This document shows, piece after piece, positions 1 to 64,000 of a stretch of DNA of 64,000 nucleotides. The stretch is taken from positions 434,001-498,000 of the forward strand of contig CP102060.1 in NCBI GenBank assembly GCA_024579835.1. Reading direction: 5' to 3'. Below the pieces are notes generated by a model, which had not been told where the DNA came from, searched no databases, and saw only the letters and a list, made by a program, of their open reading frames with translations. Both the position numbers and the translations under genes were made by a program. Origin of the DNA: Clostridiaceae bacterium HFYG-1003. GTDB lineage: Bacteria > Bacillota > Clostridia > Clostridiales > Clostridiaceae. Numbering within the stretch: the stretch's first letter is position 1; each line of letters begins with the position of its first letter.

Positions 1-206
1 AGGACAACCGCAAGTTCGGCAAGCGCATCACCAATGTGACGGATCTTGCCACCGGAGAACACCTCAACTGGACCGATGTCGGAATTCATCTGATCAAGGA
101 CCATGGATTTTTCCAGGGAATCGGTTCGCCGTTCCGCCTGGAACCAGTCAAACTGGTGGAGTTTCTGCGGATGCAGCAGCGCCAGAGTGAGGAACCAGCC
201 AGGTAA
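1..206 (+). CDS. C-terminal fragment of an unrecognised protein
   Basis: An open frame (codons starting at base 3) runs in from the left edge and stops at TAA 204-206, giving the last 67 residues of a protein whose start lies outside the window. The fragment is mixed hydrophilic/aromatic, with no membrane segment or motif I can name, and ends in a Gln/Glu-rich tail. It is treated as real because it reads without interruption to the edge and is followed about 30 bases later by a strong rho-independent terminator. Family and function are not recognised. Confidence 0.6.
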   Translation, partial: DNRKFGKRITNVTDLATGEHLNWTDVGIHLIKDHGFFQGIGSPFRLEPVKLVEFLRMQQRQSEEPAR

Positions 207-234
207 GGTCAAACCCGAGAAAAAAACAAACGCA

Positions 235-270
235 AAACACCGGAGCCTGTTCGTCAGGCTCCGGTGTTTT
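235..270 (+). terminator. Rho-independent terminator
   Basis: ACACCGGAGCCTG and its exact complement flank a short TTCG-type loop, followed by a T tract. It closes the partial gene at the left edge. Confidence 0.85.
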
Positions 271-506
271 GGATTGCTGCTAAAGTCATTGCGGAAATGA
301 TTAATATTCCTTTTTCGTTTGAAGCATCGCAGTTGAAGTAGCGCATTTGAAGCATCGCAGTTTGCAGCAGGATCAAACTGCGATGCTGCGGTACGGTAAA
401 GGATGCTTAATCCCTGAATGCAGATCATGCCTGACCAGTCTGTTCAGATGGCTCAGGCTGGTCAGAGATCTCGGGCTGGCGCCACCGGCGATGGAAGAGC
501 GGTGAG
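271..506. other. Intergenic region with repeats and hairpins
   Basis: No gene is seen. The element TTTGAAGCATCGCAGTT occurs twice (about 319-335 and 346-362). The second copy begins a perfect 13-bp inverted repeat (GCATCGCAGTTTG, about 352-386). A second inverted repeat (CTGACCAG/CTGGTCAG) lies near 430-466. Neither carries a T run, so they are not obvious terminators for trpS, which ends at 507. Confidence 0.5.
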
Positions 507-1526
507 TTAGAAGGAAGGGACAAAGCCTACTTTTTTGTACATTTTGCGCAGGGTCTTTTGTGCCATGTGGTCTGCCCGGGCAGCACCTTCCTTCAGGATT
601 GCTTCCAGCTCGGACCGGCCGCTGCCCATTAGTTCCTCTACCTTTTCACGGACGGGAGTGAGTTCGGCAATGATGGTCTCTGCCACCGCTTCCTTGAACT
701 CCTTGTAGCTTGCTGCGGCATACTGGGCGGCAATTGCTTCCGGAGACTGTCCGTTGATAGCGGACATGATGTTGATCAGATTCTGGATGCCTGGCTGGTC
801 ATCGGAGTACTTGATCACTCCGATGGAATCGGTAACGGCCCGGGAGATTTTACGACGGATATCCTCCGGCTTATCCATAATCATGATATAGGAATTCGGG
901 TTGTCGCTGGATTTGGACATTTTCTTTTCGGGATTCTGCAGATCCATGATTTTGGCACCGGCTTTCATCAGGAGTACTTCCGGTACGGTAAACGTGGGGG
1001 AGTAGTAGTTATTGAACCGGATGGCCAGATCTCTGGTCAGTTCCACATGCTGGGTCTGGTCGATGCCTACCGGTACGTAGTCGGCCTGATAGAGCAGAAT
1101 ATCAGCAGCCATCAGAACGGGGTAGTACAAAAGGCCGGCTTCGATGGCTTCGCCTTCCTTGTTCTGAGTTTTCATTTTGTACTGGGTCATCCGCGAAAGT
1201 TCACCCATATAGGCGTTGCAGGTTAACACCCAGGCCGCCTGAGCATGTGCCGGTACATGGGACTGAATGAAAATGGCTGACTTTTCCGGATCAATGCCGG
1301 AGGCCAGATAGATGGCGGCTACTTCCAGGCTGCGGCGACGAAGATCAGCCGGGTTCTGGCGAACCGTAATGGCATGCATATCAACGATACAGAACACATT
1401 ATTATATAGATCCTGATGATTCACCCAGTTCTTGATCGCTCCCAGGTAATTGCCGATGGTCAGGCTGCCGCTGGGCTGTATTCCGGAAAAAACAATTTTC
1501 TTTTTGGGGGTTGCTGCTTCAGTCAT
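507..1526 (-). CDS. trpS: Tryptophanyl-tRNA synthetase
   Basis: Class I synthetase that charges tRNA-Trp in the cytoplasm. The 339-residue length is normal for bacterial TrpRS. Near the N-terminus is the GIQPSGSLTIGNYLGA segment, in which TIGN is the HIGH-equivalent signature; the KMSKS loop is at about residues 204-208 and is followed by the usual SSDNPNSY stretch. ATG at 1526 is preceded by AAGGAGG at good spacing. The gene is monocistronic by appearance and is controlled by a T-box leader immediately upstream (about 1626-1885). No anomalies were seen. Confidence 0.97.
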   Translation of the reverse strand: MTEAATPKKKIVFSGIQPSGSLTIGNYLGAIKNWVNHQDLYNNVFCIVDMHAITVRQNPADLRRRSLEVAAIYLASGIDPEKSAIFIQSHVPAHAQAAWVLTCNAYMGELSRMTQYKMKTQNKEGEAIEAGLLYYPVLMAADILLYQADYVPVGIDQTQHVELTRDLAIRFNNYYSPTFTVPEVLLMKAGAKIMDLQNPEKKMSKSSDNPNSYIMIMDKPEDIRRKISRAVTDSIGVIKYSDDQPGIQNLINIMSAINGQSPEAIAAQYAAASYKEFKEAVAETIIAELTPVREKVEELMGSGRSELEAILKEGAARADHMAQKTLRKMYKKVGFVPSF

Positions 1527-1625
1527 TGTGTAGTTCCTCCTTCGGATTGGTTAACGGATTCGGGTTGATTTAACTGGTTCCAGCCTGAACTTCACAAGGA
1601 AGCAGACGGCTCGGTCAGATACGAC

Positions 1626-1885
1626 AAAAAGCCCTGTGTGCTGTGCACACAGGGCGTATTTACGCGGTACCACCTGTTTTCAAAGACGAAGTCTTCCTCA
1701 TGGGATCCAGTCAGATCCCGGCTCAAAGATAACGGAGAGCCATGCCCGCCTGTTCCTACTTCAAGTTCAGATCAGGGACATTGAAGAACCCATTCACAAG
1801 GATCCAACTGCCTTCATTCCACCGTCAAAGGCTCTCTTTGAGTCGGATGACCCTTCCTACTTGCTTTCTTCTGTTGCGTCGTTAC
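1626..1885 (-). promoter_or_regulatory. T-box leader of trpS (Trp specifier)
   Basis: Read leftward, the leader has a Stem I in which GAAGAA pairs with TTCTTC around a loop carrying an AGTA-type strand and GAATGGG. This places a TGG (Trp) specifier at 1790-1792. The conserved T-box motif GGTGGTACCGCG lies at 1663-1674. The terminator is GCCCTGTGTG/CACACAGGGC plus T5 (1626-1654). Established mechanism: uncharged tRNA-Trp pairs with specifier and T-box and favours the antiterminator, so trpS is transcribed when Trp is scarce. Confidence 0.93.
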
Positions 1886-1890
1886 CTAAC

Positions 1891-1919
1891 AGTATAATGC
1901 GTTGTCCTGGTATTTTCAA
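1891..1919 (-). promoter_or_regulatory. trpS promoter
   Basis: -35 TTGAAA (1914-1919) and -10 TATACT (1891-1896) are separated by 17 bp on the minus strand. Transcription would start near 1884, just upstream of Stem I of the T-box. Confidence 0.85.
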
Positions 1920-1966
1920 GAGCAGGCGTTTTTCCTGAACGATGCCGTTGTCTGCCTGAAAGGAAG

Positions 1967-2380
1967 TCATTCTTCTGACACAAAGTCTTTGTCTGGGATG
2001 GTCGGACCATTGGTGGTCAGGCAGAAGGGATGACCGATGGGATCAAACAGAATGTGGTAGGAGTCATGGAATTGCTTGGGGGAGTCTTTGGCCCCGATGG
2101 AGCGGGCGAAGCGTATGGCTGCCGGCAGGTCGGTCACATAGAAATCCAGGTGCATCTGACGTCCGATGGCCGGAGAGGGGAAGGTGGGCGCATGATAATT
2201 GTTCACCGGAAAAAAAGAGATGGCCATGGAAGGTCCGATCAGCGTGGGAATCAGTTCATCTTCATCACAAGGCTCCGGCGTGAAGCCAGTGAGATTGGCA
2301 TAAAAATCCATCAGGATCGGTATATCTTCTTCTTTGCAGTCAATGGTCAATGTATCAAGGACAATACTTGGGCGCAGCAT
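1967..2380 (-). CDS. VOC (glyoxalase/bleomycin-resistance) superfamily protein
   Basis: A 137-residue protein with the paired beta-alpha-beta-beta-beta layout of the vicinal-oxygen-chelate fold. The first half opens with a VLDTLTIDC strand, and the second half begins near the GRQMHLDFYV strand and ends with DPIGHPFCLT, the usual second metal-site region. The substrate cannot be told from sequence; members include glyoxalase I, dioxygenases and antibiotic-binding proteins. Start ATG 2380 follows AAAGGAGGATCC. It lies about 60 bp after the small membrane protein gene at 2439-2726 and may be cotranscribed with it. Confidence 0.8.
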   Translation of the reverse strand: MLRPSIVLDTLTIDCKEEDIPILMDFYANLTGFTPEPCDEDELIPTLIGPSMAISFFPVNNYHAPTFPSPAIGRQMHLDFYVTDLPAAIRFARSIGAKDSPKQFHDSYHILFDPIGHPFCLTTNGPTIPDKDFVSEE

Positions 2381-2438
2381 GGGGATCCTCCTTTCGCCAC
2401 TGAACCGGACATCTGGGACATTCGTTCACCCTGCCAGG

Positions 2439-2726
2439 TCACAGATTGGCTGCGAGAATGGCAAGGACGAGAATGCCGGCAGTGATCGAGAGTATAACCA
2501 GGATTGACAAATCCTTTTGCCGGAACAGGGCCGCCAGTCCCATGACGGAAGCTGCGACCAGACCGGCGACGGACAGGGTGGCTACCGCTGATACCACCAG
2601 ATCGGACTGGATGAGGTTCCACTGCTCTGTCAGAAGATAGAGCAGATAACTGACCAGGAGCATGATTGCCGACAGGCCGAAGGCACGCCTGCCCAGTTTG
2701 GTTTTGGGTGCGAGTGTTAAATTCAT
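2439..2726 (-). CDS. Small three-helix membrane protein, function unknown
   Basis: A 95-residue protein with a short basic N-terminus and three hydrophobic segments at about residues 17-33, 42-66 and 74-94, the last reaching the C-terminus. No catalytic motif was seen. The start is supported by a near-perfect GAGGAGGTGATTCC ribosome binding site before ATG 2726. It is probably first in a two-gene leftward unit with the VOC gene. The family is not recognised. Confidence 0.7.
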   Translation of the reverse strand: MNLTLAPKTKLGRRAFGLSAIMLLVSYLLYLLTEQWNLIQSDLVVSAVATLSVAGLVAASVMGLAALFRQKDLSILVILSITAGILVLAILAANL

Positions 2727-3094
2727 GGAATCACCTCCTCACTATACGACAGAGAATTGATCCGATTTCTTACTTATATCATACTCTTTTCCTGAAACGG
2801 CGGAAAGAGTCGAGATAAGGCCCAAGGGGGCATACGGGTCAGGAATCCATCGGGTGCTGCGGCACGAAAGAAACCGAAAGAGGGGAAGGGGTCAACAAGC
2901 ATTAGAATGGTTTGAGTGTTTGACCAACGTGATCTCACCGAACAAGGAGGAACCGATGTGGATCGGAAAATTAGATAATAGAAGAGGAGAGTAGGGTAGA
3001 GTAGCTAGGAGAAGATTTGCTAGGAGAAGAGCAGCTAGGAGAAGAGCAGAGAAAGAATAAGAGGAAAAGACCGGAACGGGGAAAAGAGTAGAAA
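2727..3094. repeat. Purine-rich intergenic region with 15-bp tandem repeats
   Basis: No credible gene is seen. From 3001 to 3060 the plus strand carries four 15-base units. The first three share the core GCTAGGAGAAGA and the fourth has diverged. The strand is almost all A and G over about 2960-3100. Open frames here come from this low complexity. Confidence 0.6.
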
Positions 3095-3126
3095 ATAATA
3101 AAAGGGAAAGCAATGCTTTCCCTTAA
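3095..3126 (-). terminator. Terminator of the zinc-ribbon gene
   Basis: On the minus strand AAGGGAAAGCA is followed by its complement and then by TTTTATTATTTTCT. It sits a few bases after the stop of the gene ending at 3132. Confidence 0.75.
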
Positions 3127-3131
3127 GGTTC

Positions 3132-3293
3132 TTATCTGTCTCTGTTATTTTTCTGCATTTTTCTGGATCTTCTGCATTCTGGGCATCTAACTGGTTCGTT
3201 TTCGAAGCCTTTTTCTTTGTAGAATTCCTGCTCTCCAACGGAGAACACAAATTCAGCGCCGCAATCTCTGCAGATTAACTTTTTGTCTTCCAT
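3132..3293 (-). CDS. Small zinc-ribbon protein (zf-trcl type)
   Basis: A 53-residue protein with two CxxC pairs (CRDC near residues 8-11 and CPEC about 30 residues later). Between them is the stretch typical of the 'probable zinc-ribbon' family: a Phe-Val-Phe strand, GEQEFY and GFENEP. It ends in a basic tail, consistent with nucleic-acid binding, although the function of the family is unknown. ATG 3293 is chosen over the more upstream ATG because AGGAGG lies directly before it. A terminator follows. Confidence 0.85.
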   Translation of the reverse strand: MEDKKLICRDCGAEFVFSVGEQEFYKEKGFENEPVRCPECRRSRKMQKNNRDR

Positions 3294-3520
3294 TTTTTTC
3301 CTCCTGTGGCAACAGATCATAAAACGTACATTGGCTGCCTGGAAGGACGGACCGATGGTTTTTGACTGTAGGATTAAGCCCTCATGGGCTCAACTAGATT
3401 GTAACACAGCCGAATGGGAAAAGAAACAAGGAAATTAATGGAATGTACACAAAAAATAATTTTAAAGAGAAATTCCTCAACAATATCAACAAAAATTAGG
3501 CGGAATCCGGGTTTAAACGT
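3294..3520. other. AT-rich intergenic region
   Basis: No gene is seen between the zinc-ribbon start and the promoter at 3521. The segment becomes AT-rich after about 3420. Confidence 0.4.
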
Positions 3521-3549
3521 TTGTAATTCGAGTAGTCCAATACTATAAT
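3521..3549 (+). promoter_or_regulatory. Promoter of the small P-loop protein gene
   Basis: TTGTAA (3521-3526) and TATAAT (3544-3549) have a 17-bp spacer, about 45 bases upstream of the ATG at 3593. Confidence 0.75.
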
Positions 3550-3592
3550 ATAAACAACAGAATAACCAAATACTTAAAAGGGTGTGATTATC

Positions 3593-4009
3593 ATGATACA
3601 GGTATTTATGAGCAAACGGGGTTCCGGCAAAAGTAAGTATATGATCAGCCACGCGAATACAGCTATGAAAGAAACGAAGGGACACGTGGTGTTCATTGAC
3701 GATGACAACAGAGCAATGCATGAACTGGACCGAGACATCAGATTTATTAACACCGACGGCTATGAAATTGAAGACTTAAATTCTCTGTATGGTTTTGTAT
3801 GCGGGATCGTGGCTCAGGACTACGATGTCGACATGGTTTATGTGGACGGCCTGATGGGCAAAATGGACTTCTCAAAAGAAGACGCAGAAAAGGAGTTCGA
3901 AAAACTGAGCAAATTGTCCGATGACAATAAAATCACCGTATTGTTTGCCCTGAATGACACGGAACAAACGCCTGAGTACCTCAAAAAGTATAAGGTTGAA
4001 ATAGAATGA
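3593..4009 (+). CDS. Small P-loop ATP-binding protein, function unknown
   Basis: A 138-residue single-domain protein. A Walker A motif (KRGSGKSK) lies at residues 8-15, a hydrophobic strand ending in DDD near residue 35 and a Walker-B-like strand (DMVYVDG) near residue 85. It resembles a short ATP-binding family common in Clostridia, sometimes labelled PilT-like, with no established role. ATG 3593 is preferred to GTG 3584 because AAAGGG lies about 10 bases before it. The gene stands alone between its own promoter and the next gene. There is no membrane segment or signal peptide. Confidence 0.75.
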   Translation: MIQVFMSKRGSGKSKYMISHANTAMKETKGHVVFIDDDNRAMHELDRDIRFINTDGYEIEDLNSLYGFVCGIVAQDYDVDMVYVDGLMGKMDFSKEDAEKEFEKLSKLSDDNKITVLFALNDTEQTPEYLKKYKVEIE

Positions 4010-4150
4010 TCCAATGGGGCGGACAGGTGATCCGCCCCTGGTCTTTTCAGCAACAGAACAGCCTGGAACGGTGGAGCGTGTCTGAAGCACTCCATCGTTT
4101 TTCTGTCTCGTACCAGGCATAAAATGAAGGATTAGGATAAGGAGAAGGGA

Positions 4151-4684
4151 ATGAATCAATTATTCAAACGGGATGTGCCCAAAGGGGCCAGGATTTTAGC
4201 GGGGGTTATTTTAGTCATTAACCTGTTCCTCGTAGCAGGCGTGCTGCTGTTTCTGAGGGACCCGGAGCTGATCCGGGAATCCATGAAGGGCATGGCGTTA
4301 TTTACCGAAGAGGAACTTCAGGCACTGAGGGCAGAAATACCCATGCAGCTCGTTATGAGCGGGATGGTGATTATCGGACTTTTGCTTATTATATTCAAGA
4401 ATACCTGGGGTTATATCCTTTATGCGATTCCGCCGGTCATAACCGCATTCCAAAGCCTGCTTATGGGAGATTTGGGAGGGGTTGGGCAGAGCCTTCTCGG
4501 AGTTGTGGTGATGGGACTTTTGATCTTTCTGCCCAGAAGAGAGCCGCTCCGAATGGAGCGTCAGGAGAACGCCTCCAATTACAGCTACAACATACCGCCC
4601 AGGCCGGAAGGGCTTCCCAAGGATGACTCAACAGAGAGCGAAAGAGATCTTTCGCTGTCGGCTGATGATCAGGATAAGCCATAA
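4151..4684 (+). CDS. Four-helix membrane protein, function unknown
   Basis: A 177-residue protein with predicted membrane segments at about residues 14-36, 65-82, 86-106 and 109-127, and an acidic, Ser/Pro-rich C-terminal tail of about 50 residues. An acidic loop of about 28 residues lies between the first two helices. ATG 4151 follows AAGGAGAAGGGA. A hairpin follows 70 bases after the stop. No family is recognised and no partner gene is evident. Confidence 0.65.
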   Translation: MNQLFKRDVPKGARILAGVILVINLFLVAGVLLFLRDPELIRESMKGMALFTEEELQALRAEIPMQLVMSGMVIIGLLLIIFKNTWGYILYAIPPVITAFQSLLMGDLGGVGQSLLGVVVMGLLIFLPRREPLRMERQENASNYSYNIPPRPEGLPKDDSTESERDLSLSADDQDKP

Positions 4685-4752
4685 GCTTATTCGGGAGGAT
4701 TTATCTGACTGGAAATCCTCCGAATCTCCGTTGTGGTGAAGGAACCATATCG

Positions 4753-4786
4753 CAACCGCCGGGAGAGAACTCCCGGCGGTTGTGTG
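4753..4786 (+). terminator. Strong hairpin, probable terminator
   Basis: CAACCGCCGGGAG and its exact complement flank an AGAA loop (4753-4782). The T tract is poor (TGTGTG), so termination may be incomplete. It also marks the left border of the AT-rich island. Confidence 0.65.
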
Positions 4787-4807
4787 AATTCAACTGCAAA
4801 ACCAATT

Positions 4808-5020
4808 TTAACCAATACAACATGGAGTATCGTTAAAAATAATGTTAATCATTTCTATGGACGAATATCTCAAGTCAAGTGGTGAACTTATTTTCTTGGA
4901 TCTTAAGTCCAACCTAATAAGTTCTAAATCTGTTGTAGCAAAGCCTTTATCCTGAGCTAATAGAACTTTCGATCCAGACTCTTTGACTGTAAGATAAGTA
5001 CTTTCATCATGAGATTCCAT
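4808..5020 (-). CDS. Possible 70-residue protein in the AT-rich island
   Basis: A hydrophilic frame from ATG 5020 to TAA 4808 with a varied composition that could be coding. Its ribosome binding site is poor: GGAGAG abuts the ATG. The same frame continues upstream through two tandem TGA codons to a GTG at 5092 that has a good GGAGAG site, encoding only 14 residues before the stops. It may be a decayed longer gene or simply chance. No family is recognised. Confidence 0.3.
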   Translation of the reverse strand: MESHDESTYLTVKESGSKVLLAQDKGFATTDLELIRLDLRSKKISSPLDLRYSSIEMINIIFNDTPCCIG

Positions 5021-5098
5021 CTCTCCATCATTTTGATGAATGAATCATCATTTTAGATTTTGCCTCCTGGGGTTATTAACAGGTTTCTTCACCTCTCC

Positions 5099-5251
5099 TT
5101 ACAGTTTAAAGTTATCCCTTTTTAACTCCTTCAAAACGATAGCCCAATATATTAGGGATCCAGCCATTAAACTGCTGTCATTAGGAGAAAACAACGCAGC
5201 TAATAGAAAAATCAAAATAAAGGTAAATAATGAGATAATTAAATATTTCAT
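5099..5251 (-). CDS. 50-residue membrane protein
   Basis: ATG 5251 is preceded by GAGAGGAG at ideal spacing and the frame runs 50 codons to TAA 5099. The product starts with Met-Lys, then a strongly hydrophobic stretch at residues 3-21, a short SPNDSS turn, a second moderately hydrophobic segment at about 28-40, and a basic tail. It starts 53 bases after the stop of the secreted-protein gene on the same strand, so the two are probably cotranscribed. It could be an immunity-like or accessory membrane protein, but that is only inference from position and shape. Confidence 0.6.
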   Translation of the reverse strand: MKYLIISLFTFILIFLLAALFSPNDSSLMAGSLIYWAIVLKELKRDNFKL

Positions 5252-5304
5252 ATTAAACTCCTCTCACTGTAAATTAATTTAATGCTTTGCTTAAATCAAC
5301 CGAA

Positions 5305-6030
5305 CTAATGATAAAAATGGGTATAATTAGTAAAAATATCCATGAGCACATCTAACCCAGCACCGAATGAAACCTTTCCATCGGAAAAAGATGCCCCAAT
5401 TCCAGTTACGCCAAAGATTTTATGAGCATAGCCAGCAACAACGTTACTTGTACCCCTACCATGAGCCTCGATTATGGCTACATATGTGATTTTCTTAGCA
5501 TCATAGCTAATTCTTTCCCCTGGTATATATCTACTCGTACTAAAAGCTCTTGAGACTCCAATGTTTGGACTTACATCTTTTAATGTTCCAACAGGATATC
5601 GAACATAACCATTTGTAAATTCGACTTTCATAGAGTCGCTTATTAGCGTATGTCCTCCTCCCCATGCAATAGCTAGCAAATCAGTCATGGTTTGTAAAGT
5701 GGTGGTTTTCCAAGTAGTAAATGTATAAATTTTATATCTAGATTCAGATATATGTGATACGGCAATGTAAAGGCTCATTTTCTGAGGCCTAATTTCTCCA
5801 GAATACCCTAGCGGACCATATTCGCTTCCAGTATAGTTCGTTGAAGAAGTAGGGCTATAAAATGAATGGTCTACCTTATTGATTGAGACAATTTTATCTA
5901 GAGGAATCTCTTCTGAGAACTCCTTATCTAGAGTGTCCATTTCACTATAAAACGATTTATCTTGTCCAGATAAAAACGTGGTGGTGTTAGCATAAGCTTT
6001 TGAAGATAGAGGGGCACTAAATAACATCAT
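5305..6030 (-). CDS. Secreted protein of unknown family; start unclear
   Basis: From ATG 6030 the product has 241 residues. The first 14 end in SSKAYA followed by Asn, a typical signal-peptidase I site (AxA). The hydrophobic core is too short at this start. The same frame is open upstream to a stop at 6190-6192 and supplies a basic stretch and a Leu/Phe/Ile/Cys-rich core encoded by TTTATTTATTTG repeats, but it contains no ATG, GTG or TTG. The start may therefore be lost, non-canonical, or moved out of frame by repeat slippage. The mature part is Ser/Thr/Tyr/Gly-rich with a GGGHT segment in the middle and a Gly-rich region near the C-terminus; I do not recognise a domain. It is AT-rich relative to neighbours, suggesting acquisition. 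Confidence 0.6.
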   Translation of the reverse strand: MMLFSAPLSSKAYANTTTFLSGQDKSFYSEMDTLDKEFSEEIPLDKIVSINKVDHSFYSPTSSTNYTGSEYGPLGYSGEIRPQKMSLYIAVSHISESRYKIYTFTTWKTTTLQTMTDLLAIAWGGGHTLISDSMKVEFTNGYVRYPVGTLKDVSPNIGVSRAFSTSRYIPGERISYDAKKITYVAIIEAHGRGTSNVVAGYAHKIFGVTGIGASFSDGKVSFGAGLDVLMDIFTNYTHFYH

Positions 6031-6062
6031 TAAACAAATAAATAAACAAATAAATAAACACA
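6031..6062 (-). repeat. Tetranucleotide TTTA/TTTG repeat in the signal-peptide region
   Basis: On the minus strand this is TTTATTTATTTG twice plus part of a third unit, directly before ATG 6030. Addition of one 4-base unit would join the upstream frame starting at ATG 6215 to the secreted-protein frame. Confidence 0.7.
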
Positions 6063-6410
6063 GACTTTTCCGAAGTTGCTCCTTGATCTTGGTATCTTTG
6101 ATCTCGCAGGGTTTGAATTCAATCGGATATTCAGTATTATTTCCTTGGTCAAAACTGGGGTTTGGCTGGAAAGGCTGCGGGACCTTTGATCAATCAGATT
6201 TTTTTGCGGGGTCATTTATCTGACGATGGTTACGGTATAATGAAAGTGAAATGGTGCAAATTATCACCAGGTGATTAACAACCATTGCTGATCAAGTGCT
6301 AATTCACGATCAAGCACCATTGATTTCAATTTACAGTATCCAAATATATTCCCGGGCAGACTCCAGCCGACCGATCGATCGAGAGAGGCCCATCCCAGGA
6401 GGGGAACTCA
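6063..6410. other. Intergenic region with nagE leader elements
   Basis: A -10-like TATAAT at 6236-6241 points toward the PTS gene, but no good -35 is visible. Downstream, TTATCACCAGGTGATTAA (6261-6278) is a near-palindrome with core ATCACC-A-GGTGAT. AATGGTGC (6250-6257) can pair with GCACCATT (6314-6321), while GTGCT (6296-6300) can pair with AGCAC (6313-6317), so the two stems exclude each other. There is no T tract. Confidence 0.5.
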
Positions 6411-7910
6411 GTGAATAATTTCTTTCAAAAACTTGGAAAATCCTTTATGCTGCCGGTTTCGATCCTACCGGTCATCTCCATCCTGTTCGGCCTGGGCTTT
6501 GCTCTGGATTACCGCGGATGGGGCCAGAACAGCATTGTGGCTGCCATTCTGATTAAGGCAGGCGGCGCTCTCATTGATAATATACCCCTGCTTTTTGCCG
6601 TCGGGATCCCGGTGGGCATGTCGAAGGATCGGGATGGGGCGGCGGCGCTGTCCGGGCTGGCCGGCTTTCTGGTGCTGCGCAATCTGCTGAGCCCCGAGTC
6701 CGTCGCCATGTACCGCAAAATCACGGTGGCGGAAGTGAATCCGGCCTTTGGCCGGATCGATAATGTATTTATCGGAATCCTGGTCGGAATTCTGGCCGCT
6801 CTCCTCTATGACCGGTTCAGCCGCAAGGAATTGCCGGCAGCTCTGTCCTTTTTCTCAGGGCGACGCCTGGTGCCAATCCTGACCGTTCTGTCCAGCGTTG
6901 TTCTGGCCGGAATCCTCTATGTCCTGTGGCCGATTCTGTTCGGCGGGCTGGTTGAGGTGGGTACCGCCATCCAGGGGATGGGAGCTCTCGGTGCAGGCAT
7001 TTATGGCTTCCTGAACCGGCTGCTGATCCCGACCGGTCTGCATCACGCGCTGAATGCCGTTTTCTGGTTTGATACCATCGGCATCAATGATCTGGGCAAT
7101 TTCTGGGCATCCCACGGAATCCAGGGAATTACCGGCCGCTATATGGGCGGCTACTTCCCCATCATGATGTTTGGACTGCCCGGAGCGGCCCTGGCCATGT
7201 ATCACACAGCCCGGCCCGAGCGCAAGAAAGTCGTGGGATCCATGCTTCTGGCCGGCTCCATTTCTGCCTTCGTCACGGGACTGACGGAACCCATTGAGTT
7301 CCTGTTTATGTTTCTCTCGCCGCTGCTGTATCTGGTGCACTCCCTGCTGACCGGGGTATCGCTGTTTCTGTCTGCCTTCATGCAGTGGACTGCGGGATTC
7401 AACTTTTCAGCCGGCCTCATCGACTGGTTCTTCTCTACCTTCATGCCGCTGGCGAATCAGCCCGTCATGCTTCTGGTCCAGGGACTGGCTTTCTTTGTGA
7501 TCTACTATGTGGTCTTCCGCTGGTTCATTCTGAAGTTCAATCTCCAGACGCCCGGACGGGAAGCCGATTCCGCCGAGGATCATCCCGGTGCCGTGTCCGC
7601 TGGGGAGAAGAGCATGTCTGCCCCGAACTCGGAGGCATTGTCCGGAAGCAGTCTCTATCAGCAGACGGCCCGCAGGATATATCAGGGCCTGGGGGGATCG
7701 GCCAATGTCGTGGCCTTTGACAGCTGTGCCACCCGTGTTCGGGTAGAGGTGCGGGATTCCGGTCAGATTGATCAGGAATTGATCCGTTCTGCCGGCATTA
7801 CCAATGTTTTGATCAATGGACCCAGGAATGTCCAGGTCATTGTCGGGCCAAAGGTCCAGTTTGTGGCAGATGCCATGCATGAGGTGGCGCAGGAGACGAA
7901 TGCTGAGTAA
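6411..7910 (+). CDS. N-acetylglucosamine-type PTS transporter, EIICB
   Basis: A 499-residue fusion that imports and phosphorylates a sugar across the membrane. The N-terminal ~375 residues are a PTS EIIC domain of the glucose/GlcNAc family with about ten membrane segments, including the PTGLHHALNAVFWF and TGLTEPIEF signatures. A hydrophilic Glu/Ser/Pro linker leads to an EIIB domain (about 415-499) with the phosphorylatable Cys439 in DSCATRVRV. No EIIA domain is attached, so phosphate must come from a separate EIIA. GTG 6411 is used, with AGGAGGGG six bases before it. GlcNAc specificity is inferred from family resemblance. Confidence 0.88.
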   Translation: MNNFFQKLGKSFMLPVSILPVISILFGLGFALDYRGWGQNSIVAAILIKAGGALIDNIPLLFAVGIPVGMSKDRDGAAALSGLAGFLVLRNLLSPESVAMYRKITVAEVNPAFGRIDNVFIGILVGILAALLYDRFSRKELPAALSFFSGRRLVPILTVLSSVVLAGILYVLWPILFGGLVEVGTAIQGMGALGAGIYGFLNRLLIPTGLHHALNAVFWFDTIGINDLGNFWASHGIQGITGRYMGGYFPIMMFGLPGAALAMYHTARPERKKVVGSMLLAGSISAFVTGLTEPIEFLFMFLSPLLYLVHSLLTGVSLFLSAFMQWTAGFNFSAGLIDWFFSTFMPLANQPVMLLVQGLAFFVIYYVVFRWFILKFNLQTPGREADSAEDHPGAVSAGEKSMSAPNSEALSGSSLYQQTARRIYQGLGGSANVVAFDSCATRVRVEVRDSGQIDQELIRSAGITNVLINGPRNVQVIVGPKVQFVADAMHEVAQETNAE

Positions 7911-7985
7911 GTCGCTCCGGCGGATCCCTTTTGCGGGCGAAAGAACCCTGAAAGGGCATGGACTCTGTATTTTCTGCGATTTCTG

Positions 7986-8014
7986 TTGAAATCCGGCGCT
8001 GTTCGGTGTATAAA
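7986..8014 (+). promoter_or_regulatory. tRNA-Val promoter
   Basis: TTGAAA (7986-7991), a 17-bp spacer and TATAAA (8009-8014), ending 11 bases before the tRNA. Confidence 0.8.
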
Positions 8015-8025
8015 TAGAAATACAG

Positions 8026-8101
8026 GGGATGTTAACTCAGCTGGGAGAGTGTTGCCGTCACATGGCAAAAGTCGTAGGTTCGAGTCCTATACATCCCACC
8101 A
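8026..8101 (+). tRNA. tRNA-Val(CAC)
   Basis: A 76-base cloverleaf. The acceptor stem GGGATGT pairs with ACATCCC, followed by encoded ACCA. The D stem is ACTC/GAGT. The anticodon stem TTGCC/GGCAA carries the loop GTCACAT, giving anticodon CAC (valine, reading GTG). The T arm is GTAGG-TTCGAGT-CCTAT. It is a single tRNA with its own promoter and terminator. Confidence 0.95.
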
Positions 8102-8104
8102 CCG

Positions 8105-8136
8105 GACTTCAGGTCAAGCCTGAAGTCTTTCCTTTT
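8105..8136 (+). terminator. Terminator after tRNA-Val
   Basis: GACTTCAGG (8105-8113) pairs with CCTGAAGTC (8119-8127), followed by TTTCCTTTT. Confidence 0.85.
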
Positions 8137-8302
8137 GCCCCTGGGCTGGATCCGGATCTGCGGGAAAATCCAGCGGGCTTTGCCAGATTGATGGTCTGAG
8201 TGGTTTTTTGCGGCACGCTTTTAATTTTTTGCGTGGCTGTGATACTATATTCTTATTGATTGACCGGGTTGTGTGGAACCCGGCAGGAGGAGGGACACCA
8301 AC

Positions 8303-9529
8303 ATGACAGTATTTGAAGAACTGACCCGAAGAGGGTATATTAAGCAGCTGACGCACCCGGAAGAGATTAAGAATCTGCTGGAAAAGGACAAGGTTGTCTT
8401 CTACATTGGCTTTGACCCCACGGCGGATTCGCTGCATGTGGGTCACTTCATCGCGCTGATGTTCATGGCCCACATGCAGCGGGCCGGTCACGTTCCGATT
8501 GCCCTGCTGGGGGCAGCCACTGCCATGATCGGAGATCCTTCGGGCAAAACGGACATGCGCAGCATGATGACTAGGGAAACCATTGACAACAACGCGGAAT
8601 GCATGAAGAAGCAGATGGAAAGGCTCATCGACTTCTCCGAAGGCCGTGCCATCATGGATAACAATGCCAACTGGCTCTTCGATCTCAACTACATTGATTT
8701 CCTGCGTGATGTCGGCGTGCATTTCTCCGTGAACAACATGCTGCGGGCAGATTCCATCCGGCTGCGGCTGGAACGTGGCCTGTCCTTCCTTGAATTCAAC
8801 TATATGCTGATGCAGAGCTACGATTTCCTTGTGCTCCATCAGAAATACAACTGCATCATGCAGCTGGGCGGCGATGACCAGTGGTCCAACATGCTGGGCG
8901 GAATGGATCTGATCCGGCGCAAGGAAGGCAAAGATGCCTTTGCCATGACCTGCACGCTTCTGACCAACTCAGAGGGGCAGAAAATGGGCAAGACCGTCAA
9001 CGGCGCGCTCTGGCTGGATAAAAATAAAACATCGGTCCATGATTTCTACCAGTACTGGCGGAATGTGGATGATGCGGATGTCATCAAGTGCCTGAAACTT
9101 CTGACCTTCTACCCCATTGAAGAGATCGAGCGGATGGAGCGGGAATGGACCGGCCAGCAGCTCAATGAAGCCAAGCGGATACTTGCCTTTGAGGTCACCA
9201 GTCTGATTCATGGCAAAGAAGAGGCCCAGGCGGTTGAAAAAGCGGCTCAAGCCCTGTTTGGCAGCGGCAGTGATCTTTCGGCTGTCCCTCAGATTCCCGT
9301 GTCAGCGGCTGATATTGGGCGGACACTGCTCGATATTCTGACCGAGCACGGGGTATTCCCGAGCAAGTCAGAGGGCCGGCGCAACATCGAGCAGGGCGGA
9401 GTGACCCTCAATGATGAAAAGATCAGCGATGTTAACCGGACGCTGAACGAAACAGACCTGACGGAAGGCGATGCCATGGTGCGCAAGGGCAAGAAAAAGT
9501 TCTACCGCATGGTACGGACTGAGGGCTAG
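8303..9529 (+). CDS. tyrS: Tyrosyl-tRNA synthetase, main (TyrS-type) form
   Basis: 408-residue class I synthetase charging tRNA-Tyr. The HIGH-equivalent is HVGH in [12 protein letters not shown]. The signature loop is KMGKT rather than KMSKS, usual for this TyrRS type. A C-terminal S4 RNA-binding domain occupies roughly the last 65 residues. ATG 8303 is preferred to an in-frame ATG 30 bases earlier because GGAGGAGGG lies nine bases upstream of 8303. Unlike trpS, leuS and the second TyrRS at 62.8 kb, no T-box leader precedes it; the leader after the tRNA terminator is short. The phosphoesterase gene follows after three bases. Confidence 0.96.
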
Positions 9530-9532
9530 TTC

Positions 9533-10231
9533 TTGGCACTGTATGCAATCAGCGACCTGCATCTCTCCTTCACCGACGACAAGCCGATGGATGTCTTCGG
9601 AGAGGTATGGGTCAATCATGATGAACGAATTCGCGCCAACTGGCTGGCCAAGATCCGGGAAGAAGACACAGTCCTCCTGGGTGGCGACCTGTCCTGGTCC
9701 ATGACGCTGCAGGAAGCGGTCAAGGAGCTGGATTTCATTGCCGCGCTGCCCGGCCGCAAGATCGCCATCAAGGGCAACCATGACTACTGGTGGAGTTCCA
9801 TTACCAAACTCAATGGAATGTACGACAACATTTCGTTTATCCAGAATAATTTCTTCACCTGGGAAAATACGGCCATCTGCGGCACTCGCGGCTGGGTCTG
9901 CCAGGGCTCAGAGAAATTCACGGAAGCGGACGCGCCGATTTACCGCAGAGAGGGGATCCGTCTCGAAAACAGCCTGAAGGCCGCCCGGGCCGCCGGATAC
10001 CAAGATATCATTGCTATGATTCACTATCCGCCGATGAACGAATACGGTCAGGACTCGGTGTTTACCGATCTGATGGAACAGTATGGCGTGCGCAAGGTCA
10101 TTTACGGGCATCTGCATGGACAGGCGCTGAAGAATGTTTTTCAGGGCTTACGAAATGGCGTGGAGTATATCATGACTTCCGGCGATTTTATTCAGTTTGA
10201 TCCCGTACTTATTGAAAAAGGAATCGAATAA
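9533..10231 (+). CDS. Calcineurin-like metallophosphoesterase
   Basis: A 232-residue cytoplasmic phosphoesterase with all dimetal motifs in order: DxH (SDLH, residues 7-10), GD (GGD, about 50-52), GNHD (81-84), a His in HYPPMN, and GHxH in GHLHG near residue 197. It starts with TTG at 9533, three bases after the tyrS stop; GAGG inside the tyrS end serves as ribosome binding site. Close spacing suggests cotranscription and translational coupling with tyrS. The substrate is unknown. A terminator follows. Confidence 0.88.
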   Translation: MALYAISDLHLSFTDDKPMDVFGEVWVNHDERIRANWLAKIREEDTVLLGGDLSWSMTLQEAVKELDFIAALPGRKIAIKGNHDYWWSSITKLNGMYDNISFIQNNFFTWENTAICGTRGWVCQGSEKFTEADAPIYRREGIRLENSLKAARAAGYQDIIAMIHYPPMNEYGQDSVFTDLMEQYGVRKVIYGHLHGQALKNVFQGLRNGVEYIMTSGDFIQFDPVLIEKGIE

Positions 10232-10255
10232 ACCGTGATTTATCTGTGAAATCAT

Positions 10256-10294
10256 AAAAAGTAAACAACCGTGAGAACGGTTGTTTACTTTTAA
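10256..10294 (+). terminator. Terminator of the tyrS-phosphoesterase unit
   Basis: AAAAGTAAACAACCGT and its complement flank a GAGA loop, with flanking A and T tracts, so it could act in both directions. Confidence 0.85.
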
Positions 10295-10300
10295 ACGAAT

Positions 10301-10345
10301 ATATCGTAAAATCTTGATGAATGAATCATCGTAAAAATTCGATAT
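10301..10345 (+). promoter_or_regulatory. Candidate operator of the ArsR regulator
   Basis: GATGA-ATGAA-TCATC (10316-10330) is an inverted repeat of the size and spacing ArsR-family repressors bind, nested inside a wider ATATCG/CGATAT pair. It lies 29 bases before the ArsR start, where autorepression is expected. TTGATGAATGAATCATC recurs exactly at about 5034-5050. Confidence 0.5.
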
Positions 10346-10358
10346 AAAAGGGGGACGC

Positions 10359-10649
10359 ATGGAGCCAATATTTCACGAGTATGAAGACACGGCTGCTTTG
10401 TTGAAGAGTATCGCCCATCCGGTGCGAATCTGCATCATCATGGGACTGGAGCGAAAAGGTTACTGCAATGTCACGGATATGAAATGCGGACTGGATCTGC
10501 CGCAGTCCACGGTATCAACCCACCTGGGCATCCTGCGGGATGCAGGGGTCGTTGAAACGCTGCGCAAAGGCACTGAGATCTATTACCAGTTGAAAGATCA
10601 GAGGATCATCGAAATACTGCATACCTTAGGAGTTAAGAATCATGAGTAA
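10359..10649 (+). CDS. ArsR-family transcriptional repressor, probably sulfur-responsive
   Basis: A 96-residue winged-helix protein. The recognition helix region is LPQSTVSTHLGILRDAG (about residues 47-63), followed by the beta wing (ETLRKGTEIYYQL). The classical metal-binding ELCVCD motif is absent, but Cys25, Cys36 and Cys43 are present. In persulfide-sensing members (SqrR/BigR type) paired cysteines form a polysulfide bridge, so a similar role is inferred here from the cysteines and from the sulfur-enzyme gene overlapping its 3' end by eight bases. GGGGG precedes ATG 10359. Confidence 0.85.
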   Translation: MEPIFHEYEDTAALLKSIAHPVRICIIMGLERKGYCNVTDMKCGLDLPQSTVSTHLGILRDAGVVETLRKGTEIYYQLKDQRIIEILHTLGVKNHE

Positions 10650-13155
10650 GAAAATTTTAATTGTCGGCGGCGTCGCCGGCGGAGCAACTTCGGCCACTCG
10701 TCTGCGCCGACTGGATGAAACCGCGTCCATCATCATGTTTGAGCGCGGCCCCTATGTCAGTTTCGCCAACTGCGGCCTGCCTTACCATATCGGTGAAGTG
10801 ATCAAGGAACGCAGCAACCTGGTTGTCACCACCAAGGAAGCCCTGTGGAACCGCTACCGCATCGATGTTCGAACCGAAACCGAAGTGATCGCAGTTCATC
10901 CCGAATCAAAGGAAGTAACCGTACGGGCCAAGGACGGCTCGGAGTATAAGGAAAGCTATGATGAGCTGATCCTGTCACCCGGCGCCATGCCGCTGACTCC
11001 GCCCATTCCCGGAATCAACCACGAACTGGTGAAGAGCCTGCGCAACATTCCGGACATGGACAAGATCAAGGAAATCGTGGACGGCGGAGCCAAGTCCTGC
11101 GCCGTCATCGGCGGCGGCTTCATCGGCATTGAAGTAGCGGAGAACCTGATTCATCGCGGTTTGAACGTCACTCTGATCGAAGCCGCGCCGCACATTCTGG
11201 CACCCCTTGATACCGAGATCAGCATGATCTGCGAGAAGGAGATGCGGGATAACGGCATTGAGCTGATCATCAATGACGGAGTCAAGAGCTTCACTGAAAT
11301 CAGCGGCGGCATTCGGACAGAAACTGCCTCCGGCCGTCAGATCGATGCCGATTTTGTGGTTGCAGCCATCGGAGTCCGTCCGGACACCGCTTTCCTGAAA
11401 GAATCAGGAATTGAGCTGAACCCAAGAGGCTATATCAAGGTCAATGAGCGAATGGCGACTTCAGCGGATCATATCTGGGCAGCCGGCGACGCCGTGGAGA
11501 CGTTTGACTCCGTGACCGGCGGAGCGGCAACCATTGCCCTGGCAGGACCGGCTAACCGGCAGGCCCGCATCATCGCTGACAACATTATGGGGATTAACCG
11601 GACCTACAAGGGCTCCCAGGGAACCTCCATTCTGCAGATCTTTGACCTGGTGGCTGCTTCCACCGGAAACAACGAGCGGCAGCTCCGCCAAAAGGGCATC
11701 GATTACCGGGCTTACTTCGTTCACCCGATGAACCATGCCACCTATTACCCGGGAGCCATGCAGCTCACGGCCAAGATCCTGGTGGATCCTCAGGGCAAGC
11801 TCCTGGGCGCACAGGCGGTTGGATACGAAGGCGTCGACAAGTTCATCGACGTACTGGCAGCCGTTCTGTGGATGAAAGGTGACGTCAATGACCTGGCAGA
11901 TCTGGATCTGGCCTATGCACCGCCGTTCCTGTCGGCCAAATCTCCGGCCAACATGGCTGGCTTCACGGCTCAGAATGACCTGGAGGGACTGGTCAAATCC
12001 AGAACCTTCCTGCAGTTTGAATCAGAATACAACAAAGAAACCGACCTCATCATCGATGTCCGGGAAGAAGTGGAATTCGAGCAGCACGCACTGCCCGGCG
12101 CCATCAACATTCCCCTGAATTCCCTGCGGGAACGCCTGGGTGAAATTCCGGCAGGCAAGCGCCTGTGGACCTACTGTTCCATTGGTCTGAGAGGCTATAC
12201 CGCCAACCGGATCCTGACCCAGCACGGCTTTGAAGCCTTTAACCTGGCAGGCGGTACCCGGCTGCTGGCTCTGGGCACGGTAGAAGAAACTCATACCGGC
12301 GGTCACAAAGGCAAGCAGGACGTGATGACAACCCATGAAGACGGAACTCAGGTTCTGCCGGAAGAGCATGTCCAGGCTGCCGCTGAAGCTGTCATGGCAG
12401 CGGCTGAACCGGTCCGGGTGATTGAAGTCGATGCCTGCGGTCTTTCCTGCCCCGGCCCCCTCATGAAAATGAAGGAGAACATGGACAAGATCAATCCGGG
12501 CGAAGTGCTGCACATTAGGGCCTCGGATCCGGGTTTCTATGAAGACGTCAAGGCCTGGGCCCGGCGCACCGGAACCGAAGTGCTGTCTCTGTCAAAGGCA
12601 AAAGGCTTCGTCGATGTTCAGTTGAAGAAGGCGGCTTCTCTGGAAGAGTGCATCCTACCGGTGGATCCGACCTGCCAGCAGCCCTCCAAGAATAAGACCC
12701 TGGTGGTCTTCTCCGGGGATCTGGACAAGGCCATCGCCTCCTTCATCATTGCCAACGGCGCAGCCGCCATGGGCGGAAAAGTCACGATGTTCTTCACCTT
12801 CTGGGGCATCAATGTTCTGCGCAAGTCGACCCCGGTCAGCGTTCAGAAGAACTTCATCGAAAGTCTCTTCGGCCGGATGATGCCGCGCGGCGCCGGCAAG
12901 CTGGGACTGTCCAAAATGAACATGGCGGGCATGGGTCCGGCCATGATCAAGAAGATCATGAAGGACAAGAATGTAGACTCCCTGGAATCCTTGATGATGA
13001 CCGCTCAGAAGAACGGAGTGGAACTGGTTGCCTGCCAGATGTCCATGGACCTTCTGGGCCTGAAGCTGGAAGAACTCATCGACGGCGTCAAAGTCGGCGG
13101 CGTGGGCTATTACCTGGGCGACGCCGAGGAATCAGCAGTCAATCTGTTCATCTAA
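10642..13155 (+). CDS. Multidomain CoA-disulfide reductase-like / rhodanese / TusA / DsrE protein
   Basis: An 837-residue cytoplasmic protein combining four sulfur-handling modules. Residues 1-450 are an FAD/NAD(P)-dependent CoA-disulfide/persulfide reductase with an N-terminal GGVAGG dinucleotide motif and the catalytic Cys44 in SFANCGLPY. About 455-550 is a rhodanese domain with Cys512 in the TYCSIGLRG loop. About 590-665 is TusA-like, with Cys603 in SCPGPLM. About 684-837 is DsrE-like, with a conserved-type Cys798. The arrangement suggests passing persulfide sulfur between domains while the flavin reduces it. Translation is coupled to the ArsR gene by overlap. The exact substrate (CoA persulfide, polysulfide) is not decided by sequence. 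Confidence 0.88.
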   Translation: MSKKILIVGGVAGGATSATRLRRLDETASIIMFERGPYVSFANCGLPYHIGEVIKERSNLVVTTKEALWNRYRIDVRTETEVIAVHPESKEVTVRAKDGSEYKESYDELILSPGAMPLTPPIPGINHELVKSLRNIPDMDKIKEIVDGGAKSCAVIGGGFIGIEVAENLIHRGLNVTLIEAAPHILAPLDTEISMICEKEMRDNGIELIINDGVKSFTEISGGIRTETASGRQIDADFVVAAIGVRPDTAFLKESGIELNPRGYIKVNERMATSADHIWAAGDAVETFDSVTGGAATIALAGPANRQARIIADNIMGINRTYKGSQGTSILQIFDLVAASTGNNERQLRQKGIDYRAYFVHPMNHATYYPGAMQLTAKILVDPQGKLLGAQAVGYEGVDKFIDVLAAVLWMKGDVNDLADLDLAYAPPFLSAKSPANMAGFTAQNDLEGLVKSRTFLQFESEYNKETDLIIDVREEVEFEQHALPGAINIPLNSLRERLGEIPAGKRLWTYCSIGLRGYTANRILTQHGFEAFNLAGGTRLLALGTVEETHTGGHKGKQDVMTTHEDGTQVLPEEHVQAAAEAVMAAAEPVRVIEVDACGLSCPGPLMKMKENMDKINPGEVLHIRASDPGFYEDVKAWARRTGTEVLSLSKAKGFVDVQLKKAASLEECILPVDPTCQQPSKNKTLVVFSGDLDKAIASFIIANGAAAMGGKVTMFFTFWGINVLRKSTPVSVQKNFIESLFGRMMPRGAGKLGLSKMNMAGMGPAMIKKIMKDKNVDSLESLMMTAQKNGVELVACQMSMDLLGLKLEELIDGVKVGGVGYYLGDAEESAVNLFI

Positions 13156-13172
13156 ATAACCAGTGACTGCCG

Positions 13173-13235
13173 CCTCGAAGAGCCCTCGAAGAGCTTTTCA
13201 AAGAGCTCCCCAAAGAGCTTCTCAAAGAGCTTCTC
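13173..13235 (+). repeat. 12-bp tandem repeat
   Basis: About five units of CTCRAAGAGCTT with small variations, 17 bases after the flavoprotein stop and before its terminator. Open frames across it are low-complexity. Confidence 0.7.
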
Positions 13236-13261
13236 GGAGTGAACAAAAGCGGTCATGCCTT

Positions 13262-13312
13262 GAGATCCCTGACAGCGTGAGACTTACGCTGTCAGGGATC
13301 ATTGTTTTCTCG
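13262..13312 (+). terminator. Terminator of the arsR-flavoprotein operon
   Basis: GATCCCTGACAGCG (13264-13277) and its complement (13287-13300), followed by ATTGTTTTC. Confidence 0.8.
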
Positions 13313-13497
13313 GATGCGGGAGCTCGTTCAAGCCTCAGGGATGTCAGGGTCAACTACCGGATGTTTCCGGGACTCTTGAGGTTTCTCCAGGCGACCGCAA
13401 GTGCCCGGAAATGGAAAAATACGATGGAAACAGCTGATATCAAAGAAACAACAAACGAACATCACAGTTCGTGAACTATCATCAAGACTCGGGAAAT

Positions 13498-13507
13498 CTG
13501 ATATAAT
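13498..13507 (+). promoter_or_regulatory. Extended -10 promoter of the alarmone synthetase
   Basis: TGA-TATAAT (13499-13507) gives an extended -10. No convincing -35 is visible. It lies about 70 bases upstream of the start. Confidence 0.55.
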
Positions 13508-13578
13508 ATACTGGTGGTATGCAAGGCAGGCCTGCCTTGAATTCAGTGAAGAAGAACCTGGAACAGGGATGGGGGATT

Positions 13579-14373
13579 ATGGCAAGAAAAGATTGGGGAT
13601 CCTTTTATGTACCGTATGAGCAGGCGATCGAGGAACTCAAGATCAAGCTCAGGGGCATTCGCAAGGAATACCGCAAACGAAATGAATACTCGCCCATTGA
13701 GTTCATTACGGGGCGGGTGAAGGAACTCTCCAGCATGCTGGAGAAAGCCAATAAATTCAATATTCCGCATGACCGGCTCCGGTTCGAGCTGGAAGACATT
13801 GCGGGAATCCGCATCATGGTTCAGTTTGTTGACGACATCTGGACGGTGGTGGAGCTGATCCGCAGCCGTCAGGACATGACCGTGATGTATGAAAAAGATT
13901 ATGTCACCAACGTTAAGCCCAGCGGCTACCGGTCCTATCATATGGTTCTCAAGTATCCGGTTTACATGGCCGAGGGTGTAGTGGATATTTTGGTAGAAAT
14001 CCAGATCCGCACCTTGGCAATGAACTTCTGGGCGACAGCGGAGCATTCCCTGAATTACAAATATAAGCAGCAGATTCCGGAAAACATCCGGCAGAAGCTG
14101 AAGCTGTCGGCTGAATCTGCCTATCTGCTCGATGAAGTCATGATGGAAATCAAGGATGAAATCAAGGATGCCCAGCTGCTCTTCGAAGTGAAGTCAGATC
14201 TGGTTTCCAACATCATGGACCAGATCCTGCTGTTAACCTCCCTGGACCGCGGTCGGGAAGCCTCCAAGCACCAGCTGGCCCTTAACAAGCTGGCTGAAAC
14301 CGGAAATGTGGATGAACTCCAGCTGCTGCTGGAGGATGTCAGCCGCGATGTGAAGCGGTTCCGTCACTTATAG
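13579..14373 (+). CDS. Small alarmone synthetase (RelA/SpoT-domain GTP pyrophosphokinase)
   Basis: 264 residues. A single RelA_SpoT synthetase domain covers about residues 40-170, with the GIRI core strand, the GYRSYH substrate loop and EIQIRT, the signature of the (p)ppGpp synthetase site. The C-terminus is helical. The HD hydrolase and TGS/ACT regulatory domains of full-length Rel are absent, so it is a SasA/SasB-type enzyme transferring pyrophosphate from ATP to GTP or GDP. ATG 13579 is chosen over ATG 13519 for its GGGGG site and because the extra 20 residues are not conserved-looking. It stands alone with its own promoter and terminator. Confidence 0.9.
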   Translation: MARKDWGSFYVPYEQAIEELKIKLRGIRKEYRKRNEYSPIEFITGRVKELSSMLEKANKFNIPHDRLRFELEDIAGIRIMVQFVDDIWTVVELIRSRQDMTVMYEKDYVTNVKPSGYRSYHMVLKYPVYMAEGVVDILVEIQIRTLAMNFWATAEHSLNYKYKQQIPENIRQKLKLSAESAYLLDEVMMEIKDEIKDAQLLFEVKSDLVSNIMDQILLLTSLDRGREASKHQLALNKLAETGNVDELQLLLEDVSRDVKRFRHL

Positions 14374-14379
14374 CAATCA

Positions 14380-14409
14380 GGCACCGGAACCCCGGTGCTT
14401 TTCTTTTCC
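14380..14409 (+). terminator. Terminator of the alarmone synthetase gene
   Basis: GCACCGG-AACC-CCGGTGC followed by TTTTCTTTT. Confidence 0.85.
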
Positions 14410-14651
14410 GTTTCAGGCAATCACTGAGAAAACATCAGGTCCTCGTGATTCCCTGACATAACATCCGGTCCGATGGGCCATGGAACAAACCAAGGTCCAG
14501 TGGACAGGCGTAAAAATAATTAAAAAGAAAATAATATGAGATATCAGTAGAGATACCATGAATGAAACCCATTAAGGAATTCATGAAGAAAGCCAAGGAA
14601 AATTGATTAGAATATCAAGAAAGAACGATACAAAGAAAGCAGGAAGATAAT

Positions 14652-15296
14652 ATGCTGGATGATCAAATCAAAGAAAAGATCCGAACTCAGGCCACGTTCC
14701 TCCGGGAGTTGGAAAATCCTTCGGAAGAACTGATGTTGTATGCTGTCGGCAATGCCTGGAACAATCTGAAGTACTTCCAGGATCCTTCGCCGGCGGTGCG
14801 GCGGGCAGCCATTGAAAACAAGGGGTGGGCGATTCAGTACATTGCTACGCCGACTCAGGAGGAGCAGCTTCTGGCCGTGTCACGGGATGCGGATGCCATC
14901 CAATACATTGCGGATCCGGACTGTGAGGTCCAGGTTCGGGCCGTGGAGCGATCCTGGAATGCCATCCGCTATATTGCCTCGCCCTGCCAGACGGCCAAAG
15001 AGCTGGCGGTCAGCCGGAATGAGCAGGCAATTGCCTACATTGGAGGCTTTTCGGCAGAAGAGCTGGAAGGCTATCTGAAGCAGAACATCAATATTTTAAA
15101 GTACATTTATGATTCGGTGGAAATGGACGAACTGATCCGGATCCTGACCGAAGTATTCCAGGGGGATGCTGACGCGGTCTACCTGCGGGACTTCATGGAA
15201 CTGGAAATTCTGGATCTGGACAAAATTGCCTTTGTCGGCGCCAACGGATCGAAATCAACCCGTCAGAAGCTGATGGATTACGTGCTGGGGAGGTAG
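14652..15296 (+). CDS. DUF4116-like repeat protein
   Basis: A 214-residue soluble protein. Residues about 25-130 contain four copies of a ~24-residue helical repeat with the pattern AV..(N/R)....AI.YI..P, the hallmark of DUF4116/HEAT-like arrays. The C-terminal ~75 residues are a distinct helical segment. This points to a protein-binding scaffold rather than an enzyme. ATG 14652 follows AGGAAGATAAT. It sits five bases before an AAA ATPase gene that itself overlaps a VWA-metallopeptidase gene, so it is probably a third component of that module. Confidence 0.7.
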   Translation: MLDDQIKEKIRTQATFLRELENPSEELMLYAVGNAWNNLKYFQDPSPAVRRAAIENKGWAIQYIATPTQEEQLLAVSRDADAIQYIADPDCEVQVRAVERSWNAIRYIASPCQTAKELAVSRNEQAIAYIGGFSAEELEGYLKQNINILKYIYDSVEMDELIRILTEVFQGDADAVYLRDFMELEILDLDKIAFVGANGSKSTRQKLMDYVLGR

Positions 15297-15301
15297 ACAC
15301 C

Positions 15302-16378
15302 ATGAATTTCATTGAAACTTATCACGCGGTGGAACTGACTCTGGCCGCGGGAGCCGTGCCCCTGATCATCGGAGAGTCCGGCATTGGCAAGACGGCTCTG
15401 ATCCGGCGCTACTGCCAGGAAATGAACCTGTATCTGGTCAATATCGATGCCAATCTCCTGAAAGAAGGCGAAATCGGTGGTCTTCCCACGGTGGAGAAGG
15501 GCCGCACCTTTTACGCGACGCACCACAAGCTGGCTCAGATGGATGAGCTGCTGGAGCGGGGGGATAAGGGCTGCCTGCTGTTCATCGATGAAATTAACCG
15601 CTGTGACCATGCGGTGCAGCAGGAACTGATGAATCTGATTTTGAACCGGGAAATCAACGGCTACCATCTGGATGAGCGGGTCATTGTGGCTTCGGCCATG
15701 AATCCCTCCGCCCGGATGGAAGATTTCAAGCACACCGAGTATCAGGTGGTGGAAATGGATCCGGCTCAGGAGAACCGTTTTGTCTGGTTCAACATGGATT
15801 CCGATGCCAGAGAGTGGATTCTCTGGGGATTGCAGGAAGGCGATATTCACGCCCAGGTCATTGAGTTCATTTCGTCCTTTGACGAATATCTCCATTCCGC
15901 TTCGGAGGAAGAATTCATCGAAGCTACACCGCGCAGCTGGGAGCGCGTATCCGATGCCCTGAAGGTGATGGACCGGAGCACTCATTTTACCCGGGAGACC
16001 CTGTATCATTTTGTCCGGGGAAATGTCGGCACCCGAATCGCGCAGGATTTCATGGGCTTTCTGAAAGAAAATGAAAATCCTCTGCTCAAGGCCAGGGACC
16101 TGTTCCAGCTGGACCAGGTTACCCAGAGCGTGAAGGATGAAATTGCGCAGTCCTCTCATTCCAGGCTCTACATTCTGATGATGAACCTGCTCAAGGAGCT
16201 CAAAGGTGAGGTAAGTGATCAACGCGTCCGGCGCGTATCCCAGATTCTGCTCCTGTATCCCAGGGATCTGAGAATCTCACTGATGAAGGAAATCCGGGAA
16301 GTGTACGGCAAAGATCTGTATCTGCTGCTGCGGGAGGATGACCTTTTCCTGGAGGCGTTCTTTGAGTGCTATCGATAA
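15302..16378 (+). CDS. MoxR-like AAA ATPase (AAA_5)
   Basis: A 358-residue AAA+ ATPase. Walker A is GESGIGKTA near residue 24, Walker B is LLFIDEINR near residue 96, and sensor 1 lies in VIVASAMNPS near 135. A C-terminal helical lid follows. The dynein-type AAA_5/MoxR class acts with VWA-domain partners in remodelling or metal insertion into protein complexes. The partner gene overlaps its 3' end by 17 bases. ATG 15302 is preceded by GGGGAGG, and five bases separate it from the repeat-protein gene. Confidence 0.87.
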   Translation: MNFIETYHAVELTLAAGAVPLIIGESGIGKTALIRRYCQEMNLYLVNIDANLLKEGEIGGLPTVEKGRTFYATHHKLAQMDELLERGDKGCLLFIDEINRCDHAVQQELMNLILNREINGYHLDERVIVASAMNPSARMEDFKHTEYQVVEMDPAQENRFVWFNMDSDAREWILWGLQEGDIHAQVIEFISSFDEYLHSASEEEFIEATPRSWERVSDALKVMDRSTHFTRETLYHFVRGNVGTRIAQDFMGFLKENENPLLKARDLFQLDQVTQSVKDEIAQSSHSRLYILMMNLLKELKGEVSDQRVRRVSQILLLYPRDLRISLMKEIREVYGKDLYLLLREDDLFLEAFFECYR

Positions 16379-17711
16379 GCGCTATGAGCCTTCCGACCGG
16401 TTTGAAACGGCCCGACGGCATCTGCTGCGGGATGTCGTGGCTTATACCGAAGGAAACGGTCTGCGCCAGGGGTTCATGCGGGATTTTTTTGAATACCTGC
16501 GCGACATCGATTTTCAGCTGGTGAAAGACGGGGAGGACTTTTATGCCCGGTTCACCCGGGAAATGAAACGAGGGGTGGATTTCAGCCTGACCTGGCCTCT
16601 GGCCACGGTGGTCAAGGGCAGTGAAATCCAGCTACTGGTCAATCCGATCTCGTTCTTATTTCTGCGCGAAGCGGAAGCCCGTGCGCTGATCAAGCATGAG
16701 GTGCTGCACCTGATTCTGGATCATCATTCGCGGGAACATGCCCTGAAGAACCGCTATTCAAGCCTGGCCATCAACCTGGCCATGGATGTGGCGGTGAACC
16801 AGTACATTAAGTTTTTGCCGGCGTTCAGTGAAAAGCTCAATTCGGTCAATGCCCGGCTGGAGCTGGATCTGAAATTCAATGAAACGCTGGAGACCTATGC
16901 CCGGGACATTGACCGGGCGCTGGCCAGAGATCGCAAAGCGGCTGCCCGGTATCAGAAGGAGCATGGCATCGATTTTTCCAGGGTCCACGATGCCTGGAAC
17001 CGGGGGAATGACCTGAAAAAGGAGGCTTCCCGCGAAAAACTCAACGCCATGCTGCGGGAAGCCGGCAAGGGCGGAACGCCGGAGGAACTCAAGAATCTGA
17101 TTCAGGCTTCCGGGCCGGCGAAGTTGTCCTGGAGCGACGCGCTGCGGCGGGCTCTGATTTCCATGCCGGCGGGCCGGCGCAAAACCATCACCCGGCGCAA
17201 CCGCCGTCAGCCCCACCGGCTGGATCTTAAGGGCGAACTGAGGGATTACGTTCCGGAAGTCATTGTAGCCATCGACATCTCCGCCTCCATTCAGGACCAT
17301 GACCTTAAACACTTTCTCAGTGAGATCCTTGGGATAACCAAAGCCTATCGCCGCAGTCTGCGGGTCATCGAATGCGATGACAAAATCCAGGCGGATTATC
17401 GCATCGCTGCACTGACGGATATCCGCCCCATGACCAGACGCCGGGGCGGCACCGCCTTCTCACCTGTCTTTGAGCGGCTGCGGGATGAGGGCCTGCGCCA
17501 GTGCTTCCTGATCTACTTTACCGATGGTCAGGGAGAGGCTGAACTGACGCTCAAGCCGCAGCATCAGGTGCTCTGGATTGTGACCGGCGATTCGCTCAGT
17601 GTGAAAAAGCCCTTTGGCCAAGTGATCCGGCTGAATCGGGAGCAGGAAGTCCGCAACGCGACCTTCGGTCTGGAGGCGATGCGGGAACTGCTCCATGAAT
17701 GGGCCCGTTAA
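16362..17711 (+). CDS. VWA-domain protein with DUF2201 metallopeptidase-like N-terminus
   Basis: 449 residues. The N-terminal half holds an HEVLH zinc-protease-type motif (HExxH) within KHEVLHLILDHH near residue 110, typical of the DUF2201 putative metallopeptidase domain. A basic, Arg-rich linker follows, then a C-terminal VWA-like domain with the MIDAS DISAS motif near residue 305 and a TDGQGE loop. TTG 16362 is chosen because GGAGG lies at ideal distance; an in-frame ATG at 16338 has no properly spaced site. It is translationally coupled to the AAA ATPase, giving a MoxR-VWA pair, and a strong terminator closes the operon. Confidence 0.85.
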   Translation: MSAIDKRYEPSDRFETARRHLLRDVVAYTEGNGLRQGFMRDFFEYLRDIDFQLVKDGEDFYARFTREMKRGVDFSLTWPLATVVKGSEIQLLVNPISFLFLREAEARALIKHEVLHLILDHHSREHALKNRYSSLAINLAMDVAVNQYIKFLPAFSEKLNSVNARLELDLKFNETLETYARDIDRALARDRKAAARYQKEHGIDFSRVHDAWNRGNDLKKEASREKLNAMLREAGKGGTPEELKNLIQASGPAKLSWSDALRRALISMPAGRRKTITRRNRRQPHRLDLKGELRDYVPEVIVAIDISASIQDHDLKHFLSEILGITKAYRRSLRVIECDDKIQADYRIAALTDIRPMTRRRGGTAFSPVFERLRDEGLRQCFLIYFTDGQGEAELTLKPQHQVLWIVTGDSLSVKKPFGQVIRLNREQEVRNATFGLEAMRELLHEWAR

Positions 17712-17746
17712 CAATCTGGATTCAGCAATGAAACAGAGCCGGCAAA

Positions 17747-17796
17747 AAAACCAACCGGACCGGGAGCAATCCCGGTCCGGTTGGTTTTTCCATTTA
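17747..17796 (+). terminator. Terminator of the repeat protein-AAA-VWA operon
   Basis: ACCAACCGGACCGGGA and its exact complement flank a GCAA loop, followed by TTTTTCC. A tract on the left could also stop the converging HesB gene. Confidence 0.9.
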
Positions 17797-17809
17797 TGCT
17801 TGGATGATG

Positions 17810-18148
17810 TTATACGGAGCAGCCGCTGGCGCAGGAAGAGCAGCCTGATGCGGATTCGTCCAGACGCAGAGGTCTTAAGGACATTCCGCCTCCGCCGTTT
17901 TCTTCATCGGAGAGGATGGTGAAGCCTTCGTATTCTTCCACCAGTTCCTTTTCCACCACGAAATTGAGTTCCTTCACCAGTTCGGTGGCGTCATTCTCTG
18001 TGGGCTCGTCCACCATAAGTCCGAATCTTGGTCCGGAACAGCCAAAGCCGGCCAGGGCGATCCGAACGGTAGTGTCGGTTATATCGTTTGCTGTCAGCAG
18101 CTCTCTGAATTCATTGTAAGCTGCATCGCTGATGTTAATCATTGCCAT
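17810..18148 (-). CDS. HesB/IscA-like protein with Cys-rich tail
   Basis: A 112-residue A-type iron-sulfur scaffold fold (HesB-like) with GFGCSGPRFGL around Cys37 and a C-terminal GCSSCASGCSV tail. The tail supplies three more Cys where IscA proteins have a CxC pair. Related Firmicute proteins carry selenocysteine at one position; here all are TGC/TGT Cys codons. The role in Fe-S handling is inferred. ATG 18148 follows AAAAGGAG, and a 17-bp-spaced promoter lies upstream. Confidence 0.8.
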   Translation of the reverse strand: MAMINISDAAYNEFRELLTANDITDTTVRIALAGFGCSGPRFGLMVDEPTENDATELVKELNFVVEKELVEEYEGFTILSDEENGGGGMSLRPLRLDESASGCSSCASGCSV

Positions 18149-18204
18149 AGTACGTTCTCCTTTTAAATCATAGTGTTTTGATCTGATTTACCATATCATT
18201 ACGT

Positions 18205-18233
18205 ATTATATCTTTTTTTTGATTACTCTACAA
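18205..18233 (-). promoter_or_regulatory. HesB-like gene promoter
   Basis: On the minus strand TTGTAG (18228-18233), a 17-bp spacer and TATAAT (18205-18210). Confidence 0.8.
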
Positions 18234-18240
18234 GACGATG

Positions 18241-18274
18241 AAAAAAAATAAGAGCAGTCGGGGGAACTGCTCTT
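18241..18274 (-). terminator. Leftward terminator without an assigned gene
   Basis: On the minus strand AGAGCAGT/ACTGCTCT closes a CCCCCG-containing loop, followed by TATTTTTTTT. leuS has its own terminator further right (18521-18558), so this one implies a separate short leftward transcript from 18.3-18.5 kb. Confidence 0.7.
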
Positions 18275-18372
18275 TCAAGGTAACTGTACTAATCGTGTAA
18301 AGGGGGAAATATGAAAATACTAAGTGGCTGCTTACTATCTTCCGTAGTTCCAATATACCATACCACTCCATC

Positions 18373-18390
18373 TAATGATAGTCATTATCA
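18373..18390. promoter_or_regulatory. Fur-like palindrome
   Basis: TAATGATAGTCATTATCA contains AATGA-TAG-TCATT with matching outer bases and resembles the Fur consensus of GATAAT repeats. It overlaps a possible leftward -10 (TATTGA) 17 bases from TTAACA. No annotated gene adjoins it. Confidence 0.4.
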
Positions 18391-18520
18391 ATAACGAAAC
18401 GTGAACAAAATGTTAATGTTTAGTGAAGTACTCGGATATGAATGACCGGATTCCTGGGAGAGCAGAATCCATGACCTGGTTCCCTGGATCGCATTTCATC
18501 CGTACTTGATTGCCTGACTG

Positions 18521-18558
18521 AAAAGAAACTGAGCCCCTGGGATTGGGGCTCAGTTTCT
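18521..18558 (-). terminator. leuS terminator
   Basis: GAAACTGAGCCCC (18525-18537) and its complement (18545-18557). Read leftward it is followed by TTTTC. It works for leuS, which ends at 18722. Confidence 0.8.
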
Positions 18559-18569
18559 TACTGATCGGT

Positions 18570-18641
18570 CGGTTGATCTGTCAGTCGATTCATCGGTTGA
18601 TCCGTCAGCCGATTCATCGGTTGATCCGTCAGCCGATTCAT
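18570..18641. repeat. 24-bp tandem repeat
   Basis: Three adjacent 24-base units, CGGTTGATCCGTCAGCCGATTCAT (20-base core GGTTGATCCGTCAGCCGATT). The first copy has two changes. It lies between leuS and its terminator. Confidence 0.8.
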
Positions 18642-18721
18642 CGGATCGTTGAACTGCACGACGGCCAGATCAGCCATTGCTGCTGCAGAAGGGGGCTGGC
18701 TTCAACCTGTTGAATGGACTG

Positions 18722-21124
18722 CTATTTGACGACGATATTGACGATCTTGCCTTTGATGACGATGACTTTGACCACGGTCTTGCCTTCCAGGAACTTCTGA
18801 ACCTTTTCATCTTCCAGAGTTTTGGCTTTGATGGCTTCTTCGGTGTCATCCAGGTGCACCAGGATGGTGGAACGGACTTTGCCGTTGACCTGGATCGCGA
18901 TTTCCTTTTCCTGGTCAATGGTTTTCGCTTCATCATAGGTTGGCCAGGCGGACTGGGACAGTTCTTCGCCCAGGCTGAACTGTTCATTGAGCTCTTCGGT
19001 CAGGTGCGGACAGAAGGGATTGAGCAGATGCAGCAGGGTCCGGTAATCCTTGCGGGTGACGGTGCTCTGTTCATCGATCTCATTCATCAGGATCATCAGG
19101 CTGGCGATGGCCGTGTTGAATTTCATTTCATCGATGTCACGGGTCACTTTCTTGATGGTCTTGTGGTATGTTTTTTCCAGGGCGGGGCTATAGCTCTGGC
19201 CGTCCCGTACTTTATCGCCGACCTTGACGATCCGGTCGAGGAACCGACGCGAACCGGCTACTCCGTGGTCGTTCCAGGATACTTCCTTTTCATAGTCGCC
19301 CATGAACATGATGTAGCAGCGCAGGGTATCCGCGCCGTACTGACGGATGATGTCATCGGGATTGATGACATTCCCCTTGGATTTGCTCATTTTCTCGCCA
19401 TCGGAACCAAGCACCATGCCATGTGCCACCCGGACGTTGAAGGGTTCTTTGTAGGGAACGAGGCCTTCATTGTAGAGGAACTGATTCCAGAACCGGGCGT
19501 ACAGCAGATGGCGGGTGGCGTGCTCCATGCCGCCGTTGTACCAGTCAACCTTGCCCCAGTAATTCATGGCTTCCCGGGAGACGAACTCCTGGTCGTTCTT
19601 TGGATCCATGTAGCGCAAGAAATACCAGGAGGAACCCGCCCAGTTGGGCATGGTGTCGGTTTCCCGGCGGGCGGATCCGCCGCAGTGCGGGCAGGTGGTA
19701 TTTACCCAGGAGTCGATGTTGGCCAAGGGGCTTTCACCGTCTTCTGTCGGCTCATATTCGACAATTTCCGGAAGCTCCACCGGAAGCTGGTCATAGGGGA
19801 CGCTCTGCCAGCCGCAGCTGTCGCAGTAGATCAGTGGAATCGGCTCGCCCCAGAAGCGCTGGCGGGAGAAGACCCAGTCCTGCAGCTTGTAGTTGACTTT
19901 CGCCTCACCGGTGCGGTGTTCGACCAGATGGTCCACGATCCGACCGATGGCTTCCTTGCGGTCGGTGATGCCGTTGATCAGAGGTGAATTGACGCTGGCG
20001 CCATCCCCGGAATAGGCTTCCTTATCCATGTCGCCGCCGGCAATGACTTCCACGATGGGGACATTGAATTTACGGGCAAATTCCCAGTCTCTCTGATCGT
20101 GGCCGGGGACCGCCATGATGGCTCCGGTGCCGTAGCCCATCATGACATAGTCGGAGATAAAGATGGGGAGTTCTTCGCCGCTGACCGGGTTGAGGGCTTT
20201 GAGTCCCTTGATTTCCACTCCGGTTTTATCTTTGTTGAGCTGCGTCCGCTCGAATTCGGATTTGTGGGTTGCCTCATGCTGATAGCTGCGGACTTCATCC
20301 AGGTTGGTGATCCGCTCCTGGTAGGTTTCGATCATGGGGTGTTCCGGGGCCAGAACCATGAAGGTGACGCCATAGATCGTATCCGGCCGGGTGGTGAAGA
20401 CCCTCAGTTTTTCGTCCGTTCCGGCGATGGCAAAGTCGATTTCAGCTCCGACGGATTTTCCGATCCAGTTGACCTGCGCCAGTTTAATCTTCTCCTGGAA
20501 ATGGGTGTCATCCAGACCTTCCAGGAGCTGTTCCGCGTAGCTCTGCATCTTCAGCATCCACTGCGCCTTGGATTTTTGAACGACGGGCGTGCCGCAGCGC
20601 TCGCAGACTCCGCCGGAGGAATCCTCATTGGACAGACCGGTTTTGCAGGAGGGGCACCAGTTGATGTTTTTCTCCGCTTTGTAGGCCAGGCCGGCTTCAA
20701 AGAATTTCAGGAACTGCCACTGGGTCCACTTGTAATAATCGGGGTCCGTGGTGGAGAACTCCCGGTCCCAGTCAAAGGAAGTTCCCATGGACTGAACCTG
20801 AGCCTTGAAGGTCCGGATGTTTTCCTCCACAGCTTTTTTCGGGTGGATCTTGTTCTTGACGGCATACTGCTCCGCCGGAGCGCCGAAGGCATCCCAGCCG
20901 ATGGGGAACAGGACATTGTAGCCCATCATTCGTTTCTTGCGCGCCATGACATCCAGTGCCACGTGGCTGCGGCAATGGCCGACGTGGAGGCCGGAGCCGG
21001 AGGGATAGGGGAATTCGATCAGGTAGTAGTATTTTTCCTTCTCAGATTGATTGGAGGCACTGAACGTGTGATTCTCCAGCCAGTGCTTCTGCCATTTTTG
21101 TTCGGTTTCACGAATGTTTATCAT
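18722..21124 (-). CDS. leuS: Leucyl-tRNA synthetase
   Basis: An 800-residue class I synthetase charging tRNA-Leu, normal bacterial length. The HIGH motif is HVGH in GSGLHVGHCRSH near residue 42. The CP1 editing domain lies in the middle, with a zinc-type CxxC segment (WCPSCKTG). KMSKS is in GEKMSKSKGN near residue 570. The C-terminal domain is Lys/Val/Ile-rich. ATG 21124 is chosen over an in-frame ATG at 21190 because GGGAGGAG lies directly before it and the family starts near MINIRETEQ. Regulation is by the T-box leader upstream. Its only neighbours on this strand are the CYTH gene upstream and the HesB gene downstream, each with separate signals. Confidence 0.97.
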   Translation of the reverse strand: MINIRETEQKWQKHWLENHTFSASNQSEKEKYYYLIEFPYPSGSGLHVGHCRSHVALDVMARKKRMMGYNVLFPIGWDAFGAPAEQYAVKNKIHPKKAVEENIRTFKAQVQSMGTSFDWDREFSTTDPDYYKWTQWQFLKFFEAGLAYKAEKNINWCPSCKTGLSNEDSSGGVCERCGTPVVQKSKAQWMLKMQSYAEQLLEGLDDTHFQEKIKLAQVNWIGKSVGAEIDFAIAGTDEKLRVFTTRPDTIYGVTFMVLAPEHPMIETYQERITNLDEVRSYQHEATHKSEFERTQLNKDKTGVEIKGLKALNPVSGEELPIFISDYVMMGYGTGAIMAVPGHDQRDWEFARKFNVPIVEVIAGGDMDKEAYSGDGASVNSPLINGITDRKEAIGRIVDHLVEHRTGEAKVNYKLQDWVFSRQRFWGEPIPLIYCDSCGWQSVPYDQLPVELPEIVEYEPTEDGESPLANIDSWVNTTCPHCGGSARRETDTMPNWAGSSWYFLRYMDPKNDQEFVSREAMNYWGKVDWYNGGMEHATRHLLYARFWNQFLYNEGLVPYKEPFNVRVAHGMVLGSDGEKMSKSKGNVINPDDIIRQYGADTLRCYIMFMGDYEKEVSWNDHGVAGSRRFLDRIVKVGDKVRDGQSYSPALEKTYHKTIKKVTRDIDEMKFNTAIASLMILMNEIDEQSTVTRKDYRTLLHLLNPFCPHLTEELNEQFSLGEELSQSAWPTYDEAKTIDQEKEIAIQVNGKVRSTILVHLDDTEEAIKAKTLEDEKVQKFLEGKTVVKVIVIKGKIVNIVVK

Positions 21125-21314
21125 AAGATCTCCTCCCGGGATTGTTCGTTCGTTCTGCTCGCAAGCAGGCACAGTTTGTGAAGCTGCCATGCTGCTTGAT
21201 GATTCATCCTTCTTTTTCTGTCTGTTGTCTCATGAGGGCGTTTTTGATACTGACTGATCTTTCCTCATATGAACTGTTGCACGGTGGCGTGGCTGACCTG
21301 TTTTGGCTTGAGAA

Positions 21315-21553
21315 ATAAAAAAGCTCCGTCTCGGATATAGAGACGAAGTCATGCGCGGTACCACTCTAGTTAAACAACAGGGTTGTTTCACTCTATTCCC
21401 TTCACGCGGGTTTGCGGATCCCCATTGCCTGGGACCATCTCCACCGGCGAGTTCAGGATTTTAGCCACACCCTGTCGCACCGACCCAGGGCTCTCTTTGG
21501 TGGTTTCAATTCTTACTGCTCCGATTTCAGCGATGTTGATGATATGGAATCTA
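21315..21553 (-). promoter_or_regulatory. T-box leader of leuS (Leu specifier)
   Basis: In Stem I, ATCGG pairs with CCGGT around a loop with an AGTA strand and GAACTCG, giving specifier CTC (Leu) at 21449-21451. The T-box motif AGTGGTACCGCG is at 21354-21365. The terminator CTTCGTCTC/GAGACGGAG plus TTTTTTATTT lies at about 21315-21350. Expected behaviour is readthrough when tRNA-Leu is uncharged. Confidence 0.92.
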
Positions 21554-21559
21554 TCAATG

Positions 21560-21589
21560 ATTATAGCCAATCCCCGGCCATTTCGTCAA
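21560..21589 (-). promoter_or_regulatory. leuS promoter
   Basis: On the minus strand TTGACG (21584-21589), an 18-bp spacer and TATAAT (21560-21565), just after the CYTH gene stop. Confidence 0.85.
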
Positions 21590-21626
21590 TGGCTGGCGGG
21601 GACTGGCTCTTTCTGAGGGACCAGCC

Positions 21627-22184
21627 TCATTTTAAAGCGATGTTCATGGCGTTTCGGCGCTTTTCCATGATTTCCGTCATAGTCATGGATGTTGTGTCCG
21701 TCATGGCATAACCCAGCAGTTCGACAATTTCGCGCAGCTCTTCCTCGTATTGCGTTTCGATTTCCAGGAGCGGGAAAGGATATTCCCGGTCTTTCACATC
21801 ATCGATCTCAATGAGGGAGTGTTTGTAGAGATAGCTGATTCGATCCTTGATCAGGATCTTGCGCACGATCAGTCCCAGACCCGTAAAGATGCCGTGGCCA
21901 GCCTGTGCATCTTCGATTTTGGTTTCCCGCTCATCCATGATTTTGTACTTTTCCTGAGAAAGCATGGTTTTCAGCGTCATATAGACGGCTTCCCGCTGCG
22001 TGATCCGATCTTTGATCTCCCGGATGCGGGCATAGCCTTTTTTGCCGAGCAGGCGCAGATCGGGATAATCATAAATGGTATTGACCTGCGCTTCGTCCTT
22101 CACCAGCTCAGCGCCGATTTCGCGGAGTCTGGCCAGGATGCCCGCCTTGTCAATATCCAGAATCTTCACTTCGATTTCGTTCAT
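21627..22184 (-). CDS. CYTH-domain protein
   Basis: A 185-residue triphosphate-tunnel protein. The N-terminal ExExK signature is EIEVK at residues 3-7. Alternating charged strands follow (YARIREIKD, YMTLKT, LIEIDDV, LLEIETQ), which place Arg/Lys and Glu side chains inside the tunnel. Family members are class IV adenylate cyclases, thiamine triphosphatases or tripolyphosphatases; the substrate is unknown here. AAGGAGG precedes ATG 22184. It is transcribed leftward, ending 38 bases before the leuS promoter. Confidence 0.85.
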   Translation of the reverse strand: MNEIEVKILDIDKAGILARLREIGAELVKDEAQVNTIYDYPDLRLLGKKGYARIREIKDRITQREAVYMTLKTMLSQEKYKIMDERETKIEDAQAGHGIFTGLGLIVRKILIKDRISYLYKHSLIEIDDVKDREYPFPLLEIETQYEEELREIVELLGYAMTDTTSMTMTEIMEKRRNAMNIALK

Positions 22185-22325
22185 GGAAGTCCTCCTTGTC
22201 CCTGGATGGACCTGTTCGAATACTTACTACCATTCTAGCATTGAAGGAGGATCTTCATTCTGAATATTGTGTGAATTAAAGTGATAAAAAAACGGATCGA
22301 TGGCGGTCACACTGACCCAGAACCA

Positions 22326-22354
22326 CTGACGGCAAAGGGCGAATCGAGTATAAT
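22326..22354 (+). promoter_or_regulatory. Promoter of the nucleoside kinase-sda operon
   Basis: CTGACG (22326-22331), a 17-bp spacer and TATAAT (22349-22354), about 30 bases before the GTG start at 22386. Confidence 0.7.
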
Positions 22355-22385
22355 GAACCTAATACTCATCCATGGAGGTAACGCA

Positions 22386-23975
22386 GTGAATTATCGTGAG
22401 ATCTTAAGAGAGAACGGCTATGACGGCCTGCCAATGCTGATCCGAATCGGCGATGAGTTTGTCGAACTCAGCAAGGAAGTCCTGGATGAAACCATGGACT
22501 ACAAGGTAGTATCCACGGATCATCCATCCGGGAACCGGGCCTATGAAAGAAGCATCTGCTTCCTCATGATTCGTGCGCTGAAACGGCTGGATCCCGACGC
22601 CACCGTCATTATTGAGCATTCGATATCGCGCGGTCTGTTCTGTGAGCTGAAGGGGTTGCCGGTGACCGACGCCGTACTGGCGGATCTGAAAGCCGAAATG
22701 ACTGCTCTGGTCCGGGAAGATCTGCCCATCATCCCGAAAGTAATGGAAAAGACCGAAGCGCTGCGCCGCTTCCGCGCCAGCCGGCGGCCCGAGGTCGTCA
22801 AGCTGTTTGAAGGAACGGATTTCAGCGAAATCAAGCTGTATGAACTGGACGGTCTGATCGGGTTCTTTTACGGGCCGCTGGCGGCGAATACCGGAGATCT
22901 GAAACTGTTCGACCTGATTCCCTATAAAGCCGGCTTTGTCCTGATGTACCCCTCGCAGACCATCCCGGACCGGGTTCCCGAGTTTTACTCTCAGGAAAAA
23001 CTCTATGAGATTTTCCGTGAAACCGGGGAATGGGATGCCATTTTAGGGACCTCATTTCTTGGCGAACTCAATCAGGCGATCCGGGAAGGGGATGCCAAGC
23101 GCCTGATCGGAGTGTCCGAGGGGCTGCATGAAAAAAAGTACGCCCACATCGCGGACCGGATCAAGCAGAAGGGCGATGTCCGGGTCGTGCTGATCGCCGG
23201 TCCGTCCTCTTCCGGCAAAACGACCTCGTCCCGCCGGCTGGCGATCCAGATGATGGTCAACGGCATGAAGCCCTATCCCATCGAAATGGACAATTATTTC
23301 GTGGATCGGGACAAATCGCCGGTTCTGCCGGACGGGACCTTTGATTTTGAGTCCATTCATGCCATACGGCTGGACCAGTTCAGTGAGGATATCAGCCGCC
23401 TGATGGCCGGCGAAACGGTGCGGCCTCCGGTGTTTGACTTCAAGCAGGGGCTCTCCCTGCCGGGGGACCATGAACTGACTATCCCCCCTGACGGCATCAT
23501 GATTATTGAAGGCATTCATGCCCTCAATCCGGAGCTGCTGCGCAATATCGAAGACCGCTTCAAATTCAAGGTTTATGTCAGCGCGCTGACCCAGCTCAAC
23601 ATGGATGCGCACAACCGCATTTCCACTACCGATGTCCGAAAAATCCGCCGGATTGTGCGGGATCACCGCAAGCGCGGCTGGACCTCGGAACAGACCCTGG
23701 ATCTGTTTACCCGGGTTACAATCGGCGAGAAGAAGAACATATTCCCCTTTCAGGATCAGGCCGATGAAATGTTCAATACCACGCTGGTTTATGAGCTGCC
23801 CATCCTGAAAAAACACGCTTTGCCGCTGCTGACCTCGATTGCCAGTGATTCCCCGGTCTATGACGAAGCGCGGCGCATTACCGCCATGCTGAACTTTGTC
23901 GAAGACCTGCCCGATGAGCTGGTGCCTGCCAACTCCATATTAAGAGAATTCATAGGAGGAAGTTTTTTCGATTGA
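22386..23975 (+). CDS. Uridine kinase-like nucleoside kinase with ThrRS-type N-terminal domain
   Basis: 529 residues. The first ~230 resemble the additional editing-type (SAD) region of threonyl-tRNA synthetase, with HPSGNRAYERS and EHSISRGLFCEL segments. The C-terminal half is a phosphoribulokinase/uridine-kinase P-loop domain: Walker A GPSSSGKTT near residue 280, the PIEMDNYFVDR substrate loop, and the IEGIHALNPE strand. It probably phosphorylates a nucleoside with ATP or GTP. GTG 22386 is preferred because TGGAGGTAAC sits six bases before it; upstream in-frame ATGs lack sites. Its stop overlaps the sdaAB start. Confidence 0.83.
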   Translation: MNYREILRENGYDGLPMLIRIGDEFVELSKEVLDETMDYKVVSTDHPSGNRAYERSICFLMIRALKRLDPDATVIIEHSISRGLFCELKGLPVTDAVLADLKAEMTALVREDLPIIPKVMEKTEALRRFRASRRPEVVKLFEGTDFSEIKLYELDGLIGFFYGPLAANTGDLKLFDLIPYKAGFVLMYPSQTIPDRVPEFYSQEKLYEIFRETGEWDAILGTSFLGELNQAIREGDAKRLIGVSEGLHEKKYAHIADRIKQKGDVRVVLIAGPSSSGKTTSSRRLAIQMMVNGMKPYPIEMDNYFVDRDKSPVLPDGTFDFESIHAIRLDQFSEDISRLMAGETVRPPVFDFKQGLSLPGDHELTIPPDGIMIIEGIHALNPELLRNIEDRFKFKVYVSALTQLNMDAHNRISTTDVRKIRRIVRDHRKRGWTSEQTLDLFTRVTIGEKKNIFPFQDQADEMFNTTLVYELPILKKHALPLLTSIASDSPVYDEARRITAMLNFVEDLPDELVPANSILREFIGGSFFD

Positions 23976-24649
23976 AGAAATATCGTTTGTTCGACATTCT
24001 GGGACCGACCATGATCGGTCCCTCCAGCTCACATACGGCCGGTGCGGTTAAGCTGGGCCGGGTCGCCCGGGCTCTGGTGACGGGCCGCATTGTCAAAGTT
24101 GAGTTTCATCTCCATGGCTCCTTCGCCATGACTTATAAGGGACATGGCACGGATCGAGCTCTCCTGGCCGGACTCATGGGCTTTTCCACCTGGTCGGAGG
24201 ACATTAAGGACGCACTGTTCATTGCCAGAGGCCGGGGCATTGAGTTCAGGTTCATCCCTACCGATCTGGGGGACGTTCATCCCAACACCGTGCGCACCAT
24301 TGTCACCGATGAGGCGGGCAAAGAATACTCCATTACCGGATCCTCCATCGGCGGCGGCAATATCCGCATCATTGCCATCAATCGCGATGAAGTGGATTTT
24401 ACCGGGGACTACCCAACCCTGATTGTCCGCCATACGGACGTGCCGGGAGTGATCGCCCAGGTCACCCGCTCGCTGTCTGAGTCCAACATCAACATCGCGT
24501 TCATGAAAGTGTTCCGGTCCTCGCGCGGCCGCGGCGCCACCATGGTGTTTGAAACGGATGAAGCGGTGACGGAATCGGTTCTGGCGGAACTGAGAACCTT
24601 GTCCGGGGTATCCATGGTCAGCTATCTGAACCTGCAGGAGGTGGAGTAA
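23972..24649 (+). CDS. sdaAB: L-serine dehydratase, beta subunit
   Basis: A 225-residue subunit of the iron-sulfur L-serine ammonia-lyase, which deaminates serine to pyruvate. The N-terminus has the GPSSSHTAGAVKLG signature. The C-terminal ~75 residues are an ACT domain (LIVRHTDVPGVIAQVTRSL). It starts with TTG 23972, overlapping the upstream stop, with GGAGGA 11 bases before. The alpha subunit gene starts on its last base, so the two are made together as the heterodimer needs. Confidence 0.94.
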   Translation: MKKYRLFDILGPTMIGPSSSHTAGAVKLGRVARALVTGRIVKVEFHLHGSFAMTYKGHGTDRALLAGLMGFSTWSEDIKDALFIARGRGIEFRFIPTDLGDVHPNTVRTIVTDEAGKEYSITGSSIGGGNIRIIAINRDEVDFTGDYPTLIVRHTDVPGVIAQVTRSLSESNINIAFMKVFRSSRGRGATMVFETDEAVTESVLAELRTLSGVSMVSYLNLQEVE

Positions 24650-25557
24650 TGTTTCCGCAATACGCGCATGAACTGCTGAAAATCTGTGAAGAGGAAGGGA
24701 TTCATCTGGGGGAAGCCGCCATCCGACATGAGATGGAAGAATCCGGTGTGAGCCGAGAAGAGGTCCGGTCGGATCTGGCGGAGGTTATCCGAGTGATGAA
24801 GGTCGCAGCTACCGAAGGAAAACGCCGTCTGGTATTTTCTCTGTCCGGACTGATCGGCGGCGACTCCACCAAAATATCCGCCTATGCCAAAACCGGGCAG
24901 GCGATCAGCGGCAGCGTCATGACCAATGCCATGGCTTTTGCCATGAGCTCCTCCGAAGTCAACGCGGCCATGGGCCGCATTGTGGCAGCGCCGACCGCCG
25001 GTGCCTGCGGCATTGTCCCGGCCATCCTGAAAACATTCGCCGATGAACGGCAGTGCAGCGAGGATCAGCTCATCGATGCGCTGGCCGTCGCCGGCGCAAT
25101 GGGCATCATCATCGGGCAGAACGCGACGATCTCCGGTGCCGAAGGCGGCTGTCAGGCCGAGACCGGTTCCGCTACGGCCATGGCCGCAGGCGCGGCAGTT
25201 CACCTGCTGGGCGGAACCCCCGCCATGTGCCTGGATGCCGGCGCCATTGTCTTCATGAATATGCTGGGACTGGTCTGTGACCCGGTGGCAGGTCTGGTTG
25301 AGATCCCCTGCGTCTACCGCAACGCCCAGGGGGCTGTCAACGCCCTGACCACGGCCGATATGGTCATGGCTGGCGTCCGCTCGCGCATTCCCTTTGATGA
25401 AGCGGTGATCGCCATGTACGAAGTAGGCCGTTCCATGAACGAAAACCTTCGGGAAACCGGCATCGGCGGAATCGCCGGCACACCCACCGGAAAACGGCTC
25501 AAACAGATGGTATTTGGCGAGGCCGAGATCCACGAAGTCCATAAAGACCACAAATAG
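24649..25557 (+). CDS. sdaAA: L-serine dehydratase, iron-sulfur alpha subunit
   Basis: A 302-residue catalytic subunit. The expected Cys positions for the oxygen-labile [4Fe-4S] cluster are visible: GACGIVPA near residue 120, a second Cys in GGCQAETGSA near residue 168 and further Cys near LVCDPVAGLVEIPC (about 208-220). Gly-rich GTPTGKRLKQM closes the protein. ATG overlaps the sdaAB stop by one base. The oxygen-sensitive enzyme type fits an anaerobe using serine as carbon/energy source. A terminator follows 45 bases later. Confidence 0.95.
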   Translation: MFPQYAHELLKICEEEGIHLGEAAIRHEMEESGVSREEVRSDLAEVIRVMKVAATEGKRRLVFSLSGLIGGDSTKISAYAKTGQAISGSVMTNAMAFAMSSSEVNAAMGRIVAAPTAGACGIVPAILKTFADERQCSEDQLIDALAVAGAMGIIIGQNATISGAEGGCQAETGSATAMAAGAAVHLLGGTPAMCLDAGAIVFMNMLGLVCDPVAGLVEIPCVYRNAQGAVNALTTADMVMAGVRSRIPFDEAVIAMYEVGRSMNENLRETGIGGIAGTPTGKRLKQMVFGEAEIHEVHKDHK

Positions 25558-25601
25558 CCAAATTCCGGGATTCAATCGATCCACTGGAACTGGCTGCATG
25601 A

Positions 25602-25638
25602 AAAAAGCGAAGCGTTCATTGTACGCTTCGCTTTTTTG
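25602..25638 (+). terminator. Terminator of the kinase-sda operon
   Basis: AAAAAAGCGAAGCGT and its complement with a 6-base loop, ending in six T. Symmetric, so possibly active in both directions. Confidence 0.88.
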
Positions 25639-25893
25639 AGCCCCGATCAGCCGGTTTTTTTCGAAAATAGAATAATTGCGCAGAGCGGTCAAAGGCGACT
25701 GGTCGGTCAGCGGGTCCTCACCAGGCAGATCAGCGTTTGGGCGACCGGGCACTCAGCAAATCAGACACTGGATCGGGACCGGAGAGATAGATCTCAAGCT
25801 CAGGCAGTGCGCCTGGTCCGCGGCAAAGCAGTGTTCCGGGATGCTGGGTGAAGCGTCATCCGGTGCTGCGTCCCGGGATCCGGCGAAGTTCGG
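25639..25893. other. Intergenic region without recognisable content
   Basis: Between the sda terminator and the pssA stop I see no gene, hairpin or repeat. Frames across it are short and lack ribosome binding sites. Confidence 0.4.
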
Positions 25894-26430
25894 TTACTGC
25901 TTGCGAAAGCGCAGCTGACTGGACATGAGCCAGGCAAAGAGCAGCATCAGCAGCAGCATGGGCGGAGCCGGATCGATTCCCTGGTTCTTCATAAACAGGG
26001 CAACCACAACCAGGGCTGGTCCGGCCACCGTTACCGGAATGCCGGTGAAATATCCGTCAAATTCGCTGGAGTTGTAACGGGCCAGGCGAAAGGTTGAACT
26101 GATGCAGTACAGGATGGGGATCAGAGTTCCGAGCACCGGAATCTGGCTTAGCTGAAACTGCTGATAGAGAAGAATCGCAGGTGCCACTCCGAAAGAGACA
26201 TTGTCCGCCAGGGAATCCAGTTCCCGTCCGATCAGGGACTCGGCATCAATCAGTCGGGCAATCCGGCCGTCATAGCGATCCACAATGCCAGCTGCCAGAA
26301 TGAACAGGCCGGCATTTCCGTAGCGCCCGGGCAGGATTTCCATCAGGGCAGCCACACCAAAAGCCAGGTTGAGAAACGTCAGGCAGTTTGGGACATGGGA
26401 CTTGCAAAAAAAACGTTCTTTGAAATTCAT
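25894..26430 (-). CDS. pssA: CDP-diacylglycerol-serine O-phosphatidyltransferase
   Basis: A 178-residue integral membrane enzyme making phosphatidylserine from CDP-diacylglycerol and serine. The CDP-alcohol phosphotransferase motif DxxDGxxAR(x)8GxxxDxxxD is complete, from DRYDGRIAR near residue 51 to DSLADN. Several hydrophobic segments follow, and the family's NxxT-type opening (PNCLTFLNLAFG) is present. Length matches the short Gram-positive PssA form. ATG 26430 follows CGGAGGATG. It is alone and leftward between two rightward operons. Confidence 0.87.
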   Translation of the reverse strand: MNFKERFFCKSHVPNCLTFLNLAFGVAALMEILPGRYGNAGLFILAAGIVDRYDGRIARLIDAESLIGRELDSLADNVSFGVAPAILLYQQFQLSQIPVLGTLIPILYCISSTFRLARYNSSEFDGYFTGIPVTVAGPALVVVALFMKNQGIDPAPPMLLLMLLFAWLMSSQLRFRKQ

Positions 26431-26751
26431 AGTTGCATCCTCCGAATTCCTATTCTAGCATATTCCCGTGAAAAAAATAACCTGATGCAATCAATCGATT
26501 GCTTCAAACTGATTCGTTTAGATTGAGGGCTCCCTTCCAGATTTTAGGAACGAATCAATGGAAGTGAGAGACCGCTGGGACAATGCGCTGACTCCACGAC
26601 CAGGAATGCTCGGAAGAGCTGGGCGAGGGGATTTGTGGTAAAAGATTGAATTTTTATCAAACAATTCGACCCTTCCGGCATTTGCGTGTAAAATGAAGTT
26701 AGAATAAAGCAATGGCCTTGTCAGGCACAGATTTTGCATGAGGTGATTGTG
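26431..26751. other. Divergent intergenic region
   Basis: It separates leftward pssA from the rightward lipid kinase gene. TAAAAT near 26690 with TTCGAC 18 bases before is a weak candidate promoter for the kinase gene. Frames here have no ribosome binding site. Confidence 0.35.
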
Positions 26752-27645
26752 ATGAAACGCGTTAAGTTTTTATATAACCCACAGTCCGGAGACGGCAAGA
26801 TGCGCAAGCAGCTGGATGTTGTCTTCTGGATGTATCAGAAGTACGGCTATCAGGTCGATGTCTTGCGGCTGGATGAAAATTCGCAGGAGATGGATCTGTT
26901 TCCTGAACCGGCCGATACGTATGATCATATTCTCATCGCCGGCGGCGATGGAACCTGCGATATTATTGTCAATGAAATGCTGGCTCGAGGCATTGAGACG
27001 CCGGTGGCATTTCTGCCCATGGGCACATCCAATGATTACGCAACCTACATCGGAATGACTCAGAATGTCGAGGAATCCCTGCGTCAGATTCTGACCTTGC
27101 CGCCGCAGCAGATGGATCTGGGCAAAGTCAATGACCGATATTTCCTGAACGTCTTTGCCGGTGGTTATTTTACCGATTTTGTGCAGCGGACGGACAATGA
27201 TCTGAAGACCAGCATCGGATATCTGGCCTATGTCCTGAAATCCTTTGAAGTGATGCGGGAGCTTCGGACCGTCAAGGTCCGGATCACGGCCAAAGAGGCG
27301 CAGTATGAGGGAGATATGCTGTTCTGCACCGTGTTTAACGGCATCAGTGTCGGCCGGATGAAACTGGCCATGGAGTCCCGCGGCAACGATGGACTGCTGG
27401 ATGTTATCGTGCTCAAGACCACTCAGATTACGGAACTGGGCCCGACCTTGATCAAAATTCTGCGGGGGGATGAAAGCGCGCTGGCGGATCCCGGCGTCCT
27501 GTTCTTCCAGACCAAGGATGTAACCATTGAATCATTGGAGCCGATTCCGACGGATGTAGATGGCGAGAAAGGCCCGGAACTGCCGGTTCGCATTGAATGC
27601 GCCAGCAATCGTCTGACCGTGCTGGGCGTGAGTGCTCACTTATGA
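26752..27645 (+). CDS. Diacylglycerol kinase-family lipid kinase
   Basis: A 297-residue soluble kinase of the DagK/YegS fold. NPQSGDGK lies near residue 9, the nucleotide-binding GGDGT at 64-68, and GTSNDYA near residue 93. The C-terminal beta-sandwich domain ends near residue 297. It likely phosphorylates diacylglycerol or a related lipid from ATP at the membrane surface. ATG 26752 is used because GAGGTGAT lies just upstream; an in-frame ATG six codons earlier overlaps that site. Its stop overlaps the next gene's start (ATGA). Confidence 0.87.
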   Translation: MKRVKFLYNPQSGDGKMRKQLDVVFWMYQKYGYQVDVLRLDENSQEMDLFPEPADTYDHILIAGGDGTCDIIVNEMLARGIETPVAFLPMGTSNDYATYIGMTQNVEESLRQILTLPPQQMDLGKVNDRYFLNVFAGGYFTDFVQRTDNDLKTSIGYLAYVLKSFEVMRELRTVKVRITAKEAQYEGDMLFCTVFNGISVGRMKLAMESRGNDGLLDVIVLKTTQITELGPTLIKILRGDESALADPGVLFFQTKDVTIESLEPIPTDVDGEKGPELPVRIECASNRLTVLGVSAHL

Positions 27646-28859
27646 TGGGCAAGGTGGATCGTACGGGAATTTACTCCCTGATCCAGGCACTGTACTGGAT
27701 GATCTTCTGTCTGGTGATCGGCTATGCTTCCGTATTTCTTCTGGAACGCGGATTCTCGGCCACCGTCATTGGCCTGTTACTGGCCCTGGGCAATATTCTC
27801 GGGGCGCTGCTGCAGCCCCTGACAGCGGACTTTGCCGACCGCACGGAACGCCTCACGCTGAGCCAGCTCATCGGTGGACTGGGTTTCCTGATGATGGCAA
27901 TCAGCTTTTGGATCGGAGTTCCCAATACCCGGGGAACTTCTTTTCTTTATGTCCTGCTGATTGCGCTGACTACGCTCCTGATGCCCCTCGTCAACGGCGT
28001 CGGCATGTATTTCAATGAAGGCGGCTCGACCTGCAATTACGGCGTTGCCCGGGCTATGGGATCTCTGGGATTTGCCGGAACCTCCGCTTTCATCGGCTGG
28101 TTTCTGCAGGCCTGGGGCGCGGCCCGACTGCCATTGATCACTTCATTCCTCACAGCTGTTCTGATTCTGGTGACGGCCCTGGTTAAAACCCCTCACCTGG
28201 AACTGAGTGCAGAGGACACACCGGATTCGGCGGCAGACATCGACAGCGGTTTCTTTCAGCGCTACCCCGGTTTTTTCCTGGTTCTGGCCGGCGTGGTCCT
28301 GATTTTCAGTTTCCATAACATCACCAGCACCTATCTGATTCAGATGATCCGCCACGTCGGCGGCAATGAACAGAATCTGGGACTGACCCTGGGGCTGGCG
28401 GCCGTCCTGGAGCTGCCCGCCATGATTTTCTTTACCCGCTTTGCCAGCAAGGTTTCTTCCGAGGGCGTGATGAAGCTGGCCGCGCTTTTCTGGATCATGA
28501 AGGCTTTGGCCTATGTGCTGGCAGGCAGCATCGGACAGATTTACGGCGTTCAGGTGCTGCACGGACTGTCCTTCGCGCCCTTCATGCCGGCCATCGTCTA
28601 TTACAGCCGGGAACGGATGCATCGCAGGGATCAGGTCAAAGGTCAGGCTATGATGACAACCGCCAATACCCTGGGCGGCGTGATTGGCAATCCCGCCGGA
28701 GGCTTTCTGTTGGATCAGGCAGGCGTCCCAGCCCTGCTTCTGGCAGGTCTGGGCCTGACGGTCGCCGGCGCTGCGGCGATGATCCGCGGAATCGGACTGG
28801 GGAGGGTGCCTGCATCGTTTGGTCCGGTGGGAGAAGAAAAACAAAAAGATTTCCGCTAG
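27642..28859 (+). CDS. Major facilitator superfamily transporter
   Basis: A 405-residue membrane protein with about 12 hydrophobic segments in two halves. The loop after helix 2 (DFADRTERLT) is the MFS motif-A region, and a central cytoplasmic loop near residues 190-205 is acidic. Features resemble the LacY/nucleoside-symporter-like MFS branch. Substrate is unknown. Coupled by ATGA overlap to the lipid kinase, so it is cotranscribed, though a functional link is not obvious. It ends just before a terminator. Confidence 0.82.
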   Translation: MMGKVDRTGIYSLIQALYWMIFCLVIGYASVFLLERGFSATVIGLLLALGNILGALLQPLTADFADRTERLTLSQLIGGLGFLMMAISFWIGVPNTRGTSFLYVLLIALTTLLMPLVNGVGMYFNEGGSTCNYGVARAMGSLGFAGTSAFIGWFLQAWGAARLPLITSFLTAVLILVTALVKTPHLELSAEDTPDSAADIDSGFFQRYPGFFLVLAGVVLIFSFHNITSTYLIQMIRHVGGNEQNLGLTLGLAAVLELPAMIFFTRFASKVSSEGVMKLAALFWIMKALAYVLAGSIGQIYGVQVLHGLSFAPFMPAIVYYSRERMHRRDQVKGQAMMTTANTLGGVIGNPAGGFLLDQAGVPALLLAGLGLTVAGAAAMIRGIGLGRVPASFGPVGEEKQKDFR

Positions 28860-28893
28860 AAACCGTTGTCCTTTCGGACAACTGGTTTTTTCT
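28860..28893 (+). terminator. Terminator after the MFS gene
   Basis: AACC-TTGTCC stem with TTTC loop, GGACAA-GGTT (one internal mismatch), followed by TTTTTTC, starting right at the MFS stop. Confidence 0.8.
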
Positions 28894-28908
28894 TGCGGCG
28901 ATATCATC

Positions 28909-29231
28909 TATAATTAATTCGAATGGTTCTGCAGGCATTATGAAGCCGGTGGCTGGACCGAACAGTCCGGTGACTTGCTTTCATGGCAAGGGCAGGACCT
29001 GTTGGTCCGAACAAGCAGAGAATATGCGTACCAAAATCATAGGAATGCCTGAACCGGCGGACGGCAGGTCCCCTGGAAAGAGCCAACAAGCAGTACAAAA
29101 TAACGATCAGATCAGATGAAAGGAAGTGGGAGCTCGTGGATAGTGGGCCTGGCAGTAATCAACGGAACATAATCAGCACGGGAGGCTCGCACAGCAATCC
29201 TCCCGGTTAATAGTATCGAAGGAGGAATGTT
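28909..29231 (+). ncRNA. Long structured leader before the MgtE_N/CBS gene, candidate riboswitch
   Basis: A TATAAT at 28909-28914 starts a leader of about 310 nt with no credible ORF. A long closing stem is visible: GGTT (28925-28928) + CAGGCATT (28932-28939) + ATGA (28940-28943) pair with TCAT (29037-29040) + AATGCCTG (29044-29051) + AACC (29052-29055), with 3-nt bulges. Inside are hairpins CTTGC/GCAAG and GGACC/GGTCC. Downstream, CCTCCCG (29199-29205) can pair with CGGGAGG (29179-29185) or with the ribosome binding site GGAGG (29221-29225). I do not recognise it as an M-box or other known class. The downstream gene suggests a metal or Mg link, but that is inference. Confidence 0.5.
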
Positions 29232-30503
29232 ATGGAACGACTGAACCTGATCTACTTCTCATCCATCCTGAATCGTCCCATCAAGGATGAAACGGATGAT
29301 ACGGTGGGCATCCTGAAAGACATCTACATCAACCGCGGACAGGGCTATCCCAAGGCCATCGGCTACAAAGTCGACAAGTCCGGGGATATCTACAATTACG
29401 AGTTCAAGGACATCGAATTTTACGAGGATTCCCATGGTCGGGTGTCCATCGAGGTCCGGGGAGCCCGGGACATCATCCCGCAGAGCTTCTCGTTTCTGAT
29501 TTCAAAAGACATCCTGGACAAGGAAGTGGTTGACGTCAACGGCAAGCGCAGTTTCAAGGTGCATGATGTCCGCATGGTCCAGCTGGACGACGGACTGCGG
29601 CTTTTGGCCATCGACAAGTCCAGAAACGGGTGGGCCCGGCGCAACGGCCTCTCGACCCTGATGAAGGGCTGGAACAAGGTGTCGGGCCAGTCGACCAGTG
29701 AATCCCTGATTCTGTGGGATGACGTGGAAAGCCTGAAGGAATCGAAGAACCTGAAGGATACGCTGAAACTCAGCGTACCTTACCAGGAGCTGTCCACGCT
29801 GCATCCGGCGGATCTGGCCGATGTTCTGGAAGAGGTCGAATCCCATTACCGCAATCTGGTGTTTGAGACGCTGGATGAGGAACTGGCGGCCGATACCCTG
29901 GAAGAAATCGAAGCCCCCGGTGTTCAGGCCGAGATCCTGTCAGCCATGTCGGAAACCAAAGCGCAGGAAATACTCGAAATGATTCCCAATGATGAAATCG
30001 CCGAAATTCTTGAGGAAATGGACGACGAGGCCAAGGCAAAGATCCTGTCCAACCTGGTCTATGACGATGCCACGGAAGTTCAGGAAATTTTATCTTATTC
30101 CGATGAGGAAGCCGGCTCCATTATGGCCAAGGAATTCCTGTCATTTCTTGATTCGCTGACCGTTCGGGAGGCTCGGGAGATTATCCGCGTGCTGTCCGAC
30201 GAATACGATTCAGACGAAATGTACTACATATTTGTCACCGACCAGATGGGCGAACTCATGGGCTTCATCTCCATGAGCGACCTGATTCAGAATGCGGACG
30301 ACGCGCTGCTGCGGGATATCATGAACACCCGGGTGGAGGATGTCAACGCCAGGGATCATGCGGAAACCGCGGTGGATCTGGCGATCAAGTACGAACTGCT
30401 TCAGATCCCGGTGGTGGACGATGACAACAAGCTGGTGGGGGTCATCAATATCCACGATGTCATTGATGAGTTCCTGGCACCGCTGTGGAAGCGGAAAAAC
30501 TGA
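29232..30503 (+). CDS. PRC-barrel / MgtE N-terminal / CBS-domain protein without a membrane channel
   Basis: 423 residues, cytoplasmic. Residues about 1-135 form PRC-barrel-like beta segments. About 175-290 is the helical MgtE_N superhelix, with DLADVLEEV and repeated EIL.M motifs. About 290-415 is a CBS pair (HDVIDEF at the end). The MgtE transmembrane domain that would follow is absent: the protein ends in APLWKRKN. It may be a Mg2+- or nucleotide-sensing regulator rather than a transporter. GGAGG lies six bases before ATG 29232. Its stop overlaps queG. Confidence 0.83.
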   Translation: MERLNLIYFSSILNRPIKDETDDTVGILKDIYINRGQGYPKAIGYKVDKSGDIYNYEFKDIEFYEDSHGRVSIEVRGARDIIPQSFSFLISKDILDKEVVDVNGKRSFKVHDVRMVQLDDGLRLLAIDKSRNGWARRNGLSTLMKGWNKVSGQSTSESLILWDDVESLKESKNLKDTLKLSVPYQELSTLHPADLADVLEEVESHYRNLVFETLDEELAADTLEEIEAPGVQAEILSAMSETKAQEILEMIPNDEIAEILEEMDDEAKAKILSNLVYDDATEVQEILSYSDEEAGSIMAKEFLSFLDSLTVREAREIIRVLSDEYDSDEMYYIFVTDQMGELMGFISMSDLIQNADDALLRDIMNTRVEDVNARDHAETAVDLAIKYELLQIPVVDDDNKLVGVINIHDVIDEFLAPLWKRKN

Positions 30504-31486
30504 TGAATGATCAATATGCCGGCGATTCTGATACGGTCCGGGACTTGAAGGCGCATATCGAAAGCCTGGGCCTGGATCTGTACGGCTTTGCCAGCGGGGA
30601 GCGGATCCGGCACTTTCAGCCGTACTATGACGAGCGGCCCCGCGAGACCGTCTCGCCATTTGAAAGCGGAGACCAGGAGAGCCGCTGCCAGCTCAGCGGA
30701 TCGTTTCTGTCGGTCGCATTTCCCTATGCCCATGAGCTGACCTGGCCCCGGGATGCCCATTTTTCCGTCTATGTGAGGGGCAGGGATTATCATCAGGTCG
30801 CGGCCGGGTATCTGGAATCCATCTGCTCATTTCTCCGGGAACGGGGATATTCGGCGCAAGCCTATGTGGATTCCAATGAACTGCCCGAGCGCCTCATTGC
30901 CGCCCTGGCAGGACTGGGCTGGCTGGGCCGCAGCGGCCTTTTGATCACGCGCCGCTACGGCACCTATGTGTTTCTGGGAGAAATCCGTACGAATCTGTCG
31001 CTGCCGCCCAGCCAGACGTTCGTCGCGCCGGGGGACTACAGCGCCTGCGGTGACTGCACCCGCTGTCTGAAGGCCTGTCCGGTCGGCATTCTGGGTCCCC
31101 GCTACGTGGAAACCAGGCGCTGCCTGTCTTCTGTAACCCAGCAGAAGACTCATTCCCCGGAGGAACTGCTCCTCCTGGACGGACGGCTGTTCGGCTGCGA
31201 TACCTGTCAGCGAGTCTGTCCCTGGAATCAGGAGAAAGCCGGACTGGGTCTTGCTCCGTTCAAACCATATGACCATATGGTCCGGCCCGATCTGGAACAG
31301 CTGGTTCATCTGTCCAAAGCGGAGTTTCGCAGCCTGTATGCTCCCACCAGCGCGGGCTGGAGAGGAAAGGCAGTACTGGAAAAAAACGCCCTGGCCGCGC
31401 TCCATCGCCTGGGACGACTGCCGCAGGAACTTGACCCGGCTTCCCCGCTGGTCCGGGCAGTTTATGATAAACTAAAAGAGATTTAA
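30503..31486 (+). CDS. queG: Epoxyqueuosine reductase
   Basis: A 327-residue cobalamin-dependent enzyme catalysing the last step of queuosine synthesis on tRNA. Two ferredoxin-type [4Fe-4S] clusters are encoded by CGDCTRCLKACP near residue 184 and CDTCQRVCPWN near residue 233. The N-terminal part contains the conserved GLDLYGF and GWLGRSGLLI segments. The C-terminus is shorter than in forms that carry HEAT repeats. ATG 30503 overlaps the upstream stop. It is part of the overlapping 29.2-33.9 kb operon. Confidence 0.9.
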   Translation: MNDQYAGDSDTVRDLKAHIESLGLDLYGFASGERIRHFQPYYDERPRETVSPFESGDQESRCQLSGSFLSVAFPYAHELTWPRDAHFSVYVRGRDYHQVAAGYLESICSFLRERGYSAQAYVDSNELPERLIAALAGLGWLGRSGLLITRRYGTYVFLGEIRTNLSLPPSQTFVAPGDYSACGDCTRCLKACPVGILGPRYVETRRCLSSVTQQKTHSPEELLLLDGRLFGCDTCQRVCPWNQEKAGLGLAPFKPYDHMVRPDLEQLVHLSKAEFRSLYAPTSAGWRGKAVLEKNALAALHRLGRLPQELDPASPLVRAVYDKLKEI

Positions 31487-31520
31487 CGCCCGTCGTTCGG
31501 GCTGACAAAGAGGTAAACCA

Positions 31521-32249
31521 ATGAAATTACTGGATCTATTAGCCCTGCTGCCGCAGGGACTGCAGCTGAAAATTGCCAATGCCTATATCGATCGCGAACT
31601 GAAGCGCAAGGTGAAACTGACCGTGCGCGGGCAACATCATCTGGATAACCTGCAATCGCCCTGTCTGTTTGTCGCCAACCATTTGTCCAATCTGGACGGA
31701 ATGGTCCTCATGCGTTTTTTGAAAAAACAGTTTGATCCGCATTTTGTGGCAGGCATCAAACTGTCCAATGACCGGTTTACGAATCTGTTCAAGTCCCTGA
31801 TCAAGACCATCAACATCAAGCCCAATTCGGCAGATCTGGAATCGCTCAAGACCATTATCAACACGCTGAAGAACGGCGAATCGGTGATGATTTTCCCGGA
31901 AGGAACCCGTTCGAGAACCGGTTCAATGATCGAGGCGAAAAAGGGAATTACCCTGATTGCCCGCATGGCAAAAGTACCCATCGTCCCCATCGCCCTGATG
32001 GGGACAGAGCAGGTCGTACCGATTCATCCATCCGGTCGGATGGACCAGGAGCGGATTCATCCCGGCACGGTGGAAATCGTGGTAGGCGAGCCGTTCCATC
32101 TGACGAAGAAGAGACCGGCGGAAGATAAGCACGAGTACGATGATAGGGCGCTCCGGGATATTATGAACCACATCGCCGCCAACCTGAGACCGGAGTATCG
32201 CGGCGTTTATGACGGAGTGGTCGATGCGGATTCGACACAGGTCGAGTAA
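31521..32249 (+). CDS. plsC: 1-acyl-sn-glycerol-3-phosphate acyltransferase
   Basis: A 242-residue membrane-associated acyltransferase making phosphatidic acid. The catalytic NHxxxxD motif is NHLSNLD near residue 53, and FPEGTRSR near residue 124 binds the acceptor phosphate. The N-terminus is amphipathic. It starts 34 bases after queG behind AGAGGTAAACC, and its stop overlaps nth by one base. Confidence 0.87.
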   Translation: MKLLDLLALLPQGLQLKIANAYIDRELKRKVKLTVRGQHHLDNLQSPCLFVANHLSNLDGMVLMRFLKKQFDPHFVAGIKLSNDRFTNLFKSLIKTINIKPNSADLESLKTIINTLKNGESVMIFPEGTRSRTGSMIEAKKGITLIARMAKVPIVPIALMGTEQVVPIHPSGRMDQERIHPGTVEIVVGEPFHLTKKRPAEDKHEYDDRALRDIMNHIAANLRPEYRGVYDGVVDADSTQVE

Positions 32250-32953
32250 TGCGCAAGAAGGAGAAGGAAATTATCCGGTTGCTGCAGGAACGCTATCCCG
32301 ACGCGGCCTGCGAGCTGATCCACGAGACGCCGTTTCAGCTGCTGGTGTCCACCGTACTGTCAGCTCAGACCACAGATGTTCAGGTCAACAAAGTCATGCC
32401 GCCGCTGTATGAAGTGCTGCCGGGGCCGGAGGACTGGCTGAACCTGTCCCAGGAAGAAATTGAAGAACGGATTCGCACCATCGGCCTGTATAAGAGCAAA
32501 GCCAAAAACCTCTACCGGCTGGTCCGCGATTTGATTGACCGGTTTGACGGACAGGTGCCCCGGACCATGGAGGAGCTGATCACGCTGCCGGGAGTCGGCC
32601 GTAAAACCGCCAACGTCGTATTGTCCAATGCCTATGGCGTACCGGGCATTGCGGTGGATACCCACGTCTTCCGGCTGGCCAACCGGATTGGCATCACGGA
32701 TGAAAAAGATGTGGAAAAAACAGAGCAGGCGCTCATGAAAGCCCTGGATAAAAACGTCTGGATCATGGCCCACCACCTGCTGATTTTTCATGGCCGGCGC
32801 ACCTGCTTTGCCCGCAACCCGCAATGTCATGAATGCACCATACAGGACTACTGCAAATATTATAAAGACATCACCCGCCAGAGCAAACCGCGCCGCCTGA
32901 AAAAAACGCAGGCAACCCAGGATCTGGCGGAAGAAGCAAAGGAGCTACTATGA
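32249..32953 (+). CDS. nth: Endonuclease III
   Basis: A 234-residue DNA glycosylase/AP lyase for oxidised pyrimidines. The helix-hairpin-helix is LPGVGRKTANVV near residue 113, including the catalytic Lys. The catalytic Asp is in VDTHVFR about 18 residues on. The C-terminal [4Fe-4S] loop has the standard C-x6-C-x2-C-x5-C spacing (CFARNPQC HEC TIQDYC). Start and stop overlap the flanking genes. Confidence 0.95.
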   Translation: MRKKEKEIIRLLQERYPDAACELIHETPFQLLVSTVLSAQTTDVQVNKVMPPLYEVLPGPEDWLNLSQEEIEERIRTIGLYKSKAKNLYRLVRDLIDRFDGQVPRTMEELITLPGVGRKTANVVLSNAYGVPGIAVDTHVFRLANRIGITDEKDVEKTEQALMKALDKNVWIMAHHLLIFHGRRTCFARNPQCHECTIQDYCKYYKDITRQSKPRRLKKTQATQDLAEEAKELL

Positions 32954-33897
32954 AGATCGGGGTATTGATGGGTGGCATCTCCACCGAACGGGAAGTGTCC
33001 CTGAAAACCGGGGAAAACATGTTCAACAGTATCGACCGGACCAGACATGAGGCGAGCCGCATCATCCTGGATTCCAAGGACGATGTCATGGAAAAATGCC
33101 AGGGCATTGATTTTGCCCTGCTGGCCCTGCACGGCAAGTACGGCGAAGACGGGCAGATCCAGAGCATTCTCGATGCCATGGGCCTCCCTTATTCCGGATC
33201 AGATGTCAAAAGCTCAGCCATTGCCATGGACAAGGATCTGTCCAAGGTCATCCTGCGCGGCCGCGGCGTTAATACGGCAGACTGGATTGTCATTCACAAT
33301 GAGCAGGAGATTGCCGCACTGGCAGCTCCCTTCCTGAAACACAAGAAAAAAGTGGTCGTAAAACCGAACAGCGGGGGTTCTTCGGTCATGACGTTCATCT
33401 GCGACGAGGAATCCGTCATGGCGGACTGCATCAGGAAAGCGCTGCTGATCGATCACGAAGTGATGGTGGAAGAATTTATTTCGGGCGTGGAGATCACCGT
33501 GCCGATCCTCGATGATGAGGTACTGCCAACCATTCAGATCAGCTCGCCCACCGGATTTTTCGATTACACCGCCAAGTATCAGGATGAAGCCCACGGCGGA
33601 GCCACGGAAGTCATCATCCGGCTGGACGATGAGCTGCAGCAGCAGGTGAATCAGATGGCACTGGCCACTTACCACGCCCTCAAGTGTTCTGTATATGGCC
33701 GGGTGGATTTCATTCTGCATGACCGCACGCCCTATGTTCTGGAAATCAACACCCTTCCCGGCATGACGGCCACATCGCTGATTCCGCGCAGCGCGAAGAG
33801 CATCGGACTGGGTTACCAGGAACTGGTGGAGAAGATCATACAGGTTTCCCTGGCCCGGCGTGATTTCGAGCGCTCCCTGGACACGCGGGAGATCTAA
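32950..33897 (+). CDS. ddl: D-alanine-D-alanine ligase
   Basis: A 315-residue ATP-grasp enzyme forming the D-Ala-D-Ala dipeptide for peptidoglycan. The N-terminal GGISTEREVSLKTG segment, HGKYGEDG, the ATP-grasp VVKPNSGGSS strand near residue 140, and the metal-binding EINTLPGMT near residue 270 are all present. It is slightly short compared with typical forms but complete. ATG 32950 overlaps the nth stop (ATGA). It is last in the operon, with a terminator 80 bases downstream. Confidence 0.93.
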   Translation: MKIGVLMGGISTEREVSLKTGENMFNSIDRTRHEASRIILDSKDDVMEKCQGIDFALLALHGKYGEDGQIQSILDAMGLPYSGSDVKSSAIAMDKDLSKVILRGRGVNTADWIVIHNEQEIAALAAPFLKHKKKVVVKPNSGGSSVMTFICDEESVMADCIRKALLIDHEVMVEEFISGVEITVPILDDEVLPTIQISSPTGFFDYTAKYQDEAHGGATEVIIRLDDELQQQVNQMALATYHALKCSVYGRVDFILHDRTPYVLEINTLPGMTATSLIPRSAKSIGLGYQELVEKIIQVSLARRDFERSLDTREI

Positions 33898-33978
33898 GCC
33901 GAAGCCCGGTTTCTGATTTCCATCAGTACAAACCGGAAAGAGCAGCCCTCAAGACGCGACGCTCTTAAACAAGCCATA

Positions 33979-34019
33979 GAAAATACAGCTCTGCCGCTGA
34001 GCGGCAGAGCTGTATTTTC
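33979..34019. terminator. Bidirectional terminator between ddl and the M42 peptidase
   Basis: GAAAATACAGCTCTGCCGC and its complement with a short loop. A and T tracts on both sides serve ddl rightward and the peptidase gene leftward. Confidence 0.88.
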
Positions 34020-34061
34020 TTGGTGGTGTACGGTATCCGAAATTTGCAGATCTTCGCTTTT

Positions 34062-35102
34062 TTAGCGGCTTTCCGGGGCAAGACCGGCCCGGGCGTAAGC
34101 CAGAACGAGATCCAGGGTTGCCTGCATGGAATCGATGTGAGTGCGTTCATAGCCATGGGAGGCAAAAACACCGGCGCCGATGAGACCGGTGCGGAGATCG
34201 TGGCCCGCTCTCAGCGAGGCGGAGGCATCGGATCCGTAGTAAGTGTAAATGTCCACTTTGTAGGGAATGGCTTGATCCTTGCACAGCTTCACCATTCGTT
34301 CCTTGATGTCCAGATCGTAGGGACCGCTGGAATCCTTGGCGCAGATATTGACGGCAAACTCGGAGGAGTTCTGACCGTTGCCGGGTGCTCCCATGTCAAC
34401 CGCGATGAATTCACGGACCTGGGAGGGAACGCCGGCGGCTGCGCCGTGACCGACTTCTTCGTAGGTGGAGATGAAGAAATACAGGGTATTTTTGAGGGTT
34501 TCAGCCTTCAGGGCCTGAATCGCTTCCAGGAGGATGGCCACGGAAGCTTTGTCATCCAGATATCTGGTCTTGATAAAACCATTGGGGAGAGCCGCAAAGC
34601 GGGGATCCACGAACACAAAGTCACCCACCTCAATCCCCAGTTTTTCAGCATCTTCCTTGCTTTCTACCTTCTCGTCCAGGATCAGTTCCGTGGTGTCCTG
34701 GGTGCGTTCGGTTTTGGATACATCGCCGCCGTCAATATGCACCGAGGGCTTGGTTCCCTGGAAGGTTCCGCTGATGCGGCGGTCCTCGGCGGTGCGAACC
34801 AGACAGTTCTCAGCATCCAGACTGATCCAGGGGCAGCCGCCCAGCATGGAGACTTTCAGCCGGCCGTTGCTCTTGATTTCCTTAACCATGGCTCCCAGGG
34901 TATCGACATGAGCTGAGAACAGAATGGCTTCTTCAGACTGTCCCGGCAGCTTGGCCAGGATGGCGCCTTTATTGAGCCGCAAGATTTCCAAACCTGATTC
35001 TTTGATTTTTCCTTCGATGTAGGGCAGTATTTCGCGGTCATAACCGGTCGGGCTGGGTATTTCAATCAGCTCGCGCAGTTGTTCAATCATTTGGTTGTTC
35101 AT
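34062..35102 (-). CDS. M42-family metallopeptidase
   Basis: A 346-residue cytoplasmic dimetal aminopeptidase of the M42 (glutamyl aminopeptidase/endoglucanase-like) group. The first metal ligand is in SAHVDTLG near residue 63. RYLDDKAS near residue 175 supplies the bridging Asp, followed by the catalytic EE pair in STYEEVGHG near residue 206, the VDMG metal site, and a late His in HGYERTHI. Peptide trimming is the likely role. ATG 35102 has GAGGTGAC before it. It is monocistronic and leftward. Confidence 0.88.
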   Translation of the reverse strand: MNNQMIEQLRELIEIPSPTGYDREILPYIEGKIKESGLEILRLNKGAILAKLPGQSEEAILFSAHVDTLGAMVKEIKSNGRLKVSMLGGCPWISLDAENCLVRTAEDRRISGTFQGTKPSVHIDGGDVSKTERTQDTTELILDEKVESKEDAEKLGIEVGDFVFVDPRFAALPNGFIKTRYLDDKASVAILLEAIQALKAETLKNTLYFFISTYEEVGHGAAAGVPSQVREFIAVDMGAPGNGQNSSEFAVNICAKDSSGPYDLDIKERMVKLCKDQAIPYKVDIYTYYGSDASASLRAGHDLRTGLIGAGVFASHGYERTHIDSMQATLDLVLAYARAGLAPESR

Positions 35103-35450
35103 ATGTCACCTCGAGTTTGAAATTGATTTCTCTGTCCATTATAGCAAACGGCGGATGAGTGAAAAGGCATTTCCTGAGGGCACTCCGTCTGGTATTCGGC
35201 TTCCCGGAGGGCACAGGGTGTCTTCCGGGAAGCTGGTTTGCCTGTTGTCCCAACGGTAATTTGAAAACCGGAAAATATCTGTATAATAAATTATATAAAC
35301 TGTCACTTTGTAGTTCTTTAGTAACAAATTCTTGAACGTACAGGAGTATATTGATAATATAATAATTCTTCGATGGACTTCGAGTGGGCTGCCCAAGCGA
35401 TCCATTGGTTGTGATTTGCATTTATTCTATGTTATTGGAGGAGATCACCA
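35103..35450. other. Divergent AT-rich promoter region
   Basis: TATAAT at 35282-35287, with TTTGAA 16 bases before, could start transcription of the VanW lipoprotein gene, leaving a 160-nt AT-rich leader. The half nearer the peptidase shows no clear -10. No gene is seen here. Confidence 0.4.
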
Positions 35451-36929
35451 GTGAAACCTGCTCGTATTTTGACACTTACCATTCTTTGCGGCGCTCTTTT
35501 GAGCGGCTGTCAGGGAATGAGTTCCCTCATAACCGGTCCGCAAGGGTCCTCTTTGCCCGGTCAGACTCAGGGATCCGCTTCGGGGCAGACTTCAGCTGCC
35601 GGGACGATTCCGGGTCAGCAGACTCCGGGTCAGACCTCATACCCTGCCAGCATCCCCGGATCGATTCCCGGAACCATTCCGTCGACGACACCCGTCGCTA
35701 CCAAGTCGGAGTCAGAACTTCTGGTGGAGCAATGGGGTGAAAAAATCTATCCCGGGATCATTATTTCCGGCATTAAGGTGGGCGGGCTGACCTATGCCGA
35801 AGCAGAGGCCAAAGCCGATGAAATCACCACCCGGGTTCTGGCCCGGACGATTCCGTTTACGGTGGGAACCAGGAAATTTGCGCCAACCCAGAGCCAGCTC
35901 GGGCTGAGTGTTTCGTTCACCGCGGCCCTGGCTTCCGCCCAGGCCGCCTACCGCGATCTGAGCGTGGAGGAACGGGCACAGATGATCCGGACGGCTCCGG
36001 AGCTTCGCTTTGAACTTGAATTGACCATGAATGACGGCGTCCTTTCAAACTATGTCAATAAAGTTGCCGATCAGGTCTACCGCAAGGCGACCACTCAGGT
36101 TACCGGGCTGAGCCTGCTCAAGCAGACCCTCATTGACAAGCTGGACGGCATGATTCGTTATACGACCAAGTCCTCTGCCAGCTTCAAGGCATCGGTCAAG
36201 ACCACGCCGAAGCTTGTTGCCGGAGTCAAGGAGGGCCAGGCGATTATCGCGAAGGGTACCTCCCGCTACAGTGAAAGCCTGATTCCCCGCGCCCATAATG
36301 TCCGGCTTGCTACCAAACGCATCAACGGCACTGTGGTTCAGCCCGGAGAAGTCTTTTCTGTGCTGCGAACCATCAAAGCTCCGATCGTTGCCAACGGTTA
36401 CCGGATCTCTCAGGTTTATTCCGGGGACAGTCTCGTAGAGGGCTCGGGCGGCGGTGTCTGCCAGGTTTCATCCACTCTCTACAATGCGGTGGTGCGGGCT
36501 GGTCTTGAGCTGGTGGAGCGCCACACCCATTCCTTCTCCGTACTCTATCTGCCCTATGGCATGGACGCCACAATCTATGCGCCGTCGCTTGATTTCAAGT
36601 TCCGCAACACCCTGGATTATCCCATTACCATCAAGGGAACCGCGGTGGACGGCCGAGTTACCTTCAGTATTATCAGCGACGAAGACGCCATGGGCGGCAT
36701 CAGTTACAAGTTCACCCAGACCAATATCGTGGAAGGGGAGAAGCATTGGAAGATCAAGTACACGGATGATCTGGACAAAGGCGAAGAGGAAATTCTGGTT
36801 TATCCCCATCCCAAAGCGTCTGTCACCGTCTGGCGCAAGACCTACAAGGACGGCAAGCTGATTAAAACCATCCTGTGGGATAAAGTCAGCTACCGGGAAC
36901 TGGTCGGAGTCAAGCGCGTCGGCCGGTAG
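35451..36929 (+). CDS. VanW-family lipoprotein
   Basis: A 492-residue secreted lipoprotein. It has an N-terminal signal with lipobox LLSGC (Cys about residue 22), then a ~65-residue Ser/Thr/Pro/Gly/Gln-rich linker. A peptidoglycan-binding-like domain (about 100-260) follows, then the VanW domain (about 265-430) with QPGEVFSV, GGGVCQVSSTLYNA and YGMDATIY signatures. The last ~45 residues are beta-rich and basic. It probably acts at the cell wall; VanW's biochemical role is unknown. GTG 35451 follows TTGGAGGAG. Confidence 0.86.
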   Translation: MKPARILTLTILCGALLSGCQGMSSLITGPQGSSLPGQTQGSASGQTSAAGTIPGQQTPGQTSYPASIPGSIPGTIPSTTPVATKSESELLVEQWGEKIYPGIIISGIKVGGLTYAEAEAKADEITTRVLARTIPFTVGTRKFAPTQSQLGLSVSFTAALASAQAAYRDLSVEERAQMIRTAPELRFELELTMNDGVLSNYVNKVADQVYRKATTQVTGLSLLKQTLIDKLDGMIRYTTKSSASFKASVKTTPKLVAGVKEGQAIIAKGTSRYSESLIPRAHNVRLATKRINGTVVQPGEVFSVLRTIKAPIVANGYRISQVYSGDSLVEGSGGGVCQVSSTLYNAVVRAGLELVERHTHSFSVLYLPYGMDATIYAPSLDFKFRNTLDYPITIKGTAVDGRVTFSIISDEDAMGGISYKFTQTNIVEGEKHWKIKYTDDLDKGEEEILVYPHPKASVTVWRKTYKDGKLIKTILWDKVSYRELVGVKRVGR

Positions 36930-36984
36930 CAGTTGATCACCGGGCCGAACCGGATCCAGATTCAAACTTTTTGTAAATACAGGA

Positions 36985-37034
36985 GCAAAAGACTTTCGAT
37001 CCCTCATTTCACAGGGTTCGGAGGTCTTTTCTCA
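36985..37034 (+). terminator. Probable terminator of the VanW gene
   Basis: AAAAGAC (36987-36993) with GTCTTTT (37024-37030), inner CGATCCC with GGGTTCG (one mismatch), then CTC. Confidence 0.55.
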
Positions 37035-37047
37035 AGACCGGGTTTCT

Positions 37048-37076
37048 TTGGCGGACAACAGCGCAACTGCTATAAT
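37048..37076 (+). promoter_or_regulatory. Promoter upstream of the moxR operon
   Basis: TTGGCG (37048-37053), a 17-bp spacer and TATAAT (37071-37076). It lies about 275 bases before the moxR start. Confidence 0.75.
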
Positions 37077-37081
37077 GAAGG

Positions 37082-37226
37082 GGAAAACCTTCTTTGGAAG
37101 GAACCGGGCAAAACCCTGCATAAGTGAGGGAGCCCGGAGACCGGATCCCGTACCATCCATTCGGAACGGTCTGCCGCCCGCGGTCCTGTTGTTCGATTAG
37201 GGGAGCTCGAACTCCTATTTTCTTTG
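37082..37226 (+). ncRNA. Hairpin-rich leader or small RNA before moxR
   Basis: Directly after the promoter come consecutive stems: CCTTC/GAAGG (37088-37101); CCGGGC/GCCCGG (37104-37137) enclosing CCCT/AGGG; AGACCG/CGGTCT (37138-37172). A weak GGAG/CTCC hairpin followed by TATTTTCTTT (37202-37225) could terminate it. No ORF fits. It may be an independent small RNA or an attenuating leader of the moxR operon. Not recognised as a known class. Confidence 0.45.
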
Positions 37227-37352
37227 ATGCTCCCGCTCTGTTCCGTCTATTGTCTATCATGATCTGCTGCCTGGTGACCAGATCTCCCCGGGGAGTGCTC
37301 CCTGGAAGCTGACGTCACTATACCTTCTGCCGCATGAATTGTGCATTAGAGG

Positions 37353-38291
37353 ATGAACGCATTGGAAAATATCATCGTACAGCGAATTTTAGCCAACGTC
37401 CGCAAGGTCATCGTCGGCAAGGACAACGAAATCATCGATATCCTCAAAGGAATCCTCTCCGGAGGTCATATTCTGATTGAGGATCTCCCGGGCCTGGGCA
37501 AGACGACCATTGTCAAAGCCCTGGCGCGTACCATGGACCTGAGTTTCTCCAGGATTCAGTTTACGCCGGATCTGCTGCCGTCGGATATTACGGGCATCTC
37601 CATCTACAACCAGAAGGAGATGAACTTTGAGTTTCGACCCGGTCCGGTGTTTGCCAATCTGGTCCTGGCCGATGAGATCAACCGGACCTCACCGAAAACC
37701 CAGTCCGCTCTGCTGGAGGTCATGGAGGAAACCCAGGTTTCAGAAGGGGCTGTGTCCTACCAGCTGGAGAAGCCGTTTGTGGTGCTGGCAACCCAGAATC
37801 CCATTGAGTATGAAGGGACCTTCAATCTGCCGGAAGCCCAGCTGGACCGGTTTATGATGAAGACGTCCATTGGCTATCCCGATAAGGAACAGGAGATGAA
37901 CATCCTGAAGAATTTCCGGGTGAGGAATCCGCTGGATGAGCTGGAGCCGGCTGTGACCCGGCAGGATATTCTGCACCTGATGGATCAGGTGCGCCAGGTG
38001 GAAGTGGCTGACGCCATCAATGACTACATTGTGCGGCTGGCGGAAGAAACCCGGACGTCCAATTACCTGACCATCGGAGTGAGTCCCAGAGCTTCGCTTG
38101 CCCTGATGCGCCTGTCTCAGGCTCAGGCGCTGATTAAGGGGCGGGACTATGTGATCCCGGAGGATGTCAAATACAATGTCATGCTCTGCTTCCCTCACCG
38201 GGTCAAGCTTTCCTCCCAGGCCCGCGGCCGGACCCTGACGGAAATCGACGTCATCGCCGCCATTGTCAATTATGTCAAGGCTCCCCGCTAG
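37353..38291 (+). CDS. MoxR-family AAA ATPase
   Basis: A 312-residue AAA_3/MoxR ATPase. Walker A is DLPGLGKTT near residue 44, Walker B VLADEINR near residue 103, and the conserved TQNPIEYEGTFNLPEAQLDRF stretch is near residue 143. The C-terminal lid contains GVSPRAS. It is followed by DUF58 and transglutaminase-like membrane genes, the usual MoxR partners. The start is uncertain: ATG 37353 abuts its AGAGG, while TTG 37362 has the same site at better spacing. Confidence 0.92.
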   Translation: MNALENIIVQRILANVRKVIVGKDNEIIDILKGILSGGHILIEDLPGLGKTTIVKALARTMDLSFSRIQFTPDLLPSDITGISIYNQKEMNFEFRPGPVFANLVLADEINRTSPKTQSALLEVMEETQVSEGAVSYQLEKPFVVLATQNPIEYEGTFNLPEAQLDRFMMKTSIGYPDKEQEMNILKNFRVRNPLDELEPAVTRQDILHLMDQVRQVEVADAINDYIVRLAEETRTSNYLTIGVSPRASLALMRLSQAQALIKGRDYVIPEDVKYNVMLCFPHRVKLSSQARGRTLTEIDVIAAIVNYVKAPR

Positions 38292-38315
38292 CGCGGCGCG
38301 GTCAGAGGAATCGCT

Positions 38316-39440
38316 ATGAAAATCGATCTTCGTTATGTCTTTGCGGCCAGTCTGGCAGTGCTGTTTTCTCTCAGTGTGGGCGGCTATGTCGCCAATACGC
38401 TGGCGATGCTGTCCGTTCTTCTCCTGGCGGCTTCCCTGCTGCAGATCCTTTTGTTCTCCCGAGCGCTCCGGGTGGAGCTGGTCGAACCCCAGGGCAGGCT
38501 CGAAGCGGGAGAGAAAATCCGCCTGGCCATTAATCTGGAAAATCGCGGGTTCATGAACATACCCTATATCCGGTCCGACGCGGAGCATCTGGGGGATCAC
38601 CGGGTGATCTCGATTCCGGCCAGAGACCGGGCCAGTCTGCCCTATGACTTTCGTCCGCAGGTGCGTGGCATCCTGGATGTGGGCACCGTTGAAGTCGGCG
38701 TTTCGGATGTCTTGAATATTCTGACCCGCCGCCGCCGGATCGAAACCCGTCCGGTCAGAATCTATCCGGCCGTCCGCTCGGACCGGACCCGGGAACTGGC
38801 GCTGGATACCGTGGGCGAAGGGTCTTTGTTCCGGACGTATTCCCGGGAAAATCCCTATGTGGTCCGGGAACTGCGCCGCTATCAGCCGGGGGATTCCTTC
38901 CGCAAAATCAACTGGAAGGTGTCGGCCCGATACAATGAACTTCTGGTGCGCCGCGGCGAGACCACTCAGGAGAAGGACATCCTGATCATTCTGGATATGA
39001 ACGAAAAGATCCTGCAGATGGATCCCGAGGGGATCTATGAAAACACCCTGGTGACGGATGCGCTCAGCCTGTCGCGAGGGCTGCTGGAAGAAGGGATCCC
39101 CCATGGCTTTATCCGCACAGATTCAAGACATCCCTTCTTTGATATTTCGACCATGGAAGTGTTCAGCCAGCTGGAAGAGGATCTGCTGACACAGAAGGCC
39201 GATGCCCGGGAACCGCTGGCGGAGTTCATCGCGGAGAAGAAGGAGTTTCTCCATGAGCGGGGGACCCTGCTGTTTTTCACCCGGCCGCTGTCATCGGATC
39301 TGGAAGCCTGTGAACAGCTGATCCATGAACGCAACGAAGTGGTGGTGTTTGCACCTCAGCTTGGAAAAAGCGGGGCGGAGCTGTCGGGCAGCCGCCTGAT
39401 TCTGAAGGAACTGGAGGGACCCGGCTATGAAATGGCTTAA
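38316..39440 (+). CDS. DUF58-domain membrane protein
   Basis: 374 residues. Two hydrophobic segments at about 6-22 and 26-47 anchor the N-terminus. A beta-rich region follows, then the DUF58 signature YQPGDSFRKINWKVSAR near residue 195 and a VWA-like strand ILIILDMNE. DUF58 proteins accompany MoxR ATPases and are thought to be membrane partners. GTCAGAGG lies upstream of ATG 38316. Its end overlaps the transglutaminase gene by 14 bases. Confidence 0.86.
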   Translation: MKIDLRYVFAASLAVLFSLSVGGYVANTLAMLSVLLLAASLLQILLFSRALRVELVEPQGRLEAGEKIRLAINLENRGFMNIPYIRSDAEHLGDHRVISIPARDRASLPYDFRPQVRGILDVGTVEVGVSDVLNILTRRRRIETRPVRIYPAVRSDRTRELALDTVGEGSLFRTYSRENPYVVRELRRYQPGDSFRKINWKVSARYNELLVRRGETTQEKDILIILDMNEKILQMDPEGIYENTLVTDALSLSRGLLEEGIPHGFIRTDSRHPFFDISTMEVFSQLEEDLLTQKADAREPLAEFIAEKKEFLHERGTLLFFTRPLSSDLEACEQLIHERNEVVVFAPQLGKSGAELSGSRLILKELEGPGYEMA

Positions 39441-41607
39441 GAAAAACCGGGTGAAAGTGCTGGTCCTTCTGATCCACAGCCTGATGCTGACCAAACTGCT
39501 CCTGGATGCCTATGAGGTGCGCCGCACGGATCCCTTTGGCTATCTGCCGCCGCTTCTGGGCGTGGCGATCCCTGTGCTTCTGATCGGCATCGGCCTGGCC
39601 GGTCTGCTTCGCGACCTGAAGCCGGTTTATGGATTGTTCCTTCTGATCGGGGCACTCTTCCTATGGCAGACCTATCATTATGACACCGGGGAAATCATCC
39701 GCTCGGTTCAGGGCATCAACGACAAGCTCAGCGCTTCGCGCCCCCTGGTTTATCAGGATTTTGCCTATCTCCTGGAAAATATTGTGATCCTGGTGCTGGC
39801 GCTGTCCTTCCTCACGATCTATGCCTATCCCTGGAATCTGCTCCTGACGGATCTGGCATTCCTGTTCTTTTTATGGGCGGTGGACAGCCTGACCGATCCT
39901 GCCGCCGTCCTGACGTCCTTTGTCTTTCTGTGGGCGTTTGTGCTGGTCCATGAACGAATTCTGGCCCGTGACGCCGAGTACGCGACGTTCCGGGTTCACC
40001 GGATTGACGGGCGGGCGCGGATGCTGCAGGGAATTGCCATCGCGCTCTGTCTGGGACTGATTACGATGAGTGCGGTCCCCGAGCGCAAGGGGACCTATTA
40101 TGAAAAAATCTGGATGAAAGCCAATGATTACCTTATGCAGGATGATTTTCTGCCGGGCAATTATTTTCTGGATGCCTTTTCTTTAAGCCGAACCGGTTAT
40201 CAGGACTCCTCCACCCGTCTGGGCGGAAATGTCACGCTGGATCAGACCATTGCCCTGCGCCTGGCCGAGGACATCCCTGAGTACCTGCGCGGCAATACCA
40301 AGCGGGTCTATACCGGCCGCATCTGGGAAAAGAGTGATTTTCTTTACCGAACGGACAACGCCGCCTCCAGCCTGGTGACCCAGGCCTACCGCAGCGCGGC
40401 GCAGAAACGACTGACTGTCCTTCCGGAGGAACTGCTGACCTCCTCGCTGTTTGTTCCGGTTTATCCCGGATCGGTGACACTGTCTGACCGAAGCCGCGAC
40501 AACCGCATCTATTACAGCATTCAGGACCAGACCTTCATGGTCAGCGAAGAACAGGCTGACCCCTATACCGTGGTCTACTATGACCAGGAAGCGGTGGAGG
40601 ACTATGCAATGGCCGCCGTCGATCCGGCAGTGCCGGAGGACCGGCGGGATTACCTGCAGCTGCCGGATACCATAACCCAGCGCACCGTTGACCTGGTGGA
40701 AGACATTGTGGGGGATCGGGAGGATCCGGCGGAAAAGATGCTGGCGCTGACCACCTATCTCAGGGATAATTATGAATACACGCTTTCCCCGGGCTCGTTC
40801 CCGGAGGGGGATTTTGTGGACCACTTCCTGTTTGAGGTCCGGGAAGGGTACTGTGTTTACTATGCCACGGCTCTGACCGTAATGCTGCGGATTGCCGGGA
40901 TTCCGGCCCGTTATGTCGAGGGATTCCGGGTGTCGTCGGAAGTGGACACCCAGGGCAATCGCCTGGTGCGGAATTCGGATGCGCATGCCTGGGCTGAGGT
41001 TCTGACCGATCCGGAACGCGATCTCTGGACGATCTGGGATGCCACGGGGACTGCCCGGGAACACGGGCAGACCGGCGGTGGCACCGGTTCGAATCCAACT
41101 CCGACGGAACCCGGCGGGACGCCTGCAACGACTCCGATCCGAACCCTGGCCGAGGACACGCTGCCCGATACCACCCCGGGCAACGGAGCCGCCCCCACGC
41201 CAGGAGAAACCACCAGTGAACGGAACCTGCCTCCCTGGCTGTCTGTTTCCTGGATCGGACTGATCAGCCTGGGCGGACTGATCCTGTGGAAAAAACAGCG
41301 TGTGAAGCGACTGCTGGAAGATCCCGGGGATCAGGCTTTCCTGGACTTCATCATCCGGCTGCTGAAGGAATCCGGTCTCGAAATCACCGAATCCCAGACC
41401 CTGTCCGAAATCAGCCGGCGCATTCCCGATCATGAACTGCAGCGTCAGTTCATCCGGTACGGGGAAGCTCATTATAAGGCACGCTACGGGTCGACACCCC
41501 ACAGCGTTGCGGCCGCCGTTCGGGCCCGGCTTCTGGAGGAGACCCTGCGCTATCACCGAATCACCAGTTCCAGACCGCGCCATCTGCTGCGGCGCTGGAT
41601 CCTGTGA
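39427..41607 (+). CDS. Transglutaminase-like membrane protein
   Basis: 726 residues. About six hydrophobic segments lie in the first ~220 residues. The extracytoplasmic transglutaminase core (about 430-545) has the Cys in REGYCVYYATA, the His in DAHAWAEV and the Asp in IWDATG, forming a Cys-His-Asp triad. A Thr/Pro/Gly-rich linker follows, then another membrane segment near residue 605 and a C-terminal DUF4129-like region. It completes the moxR-DUF58-transglutaminase operon. The reaction (crosslinking or protease-like) is unknown. Confidence 0.87.
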   Translation: MKWLKKNRVKVLVLLIHSLMLTKLLLDAYEVRRTDPFGYLPPLLGVAIPVLLIGIGLAGLLRDLKPVYGLFLLIGALFLWQTYHYDTGEIIRSVQGINDKLSASRPLVYQDFAYLLENIVILVLALSFLTIYAYPWNLLLTDLAFLFFLWAVDSLTDPAAVLTSFVFLWAFVLVHERILARDAEYATFRVHRIDGRARMLQGIAIALCLGLITMSAVPERKGTYYEKIWMKANDYLMQDDFLPGNYFLDAFSLSRTGYQDSSTRLGGNVTLDQTIALRLAEDIPEYLRGNTKRVYTGRIWEKSDFLYRTDNAASSLVTQAYRSAAQKRLTVLPEELLTSSLFVPVYPGSVTLSDRSRDNRIYYSIQDQTFMVSEEQADPYTVVYYDQEAVEDYAMAAVDPAVPEDRRDYLQLPDTITQRTVDLVEDIVGDREDPAEKMLALTTYLRDNYEYTLSPGSFPEGDFVDHFLFEVREGYCVYYATALTVMLRIAGIPARYVEGFRVSSEVDTQGNRLVRNSDAHAWAEVLTDPERDLWTIWDATGTAREHGQTGGGTGSNPTPTEPGGTPATTPIRTLAEDTLPDTTPGNGAAPTPGETTSERNLPPWLSVSWIGLISLGGLILWKKQRVKRLLEDPGDQAFLDFIIRLLKESGLEITESQTLSEISRRIPDHELQRQFIRYGEAHYKARYGSTPHSVAAAVRARLLEETLRYHRITSSRPRHLLRRWIL

Positions 41608-41895
41608 TATCACTGAAGCCGTCCTCCGGGTCCAGGGAGCTGAATCAGCAGGAAACTCAAACCTCCCTGAACCGTCAGACTGGTCAGGAATACCAGGGCA
41701 GCCGGCATCAGTACAACAGGCTCGAGGACATCAGCGTTGCAGATGACAAAAGAACTAGCTGATTAAGGCAATGCCTTCATTCAAACAACGATCTGCAGGG
41801 CGAATATCGATCTGCAGGACACCTAATGATTTGCAGGACACATCGAGACCTGCAGAGACAAAGACCTAAAAACACGAGAGGAATCAAGAACAACT
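41608..41895. repeat. Intergenic region with degenerate CTGCAG-containing repeats
   Basis: Between 41790 and 41865 the motif GATCTGCAGG-A recurs four times in degenerate form at about 22-base spacing. No gene and no clear promoter for the HAD gene were seen. Confidence 0.45.
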
Positions 41896-42720
41896 ATGGT
41901 AAAACTGATCTGCCTGGACATCGACGGAACCCTCCTGGATCCGGAACTGAACATATCAAGGGAGAACCGGGAGGCAATCCGCCTGGCGCAGGAGCATGGC
42001 ATCGCTGTTACGCTCGCTACGGGACGAATGTTTGCCTCTGCCCTGATTTACGCCAGAGAGCTTAAGCTTGATGTGCCGCTGGTGACGATGAACGGAGCCC
42101 TCATTAAGCATCCCTTCACCCAGGCCAAGCTGCATGAACTCCGCCTGGGCAGGCGGGAGCTGGGTGAGGTGATCGCGAAGATTACATCGGCCGGATATCA
42201 GCCCAATTTCTATGATGAATTCAATCTGTATGCCGGCAGCGGCTTGCAGCGCTATTACGACAACCGCATTCTGGCCAGCCTGGATCCAAGATATCGCATT
42301 GTGGAAATGGGGGGAGAGTTCTCCTACCAGGATCTGATGGACCGCTACGGTGATCAGGTGCTGAAGGGGATTTTCTTCCCGTCATTGGAGGATACGGAGC
42401 CCCTGCGGGCTGCTCTTCAGGAGATCGGCTCCATCGCGGTGGTATCCTCTGCTCCCACCAATCTTGAAATAACGCATCACGAGGCCGACAAGGGCCGGGG
42501 GATCCGGCTTCTGGGAGAATCCATGGGGATCAGCCCTGAGGAAATCATGGTGATCGGGGACTCGGAGAATGACCGCACGATGCTCGAAGCGGCCGGCTAT
42601 TCGGTTGCCATGGGCAACGCCTCAGCCTCAATCCAGGCTGCGGCCAAATTTGTGACTTTGGACAATACTCAGCACGGGGTGGCTCGCGCCATCCGGGACA
42701 TCGCTCTAGGAGGACTATGA
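41896..42720 (+). CDS. HAD-superfamily Cof-type phosphatase
   Basis: A 274-residue cytoplasmic phosphatase. Catalytic DIDGTLLD is at residues 8-15, motif II in VTLATGR near residue 41, and motif IV GDSENDR near residue 214. The large middle cap (about 85-190) is the C2B/Cof type, commonly acting on sugar phosphates or FMN/PLP-like compounds. Substrate is unknown. The ribosome binding site (GAGAGGAA) is rather distant from ATG 41896. The last codons overlap trmL. Confidence 0.86.
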   Translation: MVKLICLDIDGTLLDPELNISRENREAIRLAQEHGIAVTLATGRMFASALIYARELKLDVPLVTMNGALIKHPFTQAKLHELRLGRRELGEVIAKITSAGYQPNFYDEFNLYAGSGLQRYYDNRILASLDPRYRIVEMGGEFSYQDLMDRYGDQVLKGIFFPSLEDTEPLRAALQEIGSIAVVSSAPTNLEITHHEADKGRGIRLLGESMGISPEEIMVIGDSENDRTMLEAAGYSVAMGNASASIQAAAKFVTLDNTQHGVARAIRDIALGGL

Positions 42721-43181
42721 TAAATATCGTATTGTACCAGCCGGAGATTCCGCAGAATACCGGCAACATTGGCAGAACCTGCGTCCTGACCGGATCCCGG
42801 CTTCATCTGATCAAGCCCCTGGGATTCGAAATTTCCGACAAGCAGATCCGGCGGACCGGTCTGGATTACTGGAAGGATGTGGATCTGGAAATCCATGAGA
42901 GCTGGCAGGATTTTTGCGCCAGGTATCCTGAGGCAGTCATCTATGCCATCAGCACCAAGGGCAGCCAATATTACCATGACGTTGCCTATCAGGATGGGGA
43001 TTTCATTCTGTTCGGGCGGGAATCCAGCGGACTGCCGGATGAAATCCGAAACAGCCTGGCAGACCGTCTGATCCGACTTCCCATGATCCAGACCAGTACC
43101 CGGTCGCTCAATCTCTCTAATACCGTGGCAGTTGTTGCCTATGAAGCGATGAAGCAGCTGGGCTTTCCTCAGATGAAGTAG
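42717..43181 (+). CDS. trmL: tRNA (cytidine/uridine-34-2'-O)-methyltransferase
   Basis: A 154-residue SPOUT methyltransferase acting on the wobble base of tRNA-Leu isoacceptors in characterised homologues. NIVLYQPEIPQNTGNIGR opens the protein, FGRESSGLP near residue 100 and the LNLSNTVAVVAYEA stretch near residue 125 form the SAM-binding trefoil knot. Length is typical. ATG 42717 overlaps the HAD stop, with AGGAGG just upstream. Confidence 0.92.
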   Translation: MINIVLYQPEIPQNTGNIGRTCVLTGSRLHLIKPLGFEISDKQIRRTGLDYWKDVDLEIHESWQDFCARYPEAVIYAISTKGSQYYHDVAYQDGDFILFGRESSGLPDEIRNSLADRLIRLPMIQTSTRSLNLSNTVAVVAYEAMKQLGFPQMK

Positions 43182-43255
43182 CCTGTATCCTTTCTTGAAT
43201 CGATGAAGTCCCTTGTGGAAGCCTCTCGAACCGCTGATACACTGAACTCGAGCAG

Positions 43256-43375
43256 GTGAAGCAGGTCAGGCAGGTGAAAAAGGTCGAGCAGGTGAAGCAG
43301 CTGAAGCAGATCAAGCAGCTGAAGCAGATCAAGCAGATCAAGCAGATCAAGCAGCTGAAGCAGATCAGGCAGATC
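43256..43375 (+). repeat. 9-bp tandem repeat with a low-complexity frame
   Basis: About a dozen units of AAGCAGATC / AAGCAGCTG / AAGCAGGTC in series. They encode a monotonous Lys-Gln-(Ile/Leu/Val) run within an open frame that extends to 43561, but there is no convincing start or ribosome binding site and the phosphofructokinase promoter lies inside its 3' end, so I treat it as noncoding. Confidence 0.65.
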
Positions 43376-43498
43376 ATGGAGATTATTGAGATGATTCAGA
43401 CTGTTGCGGCTGCTGTCTCAGTCAGAGGAAAAGTAATTGATATTCTTCGGAAACAGCGCGCGAGCAGGATGGTATGGGTTTCCCGATTGAAAGAATTC

Positions 43499-43527
43499 GT
43501 GACAGAGTTACTCAGCTATTGTATGAT
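43499..43527 (+). promoter_or_regulatory. Phosphofructokinase gene promoter
   Basis: GTGACA (43499-43504), a 17-bp spacer and TATGAT (43522-43527), about 70 bases upstream of the start. Confidence 0.65.
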
Positions 43528-43598
43528 TAATGTATATACACAAGATTCATCGCAATATTAGTAACAAATTATATCAAAAGATGAGAAGGAAGAAAAAA

Positions 43599-44807
43599 AT
43601 GGGAAATAATTTATTGATTGCTCAATCCGGAGGTCCGACTTCGGTCATCAACGCTTCCCTGGCCGGAGCCATCCGGTCAGCGATGGCCAGTCCGGCTATC
43701 GGCAAGATTTTTGGCGCGCTGCACGGTCTGGAAGGTGTGCTGAAGAATCAGATTATTGATGTGGAGAGCGCCTTTGCCCAGGAGGAGGCTTTTGAGTGTC
43801 TTAAGCGGACTCCGTCCATGGCGCTGGGCTCCTGTCGCTTCAAGCTGGCCAAGGAACCGGATGATAACTATGAATCCATTGCCCGCCGTCTGCGGGAGCT
43901 GGAAATCGGCTATTTCATGTACATTGGCGGCAATGACTCCATGGATACGGTGAACAAGCTCTCCAATTACTTCGAGGAATCGGGGATGGAGATCAAATGC
44001 ATCGGCATTCCCAAGACCATAGACAATGACCTGGTGGAAACTGATCACACACCGGGATATGGCTCTGCGGCCCGATTCGTCGCCCACAGCCTGCGCGAGA
44101 TCTTCTGTGACGCCTCGGTGTATGACCGGAATTCCGTCACCATCGTCGAGATCATGGGCCGTAACGCCGGCTGGCTGACCGCCGCGTCGGTACTGGCCCG
44201 GAATGAAAAGTTCAATGCGCCGCATCTGGTCTATCTGCCGGAAGTTCCCTTTGACCGGGAGCAGTTCGTAGAACGTATCAAGGAGCTGTCGCAGCAGCAG
44301 AAGGTTATTGTCGTGGCCGTCTCGGAAGGCATTAAGTTTGCATCCGGTGAATATGTCAATGTTCAGCCCAAATCGGAATTTGATTCCTTCGGCCACGCCG
44401 CCTTGTCCGGTTCCGGACGCTACCTGGAAGACATTGTCCGCAAGGAGTTCGGATTCAAGACGCGAACCATTGAATTCAGCCTGTTGCAGCGGTCGGCCGC
44501 CCACCTGTCCTCGGATGTGGATGTAGAAGAAGCTTATGCCTGCGGCGAGAAGGCCGTGGAGTGTGCCGTGGCCGGAATGAACCGTGTCATGGTGACGATG
44601 CAGCGAGTCAGTTCCGATCCTTACCGGGTAGACTATGTGCCGATGGATGTGGCCAGGATCGCCAACCGGGAGAAACCGATTCCCCGGGAGTGGATCTCCC
44701 CGGACGGTACGGACCTGACACAGGAGTTTGTGGACTACGCTCTGCCGCTGCTGGGAAGCGATCCGCTGCCGGAATTCTTCCTGTTCGACAAGAGCAAAAC
44801 CCTTTGA
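43599..44807 (+). CDS. Phosphofructokinase with pyrophosphate-type active-site residues
   Basis: A 402-residue 6-phosphofructokinase. The N-terminal AQSGGPTSVIN loop binds the phosphoryl donor. GGNDS stands where ATP enzymes have GGDGS, and PKTIDNDL where they have PGTIDND. The Asp and Lys at these places are the residues that typify pyrophosphate-dependent enzymes, so PPi is the likely donor. MGRNAGWL and the C-terminal domain are intact. ATG 43599 has AAGGAAG seven bases before it. It is monocistronic and commits fructose-6-phosphate to the lower glycolysis encoded at 54-60 kb. Confidence 0.88.
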   Translation: MGNNLLIAQSGGPTSVINASLAGAIRSAMASPAIGKIFGALHGLEGVLKNQIIDVESAFAQEEAFECLKRTPSMALGSCRFKLAKEPDDNYESIARRLRELEIGYFMYIGGNDSMDTVNKLSNYFEESGMEIKCIGIPKTIDNDLVETDHTPGYGSAARFVAHSLREIFCDASVYDRNSVTIVEIMGRNAGWLTAASVLARNEKFNAPHLVYLPEVPFDREQFVERIKELSQQQKVIVVAVSEGIKFASGEYVNVQPKSEFDSFGHAALSGSGRYLEDIVRKEFGFKTRTIEFSLLQRSAAHLSSDVDVEEAYACGEKAVECAVAGMNRVMVTMQRVSSDPYRVDYVPMDVARIANREKPIPREWISPDGTDLTQEFVDYALPLLGSDPLPEFFLFDKSKTL

Positions 44808-44887
44808 AAACAGGGGGAATGAACAGCAGATTTTTATTATTTGAATCATAATAATTTGAGAGGGAGTTTAAGTTTTGTTACGTTAAT

Positions 44888-44909
44888 TTGTTTCGCTCTG
44901 TGCTATAAT
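44888..44909 (+). promoter_or_regulatory. Promoter of the BMP lipoprotein gene
   Basis: An extended -10 TGC-TATAAT (44901-44909). A consensus -35 at 17 bp is not evident. Confidence 0.5.
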
Positions 44910-44954
44910 CAAGGTGAATGTTAAACCTATTTATATACAGGAGGGTAGAATTCA

Positions 44955-46061
44955 ATGAACAAGAGAATCACCGCGGTCGTCGCATCCATGATGATGATGG
45001 CCACCATCGTGGCCGGATGCAAACCGACCACACCAACCACTACTCCGGCAGGAACACAGACTTCGACAACAACACCGGTCAGCAAGCCGGACGTTACCGG
45101 AAAATCAGTGGGAATGTCTACGGATGAAGGCGGAAAGGGCGACAAGTCCTTCAATGACGCCGGTATTGCCGGTCTGGATAAGATCAAGAGTGAATTCGGA
45201 TTAAACTATGATCTGATCGAAACCAAGGATCCGAGCCAGATTCAGCAGAACCTGGAAACCATCGTATCCAAGGATGAAATGGCCGTTACCGTCGGATTCA
45301 AAATGATGGATGCCGTTAAGCTGGTTGCGACCGCCAATCCGGAAAAGAAATTCCTTCTGGTTGATGGAGTGGTCGATCTGCCCAACGTCAAGAACGTTCT
45401 TTTCAAGGAACATGAAGGTTCCTTCCTCCTGGGCGTCATCGCCGGAATGATGACCAAGACCAACAAAATTGGCTTTATCGGCGGTATGGAAGGCGAAGTC
45501 ATCGGACGGTTTGAGTCCGGATTTGCAGCCGGTGTCATGAGCGTGAATCCCGAAGCCGGAAAGCTTCTCGTTCCCCAGGGCAACGCAAAGCACGGTGAAT
45601 TTGTCAGCTACGCCGGAAACTTCTCGGATGCAGGCAAGGGCAAAGAAATTGCCAAGGAAATGTATGGCCGCGGCGCTGACGTCATATACCACGCAGCCGG
45701 CGGAGTCGGCATCGGACTGTTCGACGCAGCTCAGGAAGTCAAGAAATACGCCATGGGCGTTGACTCTGACCAGGCTCTCCTGCTCCCGGACAAAGCAGAT
45801 GTCATCCTCGTTTCCATGATGAAGCGGGTAGACGTTGCTGTGTACAACGCAGTAAAATCCTACATTGACGGTACGTTCAAGAACGGCGTGGAAAACCTGG
45901 GACTCAAGGAAGACGCAGTTGGATTGTCTGATACAATCCATCCCGATCTGAAAGCCAAGCCAGAAGTCCTGACTAAGGTTGATGAATTTAAGCAAAAGAT
46001 CGTCGGCGGATCCCTGGTGGTTCCGGCAACATTGGAAGAACTTAAGACCTTCAAGCCCTAA
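44955..46061 (+). CDS. BMP-family substrate-binding lipoprotein
   Basis: 368 residues. Signal peptide with lipobox IVAGC (Cys about residue 22), a Thr/Pro-rich linker, then a BMP/PnrA-type periplasmic-binding fold with MSTDEGGKGDKSFNDAG near residue 54 and the FKEHEGSFLLGVIAG segment. PnrA-like proteins bind purine nucleosides. With the following ATPase and two permeases it forms a complete importer. AGGAGGG precedes ATG 44955. Confidence 0.92.
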   Translation: MNKRITAVVASMMMMATIVAGCKPTTPTTTPAGTQTSTTTPVSKPDVTGKSVGMSTDEGGKGDKSFNDAGIAGLDKIKSEFGLNYDLIETKDPSQIQQNLETIVSKDEMAVTVGFKMMDAVKLVATANPEKKFLLVDGVVDLPNVKNVLFKEHEGSFLLGVIAGMMTKTNKIGFIGGMEGEVIGRFESGFAAGVMSVNPEAGKLLVPQGNAKHGEFVSYAGNFSDAGKGKEIAKEMYGRGADVIYHAAGGVGIGLFDAAQEVKKYAMGVDSDQALLLPDKADVILVSMMKRVDVAVYNAVKSYIDGTFKNGVENLGLKEDAVGLSDTIHPDLKAKPEVLTKVDEFKQKIVGGSLVVPATLEELKTFKP

Positions 46062-46092
46062 CAAGACTTGATCCAATCGAATTAGATTTGAT

Positions 46093-46126
46093 GGAACGTC
46101 GGATGGATTAACCATCCGACGTTCAT
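46093..46126 (+). terminator. Hairpin between the binding-protein and ATPase genes
   Basis: GAACGTCGGATGG and its complement flank ATTAA, with a weak tail (CATTTACGTTAT). It could reduce transcription into the transporter genes, giving more binding protein than ATPase. A TATAAT at 46133-46138 may restart transcription. Confidence 0.6.
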
Positions 46127-46186
46127 TTACGTTATAATTAAGTTAAGAACCAATTGAAACGGAATAATATTCCAAGGGGTGCGATA

Positions 46187-47800
46187 ATGGAAAAAGTAAT
46201 TGAAATGAAGGGAATCACCAAAGTTTTTCCGGGTGTCGTAGCCAATGACAAAGTGGATTTTGATTTGAACAAAGGAGAGATCCATGTTCTTCTGGGAGAA
46301 AATGGCGCTGGAAAGACGACGCTGATGAATGTCCTGTACGGACTCTATCAGCAGGAAGAAGGCAAGATTTTTGTCAATGGCAAGGAGCAGAAGATCACCA
46401 ATCCGTCCAAGGCGATCGAGCTGGGCATCGGCATGATCCATCAGCATTTCATGCTGGTCGATATCTTCACGGTGACTGAGAACATCATTTTGGGCAATGA
46501 ACCGATGAACGGTCTTCAGGTTGATCTGGACAAAGCCCGGGAAGATGTGAAGCAGCTGGCAGACCAGTATGGCTTCAATCTGGATCCCGATGCCCTGATC
46601 AAGGACATCACGGTCGGCCAGCAGCAGAAGGTTGAGATCCTGAAGGCGCTTTACCGGAAGACCGACATCCTGATTCTGGATGAACCCACGGCGGTTCTGA
46701 CGCCGCAGGAAATCGACGAACTGGAGATCATCCTGCGCAACCTGACGCGGGAAGGCAAGTCGGTTATACTCATTACCCATAAACTCAAGGAAATCATGAA
46801 GATGAGCGACCGGGTAACCATTCTCCGGCTGGGCAAGGTCGTGGGGCAGGTACTCACGAAAGATACGACCATTCCGGAGCTGGCTGAACTGATGGTGGGC
46901 CGTCAGGTCAAGCTGTCCGTGGACAAGGACCCTCATGAAGCCGGGGACGAGGTACTGGTGGTATCGAACCTGAACTACAAGGATGAGCGCGGGGTGGCTA
47001 AGATCAAGGATCTGTCCTTCTCCGTGCGTCGCGGCGAGATTCTCGGCATTGCCGGCGTTGACGGCAACGGCCAGCAGGAACTGGTGGAGATTCTCACCGG
47101 CCTGATCAAAGCCGACTCCGGCAGCGTTCGGCTGAACGGTCAGGAAATCCTCGGATTCAACGCGGACCAGGTCATCCGGGCAGGCATGTCGAACATTCCG
47201 CAGGACCGGCACAAACGAGGCCTGGTGCTGCAGCTTCCACTGTATGAGAATGCCATTCTCGGACAGCATCGCGAGAAAAAGTTCAACAAGGGCATCTCGC
47301 TGGATTATTCAGCCATTAAGGAATACACTCGGGGCCTGATCAAGGATTTCGACATCCGGACCCCTAATGAATCGGTTCCCGCCCGAAGCCTTTCCGGCGG
47401 AAATCAGCAAAAGCTCATCGCAGCCCGCGAAATCTCAAAGGATCCGACGGTGCTGATTGCGTCCCAGCCCACCCGGGGGTTGGACGTCGGAGCCATTGAG
47501 TACATCCATAAGCGCCTGATCCGGGAGCGGGACGCTGACAAGGCGGTCATCCTGGTTTCTCTGGAACTGGATGAAGTCATGGATCTGTCCGATCGCATCA
47601 GTGTGATCTATGGCGGTCATATCAGCACCACCATCGACCGGGCCGACGCGACGGAAAACAAGCTGGGTATCCTGATGGCCGGAGGTACGCTGGAAGCTGC
47701 CTCAGCCGCCGCAGGGCCCGCCCAGTCATCCGTCTCAGAAGTCATGGCGCAAGCCATTCAACCGGAACCGAAGGAGGTCAGCCATGGAACAGAAAAATAA
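46187..47800 (+). CDS. Nucleoside ABC transporter ATP-binding protein (two-domain)
   Basis: A 537-residue ATPase with two ABC modules. Walker A of the first is GENGAGKTT near residue 40, signature TVGQQQK and Walker B LILDEPTAVLTP. The second half has the degenerate Walker A GVDGNGQQE near residue 290 and an intact SLSGGNQQK signature. This RbsA/YufO-like layout goes with BMP-type nucleoside importers. ATG 46187 follows AAGGGGTG; upstream in-frame ATG at 46154 lacks a site. Its end overlaps the first permease by 17 bases. Confidence 0.92.
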   Translation: MEKVIEMKGITKVFPGVVANDKVDFDLNKGEIHVLLGENGAGKTTLMNVLYGLYQQEEGKIFVNGKEQKITNPSKAIELGIGMIHQHFMLVDIFTVTENIILGNEPMNGLQVDLDKAREDVKQLADQYGFNLDPDALIKDITVGQQQKVEILKALYRKTDILILDEPTAVLTPQEIDELEIILRNLTREGKSVILITHKLKEIMKMSDRVTILRLGKVVGQVLTKDTTIPELAELMVGRQVKLSVDKDPHEAGDEVLVVSNLNYKDERGVAKIKDLSFSVRRGEILGIAGVDGNGQQELVEILTGLIKADSGSVRLNGQEILGFNADQVIRAGMSNIPQDRHKRGLVLQLPLYENAILGQHREKKFNKGISLDYSAIKEYTRGLIKDFDIRTPNESVPARSLSGGNQQKLIAAREISKDPTVLIASQPTRGLDVGAIEYIHKRLIRERDADKAVILVSLELDEVMDLSDRISVIYGGHISTTIDRADATENKLGILMAGGTLEAASAAAGPAQSSVSEVMAQAIQPEPKEVSHGTEK

Positions 47801-48872
47801 GGCTCGCTCGCTGGAGCAATTCCTGCCGCTGATTACTCCGGTGGCTTCGCTGGCCCTGGCTCTGGTCATCTCCCTGTTTGTGGTGTACTACACCATTCCG
47901 GACATTTCACTGGGCGATTCCGCCAAGTTGTTCTTCTCTTCGCTGCTGGAAGCGAACTTTAAGAATACGAAGGCCGTCTCTGACTTCCTGGTCAATACCA
48001 CTCCGCTGATCTTCACCGGACTGGCTCATACGCTGGCCTTCCGTTCCGGACTGTTCAACATCGGTGTTGAGGGTCAGTTCACGGTGGCAGCCATCACCGC
48101 AGCCGCTCTGGGGCTCATCCCGGGGCTGCCGATGATCGTCCATATCCCGCTGGTCATCGCCGGAGCCATTCTGGCCGGTGCCCTCTGGGCATTCATTCCC
48201 GGCTTCTTCAAGGCGACCCGCGGGACCAATGAAGTCGTCAACACCATCATGATGAACTACATCGCCATGCATGTGTACAACTACATCGTCAAGAATCCAC
48301 TGAAGGTTCCCAACACCGTAGCCACGGAAACCATTCAGTCCTCCGCTTTCCTCTATCGATTCCTGGGCGACCGGTATCGGGTCAATTTGGGCCTGTTCCT
48401 TGCCATTGCCTGCGCCTTTGGCGTCTGGTACTTTATGAGCTACACCAAGAACGGCTTTGAACTCCGGGCCACCGGCCTGAATATGTACGCAGCAGAATAC
48501 GGCGGCATTAACCGCAAGCGCAACATCATCCTGGCAATGGTGCTCTCGGGCGCCCTGGCCGGCTTGGCCGGCGCGGTCCAGATCATGGGGCCGGAGCATT
48601 CAGCCAAGGAGCTGTCCATGTTCGCCGGATTCGGGCTCAACGGCATCGCCGTAGCGCTGCTGGCCAAGTCCCATCCGCTGGGCGTTTTGCTTTCAGCCAT
48701 GCTGTTCGGAGCCCTGATCAATGCCGGACCCTACATGCAGCTGAACGGAATCTCCAAGGATATCGGCTATATTGTCCAGGCTCTGGTCATCCTGTTCGTA
48801 GCGGCAGACCACATCTGGAAAATCCTGCTGGATAAGAGAAAGAAAAAGGAGGCAGCGAAAAATGGAAAATAA
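47784..48872 (+). CDS. Nucleoside ABC transporter permease 1
   Basis: A 362-residue membrane protein with about ten hydrophobic segments. The BPD_transp_2 family signature region is in FNIGVEGQF near residue 90, and ATGLNMYAAEYGGI marks the cytoplasmic coupling loop. It ends in a strongly basic Lys-rich tail. It is coupled by overlap to the ATPase gene and to permease 2. GGAGGTCAGCC precedes ATG 47784. Confidence 0.92.
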   Translation: MEQKNKARSLEQFLPLITPVASLALALVISLFVVYYTIPDISLGDSAKLFFSSLLEANFKNTKAVSDFLVNTTPLIFTGLAHTLAFRSGLFNIGVEGQFTVAAITAAALGLIPGLPMIVHIPLVIAGAILAGALWAFIPGFFKATRGTNEVVNTIMMNYIAMHVYNYIVKNPLKVPNTVATETIQSSAFLYRFLGDRYRVNLGLFLAIACAFGVWYFMSYTKNGFELRATGLNMYAAEYGGINRKRNIILAMVLSGALAGLAGAVQIMGPEHSAKELSMFAGFGLNGIAVALLAKSHPLGVLLSAMLFGALINAGPYMQLNGISKDIGYIVQALVILFVAADHIWKILLDKRKKKEAAKNGK

Positions 48873-49806
48873 CTCATTGCCTTTCCTGGTAGCGTTTTTG
48901 GCTGCCACTCTGCGCATTGCCACCCCGCTGATCCTGACTTCCCTGGGCGGCGTACTCAATGAAAAATCAGGCGTCACCAACATCGGTTTGGAAGGTATCA
49001 TGATCATGGGCGCATTCTTCGCCGTGGTAGGATCCCAGTATACCGGCAATGCCTACATTGGCCTGGCATCGGGAATTATCGCCGGAATTGTCACGTCGGG
49101 CATTCACGCCTTCCTGTCCATCAACCTCAAATCTGACCAGGTTATCTCCGGTACGGCCATCAACACGCTGGCCTCGGCCATCCCGTCTCTGCTGCTCTGG
49201 ATCCTCTTTGGAATGCAGAGTCAGTCGGAAGGGGTAGCCCGAATCGGCTATTCTCCGGCGGTTCGCAGTTTTCTGGGCGGAATTCCCGGGATCGGACCCT
49301 TCCTGCTGGAACTGAACTATATGGTCTTCGTTGCTCTGATTCTGGTTGGCGTATTGACCTGGGTGATCAACAAGTCCCGCTGGGGTCTGCGGCTGCGCGC
49401 CGTGGGTGAATACCCCAGAGCGGCTGATACCCTGGGAATCAGCGTCTTCCGGACCCGCTACCAGGCAGTGCTCCTGTCGGGTGTGCTGGCAGCCATCGGC
49501 GGAGCCTCTCTGTCCATCGTCTCGGGCAATGTGTACCGGGATGGCATGATCAACGGCCGCGGCTTCATTGCCATGGCGGCCATGATCTTCGGCAACTGGA
49601 CACCCTTGGGGGCTTTGGGCGCTTCACTCCTGTTCGGAGCGGCGGAAGCCCTGCAGATTCGGTCCCAGGCCTTCGGACTGCCCATCCCAACAGAGGCTTA
49701 CTACATCCTGCCGTATCTTCTGACCATGATTGCGATCACACTGTTTGGCAAACGGTCGCATGCTCCGGCTTCTCTGGGGCAACCCTATGAGAAGGGGCAG
49801 CGCTGA
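48862..49806 (+). CDS. Nucleoside ABC transporter permease 2
   Basis: 314 residues with eight or more hydrophobic segments, the second permease of the heterodimeric channel. The NIGLEGIMIMGAF segment near residue 37 and RAVGEYPRAADTLGI near residue 178 parallel those of permease 1. AGGAGGC lies inside the end of permease 1, eleven bases of which it overlaps. Operon end is marked by a hairpin at 49832. Confidence 0.92.
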   Translation: MENNSLPFLVAFLAATLRIATPLILTSLGGVLNEKSGVTNIGLEGIMIMGAFFAVVGSQYTGNAYIGLASGIIAGIVTSGIHAFLSINLKSDQVISGTAINTLASAIPSLLLWILFGMQSQSEGVARIGYSPAVRSFLGGIPGIGPFLLELNYMVFVALILVGVLTWVINKSRWGLRLRAVGEYPRAADTLGISVFRTRYQAVLLSGVLAAIGGASLSIVSGNVYRDGMINGRGFIAMAAMIFGNWTPLGALGASLLFGAAEALQIRSQAFGLPIPTEAYYILPYLLTMIAITLFGKRSHAPASLGQPYEKGQR

Positions 49807-49831
49807 TCCAGGGTGTGGAATAATTCATTTC

Positions 49832-49866
49832 GAAAAGCTGCATCACTGATGCAGCTTTTCCTTTGG
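49832..49866 (+). terminator. Terminator of the nucleoside transporter operon
   Basis: GAAAAGCTGCATCA and its complement, followed by TTTTCCTTT. Confidence 0.85.
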
Positions 49867-50044
49867 TACCAGAAGAAAATCTGAAAAACCGGCAGTATTT
49901 TACACCGCGAATCTCTTCATTATTTAGAATGATTACAATGTTATGCTTAATCTAACAATTGAATTATCGGAAAATTGAAAAAGTATAAATTTTTATTTAA
50001 TCCCCAATGCTTTTTCAACAGTATGGCAAATATTCGGAGTCCAC

Positions 50045-50073
50045 TGTGCGAACGTTTGCACATCGGGTACAAT
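50045..50073 (+). promoter_or_regulatory. Sodium symporter promoter with cre-like operator
   Basis: TGCGAACGTTTGCA (50047-50060) matches the generic cre/LacI-family pattern TGNNANCGNTNNCA at every fixed position. A -10 TACAAT is at 50068-50073, and the 17-bp-spaced -35 would fall on 50045-50050, inside the operator. Binding there by CcpA or another LacI-family protein should repress. Confidence 0.65.
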
Positions 50074-50110
50074 GTAAACATTAACATATTGTTAAAGGAG
50101 TTGAATTCAT

Positions 50111-51517
50111 TTGAACGCACCAATCCTTATCGTCATTCTTTACATGGTGGGCATGCTGGCCGTTGGTTTCTACACCAACAAGTATGCCATCAAGAGCAGT
50201 ACCGACTACATGCTGGCCGGTCGGCGCATGGGAGTCCTCATGGTGGCAGCCTCGCTGTCCGCCAACAACGTGGGCGGCGGCTCCACCTTGGGCGTCGCAA
50301 CCAGAGCATTCGGCGTCTGGGGCTTATCCGCAGCCTGGTATGTCATCGCCGCTTCCGTCGCCATGATCCCCCTGGCCTGGTTTGCACCAAAAATCCGCAA
50401 AACCATGGCTGTGACCATCCCTGAAGTCGTCAATCGCCGCTTTGGCGATCTGGCAGGCAGCCTCACGGCCGTCCTGAATGTTCTGGCCTTATTCTTCCTG
50501 ACTTCTTCCCAGATCCTGGCATCCGGAACCGTCGTCAACGCGCTGACGGGCATTCCTCTGAATGTCAGCATCCTGATTGCCGGTGTGGTCACCATCGCTT
50601 ATACCACCATGGGCGGTATGATCGCGGATCAAATTACGGACTTAGTTCAATTCTTCATCATTCTCTTAGGTCTGGCCATTGCCCTGCCGTTCATCATCAA
50701 CGGTGCCGGCGGCTGGGAAGTCATCTCCTCCAAACTGCCTCCGGTTCAGCTTGATTTCTTCAAGATCGGCTGGGTAACCATTCTTGGGCTGGTATTCAAC
50801 TACTTCTGTACTTTCCTGTCCGGACCGGAAATGGTTTCCCGTTTCTCTTCCGCCAAGGATGAACGCGCCGCTCAGAAAGCATCCGTCCTGTCCGCAGTCC
50901 TTATGACCATGATGGCTTTCATCCCGACGATCATCGGTCTGGTCTCCCTGGCCATGGATCCGCAGCTGGACGGTGGAAAAGGAACCTCCGCCCTGATGTA
51001 CGCGACCACTCACTTTGCACCGTCCTGGATCACTGGAATCGTTGCGGCAGCGATTGTTGCAGCCACCATGTCCAGTGCCGACTCCAACCTCCTCTGCGCT
51101 TCCACCATTATTATCCGGGATATCTACATGAAGTACTTTAACCCCAATGTGGAAGATAAGCGCATCATTTTCCTGACCCGCGCCAGCAACGTTGCAATCC
51201 TCGTCATCAGTATGGGTATTGCCATGTTCAAGGTCAACATCGTGACCATGAATCTCTTTGCCTTCGCCCTGCGCAGCGCCGGACCCTTCGCCGCCTATGC
51301 GTTTGGTCTGACGGTGCCCAAGGCCTCGAAACACTCCGGTCTGGTATCCATCATTGTCGGATCCATCGCCGTTGTGTACTGGCAGGTATACAATTCCACC
51401 CATCCGGTACTGCCGATTGTTTTCGGCTGCGCCATGGGTACCATCGCGTTCTTCGTCACAACGTTCCTTGAAAAGAACAATGTTGCTCCTTCTGCCTACG
51501 TAGAGGGCGAGAAATAG
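50111..51517 (+). CDS. Sodium:solute symporter family protein
   Basis: A 468-residue membrane protein with about 13 hydrophobic segments. The SSS-family signature elements include the TDYMLAGRRMG segment near residue 37, SANNVGGGSTLG near residue 57 and DQITDLVQFFII near residue 178. It imports an organic solute with Na+; the substrate is not evident. Translation starts at TTG 50111 with AAAGGAG upstream. A terminator follows, so it is a single-gene unit under a cre-like site. Confidence 0.9.
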   Translation: MNAPILIVILYMVGMLAVGFYTNKYAIKSSTDYMLAGRRMGVLMVAASLSANNVGGGSTLGVATRAFGVWGLSAAWYVIAASVAMIPLAWFAPKIRKTMAVTIPEVVNRRFGDLAGSLTAVLNVLALFFLTSSQILASGTVVNALTGIPLNVSILIAGVVTIAYTTMGGMIADQITDLVQFFIILLGLAIALPFIINGAGGWEVISSKLPPVQLDFFKIGWVTILGLVFNYFCTFLSGPEMVSRFSSAKDERAAQKASVLSAVLMTMMAFIPTIIGLVSLAMDPQLDGGKGTSALMYATTHFAPSWITGIVAAAIVAATMSSADSNLLCASTIIIRDIYMKYFNPNVEDKRIIFLTRASNVAILVISMGIAMFKVNIVTMNLFAFALRSAGPFAAYAFGLTVPKASKHSGLVSIIVGSIAVVYWQVYNSTHPVLPIVFGCAMGTIAFFVTTFLEKNNVAPSAYVEGEK

Positions 51518-51540
51518 TTTCAGGAACTGGATCATCACAG

Positions 51541-51576
51541 GGCCGCCGACTCCAGCCGGAGTCGGCGGCTTTTCCG
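51541..51576 (+). terminator. Terminator of the sodium symporter gene
   Basis: GCCGCCGACTCC-AGCC-GGAGTCGGCGGC followed by TTTTCC. Confidence 0.9.
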
Positions 51577-51746
51577 TTGACGCGGTCAGTTGGGCGAGCA
51601 AAAGGCTCTGAGATCGTGTCACCTTATTTCAAATCCGAAGCGGAAGATTGGTCTTTTGCCTGGCTTTGAGGCTATAATTAGAATAAGGTCTGCGGGCGAA
51701 TCCCCCGCGACAGAACCGATGGACACAGTCCGCAGGGAGGGATGGC

Positions 51747-52544
51747 ATGAAGATTTGTTTCGAGCGAAGGGCCTATGAAGGGGAAACGAGGGTGCTGACC
51801 TCATTTGCCAAAACGCGTGAGTTTTCCGATGAAACCACTATGGAAGAAGTGGTGGATCAGTATGTATATCAATACCTGTCAGTCCTGGAGCTGCCGGATC
51901 ATCGCCAGGACTGGAATCTGATGGCAGTGCGCGACATGAGTTGTCAGGTTCTGGCACGGGTGCGCCAGGGCGCAGTCGAGGAGCTGGAAAGCGGTTCTAT
52001 GACGGTCAGGGAGTACTTCGGCAATGGCGGTCCGGTGATGATTCTGGGAATGACGACAGCGACGGATCCGTGTCCGAAGGAAACTTCCGGCCAGCCGGGG
52101 CAGACCAACTGGAAAAACATCGAGATGCCGATCCGGATCGATACCAAGGAAATTCAGATCCTGGCCCTGTTTCTGGCCCTGATCTCCATTGTTGCCTTCG
52201 TTATTCTGGTTCTGCATTATCAGAGGACCAAAGTTCTATTGGCCGAGCCGCTGATCACTGTCCTGGTCGGGATGGTGGCCTGCTATTTTACTCTGCTGAA
52301 AGGGCGCCGCATTACCTTTAAGCATCATGTCGTGGTCTACCGCAACCGGTTCAACCGCTACGAGCGGTTCACCCCGGAGCAGTTTGATCATGTGGAGTGG
52401 TTTCAGCCGGGACGCGACATTAAGTTTGTGTTCCGCTATGAAGAAAAGCAGCGCAATTTTATTTCCACCCGACTCAAGCATGACCTGCGTCTCATTATTT
52501 GGGCCAAAAGTCAGGGGATCCCGATTTATTCATCTTACCCATAA
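51747..52544 (+). CDS. Two-helix membrane protein, function unknown
   Basis: 265 residues. A ~130-residue hydrophilic N-terminal part with a ubiquitin-like length and many acidic residues precedes two membrane segments at about 137-156 and 164-182. A ~80-residue basic and aromatic C-terminal part follows (RFNRYERF, WFQPGRDIKFVFR), resembling a PH-like beta sheet. No family is recognised. GGAGGGATGGC precedes ATG 51747, and an extended -10 (GGC-TATAAT) lies near 51672. It is alone before the glycolytic operon. Confidence 0.65.
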   Translation: MKICFERRAYEGETRVLTSFAKTREFSDETTMEEVVDQYVYQYLSVLELPDHRQDWNLMAVRDMSCQVLARVRQGAVEELESGSMTVREYFGNGGPVMILGMTTATDPCPKETSGQPGQTNWKNIEMPIRIDTKEIQILALFLALISIVAFVILVLHYQRTKVLLAEPLITVLVGMVACYFTLLKGRRITFKHHVVVYRNRFNRYERFTPEQFDHVEWFQPGRDIKFVFRYEEKQRNFISTRLKHDLRLIIWAKSQGIPIYSSYP

Positions 52545-52643
52545 TACAGTGAATGCAGAAAATCCGATGATTTCAGTGAATCCAGATATTCAATGCAGCC
52601 AGAGATTCAGTGAATCCAGGATCAACCGACAGAATGAACAGCC

Positions 52644-52666
52644 AGAGCCTGAGGGCTCTTTTTTTG
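52644..52666 (+). terminator. Terminator upstream of the cggR region
   Basis: AGAGCC-TGAG-GGCTCT followed by seven T. It closes the membrane-protein gene after a stretch (52550-52620) of degenerate TTCAGTGAATCCAG repeats. Confidence 0.85.
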
Positions 52667-52849
52667 TTCCGTGCTGATGACCGGTTGGTTTGGTTTCAAT
52701 CCAGGCGAGGGGGATCGCCCAGGCAAGATGATTTTTTGGCTTGGAATTGGCTCAGGATATCGTTTACTGCAATTAACAGAAACGCAAGAAAATGGATATT
52801 TCCTTCATAGTAAGTTAACATCAGGGGAAGAAAATCTTAATATTAAGGA
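52667..52849. other. Intergenic stretch before the cggR promoter
   Basis: An open frame of about 60 codons occurs here but has no ribosome binding site and ends at the promoter; no gene is called. The second half is AT-rich. Confidence 0.35.
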
Positions 52850-52877
52850 TTTACAATTAAAGTAATGCGGTTATAAT
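52850..52877 (+). promoter_or_regulatory. cggR-glycolytic operon promoter
   Basis: TTTACA (52850-52855), a 16-bp spacer and TATAAT (52872-52877), directly followed by the CggR operator. Confidence 0.82.
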
Positions 52878-52882
52878 TAAGG

Positions 52883-52919
52883 TGGGACGTAAATTAACAA
52901 TCGGGACATAATATGTCCC
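52883..52919 (+). promoter_or_regulatory. CggR operator
   Basis: GGGACATAATATGTCCC (52903-52919) is a perfect 17-bp palindrome. With the preceding C it matches the Bacillus CggR half-operator CGGGAC-N6-TGTC exactly. A weaker TGGGAC half lies at 52883-52888, 19 bases upstream, close to the known two-repeat spacing. It lies downstream of the promoter, so bound CggR would block elongation until fructose-1,6-bisphosphate rises. Confidence 0.85.
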
Positions 52920-52931
52920 AAAGGAGGCGGC

Positions 52932-53993
52932 GTGAACAGGATACTTCAATTGCAGCGAAAAATAATTCCTGAAGGCATCGAGCTTCTCGAACGGCGATTT
53001 ACGCTTCTGCGCACCATCCAGTCGGAGCAGCCCATCGGGCGGCGCACACTGGCTCAACGCTCCGGACTGACTGAACGGGTGGTTCGGTCCGAGACCGATT
53101 ATCTGAAAAGCCGGCAATTCATCGATTTTGTGCCTCGCGGCATGATCATGACGCTGTCTGGAACCGATCTGCTCGAAGAACTGACCGCAATCATGCATGA
53201 CTTTCTGGGACTCGAGGAAATAGCCGAGGTCCTGCGCAAGTCCCTTCATTTTAAAAAGGTCTATGTCATCTCCGGGGATTCGGATGAACAGCCGGAGACG
53301 TTGGATGAAATGGGGCGGAAAAGCTCTGAGCTGCTGGCCCGGATGATGAAGCAATATTCCGTTGTAGCCCTGACCGGCGGCAATACCATCAAGAAAATGG
53401 TGGAACAGTTTCCCGCCAGCCGGAACTATCCGGATGTCACAGTGGTGCCAGCCCGGGGCGGCGTTGGACGTCATTACGACATTCAGGCCAATACGCTGGT
53501 CGGACAGCTGGCTGACAAAATCGGCGGAAACTACCGGCTCCTGAATCTCCCGGATATGATCAGCGAAGCTGCCCTGGAAACGATGCTGAAGGAAAAGGAA
53601 GTACTGGATACGATCCGGCTGATCCGCCAGGCTGACGTCGTCGTTGCGGGCATCGGCGATGCCATGACCATGGCTCGTCGGCGCAACCTGACCGAGGAAG
53701 AAACCAGAGAACTGCGACAAGCAGGAGCTCAGGGCGAGTTTTTCGGATCTTATTACAACCAGTCCGGCCAGATCGTCAAGCAGAATTTGGCGGTGGGGCT
53801 TTCCCTGGCGGATGTCCGCCAGTCCCGAGAAGTCATCGTACTGGCCGGCGGCTCAGCCAAAGCCCGGGCTATCCTCTCGGTGGACTTCAATGCCCTGGGA
53901 GCGACCCTGGTCACGGATGAGGGCGCGGCCCGAGAAATAATTGAACTGTCGAAAGACATGGCAATAAATCAAACAACAAAAGAAACACTCTAA
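52932..53993 (+). CDS. cggR: Central glycolytic genes regulator
   Basis: A 353-residue SorC-family repressor. The N-terminal ~90 residues form a winged helix, with RTLAQRSGLTERVVRSETDYL as helix-turn-helix. The rest is the sugar-phosphate-binding domain, with ALTGGNTIKKM near residue 150 and a late GGSAKARAI segment. In Bacillus it represses gapA-pgk-tpiA-pgm-eno and is released by fructose-1,6-bisphosphate. GTG 52932 follows AAAGGAGG. It is the first gene of that same operon here and overlooks its own operator 13 bases upstream. Confidence 0.94.
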   Translation: MNRILQLQRKIIPEGIELLERRFTLLRTIQSEQPIGRRTLAQRSGLTERVVRSETDYLKSRQFIDFVPRGMIMTLSGTDLLEELTAIMHDFLGLEEIAEVLRKSLHFKKVYVISGDSDEQPETLDEMGRKSSELLARMMKQYSVVALTGGNTIKKMVEQFPASRNYPDVTVVPARGGVGRHYDIQANTLVGQLADKIGGNYRLLNLPDMISEAALETMLKEKEVLDTIRLIRQADVVVAGIGDAMTMARRRNLTEEETRELRQAGAQGEFFGSYYNQSGQIVKQNLAVGLSLADVRQSREVIVLAGGSAKARAILSVDFNALGATLVTDEGAAREIIELSKDMAINQTTKETL

Positions 53994-54012
53994 ACCATTC
54001 TGGGAGGGATAA

Positions 54013-55041
<1,029 letters not shown>

Positions 55042-55048
55042 CTAAAAC

Positions 55049-55099
55049 CGAAAAGGGTGGGTCCGGTCTATAGCTGATGTTATATGCCGGACTCTTTTC
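55049..55099 (+). other. Hairpin in the gap-pgk gap
   Basis: GAAAAG and GTCCGG near 55050-55066 pair with CCGGAC and TCTTTTC near 55083-55097, with a short T run. It is a possible partial terminator or processing stem that would set gap mRNA above the distal genes. Confidence 0.45.
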
Positions 55100-55150
55100 A
55101 GGGATTGATCGGTTCCCGCCATAACTTGAGTCCATGCAGGAGGAAAATGT

Positions 55151-56353
55151 ATGAATTACAACAAGAAAACTGTGGAAGACATTGATGTCAAAGGCAAGCG
55201 GGTTCTGGTCCGCTGTGATTTCAACGTTCCGATGAAGGACGGACAGATCACGGACCAGTCCCGCCTGGAAGGCGCGCTGCCGACGCTGCGCTACCTGTCC
55301 GAGCATGGTGCCCGCGTCATTCTGACGTCGCACCTGGGCAAGGCCAAGGGTCCGGATCCGTCCCTGTCACTGGCTCCCGTTGCCAAGGCTCTGTCAGAGC
55401 TTTTGGGACGCGACGTGAAGTTTGCCCAGGATGATGTCGTGGTCGGTCCCAATGCCCGGGCAGCCGCTGCCGCCATGGCTGACGGCGACTTGATTCTTCT
55501 GGAAAATACCCGGTTCCGGCCCGAAGAGAGCAAGAACGGGGAAGACTTTGCGAGGGAACTGGCTTCTCTGGCGGATATCTATGTGAACGACGCCTTCGGC
55601 ACGGCCCATCGCGCCCATGCTTCCACGGAAGGCGTGACAAAATTCCTTGATACTGCGGTTGCCGGCTACCTCATTGAAAAGGAGCTGAAGTTCCTGGGCG
55701 AGGCGGTAAACAATCCGGAACGTCCCTTCGTGGCGATTCTGGGCGGAGCCAAGGTTTCAGACAAAATCAACGTAATCAACAGCCTTCTGGAGAAGGTGGA
55801 CACTCTGATCATTGGCGGCGGGATGGCCTACACCTTCCTGAAAGCTCAGGGCTACACCATCGGCAGCTCGCTGCTGGAGGCCGACCGGATGGATTATGCC
55901 CTGGAAATGGTGGAAAAAGCCAAAACCAAGGGCGTCAGCCTGCTTCTGCCGGTGGACCATGTTGTCGGGGCGAAATTTGCCGAAGATACCGAACCGGTCG
56001 TCACTCCGGATCAGAATATTCCCGAAGGCATGATGGGGCTGGACATCGGACCGAACACCCGGGAGCTTTTTGCCGATGCAGTCCGCACCGCCAAAACGGT
56101 CATCTGGAACGGACCCATGGGGGTGTTTGAATTCAAGAACTTTGCCCAGGGCACCATTGCGGTGGCGAAAGCCATGGCAGAGTCGGATGCCACCACGGTC
56201 ATCGGCGGCGGCGATTCTGCCGCGGCAGCCAACCAGCTGGGCTTTGGCGATCGCATGACCCACATCTCCACGGGCGGCGGAGCTTCCCTGGAATTTCTGG
56301 AAGGCCAGGAACTGCCTGGTATTGCCGCATTAAACGATCGGGAGGAACTATAA
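55151..56353 (+). CDS. pgk: Phosphoglycerate kinase
   Basis: 400 residues, monomeric two-domain kinase making ATP from 1,3-bisphosphoglycerate. [12 protein letters not shown] near residue 17, [10 protein letters not shown] near residue 57 and the C-terminal nucleotide site GGGDSAAA near residue 355 are intact. AGGAGG lies before ATG 55151. The 109-base gap to gap holds a hairpin; tpiA follows after one base. Confidence 0.97.
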
Positions 56354-56354
56354 G

Positions 56355-57107
56355 ATGAGACGACCTGTCATTGCCGGAAACTGGAAAATGCATTACACGC
56401 TGCCGGAAGCTGTGAAAACGGCCAAGGAGCTGATTCCCCTGGTAGCAGACGCTGACTGCGAAGTGGTGCTGTGTGCGCCGTTTATCCATCTGCCGGAGCT
56501 GGTTTCAGCGACGGCGGGAACCAAAGTGAAGATTGGAGCCCAGAACATGCACTTTGAGGAGAAGGGCGCCTTCACCGGTGAAATCTCTCCCGGAATGCTG
56601 GAAGATCTGGGGGTAGATTTCGTCATCATCGGTCATTCGGAGCGCCGTCAGTACTTCGGTGAGACGGATGACACGGTCAACCGCAAACTCAAGGCGGCGT
56701 TCAACCATAAGCTGATCCCCATTATGTGCTGCGGCGAGACGCTGGAACAGCGCGAACAGGGCGAGACCGAGGAACATCTGGAACGTCAGGTCAAGGGTGG
56801 CCTGGCCAATCTGTCACCGGAGCAGGTTCAGGAAATGATCATTGCCTATGAACCAATTTGGGCCATCGGCACCGGAAAGACCGCCACCGCCCAGGATGCC
56901 AATGACACGATCCATCTGATCCGCAATACCGTGGAACAGCTCTATGGCGAAGAGGTGGCACAGGCCGTGCGCATTCAGTACGGCGGTTCCGTCAAGCCCG
57001 ATACGATCCGGGAACAGATGGCGATGTCGGACATCGACGGCGCGCTGGTAGGCGGAGCTTCCCTGAAAGCTGCCGATTTTGCCGCCATCGTTCGCTACAA
57101 CAAATAA
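56355..57107 (+). CDS. tpiA: Triose-phosphate isomerase
   Basis: 250 residues, TIM-barrel enzyme interconverting dihydroxyacetone phosphate and glyceraldehyde-3-phosphate. The Asn-Lys pair is in AGNWKMHYT near residue 9, the catalytic His in IGHSERR near residue 95, the catalytic Glu in [11 protein letters not shown] near residue 165 and phosphate loop GGSVKPD near residue 209. ATG 56355 comes one base after the pgk stop, with GGGAGGAAC inside pgk's end. Confidence 0.97.
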
Positions 57108-57148
57108 CCAAGGATAAACGGGCAAGGCCCGTAAAGGAAAGGAACCAC

Positions 57149-58687
57149 ATGAAAAAACCGGTTATGCTGCTAATTCTCGATGGCTTCGGGCTCAATGACA
57201 AAACGCTGGGCAATGCCGTGAGCGCAGCTTCGAAACCAAATTTTGACTATTACTGGAACCATTATCCCCATACCACGCTGAATGCTTCCGGGCTGGCGGT
57301 CGGCCTGCCGGAGGGCCAGATGGGAAATTCCGAAGTCGGCCACATGAACATCGGCGCCGGCCGGGTGGTCTATCAGGAACTGACCAGGATCTCCGAGATG
57401 ATCAAGACCCAGGAGTTTTTCCGCAATCAGGCCCTGAACCACGCCTTTGACCAGGCGCTGGCCAGGGATGGCGCGGTTCATCTGCTGGGCCTGGTATCCG
57501 ACGGAGGGGTACACTCCCATATTGATCACATCAAAGCGCTGATCCGGCTGGGCAAGGAGAAGGGGATCAAGAAGCTCTACCTCCATGCCTTCATGGACGG
57601 CCGGGATACGTCTCCGACCGCCGGGGCCAGCTATCTGAAAGAACTGCAGGATCTGATGGATCTGGAACAGACCGGTCAGATCGCGTCCGTCAGCGGGCGT
57701 TACTATGCCATGGACCGGGACAATCGCTGGGAACGGGTTGAACGGGCCTACACCGCCATGGTGCGCGGCACAGTCAATCAGACGCAGGATGCCATTGCCT
57801 ATCTGGAAGCTTCCTACGAAAAGGACATCACCGATGAATTCATCGACCCGGTGACGGTAACGGCAGGCGGTGAGCCTGTGGGACTGATCACGAAGGGCGA
57901 TTCGGTCATCTTCTTCAACTTCCGGCCGGACCGGGGACGGGAAATGACCAGAGCGCTCAATGACCGGGAATTCTCCGGGTTTACCCGGGACAACCTGGAT
58001 CTGACCTATGTCACGCTGACCCAGTATGACCGCACGCTGGAAAACGTCGAGGTTGCCTACCTGCCGCAGGAACTGACCCATATGCTGGGCGAACTGGTGT
58101 CAGCGGCCGGCAAAAAGCAGCTGCGCATCGCCGAGACCGAAAAATACGCTCATGTCACATTCTTCTTCAACGGCGGCGTCGAACAGCCCATGGACGGGGA
58201 GGATCGGATTCTGATTCCTTCACCGAAAGTGGCGACTTATGATCTGAAACCGGAGATGAGTGCCCCCGAGGTGACTGACGCAGTCATTCGAGCCATGGCC
58301 GAGACGGCCTATGACATGATTGTGCTCAATTATGCCAACTGCGATATGGTGGGGCATACGGGCGTATTCGAAGCAGCCAGAACGGCGGTGGAATACCTTG
58401 ACGGCGCGATGAAGCGGGTCATCGACAACGTTCTGGAGCAGGGCGGATCGGTCTTCGTCACGGCCGACCACGGCAATGCCGAGCAGCTCATCGATTATGA
58501 GACCGGCGAGGTGTTCACCTCCCATACCATCAATCCGGTGCCGCTGATCTATATTACCAATGAACCGGCCAGGGAACTGCGCAATGACGGCATTCTGTCC
58601 GATCTTGCCCCGACCATGCTGGAAGAAATGGACATGGTGGTCCCTTCGGAAATGACCAGCAAATCCTTATTTAAACGAAAGATCTGA
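57149..58687 (+). CDS. gpmI: 2,3-bisphosphoglycerate-independent phosphoglycerate mutase
   Basis: A 512-residue manganese-dependent mutase of the alkaline phosphatase superfamily. LLILDGFGL near residue 6 carries the first metal Asp; GQMGNSEVGHMNIGAGR near residue 58 carries the phosphoserine. HAFMDGRDTSP and the late VFVTADHGNAEQ metal site are present. Length is as expected. GGAAAGGAA precedes ATG 57149. Confidence 0.97.
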   Translation: MKKPVMLLILDGFGLNDKTLGNAVSAASKPNFDYYWNHYPHTTLNASGLAVGLPEGQMGNSEVGHMNIGAGRVVYQELTRISEMIKTQEFFRNQALNHAFDQALARDGAVHLLGLVSDGGVHSHIDHIKALIRLGKEKGIKKLYLHAFMDGRDTSPTAGASYLKELQDLMDLEQTGQIASVSGRYYAMDRDNRWERVERAYTAMVRGTVNQTQDAIAYLEASYEKDITDEFIDPVTVTAGGEPVGLITKGDSVIFFNFRPDRGREMTRALNDREFSGFTRDNLDLTYVTLTQYDRTLENVEVAYLPQELTHMLGELVSAAGKKQLRIAETEKYAHVTFFFNGGVEQPMDGEDRILIPSPKVATYDLKPEMSAPEVTDAVIRAMAETAYDMIVLNYANCDMVGHTGVFEAARTAVEYLDGAMKRVIDNVLEQGGSVFVTADHGNAEQLIDYETGEVFTSHTINPVPLIYITNEPARELRNDGILSDLAPTMLEEMDMVVPSEMTSKSLFKRKI

Positions 58688-60055
<1,368 letters not shown>

Positions 60056-60066
60056 GTCAGTGACAG

Positions 60067-60150
60067 AGCCGGCGGTTCGAAGCTGTTCAAATTTTAGTCA
60101 TTATTTGGACATGGTTAGTTCGAAATTAGCCGGCTTTCCTGCCTTATAAT
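60067..60150 (+). promoter_or_regulatory. eno-ferritin intergenic signals
   Basis: AGCCGGC with TTCGAA at 60067-60081 is mirrored by TTCGAA and GCCGGCTTT at 60118-60138, forming a long-looped inverted repeat that may terminate the operon. TATAAT at 60145-60150 is the likely ferritin -10; no good -35 is visible. Confidence 0.45.
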
Positions 60151-60201
60151 GAGAGTAAGTCAATTTACTATTACAGCACGTAAAGGTTGGAGGGAAAACA
60201 A

Positions 60202-60726
60202 ATGGCATTAAGTGAAAAACTGCTGGATATGTTTAACCAGCAGATCAAGCATGAGTATGACTCAAGAAATGTTTATTTTGGCATGGAATCCTATTTAAGA
60301 GAACAGAACTGGGACGGCTTCGCCAACTTCTTCCACATTCAGGCGGAAGAGGAAATGGCACACTGCCGGTTCTTCATGGAATACATCGCCTTTGTCGGAC
60401 ATAAGTGGGAAATGAGAGAGCTCAAGGCTCAGACCAACGAATATGAATCCGTTCTGGATGTATTCAAGAAAGGTCTGGAACATGAGAAATTCATCACCGC
60501 CTGCATTAAGGACCTGTATGATCAGGCCGTTCTGGACAAGGATTACCATGCTCAGAAATTCCTCTCCTGGTACATCGAGGAACAGGCTGAAGAAGAAGAC
60601 AACTTCACCACCTGGGTAGCCAAGCTGGAACGGGCTCAAACCGGACCAGGCCTGACCCTCCTTGATGGAGAGGCGGGTGCTCGGATGTTTAATCCCCCGG
60701 CAAATCCCCCGGTAAAACCTCTGTAA
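60202..60726 (+). CDS. Ferritin
   Basis: A 174-residue iron-storage protein of the bacterial FtnA-type four-helix bundle. Ferroxidase ligands are visible in HEYDSRN near residue 16, EEEMAHCRFF near residue 50 and EEQAEEEDN near residue 126. The C-terminus carries an extra Pro/Asn-rich tail. ATG 60202 is chosen over an in-frame ATG five codons earlier because TGGAGGG lies eight bases before it. Monocistronic, with its own promoter and terminator. Confidence 0.92.
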   Translation: MALSEKLLDMFNQQIKHEYDSRNVYFGMESYLREQNWDGFANFFHIQAEEEMAHCRFFMEYIAFVGHKWEMRELKAQTNEYESVLDVFKKGLEHEKFITACIKDLYDQAVLDKDYHAQKFLSWYIEEQAEEEDNFTTWVAKLERAQTGPGLTLLDGEAGARMFNPPANPPVKPL

Positions 60727-60760
60727 TTAAAACGAATCGCCCGTGATTCAGGCGACAAAA

Positions 60761-60800
60761 ACAGATCGGGCTGCCCTCTTGGGCAGCCCGATCTGTTTTA
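60761..60800 (+). terminator. Ferritin terminator
   Basis: ACAGATCGGGCTGCCC-TCTT-GGGCAGCCCGATCTGT then TTTATCC. Confidence 0.9.
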
Positions 60801-60837
60801 TCCAGTAGCAGTTCGAAATTCGGATCGACTGATCCCT

Positions 60838-60915
60838 ATGCTTGATCCCAATGCTTGATCCCAATGCCTGATCCCAATGCCTGATCCCAATGCCTGATCC
60901 CAATGCCTGATCACC
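60838..60915. repeat. 13-bp tandem repeat
   Basis: Six adjacent units of ATGCCTGATCCCA. The first two read ATGCTTGATCCCA and the last is altered at its end. It lies between the converging ferritin and DUF1002 genes. Confidence 0.9.
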
Positions 60916-61028
60916 GAAACTGATCGTTGAATCGGATCGGATAAATCAGGGGCCAGCGGGACAAGTCAGGGATTTATAGAGAAGAGAACCGTTCAATTCA
61001 TCCGGTGTTACTCAAGCAGATGGTGAGA

Positions 61029-61991
61029 TCAGGCTGTCAGATTCTGAAAGAATGACGCAATGGCGGCGAACAGATCACTGAAGAACTGAACAATGCGGTC
61101 CAGCAGGCCGGAAGCCTGGGCTTCGCCGTAGAGTTCCTTGGCCCGTTCAACAATATTGCCGGAGAGGTCTTTCAGCTGCGTGATAACTTCCGCAGAATTG
61201 ATGGCATCCGTTTTTGAGTACTTTTCAAAGAAGGCGACCAGGCGGTCGATCTGATCCTGAGACAGGACACCATTCAGATTGTTTTTGGCCAGGGCGTCAT
61301 TGACGATCTTCTGAACATCTTCCCGGGTGATTTTTTTGTCATCGGGCAGATTATTGTAGAAAATATTAAGTTCGTTCTTGATGTTGATGATGACCTGATC
61401 AAAATTCTTGATGCTGAATTTGTCATTGTCGGTGTTTTCCTGGGTGATGTCATTGACTGTATCCAGTTCATCCTGGGCAACTACCATCCGGTCTTCATCC
61501 AGCAGCACGCCATTGGCTTCCATGGCTTTGTAGACCCCGGTCAGGGCGGAACTGCCGGTAACGGGACGGACCGCTGCTACATCAATGCGAATGTCCTTGA
61601 TGCCGGCTGTGATGGCGGCATTGGCATACATGATCTCTGTGATTTCAGTGATGTTGTCCGGAGTTTTGATTTCAACCTTCACGCCTTCGCCATCCTTGAG
61701 CCGGGTGACCAGGGCAGACGATATCATGCCTTTGTCCGAGGCGGTTTTGCCGATATACCGCTGAATATCCTTCGAATCGATATTCATCTGCAGCAAGTCT
61801 TCTCCGGAAATGCCCAGATGATTGGCCGTTGTCAGGATTTCCTGAGAGTTCAGGCCCGCTCCGTAGACAAAAGTCGGCTTGGACCAGGGGGTCTCTGCCA
61901 CATTAAGCTCCGCTTTGGCGGCGATGGGTGCTGCAGCAACACTGACAGCCAGAATAAGTCCGCTGATCATTCGAATAATTCCTTGCTTCAT
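61029..61991 (-). CDS. DUF1002-family secreted protein
   Basis: 320 residues from ATG 61991. Signal peptide with basic start, hydrophobic core and AKAE-type cleavage near residue 28. The DUF1002 core spans about 45-260 (TFVYGAGL near the start, a conserved SALVT-type segment and an AAVRPVTGSSALTG stretch). A helical C-terminus ends in an aromatic/Ala-rich amphipathic segment. Homologues such as Bacillus YpuA have no defined function. The later of two in-frame ATGs is used for its GGGAG site. Confidence 0.83.
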   Translation of the reverse strand: MKQGIIRMISGLILAVSVAAAPIAAKAELNVAETPWSKPTFVYGAGLNSQEILTTANHLGISGEDLLQMNIDSKDIQRYIGKTASDKGMISSALVTRLKDGEGVKVEIKTPDNITEITEIMYANAAITAGIKDIRIDVAAVRPVTGSSALTGVYKAMEANGVLLDEDRMVVAQDELDTVNDITQENTDNDKFSIKNFDQVIINIKNELNIFYNNLPDDKKITREDVQKIVNDALAKNNLNGVLSQDQIDRLVAFFEKYSKTDAINSAEVITQLKDLSGNIVERAKELYGEAQASGLLDRIVQFFSDLFAAIASFFQNLTA

Positions 61992-62165
61992 CTTTGGTCT
62001 CCCTTGTTTTCTCAAATTCTAACGCTTATTTTTCATGGAATATTGCAGTTTTTCGATGGGAAAGTTCAGGTTAATTATAACATCGTACACTCCCCAGTCT
62101 TTTCAAACTGGTTACATTATGGCATCGAGCCCTTAAAGTTAAGTTAAAATTTGACTTGGCATTTC

Positions 62166-62193
62166 TTGACGAAACGGCTGATTGTGCTATAAG
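62166..62193 (+). promoter_or_regulatory. Promoter of the T-box-controlled tyrosyl-tRNA synthetase
   Basis: TTGACG (62166-62171), a 16-bp spacer and TATAAG (62188-62193). Confidence 0.82.
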
Positions 62194-62199
62194 ATGGGA

Positions 62200-62490
62200 A
62201 TATATATGAGCGGCTTTGATGAGAACGAGTACGCAGATAATCAGCAGGACAGAAAGCAACCGGATGATGAGAGGTGCACTGCAGAATCTGCCGAATACAT
62301 CTCTGAGCCTCACACTGAACAGGTTCCTATTTTGGATCCTCAAGGCTGTGACGTGACCTGCATACGTTACAATGCTAGGGTATGAACGTACCCGAAAAGG
62401 CTTCCTGCCGTGAGGCAGGAGTGAATAAAAGGTGGTACCACGGAATATCCGTCCTTTTGCATGGAGCAAAAGGGCGTTTTTATTTTTTGC
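62200..62490 (+). promoter_or_regulatory. T-box leader (Tyr specifier)
   Basis: Stem I pairs GAGA (about 62220) with TCTC (about 62300) around an AGTA strand and GAATACA, giving specifier TAC (Tyr) at 62296-62298. CCTGCC-GTGA-GGCAGG (62404-62419) is a Stem III-type hairpin. The T-box motif AGGTGGTACCACGG follows at 62430. The terminator CGTCCTTTTGC/GCAAAAGGGCG plus T5 is at 62450-62481. It acts on the synthetase gene downstream. Confidence 0.92.
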
Positions 62491-62554
62491 AGCTCATTGT
62501 GCCCAGGATCCTTGGGGTGTTCGGCTGATCAAAAACTGAACATTAGAAAATAAG

Positions 62555-62788
62555 GTGATCAAGAGGAAAGTGAACAAAGCAGTGAGGTCTGAGGTGAGTG
62601 ATGAAGTGAGGTCTGAGGTGAGTGATGAAGTGAGGTCTGACGTGAGTGATGAAGTGAGGTCTGACGTGATGTTTGAATTGAGGTTTGAAGTGAATAATGA
62701 AGTGAATAACCAAATGAATAATAAAGTGAGTGAAACAGATAAGACTGAAAAAGGTAGCGAAATGGAAGATAGGGCAGAGGTGAGTCGG
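62555..62788 (+). repeat. 24-bp tandem repeat and open low-complexity stretch before the second tyrosyl-tRNA synthetase
   Basis: From 62582 there are three 24-base units built on GTGAGGTCTGAGGTGAGTGA plus TGAA, with a partial fourth, followed by degenerate GTGAATAA copies. It lies between the T-box terminator and the gene start. The frame is open and in phase with the synthetase from 62540 onward, so an N-terminal extension cannot be excluded. Each unit holds a GAGGTGA resembling a ribosome binding site. Confidence 0.75.
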
Positions 62789-64000
62789 ATGAATGAAATA
62801 ATTGGAAAGACAGGGGTGAGTCAAGTGAGCGGATTGATTCAAGAGAGTGGAATTGGTGATTTGAATGGATTGAATGGATTGAATGGATTGAGTTTAACAT
62901 CTGAGGACAGGGTAGCTGAGACGGAACGGATTTTAGGCCTGATCCGCAAAGGTACTGACCAGGTTGTGGGAGAGGATGATCTCAGAGAGAAGCTGCTGCA
63001 GGGCCGAACGCTGGTCGTCAAGCTTGGGCTGGATCCGACTGCTCCGGATATTCATCTGGGGCACACGGTTGTACTGCGTAAAATGAAGCTGCTGCAGGAT
63101 CTGGGGCATCAGGTTGTCATCATCATCGGTGACTTCACCGGCAAGATCGGGGATCCCTCGGGAAAGAGCAAGACACGGGTTCAGCTGACCGATGAAGAGG
63201 TTCGCCGAAATGCCGCCACCTACTTTGAACAGGTCTTTCGGGTGCTGGATCGTGAAAAAACCCAGATCAAGTACAATAGTGAGTGGCTGGGCAAACTGAG
63301 TCTGAGTGATTCACTGGCGATGGCCGCCTGTGTCACCGTAGCCAGAATGCTGGAACGGGATGATTTTAAGAATCGGTTTGAGTCCGGAACGCCCATCGGC
63401 ATCCATGAATTTATGTACCCGCTGCTCCAGGCAAGGGACAGCATAGCCTTGGAAGCTGACATCGAGGTAGGGGGGACCGATCAGACATTCAATCTGTTGA
63501 TGGGCCGGACCCTGCAGAAATCCTTCGGTCAGTCGCCCCAGGCCGTGATCACGCTTCCGCTCCTGGCGGGAACTGACGGAGTTTTGAAAATGAGCAAAAG
63601 TCTGGGCAATTACATCGGAATCAGTGAACCGGCACGAGTCATGTTTCAAAAGGTCATGTCCATCCCGGATCATCTCATCATCAGGTATTTTGAATTGGTG
63701 ACGGATGAAACGCCTGAGGCGATTGCAGCCGTGCAGACTCGACTGGACGCCGGTGCGAACCCCAGAGATGAGAAACTGAGGCTCGCCCGGACGATTACCC
63801 GACTATACTGGTCAGAGAATGAAACGGCTGAAGCCGAACGCTTCTTCCGGGAGACGTTTTCTCTGGGCATTCTGCCGCAGGACGTGCCGCTGCTGAGCAT
63901 TCAGTCTCTGGAAGAATCTGAAATACTGCAGGCGATCAAGCGGTCGACTGCAATCAGCACCAGTGAGCTGCGCCGAATGCTGGACCAGTCGGGGATTCAG
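62789..64000 (+). CDS. tyrZ: Second tyrosyl-tRNA synthetase (TyrZ-type), truncated by the window end
   Basis: 404 residues are visible and the 3' end is outside the window. HIGH motif HLGH in DPTAPDIHLGHTVVLRK, IIGDFTGKIGDPSGKSKTR, the tyrosine-binding GGTDQTFNLLMGR and KMSKS in VLKMSKSLGN are all intact, typical of the TyrZ/type 2 enzymes rather than the KMGKT type at 8.3 kb. An S4-like domain begins near the edge. ATG 62789 is chosen because AGAGGTGAG sits at ideal distance; ATG 62762 and upstream GTGs are in the same frame. Its T-box suggests it responds to tyrosine limitation. Confidence 0.9.
   Translation, partial: MNEIIGKTGVSQVSGLIQESGIGDLNGLNGLNGLSLTSEDRVAETERILGLIRKGTDQVVGEDDLREKLLQGRTLVVKLGLDPTAPDIHLGHTVVLRKMKLLQDLGHQVVIIIGDFTGKIGDPSGKSKTRVQLTDEEVRRNAATYFEQVFRVLDREKTQIKYNSEWLGKLSLSDSLAMAACVTVARMLERDDFKNRFESGTPIGIHEFMYPLLQARDSIALEADIEVGGTDQTFNLLMGRTLQKSFGQSPQAVITLPLLAGTDGVLKMSKSLGNYIGISEPARVMFQKVMSIPDHLIIRYFELVTDETPEAIAAVQTRLDAGANPRDEKLRLARTITRLYWSENETAEAERFFRETFSLGILPQDVPLLSIQSLEESEILQAIKRSTAISTSELRRMLDQSGIQ

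Follow-up and report, generated by a model that had tools for sequence, protein, structure and literature searches.

A probable leader-peptide-controlled ribosome-binding-site switch upstream of a clostridial MgtE_N/CBS gene

Introduction

Acidic and proline-containing peptides that destabilize the ribosome have been described as Mg2+ sensors in enterobacteria (PMC8092293, PMC11282234). In Salmonella mgtQ-mgtB, where the scheme has been proven with mutants, stems 1:2 and 3:4 form the off state, stem 2:3 forms the on state, and Asp2 and Glu5 of the leader peptide are needed (PMC8092293). In E. coli, low Mg2+ causes ribosomes to drop off at the EPDP sequence of MgtL (PMC11282234). In C. acetobutylicum, NrmT operons have been described in which an Nramp gene lies beside a member of the gene family considered here (PMC4072509).

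Here we analyze the leader of a gene for a soluble MgtE_N/CBS protein in a 64,000-nucleotide stretch of Clostridiaceae bacterium HFYG-1003 DNA, which we refer to as the window. Like mgtQ-mgtB, this leader and its relatives have a short uORF whose second residue is acidic, two alternative sets of predicted stems (1:2 plus 3:4, or 2:3), and a presumed translational output on a Mg2+ gene, whereas mgtQ has 8 codons, lies between operon genes, is enterobacterial, and has been tested with mutants (PMC8092293); the clostridial uORFs have about 11–60 codons and lie near the beginning of the transcript, in many cases downstream of an M-box. MgtL starts M-E-x-D-P, to which MEPLP, MEADP, and MEPDA are near relatives here, but the output of mgtL-mgtA is Rho-dependent transcription termination rather than a masked RBS (PMC11282234). 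The peptides are too short for descent to be read from them, and a separate origin from the enterobacterial leaders is likely. The likeness we claim is in the mode of working only.

With the M-box (RF00380) and the C. acetobutylicum NrmT operons, our locus shares the regulated gene family, membership in a Mg2+ regulon, and an M-box at about half of the relatives tested, but neither the window nor the rest of its genome has an M-box, and the description of the NrmT operons that we consulted mentions no uORF (PMC4072509). In M. tuberculosis, a conserved uORF (uORF2, Rv1805A) whose N-terminal proline is itself conserved likewise follows an M-box in a leader with an SD, an anti-SD, and an anti-anti-SD, but the switch there acts on the uORF itself and is Rho-dependent, and the peptide is said to be mycobacteria-specific (PMC12810186). 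The mgtE motif, a strong riboswitch candidate, also lies upstream of an mgtE gene with the SD in a stem; we rejected it as the identity of our leader because it is confined to Thioalkalivibrio and has another architecture, with no uORF described (PMC11109978). Our search of mainly open-access literature found no description of the uORF in Clostridia or Firmicutes.

Results

The first-pass annotation of this locus had pointed to CCTCCCG as able to pair either with CGGGAGG or with the GGAGG of the RBS; its sequences and coordinates were correct, and the mutual exclusivity of the two pairings exceeded that in 20/20 dinucleotide shuffles. The five-gene operon that it proposed, with a soluble MgtE_N/CBS protein as the first product, is plausible from the ORFs and Pfam (Table 1). 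The N-terminal and CBS portion of the MgtE model aligns with this protein at a score below the cut-off, a QueG-like gene is likewise downstream in the relative G052, and the regulated gene is not adjacent to a transporter gene. What the annotation overlooked is the uORF, the conserved input of the switch, which overlaps both arms and reaches its TAA shortly past arm 2. An AGG lies 15 nt ahead of the uORF start, as it does in relatives (AGGTGGTGA...ATG). On the other side of the leader, a hairpin resembling a terminator, T run included (window 28865-28890, + strand), directly 3′ of the upstream MFS gene divides that gene from the leader.

Table 1. Features of the leader and the genes that follow it (window coordinates)
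Feature	Position	Strand	Basis or remark
Likely leader promoter -10 box, TATAAT	28909..28914	+	Read directly; no good -35 seen; absent from the consensus-scan list
5′ structured element with 16-bp bulged closing stem	28925..29055	+	MFE fold, z -2.7; lineage-specific
uORF ribosome-binding region, AAAGGAAGTGGGAG	29119..29132	+	Sequence compared with relatives
Region 1, uORF start; pairs with arm 1 and flanks (29172-29192) in free RNA	29126..29141	+	Fold; swap test
Leader-peptide uORF, GTG start, (M)DSGPGSNQRNIISTGGSHSNPPG, TAA stop	29136..29210	+	Start motif in family leaders
Arm 1 (region 2), CGGGAGG; SD mimic, pairs with arm 2	29179..29185	+	
TCCTCC within the arm-2 region; pairs with SD	29198-29203	+	
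Arm 2 (region 3), CCTCCCG; anti-SD	29199..29205	+	
Main-gene SD (region 4), GGAGGA (GGAGG 29221-29225)	29221..29226	+	
Regulated gene, soluble PRC + MgtE_N + CBS protein	29232..30503	+	Pfam
Rest of presumed operon: QueG-like reductase, acyltransferase, endonuclease III, D-Ala-D-Ala ligase-like	30503..33897	+	ORFs, Pfam

Homologs of the regulated gene are present in 145/147 family genomes at E <= 1e-20, and we oriented 90 family leaders for a test of the uORF, with dinucleotide shuffles as controls; these ignore relatedness, and the motif extends across 23 genera and other families. A uORF beginning M-[DE]-x(1-3)-P and preceded by an SD is found in 87 of the 90 leaders, compared with 0.6 (maximum 3) in the shuffles, while control starts in the same test gave 5 (M-[KRNQ]) and 11 (M-[ILVF]). 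The same motif was found in 11/14 further members (shuffles 0), in 20/26 leaders of a second paralog group (shuffles 0.1), and in 19/32 loci that belong to other families within the class and phylum (shuffles 0.75). A strict DNA pattern for the uORF, searched over the whole class, was too narrow and matched 2/391 genomes. The window peptide begins (M)DSGPGSNQRN, and examples of other starts are MESGPRSGRTNLKKLN, MENGPYGGRC, MEGVPRIEK, MDSGPVSKQDW, MDTDPDGRC, MDPVPRAGRK, and, in L004, MEPLPDSRKKE. Past the first residues, both the sequence and the length of the uORF are highly variable.

The codons at the uORF start carry two kinds of signal. Across 86 uORFs, codon 2 is GAA in 40, GAG in 28, GAT in 15, and GAC in 3; the GA- part belongs to the pattern by which these uORFs were selected, the third base does not, and its freedom fits selection on the acidic residue. 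A Pro codon is present in 86/86, but it too is part of the selection pattern and so is not independent evidence. The uORFs that lack Gly-Pro start more acidic, as in MDDYDTDKCD and MDADSDDTD. Codon 6 begins mostly with C even though it encodes several different residues, which indicates a constraint at the RNA level too, and Gly-Pro and the C that follows may be kept partly for RNA pairing. As in leaders of the mgtL/mgtQ type, then, a short uORF with an SD lies upstream of a Mg2+ gene, the link to Mg2+ being made through M-boxes, and the peptide has N-terminal acidic residue(s) with or near a proline, with the difference that MgtL and MgtQ have two acidic residues and many clostridial peptides have one.

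An M-box (RF00380) is present at 15/39, 13/20, and 14/20 of the relatives' loci in three sets (42/79 together), and its occurrence at about half of the tested loci places the regulated gene in the Mg2+ regulon. In the M-box leaders that we read (e.g., L014 and L022), a terminator-like hairpin and T run come after the aptamer, and next come the uORF and the RBS switch, which, being downstream of the M-box terminator, look like a second layer. Nramp genes adjoin the regulated gene in L017, L021, and L025, as checked with Pfam for L017 and L021. The window's genome, which is 97% complete, has no M-box, no Nramp match, and hence no NrmT-type pairing of Nramp with an MgtE-like fragment gene, and PF01769, the MgtE transporter domain, has no match in it either; in this genome the uORF switch stands alone. 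The first-pass annotation could not match the leader to the M-box, and this is borne out, there being no RF00380 match in the window or the source genome. A degenerate M-box in the leader was rejected as well, since a permissive Rfam scan and the M-box search of the source genome were negative.

Acidic uORFs are also found at M-boxes before other genes. Among 14 such loci in the family, 7 have an M-[DE] uORF with Pro, Asp, or Glu close behind (shuffles 0.46), including MEADPS before an Nramp gene, MDDGPADS before an ABC-type permease gene, and MEPDASN and MEDGPADN before magnesium-type P-type ATPase genes, and a looser acidic start, MDDGSSN, precedes an MgtE-type protein. By locus, acidic uORFs after M-boxes before other Mg2+ genes, Nramp and mgtA-type ATPases included, were seen at L187, L188, L200, L202, L207, L209, and L211, with the starts MEADP, MDGDA, MDDGP, MEDGP, MEPDA, and MDSDS. 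In the source genome of the window, no convincing acidic uORF accompanies the P-type ATPase genes.

The pairing of the arms was examined with a swap test, in which each leader's own segments were paired and compared with pairings to segments from other genera. Own segments paired better than swapped ones for arm 1 with arm 2 (-12.0 versus -9.4 kcal/mol; 18/23 genera; p = 3e-4), for arm 2 with the SD (-9.4 versus -7.9 kcal/mol; 18/23 genera; p = 1e-3), and for the uORF start with arm 1 (-15.3 versus -13.3 kcal/mol; 18/23 genera; p = 0.007). Counts of double changes within genera are noisy, with 22-25% of cells broken, and add little, so we relied on the between-genus test. The translational RBS switch layout that had been proposed before the MgtE_N/CBS gene therefore holds up: the switch is conserved, and its arms co-vary between genera.

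The free RNA of the window is predicted to fold with the uORF start paired to arm 1 and its flanks and with arm 2 paired to the SD, at -39.4 kcal/mol with the SD hidden versus -29.1 kcal/mol with arm 1 and arm 2 forced together, a cost of 10 kcal/mol. When the uORF start region is occupied, the on state (-20.6 kcal/mol) and the off state (-20.7 kcal/mol) are balanced, which makes this a switch that a ribosome can tip. We also folded 75 leaders with a ribosome footprint placed codon by codon. A P site at codons 1-10 raised SD accessibility, one at codons 13-25 lowered it, and one at the last codons raised it again, arm 2 being covered, with effect sizes that are modest to small throughout; the computed curve is that expected of an attenuator. 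In these models an early-held ribosome is the best on-state, and because arm 2 is covered and the SD set free by a ribosome at the last codons, what complete translation yields would depend on how long the ribosome resides there. Alternative RNA structures tied to the position of the uORF ribosome, as in leaders of the mgtL/mgtQ type, are thus found here in computed form. A scheme in which the gene is switched off by a ribosome that reaches the uORF stop and masks arm 1 was unsupported, as a ribosome in that position is more apt to sit over arm 2, leaving the SD free.

Upstream of the uORF, the bulged 16-bp stem that the first-pass annotation had drawn (28925-28943 with 29037-29055) is part of the MFE structure, where its pairs fall into three runs (5, 6, and 5), and the 142-nt 5′ element folds at -52.2 kcal/mol (z = -2.7). 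In a DNA search of 147 family genomes, this element matched nothing except itself, a DNA search of a plasmid collection with the leader found nothing, and the stem is missing from G052 (L003), the nearest relative that has an orthologue. Against Rfam, the leader has no gathering-level match to any known class, and at E <= 10 it has only a chance snoRNA match.

Discussion

The uORF, the arms, their conservation, and their link to M-box genes are established here by computation, and we think that this leader is probably a leader-peptide-controlled translational RBS switch for Mg2+ homeostasis, similar to mgtQ-mgtB and mgtL, rather than an aptamer riboswitch. When the RNA is free, the uORF start would hide arm 1 (helix 1:2) and arm 2 would hide the SD (helix 3:4), so that the gene is off. 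If a ribosome were held at the first codons (Met-Asp/Glu-x-Gly-Pro) or fell off there, helix 1:2 would open, and the freed arm 1 would capture arm 2 (helix 2:3) and leave the SD free, so that the gene is on, whereas a ribosome advancing over arm 1 would leave arm 2 on the SD and the gene off. The likely signal is low Mg2+, under which the 70S ribosome would be weakened and acidic/proline starts would abort translation (intrinsic ribosome destabilization). From the mgtQ-mgtB scheme and the EPDP drop-off of MgtL, we infer that low Mg2+ stalls or drops ribosomes at M-[DE]-x-G-P and turns the gene on. On this reading the uORF would be translated, ribosomes would abort at codons 2-5, and the gene would respond to Mg2+ in the direction just given. 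Several points weigh against it: the folding effects are modest, and the result of complete translation turns on ribosome residence; the uORF here has a GTG start and extends across both arms; Gly-Pro and the following C may serve RNA pairing in part; many clostridial peptides have a single acidic residue; the regulated gene has no transporter gene beside it; and the G052 uORF has no stop before the gene.

The observation behind the first-pass annotation is confirmed, and its interpretation is supported in part and needs changing. It had called the leader a candidate riboswitch and had taken a lack of conserved stems in related leaders as telling against this; such a lack is what we find for the 5′ stem and not for the RBS switch. 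In an aptamer riboswitch, a ligand bound by the 28925-29055 element would steer the RBS switch. The stable fold of the element, its 16-bp stem, and its place in a long leader favor an aptamer, but a metabolite riboswitch should keep its aptamer among related leaders and this element is unique, without an Rfam match, a homologue in the 147 family genomes searched, or a counterpart in G052, while the downstream switch is kept in relatives that lack it. We therefore regard an aptamer riboswitch as very unlikely and find no support for an aptamer role of the 5′ stem, which may instead stabilize the mRNA or have a strain-specific role.

The uORF itself could be read in other ways. That its codons are kept for pairing (CCTC with arm 1), with the peptide irrelevant and any ribosome traffic setting the switch, would account for the C-initial codon 6 and for the co-variation of the uORF start with arm 1, but we think this improbable because codon 2 is acidic with a free third base, divergent leaders replace Gly-Pro by more acidic residues, and acidic starts recur before other Mg2+ genes. 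Sensing of prolyl-tRNA, EF-P, or release-factor supply instead of Mg2+ is suggested by the constant Pro codon, itself part of the selection, and is unlikely, since there is usually a single Pro codon, position 2 is acidic with the same constancy, the M-box neighbors point to Mg2+, and the Pro codon did not matter in mgtQ (PMC8092293). Least likely of all is that the uORF encodes a small protein with its own function or does no more than supply the main gene with ribosomes by translational coupling; the G052 uORF is in frame with the main gene, and the conserved M-box uORF of M. tuberculosis is as yet without a clear role (PMC12810186), but clostridial uORFs vary widely past their first residues, and the arms overlap or closely follow them.

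We rate it an even call whether the leader-peptide switch is part of something broader, in which Firmicutes widely use ribosome-destabilizing nascent peptides as a second, ribosome-based Mg2+ sensor that would lie beneath the M-box at several Mg2+ genes (MgtE fragment, Nramp, mgtA, mgtE) and act by itself where, as in this genome, there is no M-box. This would be a phylum-wide counterpart of mgtL/mgtQ. If so, Clostridia and other Firmicutes would read Mg2+ twice, through RNA folding and through ribosome stability, and the long spacers between M-box terminators and genes would be explained. The uORFs would then also offer a natural set of peptides, of Gly-Pro and acid-rich types, for learning which N-termini destabilize Gram-positive ribosomes.

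Two further observations concern other features. The G052 uORF (102 nt upstream of the gene on the reverse complement of L003) could, by running on in frame without a stop, give an N-terminally extended main protein. Elsewhere in the window, a T-box leader (RF00230) is found at 21336-21539 on the - strand with a score of 113.5 bits.
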